From positions 1 through 29,016 of the forward strand of contig JAKACL010000004.1 of assembly GCA_021821425.1 (NCBI GenBank): a stretch of 29,016 bases of DNA, in the 5' to 3' direction. Position 1 is the stretch's first letter, and each line of letters begins with the position of its first letter. This document shows positions 1 through 29,016 of the stretch, piece after piece. Made by a program: the position numbers and the translations under genes. The stretch comes from Pseudomonadota bacterium. Lineage in GTDB: Bacteria > Pseudomonadota > Gammaproteobacteria > Burkholderiales > Thiobacillaceae. The notes beneath the pieces are model-generated. The model was given only the letters and a program-made list of their open reading frames with translations. It was not told the DNA's origin and ran no database searches.

Positions 1-2
1 CG

Positions 3-434
3 GGCGTCATTCTCGGCGTCGGGCTGGTGTGGGCGACCGGCTGGCTGTGGCTCGACCCGGTGATCGCGCTGCTGGTGGCGATGAATATCGTGTGGACCGG
101 CTGGCAGCTGCTGCATCGCTCCGCTGCAGGTCTGATGGACATCTCCATCCCGACTGAAGACATCGAGGCAATCGAAGCCGTGCTGGATCGCTACCGCAGC
201 CAGGGGCTGGATTTCCATGCATTACGAACGCGCCAGGCCGGCAGCCGCGCCTTCGTTTCCCTGCACGTTCTGGTGCCCGGCGCCTGGACTGTGCAGCAGG
301 GGCATGACTGGTCGGAGCGCATCGAGGCCGACCTCCGCCAAGCCGTGCCCTACGCCCACCTCACCACGCACCTGGAACCGCTGGAAGATCCGCTGTCCAT
401 GGCGGACCAGGAACTGGACCGGTTCCCGGAATAG
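3..434 (+). CDS. Cation diffusion facilitator family transporter, C-terminal part (5' end outside window)
   Basis: This is the end of a divalent metal cation/proton antiporter of the CDF (FieF/CzcD-like) family, an inner-membrane exporter. The reading frame is open from base 3, so the start and the first membrane segments lie outside the window. What remains is a last hydrophobic helix containing WLDPVIALLVA, followed by about 100 residues of the cytoplasmic ferredoxin-like domain. That domain shows the family pattern: a histidine in FHALRTRQAGSR, VSLHVLVPG, and a final THLEPLEDP. In YiiP-type proteins, histidines and acids in these positions bind regulatory zinc. The metal specificity cannot be read from this fragment. 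It ends 9 bases before the convergent pirin gene, with no clear terminator between them. Confidence 0.9.
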   Translation, partial: GVILGVGLVWATGWLWLDPVIALLVAMNIVWTGWQLLHRSAAGLMDISIPTEDIEAIEAVLDRYRSQGLDFHALRTRQAGSRAFVSLHVLVPGAWTVQQGHDWSERIEADLRQAVPYAHLTTHLEPLEDPLSMADQELDRFPE

Positions 435-443
435 ACGCGTGGA

Positions 444-1301
444 TCAGTGGCCGATCATCGCTGCCCGGGTGCGCACCAGCTGGCCGTCGCGGTAGTCGGC
501 GAAGGCCTGCTCGATTTCCTCGCGGGTGTTCATCACAAAGGGGCCGTATTGCACCACCGGCTCACCCAGGGGACGGCCCGCCACCAGGATGAAGCGGGCA
601 CCGGCAGCGCCGGCCTCGATGCCGAATGCGTCACCCTTGCCCAGCACGGCCAGCGTATGCCGCGCCAGTGCGGTACCGGCCAGCCGGGCGTCGCCCTCGA
701 ACACATAGGCGAAGGCGTTGCGACTGTCGTCGAGCGGCAGGTTGAAAGTCGCGCCCGCGTCCAGCGTGACGTCCAGGTACAGGACGTCGGTGGCGGGGTC
801 GTCGATCACGCCGCGGGTGCCATCGAACTCACCGGCCAGCACGCGCACCCGCGCGCCCGCTGCCGTCACCTCGGGGATGGCCTCGGCCGAGAACTCCTGA
901 TAGGCGGGATCGGACAGCTTGTCGCGCGCCGGCAGATTGATCCACAGCTGGAAACCGCGCATCAGGCCGTTGGTCTGCTGCGGCATTTCGGAATGGATGA
1001 CGCCGCTGGCTGCCTTCATCCACTGCACGCCGCCGGCCTTGAGATCGCCGCGGTTGCCCATGCTGTCGCGGTGCTCCATGTGGCCGTCGAGCATGTAGGT
1101 GAAGGTGATGAAACCGCGGTGCGGATGCTCGGGAAAACCGGCGATGTACTCGTCCGGATTGTCGCTGCCGAAATGGTCGAGCATCAGGAACGGGTCGAGA
1201 TTCTTCAGCGCCGGCGTGCCGATGCTGCGGTGGACGGTGACGCCGGCGCCTTCGGTCACTTCGTAGGCGGGGACGCGTTGACGGAGGGGACGCAGGTTCA
1301 T
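444..1301 (-). CDS. Pirin family protein (YhhW-like bicupin)
   Basis: A 285-residue bicupin of the pirin/YhhW family, a cytoplasmic metal-binding protein; some members act as quercetin 2,3-dioxygenases. The N-terminal cupin carries the usual metal ligands: H59 and H61 in EHPHRGF, and H103 and E105 in GVIHSEMP. The preceding LDPFLMLDHFG is also a pirin hallmark. The C-terminal cupin (about 165-285) ends in a motif typical of the group (AGRPLGEPVVQYGPFVMN). The length is normal for the family (about 230-290). The ATG start has a good AGGAGT ribosome site. It lies 36 bases downstream of the azoreductase gene on the same strand and is probably co-transcribed with it. That pairing suggests a role in quinone or flavonoid redox stress; the actual substrate is unknown. 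Confidence 0.93.
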   Translation of the reverse strand: MNLRPLRQRVPAYEVTEGAGVTVHRSIGTPALKNLDPFLMLDHFGSDNPDEYIAGFPEHPHRGFITFTYMLDGHMEHRDSMGNRGDLKAGGVQWMKAASGVIHSEMPQQTNGLMRGFQLWINLPARDKLSDPAYQEFSAEAIPEVTAAGARVRVLAGEFDGTRGVIDDPATDVLYLDVTLDAGATFNLPLDDSRNAFAYVFEGDARLAGTALARHTLAVLGKGDAFGIEAGAAGARFILVAGRPLGEPVVQYGPFVMNTREEIEQAFADYRDGQLVRTRAAMIGH

Positions 1302-1337
1302 GATGGACTCCTTTCTGTTGAGTGAAGGGCGTGCGGG

Positions 1338-1988
1338 CTATGCGGCCGCGCGCGCCGGCCAGTCGCGTTCTAGCAGGGCATCGATCTGCGCGGCAGCCTC
1401 CTGGCGGGCGCCGTCGCCGCGTGCCATGCCACGGTCGGCCGCGATCACCTCGATATCGCGCACGCCGAGAAAGCCGAGCACGAATTTCAGCCACGGCGTG
1501 GCGAAGTCGATCGCGCTGCCCACCTCGGTGCCGCCTGTAGCCACCACGAGATAGACCTTCTTGCCTTCGAGCAGGCCCTGCGGCCCGTTTTCGGTATAGC
1601 GGAATGTCAGCCGCGCGCGGGCGATCTGGTCGATCCAGGCCTTGAGGCTGGCCGGCACGCCGAAGTTGTAGACCGGCGTCGCGATCACCCAGACGTCGGC
1701 CGCCATCACCTCGGCCACCAGCGCGTCCGACCCCGCCAGCGTTGCGCGGTGCGCTGCAGTGCGCGCATCGGGATCGGTGAGGTTGGCGGCCACCCAGTCG
1801 GCGTCGACAAACGGCAGGCCCTGCGCCAGGTCGCGCCGCTGCAGGGCAAGGCCGGGCGCGTGGGCGGCGAGGCCGTCGAGCAGCCGGTCGGCGAGCTGGC
1901 GGGTGACCGAGCCGGCCAGGCGGGCACTGGCGTCGATGCGCAGCACGCGCAGGGGGAACGGGACAGAAATAGACGGGCTTGCTTGCAT
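1338..1988 (-). CDS. azoR: FMN-dependent NADH-azoreductase (AzoR-like quinone reductase)
   Basis: A 216-residue flavodoxin-fold oxidoreductase. Family members use FMN and NAD(P)H for two-electron reduction of quinones and azo compounds in the cytoplasm. The FMN-binding N-terminus reads LRVLRIDASARLAGS. The conserved block around residues 110-145 (TPVYNFGVPASLKAWIDQIA, then TFRYTENGPQGLLEGKK and VVATGG) is diagnostic. I chose the ATG at 1986-1988 because an AGGAG ribosome site lies 7 bases before it; a longer frame from 2033 would run through that site and the divergent regulatory region. It is divergent from a LysR-type regulator 111 bases away and leads into the pirin gene, so a LysR-controlled detoxification operon is likely. 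Confidence 0.92.
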   Translation of the reverse strand: MQASPSISVPFPLRVLRIDASARLAGSVTRQLADRLLDGLAAHAPGLALQRRDLAQGLPFVDADWVAANLTDPDARTAAHRATLAGSDALVAEVMAADVWVIATPVYNFGVPASLKAWIDQIARARLTFRYTENGPQGLLEGKKVYLVVATGGTEVGSAIDFATPWLKFVLGFLGVRDIEVIAADRGMARGDGARQEAAAQIDALLERDWPARAAA

Positions 1989-2067
1989 GACATCGCTCCT
2001 GAATCGAACGCCAACATGGCGCGGTGATGTCATTATTGGTTTTGCTTTGATAGGAATAAATATAGAG

Positions 2068-2093
2068 TTATTGAATTATCTATTGCCCAATAA
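2068..2093. promoter_or_regulatory. Possible LysR-type operator between azoR and the regulator gene
   Basis: The 111-base divergent intergenic region is strikingly AT-rich compared with its surroundings. It contains an outer inverted repeat, TTATTG (2068-2073) with CAATAA (2088-2093). An inner, tighter one is TATTG (2081-2085), a 2-base spacer and CAATA (2088-2092). LysR regulators commonly bind imperfect dyads in the intergenic region shared with a divergent target gene. The right arm lies only 7 bases before the regulator ATG, so autorepression would fit. No unambiguous -35/-10 pair could be assigned. The assignment is by position and symmetry only. Confidence 0.4.
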
Positions 2094-2099
2094 AGAACA

Positions 2100-3005
2100 A
2101 TGGACCGACTCACCCAAATGCAGATTTTCGTCAGCGTGGTCGAGGCCGGCAGCATCACCGCCGCCGCCGAACGGGTGAACCTGGCCAAATCCGCGGTCAG
2201 CCGCCGCCTGGCCGAGCTCGAGGCGCATCTCGGCGTCTCGCTGATCCAGCGCACCACGCGCCGGCTCAATCTCACCGACAGCGGACGCGCCTACTACGAA
2301 CGCTGCGTCGCCATCCTGGCCGACGTCGAGGACGCCGCGGCCGCAGTGTCGCAGGCGCACGGCGCGCTCAAGGGCCGGCTCAAGGTGGCGCTGCCGCTGG
2401 CGTTCGGCCTGCTGCACCTGACGTCGCCGATCCAGGCCTTCATGACCCGGCATCCCGAGGTACGGCTCGAACTCGATTTCAACGACCGCCAGATCGACCT
2501 GATGCAGGAAGGCTTCGACCTCGCCGTCCGCATTGCCACGCTGGAAGACTCCAGCCTGATTGCGCGCCGCCTGGCGCCGATCCGCCACGTCGTCTGCGCC
2601 GGTCCCGCCTACCTTGCACGGCGCGGCACCCCGCGCGAGGCGGCCGAGCTGGCGCAGCATGACTGCCTCGCCTACAGCAACGTGCGCGACCCCGGCCTGT
2701 GGCATTACCGCGCGCCCGACGGCACGACCGGACAGGTTCGGGTGCCGGTGCGGCTGGCGGCCAGCAGCGGCGACTTCCTGAAATGCGCGGCCGTAGCCGG
2801 CGAAGGCGTGGTGCTGCTGCCCACTTTTTATATTCATAAAGCGGTGCGTGCCGGCGAACTGGTAACGCTGCTGGCCGACCATGTCTGGCCCGAGCTCGCC
2901 GCGTACGCCGTCTATCCACCCACGCGCCACCTGTCGAGCCGGGCGCGCGCGCTGATCGATTGCCTGGCCGCGCATCTGGAAGGCGAGCCGTACTGGGACC
3001 GCTGA
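2100..3005 (+). CDS. LysR family transcriptional regulator
   Basis: A 301-residue regulator. Residues 1-60 form the winged helix-turn-helix (MDRLTQMQIFVSVVEAGS, then AAAERVNLAKSAVSRRLAELE, and RTTRRLNLTDSGRAYYERC). Residues about 90-295 form the periplasmic-binding-protein-like effector domain. It belongs to the AaeR/DsdC-like broad group often annotated as regulators of quinone or aromatic-responsive enzymes; the inducer is not predictable from sequence. It is transcribed away from azoR-pirin, the classical arrangement for a LysR regulator and its target operon. The ATG at 2100 directly precedes the domain start, and no strong Shine-Dalgarno sequence is visible. It converges with the nitroreductase gene 32 bases downstream. 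Confidence 0.93.
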   Translation: MDRLTQMQIFVSVVEAGSITAAAERVNLAKSAVSRRLAELEAHLGVSLIQRTTRRLNLTDSGRAYYERCVAILADVEDAAAAVSQAHGALKGRLKVALPLAFGLLHLTSPIQAFMTRHPEVRLELDFNDRQIDLMQEGFDLAVRIATLEDSSLIARRLAPIRHVVCAGPAYLARRGTPREAAELAQHDCLAYSNVRDPGLWHYRAPDGTTGQVRVPVRLAASSGDFLKCAAVAGEGVVLLPTFYIHKAVRAGELVTLLADHVWPELAAYAVYPPTRHLSSRARALIDCLAAHLEGEPYWDR

Positions 3006-3037
3006 AATTCGCCCCGCAGCACGCTTTGTTCCAGGGG

Positions 3038-3622
3038 CTATTCAAGCGGCTTGCGAATCCGCGCCGGTGCCGGCTCGGCACACTGGCCCAGTGCGATCAC
3101 CAGCGCCGGCACCTCGCCCGGCGGCAGCGCGAGGGATTGCGCCAACGCCGCTGCATCGAACCCACCGATCGGGCAGCTGCCCAGCCCCATATGCGTCGCC
3201 TGCAACAGCATCTGCGCGGCGGCGAAATGGCACTGCCCCTGCGCCCACGCCGCCAACGGCGCGGCGCGATGCAACGCGCGGTAGGCGGCGTCGATCGGCG
3301 CCACCTCGCCGCCGCGCGCTTCCGCTGCAAAGCGTGCCCGCACATAGTCCGAATCGGGGTCGAGTGCGGCGACCAGCGCCACAATCACGATGAAGGCCGC
3401 AGCGTTGGTCGCCGCCGGCTGATCGAAGCAGGCGCCGGCGATGCGCGCCCGCGCAGCCGCATCGGTCACCGGGATGAAACGCCACGGCTCCAGCCCGAAA
3501 GCCGACGGCGCCAGCCGTCCCGCCTCGCAGAGCAGCGCCAGTTCCTCGGCCCTCAGCGGACGGTCCTGCTGGAACGCGCGACATGCAAAACGTTGTTGGA
3601 TCGCGCCGAGCAGCTGTGGCAT
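3038..3622 (-). CDS. Nitroreductase family protein (NAD(P)H-dependent, FMN-binding)
   Basis: A 194-residue member of the nitroreductase superfamily, cytoplasmic FMN enzymes that usually act as dimers and reduce nitroaromatics, quinones or related acceptors. Seen in the sequence are the N-terminal phosphate/FMN-binding segment IQQRFACRAF, the LAPSAFGLEPWRFIPV block (about residues 37-52), and the C-terminal MGLGSCPIGGFD loop followed by IRKPLE. The start at 3622 is preceded by AAGGAG at good spacing; an upstream extension to 3703 would run into the preceding DUF2784 gene and has no family similarity. It lies 19 bases after the DUF2784 gene, probably in one transcript. The physiological substrate is unknown. 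Confidence 0.9.
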   Translation of the reverse strand: MPQLLGAIQQRFACRAFQQDRPLRAEELALLCEAGRLAPSAFGLEPWRFIPVTDAAARARIAGACFDQPAATNAAAFIVIVALVAALDPDSDYVRARFAAEARGGEVAPIDAAYRALHRAAPLAAWAQGQCHFAAAQMLLQATHMGLGSCPIGGFDAAALAQSLALPPGEVPALVIALGQCAEPAPARIRKPLE

Positions 3623-3641
3623 GGTGAGTCTCCTTGATCGT

Positions 3642-4031
3642 TCAGCCGGTACCGCGCCTGCCTGCAGTGGATCGCCTGCGCCTGGCACGCCAGGCCAGCG
3701 CATACGCCAGCGCGTTCACCGCCACCACGCCCAGCCCCAGCCAGAACTGAAACCCGGGCGTGAGCTGCGCGGGGTACAGCAGCGGCAGCAGGTAGTGCGC
3801 GACAAAGTCTCCGCTGTAGGCATCGCCGCCGCCGCGCACCCGCAGGCGATTTTCGATCGGTGTCAGCGGACAGATGCCGCCGCTGAATTCAATCGTGGCA
3901 CCCCAGACCGCGGCGGGCAGGTGCAGCCAGATCAGCCGCGGCCAGCGTGCCAGCAGGAATCCGCCCGTCACGACAAAGACGACGAACGCCAGATGGATCA
4001 CCACGAGCAGATCTGCCAGGACGTTTGCCAA
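3642..4031 (-). CDS. DUF2784 family membrane protein
   Basis: A 129-residue small integral membrane protein matching the DUF2784 family: an N-terminal LADLLVVIHLAFVVFVVTGG helix, then WPRLIWLHLPAAVWGATIE, the family signature GGICPLTPIEN, and a C-terminal helix (about 98-115) followed by an Arg-rich tail. About three to four membrane spans are visible. No function is established. The start is TTG at 4029-4031, supported by a strong CGGAGGT ribosome site 6 bases upstream; no ATG precedes the conserved N-terminus. It is the first gene of a pair with the nitroreductase. The pairing may be incidental. Confidence 0.88.
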   Translation of the reverse strand: MANVLADLLVVIHLAFVVFVVTGGFLLARWPRLIWLHLPAAVWGATIEFSGGICPLTPIENRLRVRGGGDAYSGDFVAHYLLPLLYPAQLTPGFQFWLGLGVVAVNALAYALAWRARRRRSTAGRRGTG

Positions 4032-4065
4032 CCGGACCTCCGTACGCCCAGAGGTAACTGGCGCT

Positions 4066-4103
4066 GACCGCGCGTCGGCAGCACGTTTGCCGGCTGCGCG
4101 GTC
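4066..4103. repeat. Strong two-part hairpin between the CFA synthase and DUF2784 genes
   Basis: The outer arms GACCGCGC (4066-4073) and GCGCGGTC (4096-4103) are perfectly complementary. A nested inner stem CGGCA (4076-4080) pairs with TGCCG (4088-4092). The hairpin lies 12 bases after the CFA synthase stop on the minus strand. It is not followed by a T-run on that strand, so it is not a standard intrinsic terminator. It could act as an mRNA 3' end stabiliser or a Rho-type pause. Confidence 0.45.
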
Positions 4104-4115
4104 AAATGCGATTGT

Positions 4116-5327
4116 TCAGGGATGAGGGTAGATGTAGTCGCGGTTGAACGGATAGTTCGTCTGGCGGCCGTCGATGCCCTTGCCGGCCAGCACCTGCCAC
4201 AACTCCATCCAGCCACGGTCGAACGCATGCGCCGACCCCGCCATGTAGATGCGCCAGATGCGGTATTTCTGTTCGCCGATCAGCCGCCGTGCCGATTCGG
4301 CGTGCTGCTCCAGCCGGGTCACCCAGTGCCACAGGGTCTTGCCGTAATGCGGGCGCAGGTTCTCGGCATCGAGGCATTCCAGGCCGCTTGTCGCGGCGGC
4401 GCGCAACACGTCGGAGGCATGCACCAACTCGCCGCCGGGGAAGACATAGTCCTCGATGAATTCCGCAATGCCGCCGCCGAGGCCGCCGGCATCCGGCGTG
4501 GCCGTGGTGATGCCGTGGTTGAGCACCAGTCCCCCCGGCTTCAGCAGGGCATTGATTTTCTCGAAATACGTCACCAGATTGGCGCGCCCGACATGCTCGA
4601 ACATGCCAACGCTGGCGATTTTGTCGTAGCCCCCGTGCTCGGGTACATCGCGGTAATCCATCCGGCGCACCTCGACCTGGCCGGCGAGACCGCGTGCCCT
4701 AATCTGTTCGTCGACCCAGGCGTGCTGCTCGTCCGACAGCGTGATGCCGACCGCGCGCACGCCGTACTGCTCGGCCGCATGCAGGATGAGCCCGCCCCAG
4801 CCGCAGCCGATGTCGAGGAACTGCTCGCCCGGCTTGAGCGCGAGCTTGCGGCAGATGTGGTCGAGCTTGGCTTCCTGCGCCGCGTCCAGGCTCGTGTCCG
4901 GGGTCTTGAAATAGGCGCAGGAATAGACGCGCCGCTTGTCCAGCCAGAGGCCATAGAAATCGTTGGACACGTCATAGTGGTACTGGATGTTCTTGCGATC
5001 CTTGCTGCGCGTGTGGCGCCACCACTTCCAGCCGTCCGATCCGGTTCGCGGCGCGCAGCTGCCTGCGTTGCACAGGCGGTCGCCGAGCGAGAGGATGTCG
5101 TGGGCAGTACCTTCCAGATCGAGGTGGCCCTCGACATACGCACGCGCCAGTGCACCGAGGCTGGGGTCTGCCATTACCTTGAGGCAGGCGGCCCGATGCA
5201 GCCGCACCCGCACCGCCGCAGCGTCGACGGCGCCGACCTGCTCGCCATTCCATAACTCGACCACGAACGGCAGGCCGGAAGTCTCCACCCGCCGCCGCAC
5301 CTGATGAACCAGCAGTTGATCCAGCAT
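4116..5327 (-). CDS. cfa: Cyclopropane-fatty-acyl-phospholipid synthase family SAM methyltransferase
   Basis: A 403-residue enzyme that transfers a methylene from S-adenosylmethionine to the double bond of unsaturated acyl chains in membrane phospholipids. The N-terminal domain (about 1-100) precedes the QYHYDVSNDFYGLWLD block (115-130). VYSCAYF (134-140) contains the Cys conserved at the active site. The SAM-binding motif FLDIGCGWGGL is at 170-180. Further family blocks are IASVGMFEHVG, PGGLVLNHGI and YVFPGGEL. The length is normal (about 380-420). The start has an AAGGAGG ribosome site. A second-line alternative is a related fatty-acid methyltransferase such as a UfaA- or Cma-type enzyme. 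Confidence 0.93.
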   Translation of the reverse strand: MLDQLLVHQVRRRVETSGLPFVVELWNGEQVGAVDAAAVRVRLHRAACLKVMADPSLGALARAYVEGHLDLEGTAHDILSLGDRLCNAGSCAPRTGSDGWKWWRHTRSKDRKNIQYHYDVSNDFYGLWLDKRRVYSCAYFKTPDTSLDAAQEAKLDHICRKLALKPGEQFLDIGCGWGGLILHAAEQYGVRAVGITLSDEQHAWVDEQIRARGLAGQVEVRRMDYRDVPEHGGYDKIASVGMFEHVGRANLVTYFEKINALLKPGGLVLNHGITTATPDAGGLGGGIAEFIEDYVFPGGELVHASDVLRAAATSGLECLDAENLRPHYGKTLWHWVTRLEQHAESARRLIGEQKYRIWRIYMAGSAHAFDRGWMELWQVLAGKGIDGRQTNYPFNRDYIYPHP

Positions 5328-5388
5328 CGACCCTCCTTGTCAGATGGCGGTGCGTTGTCGTTATCGTTAAGACCGCCTTGGAATCACT

Positions 5389-5973
5389 TTAGGTCAAATC
5401 CACCACAAGTGCTGCACGGGTATTGTCCGCCAGCGTTACGGATGCCACCGGATAAGCCTCCAGATCGATGCCCATGCGGATCGGGCTGCCCGATTTTGCG
5501 GCAGCGATCGAGGTGGCGTCGAGTTCGAAGCGCAGGAAATGGACCGAGGAGGTTTTCTCCTCGTTCTCGCGCTCCAGGTCTTCGTCGGCGATGGCAAACA
5601 CCTTCGGCTGGTCGGCCACCTGAACCCACACCCGGTCCTCGATGCCCTTCAGTTTCGCCAGCGCCACCTTGCGTTCGTCCGGGTCGGAATACTGGATCAT
5701 CATGGTGGCTTTCCAGTTGCTGCCGTCCGGCACCAGCGGGTTGTAGGCGTCGAGTTCGTCCTGGATGCCTGCTTCCTCGAAGGTGCGCTCGGCGCGCAGC
5801 ATCTCCTGGATCTGGTAACGCATGGTCTTCTCGTCTTCGAAAATCAGCGTGACGTGGTCGCCCAGCTCGACCATTCGGTTCTTCTTGTGCGCCATGATTT
5901 CGGCGCGCATTTCGGGGCGCACCTTTGCGTAGCTTTCCAGGCTCATCAGGCTGTCACGAGTAATGTGCGGCAT
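5389..5973 (-). CDS. DUF3501 family protein
   Basis: A 194-residue protein I recognise as DUF3501, a family typically encoded next to a rubrerythrin and a HdrD-like Fe-S protein in proteobacteria. It starts MPHITRDSLMSLESYAKVRPE and contains HKKNRMVELGDHVTLIFEDEKTM (about 29-51) and a highly charged EDEDLERENEEKTSSVHF-like segment near 130-145. It has no signal peptide, no membrane span and no cysteines that would suggest a metal cluster. The start has AGGAGA 6 bases upstream. It is 24 bases downstream of the Fe-S oxidoreductase and is the last gene of the operon. The function is unknown; the neighbours suggest a role in peroxide or iron-redox homeostasis. Confidence 0.88.
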   Translation of the reverse strand: MPHITRDSLMSLESYAKVRPEMRAEIMAHKKNRMVELGDHVTLIFEDEKTMRYQIQEMLRAERTFEEAGIQDELDAYNPLVPDGSNWKATMMIQYSDPDERKVALAKLKGIEDRVWVQVADQPKVFAIADEDLERENEEKTSSVHFLRFELDATSIAAAKSGSPIRMGIDLEAYPVASVTLADNTRAALVVDLT

Positions 5974-5997
5974 GTTGTTCTCCTTACTGATAACAAT

Positions 5998-7329
5998 TCA
6001 TTCAAGACCATAGGCGATGCGCAGCAGCGTGATCGGATGCTGCTTCTGCGCGGTGGCGGTTTCGCCCATGCCTTGCAGGATGTGACGCGCGGCAATCGCA
6101 CAGTCGGAACTGACATAGTCGGGTTGCGGCTCGGCCATCTGGCGGAACACCGGCTTGCCGATCTTCATCGACTTGTCGAAGAACTCGCTTTTCACGCCCC
6201 AAGTGCCGTCGTGGCCCGAGCAGCGCTCGACCATGGTCACCTTGGCACCGGCGAGCTGCAGCGCGTCGCGCGTCTTGTTGCCGATGTTCTGCACCCGCTG
6301 ATGGCAGGGCACGTGGTAGGCCACCTTGCCGAGCGGGCTGTTGAAATCGGTCTTCAAGAGGCCGTCGACGTTGCGCGCCATCAAGTATTCGAACGGGTCC
6401 CACATCGCCTCCTTCACCGCCTGCACGTCGGCGTCGTCAGGGAACATCAGCGGCAATTCCTGCTTGTACATCAGCGTGCACGAGGGCACGGCAGTCAGGA
6501 TCGCGTAGCCTTCGCGCGCGAGCTTCGCCAGATGCGGGATGTTGGTTTCCTTGAGCCTGGCCACCGCGTCGAGGTCGCCCAGTTCCAGCTTGGGCATGCC
6601 GCAGCAGGCTTCCTTCTCCACCAGCACGGCGGGGATTTCATTGTGCGCCAAGAGCTTCAGCAGATCGTGGCCGATACCGGGCTCGTTGTAGTTTACGTAG
6701 CAGGTCGCATAGATCGCCACTTTTCCGGGCGTCTTTTCGCCGGCCTTCACCGGAAAATCGCCGCGCGGCTTCGCCGTGGCGCGGAATTTCGCACTGTCGT
6801 ATTCGGGCAGCTTGCGGTCGGGGTGGATGTGCAGCACGCTGTCGACCATCTTGCGGATCGGCTTGCTTTTCAGGCTGGCGTTGACGGCCTGCACCACCAC
6901 TGGAATCGAGGCGAGCTTGCCCATCGCATCGGTTGATGACAGCAATTTGTCGCGGAACGTGGTGCCGCCCTTCTGGAACTTGATCGCCTTGGCGCGCAAC
7001 ATCGTATGCGGGAAATCGAGGTTCCACGGATGCGGCGGCACGTAGGGGCACTTGGTCATGTAGCAGAGATCGCACAGATAGCACTCGTCGACCACCTTCC
7101 AGTAGTCGGTCTTGGCGACGCCATCCACTTCCATCGTCGAAGACTCGTCGATCAGGTCGAACAGCGTCGGGAACGCGGTGCACAGCGACACGCAGCGGCG
7201 GCAGCCGTGGCAAATGTCGAAGACGCGCTCGAGTTCGTGCGTCAGCTTCTCTTCATTATAGAAATCCGGGTTTTTCCAGTCGAGCGGATGACGGGTGGGG
7301 GCTTCGAGGCTGCCTTCACGTGTGCTCAT
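5998..7329 (-). CDS. Fe-S oxidoreductase with two [4Fe-4S] motifs and CCG domains (HdrD/GlpC-like)
   Basis: A 443-residue cytoplasmic electron-transfer protein. Two ferredoxin-type clusters are visible: C40-C43-C46-C50 (CHGCRRCVSLC) and C83-C86-C89-C94 (CYLCDLCYMTKC). The C-terminal half has two CCG-like repeats, the first intact (CCGMPKLELGD, preceded by ATCYVNYNEPG), the second reading CSGHDGTWG. Such domains bind a non-cubane cluster in heterodisulfide reductases and related enzymes. The ATG at 7329 follows a GGAG site; the 12-codon extension upstream overlaps the terminator stem region and looks non-coding. The gene lies behind rubrerythrin and in front of DUF3501, so it may deliver or accept electrons for rubrerythrin. 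The partner is inferred only. Confidence 0.9.
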   Translation of the reverse strand: MSTREGSLEAPTRHPLDWKNPDFYNEEKLTHELERVFDICHGCRRCVSLCTAFPTLFDLIDESSTMEVDGVAKTDYWKVVDECYLCDLCYMTKCPYVPPHPWNLDFPHTMLRAKAIKFQKGGTTFRDKLLSSTDAMGKLASIPVVVQAVNASLKSKPIRKMVDSVLHIHPDRKLPEYDSAKFRATAKPRGDFPVKAGEKTPGKVAIYATCYVNYNEPGIGHDLLKLLAHNEIPAVLVEKEACCGMPKLELGDLDAVARLKETNIPHLAKLAREGYAILTAVPSCTLMYKQELPLMFPDDADVQAVKEAMWDPFEYLMARNVDGLLKTDFNSPLGKVAYHVPCHQRVQNIGNKTRDALQLAGAKVTMVERCSGHDGTWGVKSEFFDKSMKIGKPVFRQMAEPQPDYVSSDCAIAARHILQGMGETATAQKQHPITLLRIAYGLE

Positions 7330-7363
7330 GCGAACTCCATTGTTTTTTTGAAAAATCGGGGCC

Positions 7364-7394
7364 AAAAAAAGCGGGCCGCAATCGACCCGCTTTT
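7364..7394 (-). terminator. Intrinsic terminator between rubrerythrin and the Fe-S oxidoreductase
   Basis: On the minus strand, AAAAGCGGG and CCCGCTTTT form a perfect 9-bp stem around a 10-base loop, followed directly by a run of T residues (7 in a row including the stem end). It starts 13 bases after the rubrerythrin stop. It should end most rubrerythrin transcripts while letting a fraction continue into the Fe-S oxidoreductase and DUF3501 genes. That would make rubrerythrin the most abundant product of the operon. Confidence 0.85.
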
Positions 7395-7407
7395 ATCTTG
7401 AGCAGAC

Positions 7408-7827
7408 TTACGCGCCCAGGGTGTCCAGGGTTTTCTGGAACTTGTTGGCGTGCGAGCGCTCGGCCTTGGCCAGCGTTTCGAACCAGTCGGCGATTTCGTC
7501 GAAGCCTTCCGAACGCGCATCCTTGGCCATGCCCGGGTACATGTCGGTGTACTCGTGGGTTTCGCCCGCGATGGCGGTCTTCAGGTTGTCGGCGGTGGGG
7601 CCGAAGGTCATGCCGGTGGCGGGGTCGCCGCACTTTTCCAGGTACTCCAGGTGGCCATGGGCGTGGCCGGTCTCGCCTTCCGCGGTGGAGCGGAACACGG
7701 CGGCGACGTCGTTGTAGCCTTCCACATCAGCTTTTGCTGCGAAGTAGAGGTAGCGGCGGTTGGCCTGCGATTCGCCGGCAAAGGCGGCTTTCAGATGGTC
7801 TTCGGTTTTTGAGCCTTTGAGTTGCAT
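7408..7827 (-). CDS. Rubrerythrin family protein lacking the rubredoxin domain
   Basis: A 139-residue four-helix diiron protein; family members reduce hydrogen peroxide in the cytoplasm. The diiron ligands of rubrerythrin are all present by position: E19, E52 and H55 (GETGH), E89 and E92 (GETHEY), E123 and H126 (AERSH). Classical rubrerythrin has a C-terminal rubredoxin domain with two CxxC motifs; this one ends at LGA after the helical bundle and has a single Cys. Electrons must therefore come from another protein, possibly the Fe-S oxidoreductase encoded next. The start has AGGAGA 7 bases upstream. The transcript seems to have a leader of about 130 bases. Confidence 0.94.
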
Positions 7828-7940
7828 AACGTGATCTCCTTGATTCGTTTGACATGCTTTTCAGCACTGATGAACCCCGCCCGTCTCAGCGTCTTCAGCC
7901 TGGGCTTTATAGCAGTTTGACGCGCGAGGGTATCCGGTTT

Positions 7941-7955
7941 TTAGACTAAGTCTAA
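7941..7955. promoter_or_regulatory. Perfect 7-1-7 palindrome, PerR/Fur-type operator
   Basis: TTAGACTAAGTCTAA is a perfect inverted repeat of two 7-base arms around one base. It has the same geometry as Fur-family boxes and agrees with the PerR consensus (TTATAAT-N-ATTATAA) at 10 of 14 defined positions. It lies 114 bases upstream of rubrerythrin. It falls just after the predicted transcription start (roughly +4 to +18), where a repressor would block initiation. Rubrerythrin genes are frequent targets of peroxide-sensing repressors. The identity of the regulator is inferred; no fur/perR gene lies in the window. Confidence 0.65.
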
Positions 7956-7966
7956 TACCTGAACGA

Positions 7967-7996
7967 AGAATAAACCCGCTGCGATGACGCTGTCAA
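7967..7996 (-). promoter_or_regulatory. Sigma-70-type promoter of the rubrerythrin operon
   Basis: On the minus strand a perfect -35 TTGACA (7991-7996) is separated by 18 bases from TATTCT (7967-7972), which matches the -10 consensus at 4 of 6 positions. Transcription would start near 7960, immediately before the 7-1-7 palindrome. The combination of a consensus -35 and an operator overlapping the start supports the pair, although the -10 is weak. Confidence 0.5.
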
Positions 7997-8153
7997 CCTC
8001 ACGCAGATTTTTGCCATCGGAAAGAGATTTCATCCCAACGACCCACCGGAAATGCAGGGTCCGCTTCTCCAGGGAGTGACCTTGGCTACGGCATGGGATT
8101 GCATCCAGGACCGGCCGCTTGAAGGTAAACTCGTCGGCTACAGGAGAGCTGCC

Positions 8154-8552
8154 ATGAGTGACGACAAAACCCGGACCGACGCCGAATGGCGCGCCGAACT
8201 GAGCCCCGAGCAATATCGCATCCTGCGCGAACACGGCACCGAGCGCGCCTTCACCGGACAATACTGGGACCACCACGAAACCGGCGAATACCGCTGCGCC
8301 GCCTGCGGCGAAGCGCTGTTTTCGTCTGCCGCCAAGTTCGATTCGGGCACCGGCTGGCCAAGCTTTTACCAGGCGCTGAACACCGATGCCGTCGCGGAAA
8401 AAACCGACAGCAGCCACGGCATGGTGCGCGTCGAGGCATTGTGCCGCCGCTGCGGTTCGCACCTCGGCCACATCTTTCCCGACGGCCCCGCCCCCACCGG
8501 CCTGCGCTACTGCATCAATTCGGCCTCGCTCAGCTTCCGGAAGAAGGACTGA
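8154..8552 (+). CDS. msrB: Peptide-methionine (R)-S-oxide reductase MsrB
   Basis: A 132-residue repair enzyme that reduces the R-form of methionine sulfoxide in proteins. The structural zinc site is C48xxC51 (CAAC) and C97xxC100 (CRRC). The catalytic cysteine is C120 in [11 protein letters not shown]. The substrate-pocket block [11 protein letters not shown] (61-71) has Thr66 where many MsrBs have a resolving cysteine, so recycling probably uses another cysteine or thioredoxin directly. No signal peptide is seen, so the protein is cytoplasmic. The ATG at 8154 follows AGGAGA. It is followed after 3 bases by a flavin reductase gene, indicating an operon. Confidence 0.95.
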
Positions 8553-8555
8553 GCC

Positions 8556-9260
8556 TTGCATATCTTCGACGCGAACGTCACGGCCATCGCCGCCGCCACG
8601 CCCAGCATTCGCGCCCTGCGTCTCGCCATCCCCGACCCCGCTTTCCGTTTCCTGCCCGGGCAATGGGTGGACCTCAGCATCGAGATCGATGGCGCTATGC
8701 ATACAGCCGGCTATTCGGTCACCACCTCGCCCATGCATCCAGGTGAAATCGAACTCGCGATCAAGTCCAGCACCCATCACCCGGTGGCGCGCTGGGCCCA
8801 TGAGCATGCCGCCGTCGGCGACCGCGTGCGCGTGAGCCAGGGCCAGGGGCCGTTCGTCTATCTGCCGGAAATGAGCGACAACGTGGTGCTGATCGGCGGC
8901 GGCGTCGGCATCACCCCGCTGCTGTCCATCTTCCGCCACGTGCGCGACGCCGGTCTGCCGACGCAGGCGCATCTGGTCTACAGCGTATCGGACAGCCGCG
9001 AGATCCTGTTCCGCGACGAACTCGATGCCGCCGTCCGCAATCACGACAACCTCCACCTGAGCATCACCGTCACCCAGCCCGATCCCCACTGGCACGGCCT
9101 CACCGGCCGCATCGATCCTGTCAAGCTGCACGCGCTCGACGTGCCGGACGATACGCTGTATTACCTGTGCGGCCCCAAGGGCATGGTCGAGGACATGAGC
9201 ACGCTGCTGCATGACCTCGGCGTGCCGATGAACCGCATCATTTTCGAGAAGTGGTGGTAG
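8556..9260 (+). CDS. Ferredoxin-NAD(P)+ reductase-type FAD-binding oxidoreductase
   Basis: A 234-residue flavoprotein with the FNR fold and no iron-sulfur domain. The FAD domain (1-100) contains LPGQWVDLSIEIDG and HTAGYSVTTSP, in which GYS replaces the more usual RxYS. The NAD(P) domain has the dinucleotide motif IGGGVGITPLLS (113-124) and YLCGPKGMVEDM (203-214). The C-terminus is EKWW; in plant-type FNRs a terminal aromatic residue stacks on the flavin. The start is TTG at 8556 with an AAGGA site nearby; the alternative ATG at residue 48 would cut the FAD domain. It sits 3 bases after msrB and is likely co-translated. The electron acceptor is unknown. Confidence 0.88.
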   Translation: MHIFDANVTAIAAATPSIRALRLAIPDPAFRFLPGQWVDLSIEIDGAMHTAGYSVTTSPMHPGEIELAIKSSTHHPVARWAHEHAAVGDRVRVSQGQGPFVYLPEMSDNVVLIGGGVGITPLLSIFRHVRDAGLPTQAHLVYSVSDSREILFRDELDAAVRNHDNLHLSITVTQPDPHWHGLTGRIDPVKLHALDVPDDTLYYLCGPKGMVEDMSTLLHDLGVPMNRIIFEKWW

Positions 9261-9300
9261 CCTGAACCGCTCTCTGCATTGACCCCGAACGGAGCCTCCC

Positions 9301-10245
9301 ATGCGCATCTTCTTCCCGCTGCTCGCTGCCCTCGCTGTCTGTACCACCGCAGTCGCCGGCCCGAACGACGTCGTGCGACCCCACCCGCCGCAAAAAATCC
9401 AGGCCGACACCTACGTCATCCACGGTCCGCAGGGCATCCCGTCGGTGGAAAACCAGGGCTTCATGAACAACCCGGCGTGGATCGTCACCGCCGACGGCGT
9501 CGTGCTGATCGACCCGGGTTCGAGCGTGCAGGCCGGCCGCATGGTCGTGGCCCAACTGAAGAAGACGACCACCAAACCGGTCACCCACGTGTTCATCACC
9601 CACGTGCATGGCGACCACTGGCTCGGCAATCAGGCGGTGCTCGAAGCGTGGCCGAACGCCACCCTGATTGCCCACCCCGACATGATCAAGCAGGCAAAGG
9701 AAGGTGCCGACACGTTCTGGCTCGACCTGATGTCGAACCTGACGAAGGGCTACACCGATGGCACCCGCGCCGTGATCCCCACGGTCGAAGCGGCCGACGG
9801 CCAGCAATTCAGGATCGGCGGCAAGACCTTCCGCATTCATTCCTCAGACGACGCGCACAGCAAGACCGACCTGATGATCGAGCTCGTCGAGGACAAGATC
9901 CTGTTCACCGGCGACAACGTGCTCAACCGCCAGTCGATGAACCTGCGCGACGGCACCTTCAAGGGCGTGATCAAGGCCACCCAGCGCGCGTACGACCTCA
10001 ACGCGAAGCGCTACGTGCCCGGCCACGGCAAGACCAGCAGCAAGCGCACCTTCATCGCCGACCAGAAGGCGTATTTCGACATTTTGTTGAAAGAAGTGCG
10101 CCGCATGTACGACGAAGGCAAAAGCGACTTCGAGATGAAGCCGGTAATCGCCGAAAAGCTCAAGGCCTACAAAAACTGGGCGGAATTCGAGGCCAATCTC
10201 GGTCTGCAGATCAGTCTGGCAATTCTGGAAATCGAACAGGAGTAA
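9301..10245 (+). CDS. Exported MBL-fold metallo-hydrolase
   Basis: A 314-residue metallo-beta-lactamase-fold protein with a signal peptide (MRIFFPLLAALAVCTTAVAG, cleavage near residue 19), so it acts in the periplasm. The zinc site motif H101xH103xD105H106 (THVHGDHWLGN) is intact. Further expected ligands are H in DDAHSKTD, D in LFTGDNVLN and H in VPGHGKTSS. It resembles the subgroup of secreted MBL proteins found near sulfur oxidation or quinoprotein systems (SoxH/quinoprotein-relay type) more than beta-lactamases proper; the substrate is not evident. A GGAGCC ribosome site precedes the ATG. It converges with the DUF3301 gene. Confidence 0.88.
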   Translation: MRIFFPLLAALAVCTTAVAGPNDVVRPHPPQKIQADTYVIHGPQGIPSVENQGFMNNPAWIVTADGVVLIDPGSSVQAGRMVVAQLKKTTTKPVTHVFITHVHGDHWLGNQAVLEAWPNATLIAHPDMIKQAKEGADTFWLDLMSNLTKGYTDGTRAVIPTVEAADGQQFRIGGKTFRIHSSDDAHSKTDLMIELVEDKILFTGDNVLNRQSMNLRDGTFKGVIKATQRAYDLNAKRYVPGHGKTSSKRTFIADQKAYFDILLKEVRRMYDEGKSDFEMKPVIAEKLKAYKNWAEFEANLGLQISLAILEIEQE

Positions 10246-10250
10246 AAAAC

Positions 10251-10274
10251 GGGGTCCCGGCGCGAACGCGCCGG
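10251..10274 (-). terminator. Hairpin terminator after the rhlE-DUF3301 genes
   Basis: CCGGCGC (10257-10263) and GCGCCGG (10268-10274) form a perfect 7-bp stem with a 4-base GAAC loop directly after the DUF3301 stop. On the minus strand the hairpin is followed, after a short GACCCCG segment, by six T residues (complement of 10244-10249). The offset between stem and T-run makes it less than ideal. The same hairpin may also punctuate the convergent MBL gene. Confidence 0.6.
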
Positions 10275-10275
10275 T

Positions 10276-10616
10276 TCAGTCGTGCAGCTGGGTCACGCTC
10301 GCCACGCTGCCCGGCTGCCATTCCCCGTCGAGGCTGACCCATTCCACGCGTTCGCCCAGCATGCGGACGACGCCAGGGCGGCGGTTGTCGCCGGTGTCGG
10401 AGAACTCGAACCTGAAATCGCGCTGGAATTGAATCTGGCCGTTGTCATTGCGCGCCAGGCGCAGCCGGCGCAGGGCCACGCTGTCGTCAAGCAGTTGCAG
10501 ACCGGCATCGGTACAGGCACGGCGGCTGACCGCCACCGCCTGTTCGCGCGCCTGCATGCCGGCATACCAGTACCATGCGCCGGCACCGAACAGGCCCAGC
10601 AGCAGGACTTCCCAGC

Positions 10617-10620
<4 letters not shown>
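10276..10620 (-). CDS. DUF3301 family protein
   Basis: A 114-residue protein of the DUF3301 family. The N-terminus has one membrane helix (VLLLGLFGAGAWYWY). It is followed by REQAVAVSRRACTDAGLQLLDDSVAL, RLRLARNDNGQIQFQRDFRFEF and a C-terminal segment RPGVVRMLGERVEWVSLDG, all typical of the family. No function is known. The start is GTG at 10620, whose bases overlap the rhlE stop as GTGA; this 4-base overlap implies translational coupling to rhlE. It is the last gene of the backward-reading group. Confidence 0.88.
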
Positions 10621-12037
<1,417 letters not shown>

Positions 12038-12053
<16 letters not shown>

Positions 12054-12796
12054 TCAAATCCCGCCGTCTGACAGGCCACGCGCACGTCGTCGTCCGCACA
12101 GCCCAGCACCTGCGCCAGCGCGCGCTGCGCCAGCGCGGACGTGTTGTTCTTTCTGGAGACGTGTGCGGCCATCACGCATTGCAGTTTTTCGTGCTTCAGC
12201 GTACCCAGCAAAGCCGCCGACTGGCCGTTTTCCAGATGGCCGAAGCGGCCGCCGACGCGCCGCTTGAGGCTCACCGGATAGGGTCCGTTTTCCAGCATCG
12301 TCGCGTCGTGGTTGCATTCCAGTACCAGCGCATCGACGCCGGCCAGCATGGCCTCGATGTGCGGCGTGCTGCAGCCGGTGTCGGTCAGCACGCCCAGCCG
12401 GCGGTTGCCGTCGCCGAACACATACTGCACCGGCTCGCGCGCATCGTGCGGCACCGGATAGGGCTGGATTTCCAGCCTGTCCACCGCAAACGCGGCATGG
12501 CTGTCGATCACCTGCACCGCCACGCCGTCGAGGTCCTGCGCCATCGCCAGCGTGCCCGCGGTCAGCCACACCGGCAGCTTGTGCCTGCGCGCCAGCCGCC
12601 CCACTCCGCCGATATGGTCGCTGTGCTCGTGGGTCACCACGATGCCGGCCAGGTCGGCGGGCTGCAGGCCCAGGCGACCCAGCCGCGCCACGCTGTCGGC
12701 AAGGCCAAAGCCGCAGTCCATCAGCACCCGGGTGGCGCCGGCCTCGACCACCAGGCCGTTGCCCTCGCTGCCGCTGCCCAGGCACGCAAACCGCAT
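12038..12796 (-). CDS. Cytoplasmic MBL-fold hydrolase (YycJ/WalJ-like)
   Basis: A 252-residue metallo-beta-lactamase-fold protein of the YycJ/WalJ type, without a signal peptide. The N-terminus MRFACLGSGSEGNGLVVEAG is characteristic. The metal motif is H56xH58xD60H61 (THEHSDHIGG), and later ligands are in VPHDAREPVQY and LTDTGCSTPH. The related B. subtilis protein affects mutation rate and acts as a nuclease; a nuclease role here is inference. It lies 16 bases after bamC, and its end overlaps the rhlE start, so one transcript from bamC to DUF3301 is likely. Confidence 0.88.
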
Positions 12797-12812
12797 CAGG
12801 CGGATTCCCGCA

Positions 12813-13913
12813 TCACTTCAGCTCTTTGTGCAGCAGGTTGATGATGCGGGTCCGCGTGTTGGGGTCGACCGGCTTGCCGTCGGCACTGCTGACGCTGACA
12901 CGGCTTTTCTCGCCGGCGTCGTTGACCACGATCTGCAGCTGCGGCGAGGCCTGCTCCTTCTTGCTGCGCCAGAACGCAAATTTGGCGAAAATACCTTCGT
13001 CGCGCTTGCTGTCGTTGTCGATCTCGGGATCGATATAGCGCACGAAATAGACGCCCCTGGAACGGTCGCGGTCTTCCACCGCAAAACCGACGCGGTCGAG
13101 CGCGAGGCCGACACGGCGCCAGGCGCGGTCGAAGTTCTCGTCCATTTCCAGCGTCGCTGCGCCGCCATCGTGGAGCACGCGCGCCATCTCCGGCGTCTGT
13201 TGCCGGGCGATCAGGGTCTGGGCGCGGTTTTCCTCGACGCCAAAGCGGAGCATCAGGCGGCGCAGCATTTCGGCCTCGAGTTCGGGATCGGCCGGGCGCG
13301 GCTGCCACACGGTGCGGTCCTTGTTCGCGGAATCGTAGACTTCCATCATGCCGCGGTGGCTGACATAGATTTCGGTGCCGGCGTCGCTGCTCTCGATGCG
13401 GGTGCGGAACTTGTCGCGCTCGGCGGTCGAATACATGCCGTCGAGCACCTTGCCGATGGTGCGACGAATCACGTCCTGCGGAATCTTGGCGCGGTTCTCG
13501 GCCCAGTCGGTTTCGATCACGCCGGTTTCGGGCGACTCGAGGTTGACGATGAAGCCGGTCTCCTGCCAGAAATCCTTGATCACCGGCCACACCTGCTGCG
13601 GCGTGGCCTGCACTACCAGCCAGCGCTGCGTGCCGGCGCGTTCGATGCGCGCCTTATCCTGAGCGGGCAGCAGCGTCTGCGTGCCGGCAGGCGCAACCTT
13701 GCGCTCCTGGCTGTAGGTCGACAGCGTGGCGGAGCCGCTGCCCTGCGTGTCGGGCACGGCGTAGCGGTTGTCGCCGGTCGGCGCAGTGAGGTCGGGCGGC
13801 ACTTCCAGCGTCGGCAGCTTGCCGGCCGATTTGTAGTCGATTTTTTTGGATTCGATGATGCCGCAGCCCGAAGCAGCCAGCGCGATCATCAAAAACAGGG
13901 GCAGTAAACGCAT
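12813..13913 (-). CDS. bamC: Outer membrane protein assembly factor BamC
   Basis: A 366-residue outer-membrane lipoprotein of the NlpB/DapX (BamC) family, a subunit of the BAM complex that folds beta-barrel proteins. The signal peptide MRLLPLFLMIALAASGC ends in a lipobox with acylated Cys17. The disordered N-terminal segment after it (KIDYKSAGKLPTLEVPPDLTAP) fits the part of BamC that binds BamD. Two helix-grip domains follow (about 90-220 and 245-350). The length is slightly above the E. coli form. It lies 52 bases after dapA on the same strand; dapA-bamC is a known pairing in proteobacteria. Confidence 0.92.
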   Translation of the reverse strand: MRLLPLFLMIALAASGCGIIESKKIDYKSAGKLPTLEVPPDLTAPTGDNRYAVPDTQGSGSATLSTYSQERKVAPAGTQTLLPAQDKARIERAGTQRWLVVQATPQQVWPVIKDFWQETGFIVNLESPETGVIETDWAENRAKIPQDVIRRTIGKVLDGMYSTAERDKFRTRIESSDAGTEIYVSHRGMMEVYDSANKDRTVWQPRPADPELEAEMLRRLMLRFGVEENRAQTLIARQQTPEMARVLHDGGAATLEMDENFDRAWRRVGLALDRVGFAVEDRDRSRGVYFVRYIDPEIDNDSKRDEGIFAKFAFWRSKKEQASPQLQIVVNDAGEKSRVSVSSADGKPVDPNTRTRIINLLHKELK

Positions 13914-13965
13914 AAGGAGTCCTAAACGTAAGGCTTACATCAAACCGGCGGCGCAACGCACCGCG

Positions 13966-14868
13966 CTAGATTAATTGGGCGTGACGCAAGGCGTCACGAA
14001 CGGTGTCATGCAATCCGGCAGACAGCGGGGTCATCGGCAGGCGCAGACCGGACGGGATCAGACCCAGTTCGGCGCATGCCCACTTGACCGGGATCGGGTT
14101 GGCTTCCACAAACAGCCTGCTGTGCAGCGGCAGCAACGCATTGTTGAGCTCACGCGCACGCGCGAGGTTCCCCTCGAACGCCGCCACGCACATCTGGTGC
14201 ATCATTTTCGGCGCGACGTTGGCGGTGACCGAAATCACGCCATGACCGCCCAGCAACATGAAAGGCATGGCCGAGGCGTCGTCGCCGGTATACAGCAGAA
14301 AATCCCTGGGCGCGCGGCGCACCAGATCGGCTGCGCGCTCCATGTTGCCGGTGGCGTCCTTGATGCCGACGATGCCGGGCACCTGCGCCAGGCGCAGCGC
14401 CGTGTCGTTCGACAGATCGGCCACTGTGCGTCCCGGCACGTTGTACAGGATCAGCGGCAGGTCGACCGCCTCGGCGATTTTCCTGTAATGCTGGAACAGG
14501 CCTTCCTGCGTCGGCTTGTTGTAGTACGGCACCACCGACAGGCCGGCCTGCGCACCGGCGGATTTTGCGCATTCGGTCAGTTCGATCGCTTCGCGGGTGG
14601 AGTTCGCCCCGGTGCCCGCGATCACCGGCACCCGGCCGGCGGCCCGCTCGACCGCAACGCGGATCAGCTGGCAGTGTTCGTCGAAATTCACGGTGGGCGA
14701 TTCGCCCGTGGTGCCGACGACGACGATGCCGTCGGTCCCCTCCGCGATGTGCCAGTCGATCAGTTTCTGCAGCGACCCGATATCGAGCGCGCCATCGTCG
14801 GACATCGGGGTGACGATGGCAACCAGGCTGCCTCGGGGCATGTTCATCTCTGCCATCTTGTTGGCCAT
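13966..14868 (-). CDS. dapA: 4-hydroxy-tetrahydrodipicolinate synthase DapA
   Basis: A 300-residue cytoplasmic enzyme condensing pyruvate with aspartate semialdehyde, the first committed step to diaminopimelate and lysine. The Schiff-base lysine is K170 (GIKDATG). The proton-relay residues are T53/T54 (GTTGESPT), Y116 (VVPYYNKP) and Y142 (LYNVPGRT), with R147 for substrate binding. All are offset by 9 from E. coli numbering, so the true start may be Met10 ([13 protein letters not shown]), Met5 or Met8; the ribosome site does not settle this. It lies 97 bases after fliR, with no recognisable promoter of its own, and is followed by bamC. Confidence 0.96.
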
Positions 14869-14921
14869 CTTGTTGTTTCCGCCGCTGTAATTTCAGTACC
14901 GCGCCGCAGGGTCGACGCGAT

Positions 14922-14948
14922 TGCATTAAATCGCAGCATTCTAATGCA
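14922..14948. repeat. Inverted repeat between fliR and dapA
   Basis: TGCATTA (14922-14928) and TAATGCA (14942-14948) form perfect 7-base arms separated by 13 bases, in the only AT-richer part of this 97-base gap. It could be a weak transcript-end hairpin after fliR or an operator for dapA. No T-run follows on either strand. Confidence 0.3.
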
Positions 14949-14965
14949 TCTGGCCGGGACCGGCG

Positions 14966-15715
14966 TCATCTTGCGACGAGCGCGGCCAGCCAGACGCCCA
15001 GTTGCCCGATGCCCGGGCCCATGGCCTGCGTGACCAGCGGCACCGCCCACACCCAGGCCGCCATCAGCCCCAGCGCCGCCAGCCCCAGTCCGACCGAAAA
15101 CATGTCCAGCCCCGGCGTGGTGCGCGCCACAATGCCCAGCGCCAGCTGGATCAGCAGCGCCAGCGCCACCAGCGGCAGCGCCAGTTGCATGCCGACCGCA
15201 AACAGCCAGCCGGCGGCTTCGGCCAGCTGGCGCAGATCGGCCGCGGCCGGCAGGCTGGCGACCGGCATTGCCGCAAAGCTGTCGCGCAGTGCGCTGACCA
15301 CCATCAGGTGGCCGCTCGCCGCCAGGAAGGCCAGCGCCGCCAGCCAGCCCGCCAGCGCACGCCAGGCGGCGTCGGCCGGCCCCGCCTGTTCGGCGGTCAG
15401 CATCAGGAGGCCGCCGGTGGCGGTGTGGCCGGTCCACACCAGCGCAGCGCTCACCGCGGCGAACACCAGCCACACGCACAGTGCCAGCGCCGCTCCCCAC
15501 AGGAAAGCCAGGCTCAGCGCCAACAGACCCGGTACGGTAAACGGCGCGAGTTCTCCGGCCGCCACGCCCGGCGCCAGCACCGCGGCCAGCACCGCGGCGA
15601 TGAACAACCGCAAAACAAGCGGCAGCCGGCCCGCCAGCGGATCGAACACGATCCAGCCGGCGACGCGCGCAAACGCAAACAGCCAGACCGAGACGCCCGC
15701 TTCGGTCAACGGCAT
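14966..15715 (-). CDS. fliR: Flagellar-type export gate protein FliR
   Basis: A 249-residue polytopic inner-membrane protein, the FliR/SctT subunit of the helical export gate that it builds with FliP and FliQ. About six hydrophobic segments are visible, and the conserved blocks VWLFAFARVAGWIVFDPLAG (N-terminus) and ALLIQLALGIVARTTPGLDMFSVG (about 185-208) match the family. The sequence is very rich in Ala and Leu and seems diverged between these blocks. It is the last gene of the operon, starting 1 base after the fliQ stop. FlhB, the usual downstream partner, is not here. Confidence 0.88.
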   Translation of the reverse strand: MPLTEAGVSVWLFAFARVAGWIVFDPLAGRLPLVLRLFIAAVLAAVLAPGVAAGELAPFTVPGLLALSLAFLWGAALALCVWLVFAAVSAALVWTGHTATGGLLMLTAEQAGPADAAWRALAGWLAALAFLAASGHLMVVSALRDSFAAMPVASLPAAADLRQLAEAAGWLFAVGMQLALPLVALALLIQLALGIVARTTPGLDMFSVGLGLAALGLMAAWVWAVPLVTQAMGPGIGQLGVWLAALVAR

Positions 15716-15716
15716 C

Positions 15717-15971
15717 TCATTCGATCAGGCCGGGGAAATCGGTGAGCAGGGTCCGCGCAAACTCGACCAGCTGGCCGCCCATCCAGCTGCCCAGCACCAC
15801 CAGCACGACCGCCATGATCAGCAGCTTGGGCACGAACGCCAGCGTGGGTTCGTGGATCCGCGTGGCGGCCTGGAACAGGCTGACCGCAAACGCCACCAGC
15901 AGCCCCGCCAGCAGCAGCGGGGCCGCAATCATCAGCGTCAGCCAGAGGGCGTCGCGGGCCAGGCCTTCCAT
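15717..15971 (-). CDS. fliQ: Flagellar-type export gate protein FliQ
   Basis: An 84-residue protein with two membrane helices (about 13-33 and 50-70). The sequence SLFQAATRIHEPTLAFVPKL between them is the FliQ/SctS signature; the family length is 86-90. It is hidden inside a longer frame that reads upstream antisense to nothing real. The ATG at 15971 is set by the fliP stop, sharing one base in TAATG, a coupling arrangement typical for fliP-fliQ. It forms the export gate with FliP and FliR. Confidence 0.92.
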   Translation of the reverse strand: MEGLARDALWLTLMIAAPLLLAGLLVAFAVSLFQAATRIHEPTLAFVPKLLIMAVVLVVLGSWMGGQLVEFARTLLTDFPGLIE

Positions 15972-16699
15972 TAAAAACTCCCGAGCAGCGAGCCGACCAG
16001 CAGATACCAGCCGTCGACCGTGACGAACAGCAGCAATTTCAGCGGCAGCGACACCAGTTGCGGCGGCAGCATGATCATGCCGAGTGCGGTCAGCACCGCG
16101 GCCACCACCAGGTCGATCACCAGAAACGGCAGCACCACCATGAAGCCGATCTGGAAGGCCGTCTTCAGCTCGCTGGTGAGGAAGGCCGGCGCCAATGCGG
16201 CCAGCGGCACCGTGTCGACCTGACGCGGATCGATGGTCTTGTCGTCGCCGATGAAGAGATCGAGGTCCTCGGCGCGCGTCTGGCGCAGCATGAAATCCTT
16301 CAGCGGCGACGACGCCTTCCCGGCCGCTTCGTTGAACGAAAGCGACCCCGCCAGGAAAGGCTGATAGGCCTCGGCGTCGATGACTTTGAGCGCGGGCGAC
16401 ATCACGAAGATCGTCAGCAGCACCGCCAGCCCCATCAGCACCAGATTGGGCGGCGCGGTGGGGCTGCCCAATCCCTGGCGCAGCAGGAACAGCACCACCG
16501 CAATCCGGGTAAAGGCCGTGAACGCCAGCAGCAGGGCCGGCAAAAACGGAAACAGCAGCAGCCACGGCAGGCTCGCGCCCGGCACGCCGATCACCTGCCC
16601 GCCTTCTCCGGGCGTCACCGACAATAGCGGCACGTTCGCGTCCGCGCCGAGCGCGGGCAGGCTCAGGCCCAGCGCCGCCAGCAACAGGATGCGCTTCAT
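15971..16699 (-). CDS. fliP: Flagellar-type export gate protein FliP
   Basis: A 242-residue inner-membrane protein with a cleavable signal peptide (MKRILLLAALGLSLPALGA). Conserved FliP features include AFTRIAVVLFLLRQGLGSP, LVLMGLAVLLTIFVMSPAL, AYQPFLAGSLSFNEAAGKAS, FMLRQTRAEDLDLFIG, FLTSELKTAFQIGFMVVLPF and the C-terminal LLLFVTVDGWYLLVGSLLGSF. The family length is 240-255. The start overlaps the fliO stop in ATGA. The residues around the periplasmic loop and gate are well kept, so the gate looks functional even though other parts of the apparatus are atypical. Confidence 0.95.
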   Translation of the reverse strand: MKRILLLAALGLSLPALGADANVPLLSVTPGEGGQVIGVPGASLPWLLLFPFLPALLLAFTAFTRIAVVLFLLRQGLGSPTAPPNLVLMGLAVLLTIFVMSPALKVIDAEAYQPFLAGSLSFNEAAGKASSPLKDFMLRQTRAEDLDLFIGDDKTIDPRQVDTVPLAALAPAFLTSELKTAFQIGFMVVLPFLVIDLVVAAVLTALGMIMLPPQLVSLPLKLLLFVTVDGWYLLVGSLLGSF

Positions 16700-17082
16700 T
16701 GCGCGCGCTCCGTCCGCGAGTTCGCGCTTGCGGCCGGTTTCGGCAGCGTGTGCAGCAGCCGCACATTGCCGCCGCCCACGCCCAGCATCAGCCAGGTGTC
16801 GTCGATCTCGACCACCACCACGCGCTCGCGCGGCCCCACCGCCGTCGTGGCCACCACTTTCACCACGCCCTGCGCGCCCATGCCCGGCAGGTAGCGGCGC
16901 GCGAACCAGGCCACCGCGACGAAGCCGCCGAGAATCAGCGCCAGGCTGAGCAGCACGGTGAACAGCCCGCCGGCCATGTCGGGCGGCGCAGCAAGCGCCG
17001 CAGCCGGGGTCAGCAGCAGCGCGATGGCCGCAATGAGGAGAGGTGTCATGATCGGTCGGGTCCGGTTCGTGTGCTTATCCAT
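16696..17082 (-). CDS. fliO: Flagellar-type export apparatus protein FliO
   Basis: A 128-residue single-span membrane protein that assists FliP complex assembly. After an N-terminal signal-like segment (from Met12, MTPLLIAAIALLLTPAAALA), there is a membrane helix around 40-60 (LFTVLLSLALILGGFVAVAWF), then the FliO cytoplasmic domain: VVKVVATTAVGPRERVVVVEID, WLMLGVGGGNVRLLHTLP. The start at 17082 overlaps the preceding gene by 8 bases and has GGTGA at a plausible distance; Met12 at 17049 is an alternative. It overlaps fliP by 4 bases. Confidence 0.88.
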   Translation of the reverse strand: MDKHTNRTRPIMTPLLIAAIALLLTPAAALAAPPDMAGGLFTVLLSLALILGGFVAVAWFARRYLPGMGAQGVVKVVATTAVGPRERVVVVEIDDTWLMLGVGGGNVRLLHTLPKPAASANSRTERAQ

Positions 17083-17536
17083 GGCGAATCACCCCGCGCG
17101 CCCAGCGCGTCAGATCGGCGGGCTGCGGCGGCAAGGCCAGGTCCAGTGTCGCCTGCGCGAGATCGGTGCCGAGTTGCCATGCGAGCGCGGACGGCAGCGG
17201 ATCCGCTGCGGGTTCGTCGAGCCAGCTTTCGGCCAGCACCGCGTCCAGCGTGCGCATCAGCGCGGCCGGCACGAAGGGCGAGGCGCCCGAGACGCGCCGG
17301 CCGCCGAGCCGGCGGGTCAGCCACAGCGTGGCGAGCGCCGCATCCGGCTGCCAGACCGGGATCGCCGGCGCGGCCGACGGTGCGACGGCCGGCAGCGGCA
17401 GCGCGCGCACCGGCAGGTGCAGGCGCGCGGTCAGCGTCGCGGCGAGGCGGCGGGTCAAGCGCTGCGGGAAGGCGTCGGATACGACGACCGGCGTCGTCAG
17501 GAAAGCGGTTTCCGCCGGCGTCAGTTCAAGCAGCAT
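17075..17536 (-). CDS. Unrecognised 153-residue protein between fliJ and fliO, possibly FliM/SctQ-related
   Basis: I do not recognise this protein with confidence. It occupies the place where fliK, fliL, fliM and fliN normally stand, overlapping fliJ by 11 and fliO by 8 bases, so it is surely translated with the operon. It has no membrane span, signal peptide or cysteine. Residues about 65-105 read ALATLWLTRRLGG, then FVPAALMRTLDAVLAESW. This resembles by eye the part of FliM/SctQ middle domains where a GG turn is followed by a helix ending near EAW. No SpoA (FliN-like) domain is visible. It may be a reduced C-ring or sorting-platform component; this is inference. Confidence 0.8.
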   Translation of the reverse strand: MLLELTPAETAFLTTPVVVSDAFPQRLTRRLAATLTARLHLPVRALPLPAVAPSAAPAIPVWQPDAALATLWLTRRLGGRRVSGASPFVPAALMRTLDAVLAESWLDEPAADPLPSALAWQLGTDLAQATLDLALPPQPADLTRWARGVIRHG

Positions 17537-17990
17537 CCCAGACCTCCCGCGTGCCCGCTTCGCGGCGATGCATCAACTCCACCAGCTCGTCGTGCTCGCG
17601 CTGTTCGGTGCGGCGCTGCTGCACGGCCAGGTGGGCCAGGTGGCGCTGCTCCAGCAGGCGCAGCGCCTTCACCCGCTGTTCGACCTGCATCCATTCGGCC
17701 AGCCGCGCCTGCCAGGCCTCATGCGCGGCATCGATGTCGGCCTGCGCCGCCCGCATTTCGGCCGCCTGCACCTGCTGCAGGCGATTCGTCTCCTGCAGCC
17801 GCGCGGCGCTCACGCCCGCGCGCAGCTCGCCGGCCAGTTGCGCGATGCGCGCGTCGCGCAGCGCGACCAGCTGCACCTGATGGCCGCGTGCGCGCAGCCA
17901 GATGCCGTGCGCGAGCTTAACCGAACGCGACAGCATTTCGCTGCGCCGTTCGGCCAGCTGCAGCACGCGCGCCAGCGAAAAGCCTTTCAT
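17526..17990 (-). CDS. fliJ: Flagellar-type export chaperone-ATPase stalk protein FliJ
   Basis: A 154-residue, almost wholly alpha-helical protein. It is rich in Ala, Leu, Arg and Glu, with heptad-like spacing through most of its length, fitting the coiled-coil hairpin of FliJ that inserts into the FliI hexamer. The N-terminus [20 protein letters not shown] is typical of the family. Assignment rests on this N-terminus, length and position directly after fliI (ATGA overlap); FliJ sequences are poorly conserved. Confidence 0.85.
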
Positions 17991-19384
17991 GCCAGCACCT
18001 CATCGAGTCCGGCGCGCGACGATTCCAGCGTCGCGCGCTCGCGCATGCCCTGCATCAGGTAGCCCTGCATCCTCGGGTACAGCCGCACGCCTTCGTCCAG
18101 CACCACGTCGGCACCCGGCACATAGGCGCCGACGGCGAGCAGGTCGCGACTGCGCATGTAGCGCGAATAGAGATACTTGAAGCGACGGGTGCGCTCCAGC
18201 GCATCGTCGGACAGCAGGTCGGGCTGGGCCCGGCTGATCGAGGCCTCGATGTCGATCGCCGGGTAATGGCCGGCATCGGCGAGGTCGCGGGTGAGCACGA
18301 TGTGGCCGTCGAGAATCGCACGCGCCGCGTCGGCGATCGGATCCTGCTGGTCGTCGCCTTCCATCAGCACGGTGAAGAACGCGGTGACCGAACCGCTGCC
18401 GCTGCGGCCGTTGCCGGCGCGTTCGGCCAGCTGCGGCAGCTTGGCGAACACCGACGGCGGATAGCCCTTGGTGGCGGGCGGCTCGCCGATCGCCAGTGCC
18501 ACCTCGCGCTGCGCCATCGCGTAGCGCGTCAGCGAATCCATGATCAGGAGCACGTGCTTGCCCTGATCGCGAAAATATTCGGCGATCGACATCGCATACG
18601 CCGCACCGTTCAGGCGCATCAGCGGCGGATGGTCGGCGGGCGCGGCCACCACCACCGCGCGCGCCATGCCCTCCGCGCCCAGGATCTGGTCGATGAATTC
18701 CTTGACCTCGCGGCCGCGCTCGCCGATCAGGCCGACCACCACCACGTCGGCTTCGGTGTAGCGCGCCATCATGCCGAGCAGCACGCTTTTTCCCACGCCG
18801 CTGCCGGCGAACAGGCCGAGCCGCTGGCCGCGCCCCACCGTCAACAGGCCGTTGATCGCGCGCACGCCGACATCCAGCGTCTGCCGGATCGGCGCGCGCT
18901 CGAGCGGATTGATCGGGCGGCTGTACAGCGGCACCCGGCGTTCCAGCGACAACGGACCGAGGCCATCGAGCGGTCGCCCGGCGCCATCGAGCACGCGTCC
19001 GAGCAGACGCTCGCCCACCGGCACGTGGCGCACGCGGTCGTGCGCGCGGCGGCGCGGCACATAGCGCGTGCCCAGGCGCGGCGGCTGCGCCACCATCGGA
19101 TTGTCCGGGACCACGCGCGCGCCCGGCATCACGCCATAGGTGTCGGTGGCCGGCATGATGAACAGGCGCTCGCCCGAGAAACCCGCCACCTCGGCCTCGA
19201 TGCTCTGGCCGCCGGGCACCTGGATATGGCACTGGCTGCCCACCGGGAGGCGCACCCCCACCGCTTCCATCACCAAGCCGGACACCCGCGTCAGGCGTCC
19301 GGTGACCGTGATCGGCGTCGCCCAGTTCACTGCCCGCCGGCAGTTGGCCAGGTATTCGCGCAGGCGGACGATGCGCTCGCTCAT
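17987..19384 (-). CDS. fliI: Flagellar-type export ATPase FliI
   Basis: A 465-residue cytoplasmic ATPase, related to F1 beta, which unfolds and feeds export substrates. Walker A is GSGVGKS (194-200, with K199). [14 protein letters not shown] (218-231) holds the catalytic glutamate region, Walker B is [10 protein letters not shown] (278-287), and the C-terminal signature includes [19 protein letters not shown] chose ATG 19384 because [12 protein letters not shown] begins the family domain and the codon overlaps the fliH stop in ATGA; the longer upstream frame is a shadow of fliH. All catalytic motifs look intact, so the export motor should be energised. Confidence 0.96.
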
Positions 19385-19992
19385 TCGATCCAGTTCTGGT
19401 TGGAGCCGAGCACCTGCACCACCTGGCGCCAGCGTGCCGGCAGGGTGGCATCGAGCTCGCCCTGCGGGGTTTCGATCAGGCAGCCGCCGCGCACCATGCG
19501 GACATCTTCCACGATGCGCAGACGGGTCTTGTCCAGCACCTGGTCGAGGTGCGGACGCACCAGCATGGCGTCGTCCGGATGCAGCAGCAGGCGCGCTTCG
19601 CGGCTGGACTCGGCCATTTCCTTCAGTGCCAGGTTGACGACGTCGAGCACGCGTTCCGGCCGCGCGGCAAGTTCGCCCGCCACCACCTGGCGCGCCACGT
19701 CGAGCGCGAGTTGCAGCAGCATGTCGGCCAGTCGGAAATCGAGGTTGTCGAGCGTGGTGTTGAAGCTTTCGGCCAGTTGCTTCATGCGGCCACACGCCTG
19801 CTCGCCCTCCTGCCGGCCGGCGGCCAGGCCTTCGGCATAGCCTTCGTCGCGCGCGGCCTGGCGCAGCCGCGCCAGTTCGGCCTCGAGGTCGGCGGCCGGC
19901 GATACCGCCTCGGCGGACGCAGCCAGTTCCACCACCTCCCACTGCTCGAATGCCGTGGTGTCATCGGTCGAGGGGTCGTCTTGCGTACTCAT
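19381..19992 (-). CDS. fliH: Flagellar-type ATPase regulator FliH
   Basis: A 203-residue cytoplasmic protein that links the FliI ATPase to the C-ring. The first 30 residues are acidic and include W18. Residues about 36-65 are a helix with [14 protein letters not shown], the GxxxG-type repeat characteristic of FliH. The C-terminal half (about 85-200) is the FliH/V-ATPase E-type domain with [16 protein letters not shown] and [11 protein letters not shown], and ends in a family-like [20 protein letters not shown]. It overlaps fliG and fliI by 4 bases each. The conserved N-terminal region normally binds FliN, which is not encoded in this cluster. Confidence 0.92.
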
Positions 19993-20957
19993 GCCGCCTC
20001 CTCTTCTTCGGGATACAGAATCGCGCCTTCCGCCGCCAGTCGCCGCAGGGTGGCGCCGGCTTCATCCTGCGCCGCCTGGATCACGGTGACCGGCACCACG
20101 CCCAGCGTATCAAGATCGACCCGCATGCGCTGCGCCGCAGTCGGGCTCATCACCGCGGCCAGCGCGTCGAGCACCTGCCCGTCGCTGCCCTTCAGCGCAT
20201 GCAGCAGGGTACGCGCACCGACATGACGCAGGAAGGCCTTGCGGCTCGCCTCGGGCAGCCGCGCCAGATCCTCGAACGCGAGCGTGCGCACGCGCAGGCG
20301 CGCGGCCAGCTCCGCATCGTTGCGGTCGAGCTGGCTCAGCGCGGCCGCCGCGCTGCCTTCGCTCATCTGTCCCAAGAGGCCGGCGACCGCCGCCTCGCCC
20401 TGCAGCGACGCGGACGCATCGAGGCTCCTCAGCCAGTCGTCCAGTTCGCGCAGCATCTCTGAACTGGGCGCTTCGCTGTGCGCCAGGCTCATCAAAACTT
20501 CCGCGCGGATTTCGCCGGGCAGCATTTCCAGCACGGCGGCGGCGACATCGCGCGGCAACTGGGTCATCACCACGGCGATCAGCTGCGGCGGCTGCGCTTC
20601 CAGCAGGCCGGCGATTTCGGCCGGCTCGCGCCAGGCCAGTTTGTCCAGCGCCTGCGCGCTGCTTGCCCCCAGGCGCTGCAGCATCGCCTGCACGTGTTCG
20701 GGGCGGAAGGCTTGCTTCAAGGCCTCGTCGAGGAAGCGTCCGGTGTCGGCGGCAAAGCCGGTCTGCTCGGCCGCTTCGCTGGCGTAGTCATGCAGGATGG
20801 CACGCACGCGATCGCGCGGCAGCACGTCGAGTTCGCGCATCGCACTGCCGAGCCGGCTGACCTCGAGCGGGCTCAGGTAGCGGAACACCGCAGCCGTCGC
20901 CTCTTCGCCCAAAGCGAGCAGCAGCGCGGCGGATTTTTCGATGCCGGCCTGGCTCAT
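19989..20957 (-). CDS. fliG: Flagellar-type rotor/switch protein FliG (divergent)
   Basis: A 322-residue protein with the full three-domain length of FliG. The N-terminal domain (1-100: GIEKSAALLLALGEEATAAVFRYL) binds FliF, the middle domain contains QPPQLIAVVMTQLP in place of the usual EHPQ motif, and the C-terminal domain has LLHALKGSDGQVLDALAAVMS. Aligning by eye with E. coli, the lysine equivalent to K264 is kept, but positions corresponding to R281, D288 and R297 appear to be Thr, Val and Pro; only D289 remains. These charged residues interact with the stator. The C-terminus is a run of glutamates. ATG 20957 overlaps the fliF stop as ATGA. Rotation may be weak or absent. Confidence 0.9.
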   Translation of the reverse strand: MSQAGIEKSAALLLALGEEATAAVFRYLSPLEVSRLGSAMRELDVLPRDRVRAILHDYASEAAEQTGFAADTGRFLDEALKQAFRPEHVQAMLQRLGASSAQALDKLAWREPAEIAGLLEAQPPQLIAVVMTQLPRDVAAAVLEMLPGEIRAEVLMSLAHSEAPSSEMLRELDDWLRSLDASASLQGEAAVAGLLGQMSEGSAAAALSQLDRNDAELAARLRVRTLAFEDLARLPEASRKAFLRHVGARTLLHALKGSDGQVLDALAAVMSPTAAQRMRVDLDTLGVVPVTVIQAAQDEAGATLRRLAAEGAILYPEEEEAA

Positions 20958-22330
20958 GCGCGCATCCACAGCCGGATCACATCCGCCGTCACGCGCGGAT
21001 TGGCCATCACCTGATTGCGCGTGGCGTCGAGCTCGGCGTCGAAATCCGCCTCCACCGCCGGCGCTTCGGGCGGCGGACCGCGGCGGCGCCAGATCATCAT
21101 GACGAGCAGCGCCAGCAGTGCCGCGACGGCCACCAGCGCCCACGGCGGCAAGGCCTGCCAGGCCCAAGCTGGCGCCAGCGGACGCGCCGGCGACACGCGC
21201 GGAACCGAGACCGGTGCCGAGGCCGCCGGCGGCGCATGCTCGAGCGCTTCGGCCGGCGCCCGGTCCTCTGCGGCGGCGGACGGCGCCGCCGTCGGCAGGG
21301 CATAGACGTTGACGCTGTCGCCGCGCGCCGGCTCCAGGCCCAGCGCCTGTTGCGCCAGCTGCCCCGCGCGCTGCAACTCCTCCGCGCTGGCGTCGAAGCC
21401 GAGAATCACGATGGCCTGGATGCGCTCGATGCGCCCTTCCGGCTCGCGCGTGGTGCGCACGCTTTTTTCCAGAGGATGCGCCTTGCCCGCCACCACGACG
21501 TTTTGCACGCGCTCTACGGTCTGCCGGATTTCGCTGTCGTCCAGCGTGGCGGTCACCTGCACGCTGACGCGGTCCTCGCCCAGCCAGGGCGTCAGCACCG
21601 CGAGCACACGCCGCACCAGATCCTGCTCCAGCGCCAGCCGCTGCGACTGCACCGGCTCGGGCACGGCCTCGCCCAGCAGCATGCCGCTCGGAGCGAGCAC
21701 CTGCACTTCGCTGCGCTTCATGCGCGGCACGCTGGCCGCCACCAGGGTCTGGATCGTCGTCACCTGCTCGGGCTGCAGGTGCGCGCCCGGACGCAGCCGC
21801 ACCAGCACCGCGGCGGTGGCGGGCGGCGCATCGCGCAGGAAAGGCGACACTCTGGGCAGGGCGAGATGCACGCGCGCCAGCTCGACCGCTTCCAGGGTCT
21901 GGATCGACCGCGCGAGTTCGGTTTCGAGCGCGCGCTGAAAACGCTGCTGCTCCTGCAGCGACGACGCGCCAAAGCGCGGCGCGCGCTCGGCTTCATCCTG
22001 AGCGTCGGCATCGGAACGGGGCAGACCGCGCGCGGCCAGACGATAGCGCGCGGCATGCAGGCGGTCGGCCGGCACCTCGATGCTGCCGTCGACGGCGGAC
22101 AGGCGGTAGGGAATGTCGAGCTGTTCGAGCGCGGCGATGACTTCGCCGCCGGAACGGTCGGACAGCTGCGCGTACAGCACGCGGTAGACAGGCGGGGTAA
22201 ACCACAGATACGCCGCGGCCAGCGCGGCCAGCGGCAACAGCACCAAGAGCGCGAACGTGAAGCGGCGCAGGGGACTCGCTTCGGCGATCAGTTCGCGCAG
22301 ACTGCTCAGCCAGCCCGGCACGGGAAACAC
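20954..22330 (-). CDS. fliF: Flagellar-type MS-ring protein FliF (short form)
   Basis: A 458-residue inner-membrane ring protein, about 100 residues shorter than usual FliF (about 550). Membrane helix 1 is at about 24-44, the YscJ/FliF ring domains follow (YRVLYAQLSDRSGGEVIAAL at 49-68; ARVHLALPRVSPF at 152-164), then a ring-building domain, a proline/alanine-rich segment (345-390) and membrane helix 2 at about 395-413. The C-terminus NPRVTADVIRLWMRA resembles the FliG-binding tail. The part between SVQVTATLDD and RIQAIVILGFD is only about 45 residues, so the beta-collar seems reduced. The listed GTG has no good ribosome site; GTG three codons later (22321) has GAGGTG 6 bases upstream and may be the true start. 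Confidence 0.9.
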   Translation of the reverse strand: MFPVPGWLSSLRELIAEASPLRRFTFALLVLLPLAALAAAYLWFTPPVYRVLYAQLSDRSGGEVIAALEQLDIPYRLSAVDGSIEVPADRLHAARYRLAARGLPRSDADAQDEAERAPRFGASSLQEQQRFQRALETELARSIQTLEAVELARVHLALPRVSPFLRDAPPATAAVLVRLRPGAHLQPEQVTTIQTLVAASVPRMKRSEVQVLAPSGMLLGEAVPEPVQSQRLALEQDLVRRVLAVLTPWLGEDRVSVQVTATLDDSEIRQTVERVQNVVVAGKAHPLEKSVRTTREPEGRIERIQAIVILGFDASAEELQRAGQLAQQALGLEPARGDSVNVYALPTAAPSAAAEDRAPAEALEHAPPAASAPVSVPRVSPARPLAPAWAWQALPPWALVAVAALLALLVMMIWRRRGPPPEAPAVEADFDAELDATRNQVMANPRVTADVIRLWMRA

Positions 22331-22395
22331 CTCGTCGGCGTGGCTGGGGTCTGCCGGGTTGCCTGCTGCGGGATGGGCTGTGTGTTCACATACGG

Positions 22396-22401
22396 ATTAT
22401 A
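22396..22401 (-). promoter_or_regulatory. Possible -10 element upstream of fliF
   Basis: The minus strand reads TATAAT here, a perfect -10 hexamer, overlapping the sixA stop and 66 bases before the fliF GTG. No matching -35 is found at 16-18 bases (the sequence is CGCTGT), so it may need an activator or be fortuitous. The flagellar-type operon otherwise has no obvious promoter and could also be read from sixA. Confidence 0.3.
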
Positions 22402-22849
22402 ACCAGTCAGGCGCGGCCACAGCGCGCAAAACCACCTGCATCTGTCCGGCCCGCTCGCGGCCCTGAAACCACCAGATGCCGCCTTTTTTTACCGTCAGGT
22501 CGCCCGCCTGTCCGGCCAGCAGGCGCATCGCCACCTGCCCCAGCGTGGGCTGATGGCCGACGATCAGCACCGGATACGCCGCATCCGGCCAGCCTGCCAC
22601 CGCCAGCACATCCTCGGCGCTGGCGCCCGGCGCCAGCGCCGGCACCTGGTCGTAGTAGCGTCCCAGCGCCTGTGCCGTTTGCAGGGTGCGCGTGGCGGGG
22701 CTCACCAGCACGCGGATGTCCGGCGGCAGGCGCGGGTTGAGCCAGTCGGCCATGCGCGAGGCCTGCTTGCGGCCCTTGTCGGTCAGTTCGCGTTCGAGGT
22801 CGGGGATCGAATCGTCCGCCTCGGCGTGCCGCCACAAAATGAGTTCCAT
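22397..22849 (-). CDS. sixA: Phosphohistidine phosphatase SixA
   Basis: A 150-residue histidine-phosphatase-superfamily protein; SixA dephosphorylates phosphohistidine in phosphotransfer proteins such as HPt domains or nitrogen-PTS components. The catalytic R7-H8 lies in LILWRHAEAD, with Ala9 instead of the more common Gly of RHG. Further ligands are R54 (SPATRTLQTA) and H99 (LIVGHQPTLG). The length is near the E. coli form (161). The ATG has an AGGAG ribosome site. It lies 19 bases after the CYTH-CHAD gene on the same strand and is probably in one transcript. Confidence 0.93.
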   Translation of the reverse strand: MELILWRHAEADDSIPDLERELTDKGRKQASRMADWLNPRLPPDIRVLVSPATRTLQTAQALGRYYDQVPALAPGASAEDVLAVAGWPDAAYPVLIVGHQPTLGQVAMRLLAGQAGDLTVKKGGIWWFQGRERAGQMQVVLRAVAAPDWL

Positions 22850-22868
22850 ACATTCTCCTCGTAGTCAT

Positions 22869-24479
22869 TCAATATTCGTCCCGACGCCGCCCCTGCCAGC
22901 GGGGCTTCAACGCCAGAAAATCGTGCAGGTGGGCGGCGCTGTCGTCGTTGCCCGTTCCCACCTCCTGCGCTGCCAGCCAGCCGAGCGCGAAATCGCGCAC
23001 CGGCCCCGTCTCCGCCGGCGCTGCCTCCAGCAAGCCCTTCGCAATATGGGCATCGTTGGCACGCCCGAGACTGTCCTGGGCGTCGCGCAGCACCGCCAGA
23101 TAACGTGCCTGCCGGCGGCTGTGCCGGGAAAACAGCGTCTGGAAAAACTCGGCTGCATAGCGCTGGCGCTTGATCGCGATGCGCAGCCCGTGCCGTTCTT
23201 CCGGCAGCAGGTCGGCGAACCTGCGCGCGCCGCGCACGACGCGGCGATGTCCCTTCTTCAACGCCCGGCGCGCCCACGCGTCCAGTGGCGACATCTGCGC
23301 AAGACGCTGGTCCTGCGGCACCAGTTCTCCTGCCGGACATAAGCGCCAGCCATGCTGCAGCAGCCAGCGCTGCATCGCCAGCAGCCAGGCGCCTGTCTGC
23401 CCGTTCATCAGGACGGCACGCATGGCCGCCCGCACCCTGGCGCGCTGCGCGTCAAGCGCCTCGGCCCCATGCTGCCAGCCTGCCTGATCCGCATAGTGCG
23501 GAGCCATCGCCGGTAGCGTTTCGCTGCACAGCACGTCCCAGTCGCGTGTCGGTCCGAGCGCATCGACCAGCGTGCGCAGACAGCCCATCAGGTCGTTCGG
23601 CAGGACGCAAACGCGGCGAAACAGCCGCAGCGCCGCACGCAGCCGCCGCAGCGCCACCCGCGCCTGGTGTACGTATTCGGTATCGTGAATCGGTTCGGGC
23701 CCAGCTTTCGTCCCCTCCCCCGCTTGCGGGAGAGAGAGAACCCCTAGCACGCCCGGCAGATTGGCCTGGAATTGCGCGAGGCAGGCCTGGACGATCGCGG
23801 CGAAGCCCTCCTCTACGCTGACGCCGTCCTCGAGCACCAGCGGCACCGATTTGACTGGCGCATCCGCCACGCCCTGCGCCAGGCGCACGCCGCGCTCGGC
23901 CTTGCTGACGTCGAACGGCAGGCAGTCGAATGCGTCGGCCCACGCCAGCGCCAGTTCGAACAGGGCATCCGGCTGGCCGGATTTCAGTTCGAGCTCGATC
24001 TCGCAGATCGGCTGGCTGCGCGCCCCGGCCCGCACCTCGCCCACGTCCAGCGCCACTTCGATCACCGCGCCGTTTTTACCTTTCAGCAGCCAGGCGGTGC
24101 GGTGAAAGCGCGTCTCGAATACCGGAACGAGGGCATCGCGCATCGCCTCCGGCACCCAGATCTGCGCCTCGGGCGGAAACCGCGTCCAGTCCGGTGCGCC
24201 ACCCGCCACCGGCATTTCATATTCGGCGCGGCGCGACAGCCCGCCCTGGCGCTCGCCCTCGGTTTTCAAGGTCTGCAGCCAGCGCCGGCCCACGCGGCGC
24301 ACCCGCAACGCCACGCCCTGCGCGCTCAGTGCAAAGTCGGGTGTGTCGAAATAGCGCGTGACGAGGTCCTGCTGCACTGGCTCGCTGCGCCGCCGCGCCA
24401 TGCGCTTGAGAAAAGCCGCGGCCTGTTCGGGCGGCAGCGCCAGCTTGAGTTCGATTTCCTGCGAATGCGTAGTTGTCAT
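22869..24479 (-). CDS. CYTH-CHAD domain protein (YgiF-like inorganic triphosphatase)
   Basis: A 536-residue cytoplasmic protein. The N-terminal CYTH domain (1-about 210) carries the tunnel motif E8-I-E10-L-K12 and further alternating charged strands such as ALRVRRVGRRWLQTLKTEG; this domain hydrolyses inorganic triphosphate in YgiF. The C-terminal CHAD domain (from about 268) has the conserved H in EYVHQARVALRRLRAALRLF and IAIKRQRYAAEFF; CHAD domains bind polyphosphate. The linker between them encodes LSLPQAGEGTKAG, derived from a palindromic repeat. The gene is divergent from ppk, agreeing with a polyphosphate role, and it precedes sixA. The ATG at 24479 lies inside a Pho-box-like repeat. Confidence 0.93.
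   Translation of the reverse strand: MTTTHSQEIELKLALPPEQAAAFLKRMARRRSEPVQQDLVTRYFDTPDFALSAQGVALRVRRVGRRWLQTLKTEGERQGGLSRRAEYEMPVAGGAPDWTRFPPEAQIWVPEAMRDALVPVFETRFHRTAWLLKGKNGAVIEVALDVGEVRAGARSQPICEIELELKSGQPDALFELALAWADAFDCLPFDVSKAERGVRLAQGVADAPVKSVPLVLEDGVSVEEGFAAIVQACLAQFQANLPGVLGVLSLPQAGEGTKAGPEPIHDTEYVHQARVALRRLRAALRLFRRVCVLPNDLMGCLRTLVDALGPTRDWDVLCSETLPAMAPHYADQAGWQHGAEALDAQRARVRAAMRAVLMNGQTGAWLLAMQRWLLQHGWRLCPAGELVPQDQRLAQMSPLDAWARRALKKGHRRVVRGARRFADLLPEERHGLRIAIKRQRYAAEFFQTLFSRHSRRQARYLAVLRDAQDSLGRANDAHIAKGLLEAAPAETGPVRDFALGWLAAQEVGTGNDDSAAHLHDFLALKPRWQGRRRDEY
23715..23734. repeat. REP-like palindrome inside the CYTH-CHAD linker
   Basis: CTCCCCCGC (23715-23723) and GCGGGAGAG (23726-23734) form a 9-bp inverted repeat with one mismatch and a TT loop. 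Sequences of this type (CTCCC-rich arm, GCTTGCGG core) are common dispersed intergenic palindromes in proteobacteria, and their translation gives the well-known LPQAGEG peptide. Here it lies in frame in an interdomain linker. I found no second copy in the window. Confidence 0.55.
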
Positions 24480-24494
24480 TTAAGTGTCATATTG
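24473..24494 (+). promoter_or_regulatory. Pho-box-like direct repeat upstream of ppk
   Basis: Two 7-base units, TTGTCAT (24473-24479) and GTGTCAT (24484-24490), each followed by an AT-rich 4-mer (TTAA, ATTG), have the 11-base period of a PhoB box (CTGTCAT-like). The orientation is toward ppk. The first unit contains the complement of the CYTH-CHAD start codon, so binding would also cover that gene's start. A TATCAT element at 24512-24517 may serve as the ppk -10, though it lies farther from the box than in classical Pho promoters. Confidence 0.55.
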
Positions 24495-24515
24495 GAACCC
24501 CGGCGGCCCCTTATC

Positions 24516-24542
24516 ATTCAAGCACGTCAGGATTCAAGCACG
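24516..24542 (+). repeat. Tandem 11-base direct repeat before ppk
   Basis: ATTCAAGCACG occurs at 24516-24526 and again, exactly, at 24532-24542, a period of 16 bases, ending 18 bases before the ppk ATG. It lies in the expected 5' leader or start region. It could be an operator, a small duplication or a leader structure; I cannot tell which. Confidence 0.6.
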
Positions 24543-24560
24543 ACATTGGATATTAAAACG

Positions 24561-26621
24561 ATGACACCCACCAGTCCCGACACACTGATCAACCGCGAGC
24601 TCGGCATTCTCGAATTCCAGCACCGGGTACTGGCGCAGGCCGACGATCCTGCCATACCCCTGCTGGAACGGCTGAAATTCCTGTGCATCGTGTCCAGCAA
24701 CCTGGACGAATTCTTCGAAGTGCGGGTGGCCGGACTGAAGGAACAGATCCGCGCCAATTCGAACCAGCGCTCGCCCGACGGGTTGACCCCGCGCCAGCAG
24801 TTTCGTGCAGTGTCGGACATGGCGCATGCGCTGGTGGCCCGGCAATACGAACTCTTCAACGACGATATCGTTCCCGAGCTGGCCGAAAACGGCGTGCATT
24901 TTTTTCGCCGTACGCATTGGAACGAAGCACAGGCGGCGTGGATCCGCGACTACTTCTTCCGCGAGCTGATGCCGGTGCTCACCCCGGTGGGGCTCGATCC
25001 TTCGCACCCCTTTCCGCGTGTGCTCAACAAGAGCCTCAACTTTGCGGTCGAGCTGTCCGGACGCGACGCCTTCGGCCGCAATTCCGGCGCCGCCGTGGTG
25101 CAGGCGCCGCGCTCGTTGCCACGCGTGATCCGCCTGCCGGAGGAAATCGCCGGCTGCGAATACGGCTTCGTGTTCCTGTCGTCCATCCTGCATGCCCACG
25201 TCGGGGAACTGTTCGCCGGGATGACGGTGCAGGGCTGCTACCAGTTTCGCGTCACCCGCAACTCCGACCTCTTCGTCGACGACGAGGAAACCAAGAACCT
25301 GCGCCAGGCGCTGCAGGGCGAGCTGCCGCAACGCCACTTTGGTGCCGCGGTGCGGCTGGAGGTGGCCGACAATTGCTCGGCCTCGATGGCGGCCTTCCTG
25401 CTGGAACAATTCGAGCTCGAGCCCGACGACCTCTACCAGGAACACGGCCCGGTCAACCTGGTGCGCCTGATGCAGGTGCCCGACTGGGTCGACCGTCCCG
25501 AGCTCAAGTTTGCGCCTTTCGTCCCCGCCCTGCCGCCTCGTCTGGCCAAGCAGGACGACATTTTTGCGCACATCCGCAAGGGCGACGTTCTGCTGCACCA
25601 CCCGTTCGAATCCTTCCAGCCGGTGATCGACTTCATCGAACAGGCCGCCGCCGACCCCAGCGTCGTCGCCATGCGGCAGACGGTCTACCGCACCGGCACC
25701 GACTCCAAGCTGATGCAGGCGCTGATCCGCGCTGCGCAGTCGGGCAAGGAAGTCACCGTGGTGGTCGAGCTGATGGCGCGATTCGACGAAGAAGCCAACA
25801 TCAACTGGGCGGCCAGACTGGAGGAAGTCGGCGCCCATGTCGTCTATGGCGTGGTCGGCCACAAGACGCATGCCAAGCTTGCGCTCGTCATCCGCCGCGA
25901 AGAGGGCGAGCTGCGCCGCTACGCCCACCTGGGCACCGGCAACTACCACGCCCGTACCGCCCGCCTGTACACCGACTTTGGCTTGCTGACTGCCGACGAA
26001 ACCATCACCGCCGACGTCGCCAGCCTGTTCACCCAGATCACCGGGCTGGGCAAAGCCGGCAAGCTCAAGCGCCTGTGGCAGGCGCCGTTCACGCTGCACA
26101 GCGAAGTCATCGCCGCGATCAACCACGAGGCCGAGCTGGCTGCCGCCGGCAAGCCCGCCGCCATCATCGCCAAGATGAATGCGCTGCTGGAGCCTCAGGT
26201 GATCGCCGCGCTGTATGCCGCCAGCCAGGCGGGGGTGAAGATCGATCTCATCATCCGCGGCGTGTGCGCCTTGCGCCCCGGCATCGCCGGCCTGTCGGAC
26301 AACATCCGGGTGCGCTCGGTGGTTGGCCGTTTCCTCGAACACTCGCGGATTTTCTATTTCAGGAACGGCGGCGACGAGCAAGTCTATCTGTCCAGCGCCG
26401 ACTGGATGGACCGCAACTTCTTCCGCCGCATCGAAACCGGCTTTCCCATCCTCAACCCCAAGCTGAAAAAGCGCGTCATTGCCGAAGGCCTCAAGCCTTA
26501 CCTGCGCGACAACGTGCAGGCCTGGGACATGCAGCCCGACGGCAGCTACCGCCGCCGCAAGGCGCGCCGCGCCAAGCACTACAGCGCCCAGGACGTGCTG
26601 CTGGAGCTGTTCGCGCGTTAA
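24561..26621 (+). CDS. ppk1: Polyphosphate kinase 1
   Basis: A 686-residue enzyme (E. coli 688) that polymerises the gamma-phosphate of ATP into inorganic polyphosphate at the membrane. The N-terminal domain starts INRELGILEFQHRVLAQA and LCIVSSNLDEFFEVRVAGL. The two phospholipase-D-like catalytic domains carry H437 in KTHAKLALV (autophosphorylation site, E. coli H435) and H594 in FLEHSRIFYF (E. coli H592), with HLGTGNYHARTARLYTD between them. ATG 24561 is the first Met before the conserved start; the frame extends far upstream only as a shadow of the CYTH-CHAD gene. No strong ribosome site is seen. It is divergent from the CYTH-CHAD/sixA pair and near a Pho-box-like site. Confidence 0.97.
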   Translation: MTPTSPDTLINRELGILEFQHRVLAQADDPAIPLLERLKFLCIVSSNLDEFFEVRVAGLKEQIRANSNQRSPDGLTPRQQFRAVSDMAHALVARQYELFNDDIVPELAENGVHFFRRTHWNEAQAAWIRDYFFRELMPVLTPVGLDPSHPFPRVLNKSLNFAVELSGRDAFGRNSGAAVVQAPRSLPRVIRLPEEIAGCEYGFVFLSSILHAHVGELFAGMTVQGCYQFRVTRNSDLFVDDEETKNLRQALQGELPQRHFGAAVRLEVADNCSASMAAFLLEQFELEPDDLYQEHGPVNLVRLMQVPDWVDRPELKFAPFVPALPPRLAKQDDIFAHIRKGDVLLHHPFESFQPVIDFIEQAAADPSVVAMRQTVYRTGTDSKLMQALIRAAQSGKEVTVVVELMARFDEEANINWAARLEEVGAHVVYGVVGHKTHAKLALVIRREEGELRRYAHLGTGNYHARTARLYTDFGLLTADETITADVASLFTQITGLGKAGKLKRLWQAPFTLHSEVIAAINHEAELAAAGKPAAIIAKMNALLEPQVIAALYAASQAGVKIDLIIRGVCALRPGIAGLSDNIRVRSVVGRFLEHSRIFYFRNGGDEQVYLSSADWMDRNFFRRIETGFPILNPKLKKRVIAEGLKPYLRDNVQAWDMQPDGSYRRRKARRAKHYSAQDVLLELFAR

Positions 26622-26698
26622 GCCTGCTGCCACTGTCATTTCGGCGCATGCATCCCCATGCCGGAAGGACGGCCTCGCCGGCCACAAACGCCACGGTG

Positions 26699-26726
26699 CT
26701 TGAAACCCGCCAATCCGTCCCCATTT
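26699..26726 (+). promoter_or_regulatory. Heat-shock (sigma-32) promoter of htpG
   Basis: CTTGAAA (26699-26705), a 13-base spacer and CCCCATTT (26719-26726) match the sigma-32 consensus CTTGAAA / CCCCATnT without mismatch, in the correct orientation about 40 bases before the htpG ATG. Transcription would start near 26733. htpG is a standard member of the RpoH regulon. Confidence 0.9.
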
Positions 26727-26765
26727 CCCGTATCACCTTGTTTGTACCTTACGGGAGATAAAGGC

Positions 26766-28664
<1,899 letters not shown>

Positions 28665-28728
28665 ACCCCACAAGCGCTATTCAGTTTGGGTTTGCCGCAG
28701 ACCGGAGCGAATTCTTGCAGCCTGTCGC

Positions 28729-28756
28729 TTGACAACTGTAACCGATCGACTACAGT
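28729..28756 (+). promoter_or_regulatory. Sigma-70-type promoter of the toxin gene
   Basis: A perfect -35 TTGACA (28729-28734), 16 bases of spacer, and TACAGT (28751-28756; 4 of 6 to TATAAT). Transcription is predicted to start within a base or two of 28763, where the GTG start codon lies, so the mRNA may be leaderless. No Shine-Dalgarno sequence is seen. Confidence 0.6.
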
Positions 28757-28758
28757 TG
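28733..28758. promoter_or_regulatory. Palindromic operator overlapping the toxin promoter
   Basis: CAACTGTA (28733-28740) and TACAGTTG (28751-28758) are perfectly complementary arms. A central CGATCG (28743-28748) shares the same centre, so 22 of 26 positions are symmetric. The arms cover the end of the -35 and the whole -10. Toxin-antitoxin operons are usually repressed by their own antitoxin at such sites. Confidence 0.7.
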
Positions 28759-28762
28759 ATCC

Positions 28763-29016
28763 GTGTACACGATCAAGCGCACAGAAGAATTTGCCCACTG
28801 GCTTGCTGGCATCAGGGATGGCCTGACACGCAGCCGCTTGATTACCCGGCTGCGTAAAGCCTCGCTGGGCAATCTGGGGGATATCAAACCCGTTGGCGAA
28901 GGTGTATTCGAAATGCGCGAGCACTTCGGCGCCGGCTGGCGCATGTATTACATCCAGCGCGGCGCAACACTGATCGTGATGCTCGGCGGCGGAGACAAGT
29001 CCACGCAGTCCGCCGA
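28763..29016 (+). CDS. RelE/ParE-superfamily toxin of a type II toxin-antitoxin module (3' end outside window)
   Basis: The first 84 codons of a small toxin of the addiction-module killer protein group, whose members are RelE/ParE-superfamily proteins, often mRNA interferases. It begins at GTG (YTIKRTEEFAHWLAGIRDG) and shows the family pattern: RLITRLRKASLGNLGDIKPV, GEGVFEMREHFGAGWRMYYI and LIVMLGGGDKSTQ. The family is about 95-105 residues, so only the last 15 or so are missing. In this group the toxin gene usually precedes a helix-turn-helix antitoxin, expected just beyond the window. The promoter-operator upstream is described separately. Confidence 0.9.
   Translation, partial: MYTIKRTEEFAHWLAGIRDGLTRSRLITRLRKASLGNLGDIKPVGEGVFEMREHFGAGWRMYYIQRGATLIVMLGGGDKSTQSA

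Follow-up and report, generated by a model that had tools for sequence, protein, structure and literature searches.

The window (i.e., the whole 29,016-nucleotide stretch of DNA that was analyzed) carries a 10-gene operon on the minus strand (positions 14966..22330) in the order fliF-G-H-I-J-X-O-P-Q-R. The operon and its surroundings comprise the following features:

20954..22330, minus strand: fliF2, short MS-ring protein, 458 aa
19989..20957, minus strand: fliG2, diverged FliG with N, M, and C domains present
19381..19992, minus strand: fliH2, ATPase regulator, Pfam and NCBIfam match
17987..19384, minus strand: fliI2, export ATPase, FliI_clade1 cut-off passed
17526..17990, minus strand: fliJ2, above the Pfam cut-off, below the NCBIfam cut-off
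17075..17536, minus strand: gene X (mini-FliM), predicted FliM middle-domain fold, in the fliM slot
16696..17082, minus strand: fliO2, Pfam and NCBIfam match
15971..16699, minus strand: fliP2, export pore
15717..15971, minus strand: fliQ2, export pore
14966..15715, minus strand: fliR2, export pore
22397..22849, minus strand: sixA, housekeeping neighbor outside the system
13966..14868, minus strand: dapA, housekeeping neighbor outside the system
22396..22401, minus strand: TATAAT, weak candidate for a -10 box ahead of fliF2

Nine of the 10 operon proteins (FliF, G, H, I, J, O, P, Q, and R) passed their Pfam cut-offs; the same nine were matched by NCBIfam models, and four of them (FliF, FliI, FliO, and FliP) passed the curated cut-off. 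Judged from the ORF ends, neighboring genes overlap by 4 bases (F/G, G/H, H/I, I/J, and O/P), 11 bases (J/X), 8 bases (X/O), or 1 base (P/Q), while Q and R are separated by a single base. The gene order, the nearly universal overlaps of 1 to 11 bases, and the sixA and dapA borders (both names read from the sequence) given in an initial annotation of this DNA are thus borne out, as are its calls of a short FliF (543 to 552 aa in three canonical copies) and of a diverged FliG (142.8 bits, under the TIGR00207 cut-off of 226.7). That annotation also listed fliE, fliK, fliL, fliM, and fliN as missing. The first three are indeed not in the operon, but FliM is apparently reduced to a predicted middle domain (i.e., gene X) rather than wholly absent. 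The operon contains neither stator genes (MotAB/PomAB) nor the secretin and needle genes of an injectisome. Conservation of the TATAAT box is partly coding, because the box overlaps the sixA stop codon.

FliI passed the cut-off of the FliI_clade1 model (644.2 bits; cut-off, 619.1) and not that of III_secr_ATP (480.7; cut-off, 604.75). Likewise, FliP passed the fliP model (233.3; cut-off, 217.45) and not yscR (163.8; cut-off, 208.6), although the general model PRK12797.1 was barely passed by FliP too (181.5 versus 179). Since FliI and FliP score as flagellar and not as SctN and SctR, the export system is of the flagellar rather than the injectisome type. The FliI2 motifs GSGVGKS and IGERGREV are retained, and GMIMLPP in FliP2 corresponds to GMMMVPP of Escherichia coli. 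FliF2 is devoid of the collar segment and of most of the cytoplasmic linker; it retains the C-terminal segment, which binds FliG in flagella. FliG2 itself is altered at several positions (EHPQ to QPPQ, R281 to T, D288 to V, and R297 to P) and keeps K264 and D289, which occur in 23 of 23 and 22 of 23 aligned sequences, respectively. In the deep clade, most charged residues are retained and EHPQ is present in six of the eight sequences. Because these residues are mostly kept, the FliG evidence taken by itself is compatible with rotation.

For the X proteins of two clades, a CheC-like FliM middle-domain fold was predicted, although the best Foldseek E-value for X is 0.008. The link to FliM is visible from folds only, since the window X matched no Pfam or NCBIfam model, seven further X proteins gave no FliM match in Pfam, and an hhalign comparison of one X protein with two FliM proteins, made with shallow profiles, returned a probability of 0.1%. 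X proteins are 152 to 159 aa long, and the modeled middle domain spans residues 13-22 to 141-148. They have no N-terminal CheY-binding segment of FliM and no C-terminal SpoA domain (no PF01052 match at the locus). The GG pair of the FliM GGXG motif is present in every X aligned or read, and exact GGXG occurs in just a few deep-clade sequences (L216, P0245, and P0254). As the motif is not cleanly conserved in X, its covariation with EHPQ of FliG is suggestive only.

According to the initial annotation, FlhA and FlhB had to be elsewhere if the system works, and both lie at another locus in relatives. This second locus, read in Thiobacillus thioparus DSM 505 and other genomes, comprises five genes, encoding FlhB2 (membrane part only), a full-length FlhA2, the GTPase FlhF2, an FlhG without an ATP site, and the sigma-28 factor FliA2. 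In all 14 type 2 FlhB copies, the PF01312 match stops at position 241 to 248 of 335 and the NPT of the NPTH cleavage motif is missing; NPT is present in all four type 1 copies. Type 2 FlhB was not found in two of the 16 genomes (G399 and G404). The Walker A motif is absent from 11 of 11 type 2 FlhG-like ORFs, which were selected by a QAxGL motif, and present in two of two type 1 ORFs; the two FlhG-like ORFs scanned gave no Pfam match above the cut-off. The nucleotide-binding motifs of FlhF, like those of FliI, are intact. TGCTA(G/A)ACT precedes flhB2 in all 12 sequences read. As a candidate anti-sigma factor, a small ORF that follows fliA2 was set aside, since it was found in deep-clade loci only. 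A strict FliA-type pattern (TAAA-N14-16-CGATAA) gave 20 matches in 12 genomes, versus 47 for the reversed control, and led to no substrate. This pattern is probably uninformative, because even the flagellate genome G008 had none.

Ten of 11 genomes searched contain two FlhA and two FliF proteins, together with a single set of six Flg_bb_rod matches (PF00460), one FliM and one FliN with SpoA domains (PF01052) on the contig of the long FliF, and Flagellin_N matches (PF00669) that, except at G010:C57 and G009:C44, share their contigs with either the long FliF or the rod set. The remaining genome, G011, has one FlhA, none of these rod, SpoA, or flagellin matches, and two FliF matches at contig ends that were interpreted as the two halves of a single short FliF. 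Thus, the genomes searched contain no second rod/hook set and no second SpoA-domain FliM or FliN. Among the family genomes, at least 60 have a short FliF, and 57 have none among the matches listed. Of the former, we examined 18 (13 with one FliF match listed, plus G404, G405, G406, G408, and G011); G406 has a second, weaker FliF match below those listed. The matches listed also include short frames at G222, G013, G498, and G449. Rod matches are absent from 14 of these 18 genomes, all drafts that may be incomplete and from which loci do drop out. Eleven of the 14 (G011 and ten further genomes) encode type 2 FlhA only, and the others are G365, in which no FlhA was found, G397, whose only FlhA is type 1-like, and G386, which has an additional split FlhA. 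FlhA was typed by bit score (825 to 841 versus 888 to 909 in complete copies), and in 10 of these 11 genomes an adjoining short FlhB backs the typing; in the other, G399, FlhA starts 203 bases from the contig start. Examples of such dropout are as follows: G380 has six rod matches with no long FliF found among the matches listed, G397 carries its type 1-like FlhA without rods, and G404 has a short FliF without type 2 FlhA or FlhB. Retention of the second system in some relatives without a detected rod gene suggests that this system has an independent function.

In a FliF tree of 63 rows (rows of <330 aa and duplicates excluded; long branches and biased composition flagged), the 22 short FliFs formed a single clade with 100/100 support, separate from the remaining 41 rows, and the Thiobacillus FliF1 was placed among ordinary flagellar FliFs. 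The short FliF type, therefore, does not lie within the ordinary flagellum, the placement that the initial annotation had named as evidence against its proposal that the genes form either an additional, reduced flagellar system or secretion machinery derived from a flagellum. The genome search for flagellar loci that it suggested also favors this proposal: a canonical system is present separately in 10 of 11 genomes, and 11 genomes carry the window's system with no rod matches. Gene order is conserved in both clades, and the genomes indicate that the system spans one family, including the cultured, free-living T. thioparus DSM 505 and T. denitrificans RG. By a Nei-Gojobori script, dN/dS was 0.015 to 0.23 for eight of the 10 operon genes (FliI, 0.015) and 0.016 to 0.21 for the five second-locus genes (FliA2, 0.016; FlhA2, 0.039), with weaker constraint on X (0.43) and FliO (0.65). 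The second system is under purifying selection.

On balance, we favor the reading that the operon codes for the inner half of an additional flagellum-derived type III export apparatus, one that is old and has ceased to build a flagellum. In such an apparatus, the position of the ring, probably polar, would be set by FlhF2, the short ring formed by FliG2 and mini-FliM would not switch and would probably not rotate, and FlhA2 would dock substrates for the gate to carry over the inner membrane; FliA2 probably drives the substrate genes. Because there are no rod or outer rings, we propose that substrates end in the periplasm; likewise, a system lacking the early-to-late switch would have been able to dispense with the switch domain of FlhB. 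More tentatively, the whole may be a distinct nonmotile organelle derived from the flagellar basal body, i.e., a switch-less, rod-less inner-membrane station with a FliF/FliG/mini-FliM ring. This station would be positioned by FlhF, would secrete into the periplasm, and would be linked to a sigma-28 regulon of its own, possibly via export of an anti-sigma factor. If so, it would be a living example of the flagellar export core serving a purpose other than appendage building.

The loss of the FlhB switch and docking domain could also point to a non-secreting polar scaffold, in which the ring, the gate, and an FlhF/FlhG/FliA hub position polar structures or tune sigma-28 and no protein is moved. 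Deleting a short loop in the FlhB cytoplasmic domain is reported to abolish secretion in Salmonella (PMC3640470), so with this domain lost, export could be wholly absent. Retention of FlhF and FlhG-like proteins, the lack of obvious substrate genes in our ORF reading beside either locus, and an inner-membrane structure related to the flagellar type III system, described as being of unknown function and seen by cryo-electron tomography (cryo-ET) in several species (PMC9380563), fit this scaffold too. However, the strong constraint on FliI and FlhA and the intact ATPase motifs are hard to explain without transport, and we regard the scaffold as rather unlikely. That the system serves as a base for membrane nanotubes or for exchange between cells, by analogy with type III secretion family members of other bacteria, is improbable: the gate is represented by FliP, FliQ, FliR, FlhA, and the membrane part of FlhB, and nanotubes are mentioned in PMC9380563, but the ring, the ATPase, FlhF, and the sigma factor are also retained, which that model would not seem to require. 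Co-occurrence of both systems in 10 of 11 genomes would suit an accessory of the ordinary flagellum (e.g., a helper regulating or localizing it); with 11 genomes carrying type 2 FlhA only and zero rod matches, we find this more doubtful still. Least probable, and already disfavored, is a decaying relic of a second flagellum. Many flagellar parts are gone, X and FliO evolve faster, and one of at least 60 short FliF copies (G380) has an internal stop, but the low dN/dS values at both loci and the gene order kept by both clades speak against decay.

An export apparatus of the kind that we favor bears on an old question in the evolution of secretion systems and flagella, i.e., whether a flagellar export core deprived of rod, hook, and filament is of use. 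It also raises the question of how a gate can operate once the switch domain of FlhB is gone, and the predicted fold of X presents a C-ring protein apparently pared down to its FliG-contacting part. Our literature search, which covered titles and the starts of abstracts of the best 6 to 15 openly accessible papers per query, found no second or reduced flagellar system described for Thiobacillus. By description, the closest likenesses are as follows. The nonflagellated Lysobacter enzymogenes OH11 is reported to retain active flagellar export genes without a flagellum; secretion of heterologous flagellin needs flhB and fliI, and other functions are reported (PMC7277350; PMC9927559). Its set is described as potentially vestigial, whereas the Thiobacillus system mostly occurs alongside a canonical flagellar set and, as far as the descriptions go, differs in its truncated FlhB, its mini-FliM, and its own FlhF, FlhG, and FliA. 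Buchnera is likewise described as keeping flagellum basal bodies and export machinery, in a role given as unknown (PMC8109811), but it is an endosymbiont with a 600-kb genome, while the Thiobacillus second system has no rod/hook set of its own. The inner-membrane structure seen by cryo-ET, which is hat-shaped, is similar in being linked to the export core of the flagellum, and its cytoplasmic densities are assigned to FlhA; it is described as known by cryo-ET only, has no gene set assigned, and has a hat that is not FliF in Helicobacter pylori (PMC9380563). A further counterpart is the canonical Thiobacillus system, which has the same orders fliF-J...O-R and flhB-A-F-G-fliA. Homologous parts of the two are 28 to 68% identical (FliJ and FlhG gave no match), and the canonical system differs in having FliM and FliN, genes at the positions of fliK and fliL, a rod/hook set, a full FlhB with NPTH, an FlhG with Walker A, and a FliF with the collar segment. 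With this canonical set usually present in the same genome as a control, the Thiobacillus family offers a natural, family-wide case.

The window operon is best read as a second system, distinct from the flagellum; its layout is as follows (suffixes 2 and 1 denote the reduced system and the canonical flagellum).

Window, minus strand, between sixA and dapA: fliF-G-H-I-J-X-O-P-Q-R, overlapping at nearly all junctions (X, a predicted FliM middle-domain fold or "mini-FliM")

The gene order, overlaps, and sixA/dapA bounds proposed in the initial annotation were borne out by ORF reading. Nine of the 10 proteins passed the Pfam cut-offs, and the same nine matched NCBIfam models (four above the cut-off), with flagellar rather than injectisome scores for FliI and FliP. 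The window organism is Thiobacillus-like, the closest FliF among the genome contigs being that of Thiobacillus sp. C5_concoct.bin.9 (L001; 91% identity), and statements on its remaining genome are based on the genomes of relatives. A glucose-6-phosphate dehydrogenase-like gene (read from sequence), absent from the window, lies between fliR2 and dapA in T. thioparus and T. denitrificans (L008, 17453-18847; L011, 15403-16833).

Among the 11 genomes reached via window-type loci, 10 carry two FlhA and two FliF (one long, with an ORF of about 550 aa, and one short), a single set of six rod/hook domain matches, and one FliM and one FliN, both encoded on the contig that carries long FliF. In the remaining genome (G011), the searches detected no rod/hook domains, FliM, or FliN; FlhA was single, and the two FliF matches, both at contig ends, appear to be the two halves of a single short FliF. 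In T. thioparus DSM 505 (L053), the canonical cluster runs from fliF to fliR in the usual order, with genes where fliK, fliL, fliM, and fliN are expected. The second FlhA lies within flhB2-flhA2-flhF2-flhG2-fliA2, apart from the window-type operon and flanked by housekeeping genes. One of the two FlhA copies of G002 (G002:C44:14802-16660) is split across two frames, reflecting either a sequencing error or a broken gene.

Short FliF occurred in 60 of 117 family genomes (five of the 60 are fragments). Among the matches listed, it was found only in G008, G011, and G241 (all of the same family) across the order (300 genomes) and only in G008 across the class (369 genomes), a few short frames standing outside these assignments. 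Eight deep-clade genomes (G241, G401-G406, and G408) carry the same operon (FliF identity, 38 to 50%), with the same neighbors (ppk, dapA, and bamC-like genes) wherever the contig is long enough to include them; X was read at seven of these loci, and the eighth contig stops short of it. In the FliF tree, 22 short FliFs formed one clade (100/100) separate from the 41 other rows, which include Thiobacillus FliF1 among other flagellar FliFs; the tree carries flags for long branches and, in 12 short rows, unusual composition. A Thiobacillus operon filed under a Rhizobium MAG (L009) groups with T. thioparus in this tree, and its Rhizobium assignment is probably a binning error. Between fliQ2 and fliR2, two deep-clade genomes carry genes named from sequence reading as FAD oxidoreductase-like and cytochrome c-like (L140, 7298-8977; L214, 2299-3941), and L219 carries different inserted ORFs.

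Constraint acts on most of the second system. In dN/dS estimates from our own script (window versus L001), FliI gave 0.015, FliQ, FliP, and FliH 0.07 to 0.10, FliR, FliG, FliJ, and FliF 0.13 to 0.23, X 0.43, and FliO 0.65 (housekeeping comparison: dapA, 0.05; sixA, 0.19). At the second locus (G008 versus G006), the values were 0.039 for FlhA2, 0.016 for FliA2, and 0.12 to 0.21 for FlhB2, FlhF2, and FlhG2.

Reduction across the second-system proteins appears coordinated. In FliG2, among the residues that serve torque, R281 is absent in all 23 copies, R297 is absent in 15/15 Thiobacillus-clade copies (R or K in 8/8 deep-clade copies), and D288 is V in 8/23, while K264 (23/23) and D289 (22/23) are retained; the torque face is thus altered, not erased. 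The FliM-contacting EHPQ is Q(P/A)PQ in 15/15 Thiobacillus-clade copies and intact in six of eight deep-clade copies. The QAxGL motif of FlhG activates FlhF; FlhG2 ORFs were selected by this motif, making its presence a selection criterion, and Walker A was missing at all 11 loci scanned. The FlhF2 P-loop (6/6 read) and FliI2 motifs (10/10) are retained, and FlhB2 stops ahead of the NPTH domain in 14/14 copies. By alignment, FliF2 retains the C-terminal segment and lacks most of the cytoplasmic linker and the segment that, in passages of a Salmonella study, makes the cylindrical collar (PMC8092281). In all 22 FliP2 copies read (window 15971-16699), the central Met of the pore motif GMMM is replaced, by Val in the copy from locus L218 and by Ile in the others; E. 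coli FliP and two Thiobacillus FliP1 differ from it at that Met, and changed gate sealing is possible.

A conserved protein of approximately 80 to 90 aa is encoded directly 3' of fliA2 at six loci of the deep clade, and L210 has two copies at a greater distance; it was not found at the remaining loci compared, and one copy scanned had no Pfam match.

L206, 6106-6351: small post-fliA2 protein
L207, 6337-6576: small post-fliA2 protein
L208, 14333-14572: small post-fliA2 protein
L209, 7781-8053: small post-fliA2 protein
L211, from 8085: small post-fliA2 protein
L212, 6030-6275: small post-fliA2 protein
L210, 18712-18951: small post-fliA2 protein

The second system apparently persists after the flagellum has been lost. 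From the 60 genomes with short FliF, 18 were picked, mostly because FliF was matched only once, and 14 of them yielded no match in the rod search; 11 of these 14 had type 2 FlhA alone, adjoined by a short FlhB in 10. A separate small protein matching only the FlhB C-terminal domain was present in 5/5 rod-bearing genomes of the FlhB search (L053, 6173-6466; L201-L205) and in 0/11 rod-less type 2-only genomes. The rod-less genomes are drafts, and single loci do go missing from drafts (long FliF from the rod-bearing G380; FlhA and FlhB of type 2 from G404). Joint loss of fli, flg, and flh with both type 2 loci kept in many genomes is unlikely to be accidental.

FlhF, FliF, FliG, the gate, and the ATPase are the first parts to assemble in a polar flagellum. 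The retained parts are these early-assembling ones, and the missing parts are those for switching, lengthening, and substrate change. The system probably forms an export station in the inner membrane, most likely at a pole, where substrates docked on FlhA would be passed into the periplasm. This reading is made difficult above all by the truncation of FlhB2: published work, including PMC3640470, indicates that export in Salmonella depends on the cytoplasmic domain of FlhB, and a non-secreting scaffold therefore stays a serious rival to the export station.

The individual parts are already known; the combination of a second lineage usually beside a flagellum, rod-less retention, truncated FlhB, mini-FliM, and its own sigma-28 did not appear among the papers listed in searches of the open-access literature. 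In Lysobacter enzymogenes, flagellar export genes without a flagellum secrete a test flagellin and influence twitching, as described in sections of PMC7277350; a flagellum-less export system is therefore able to remain active.
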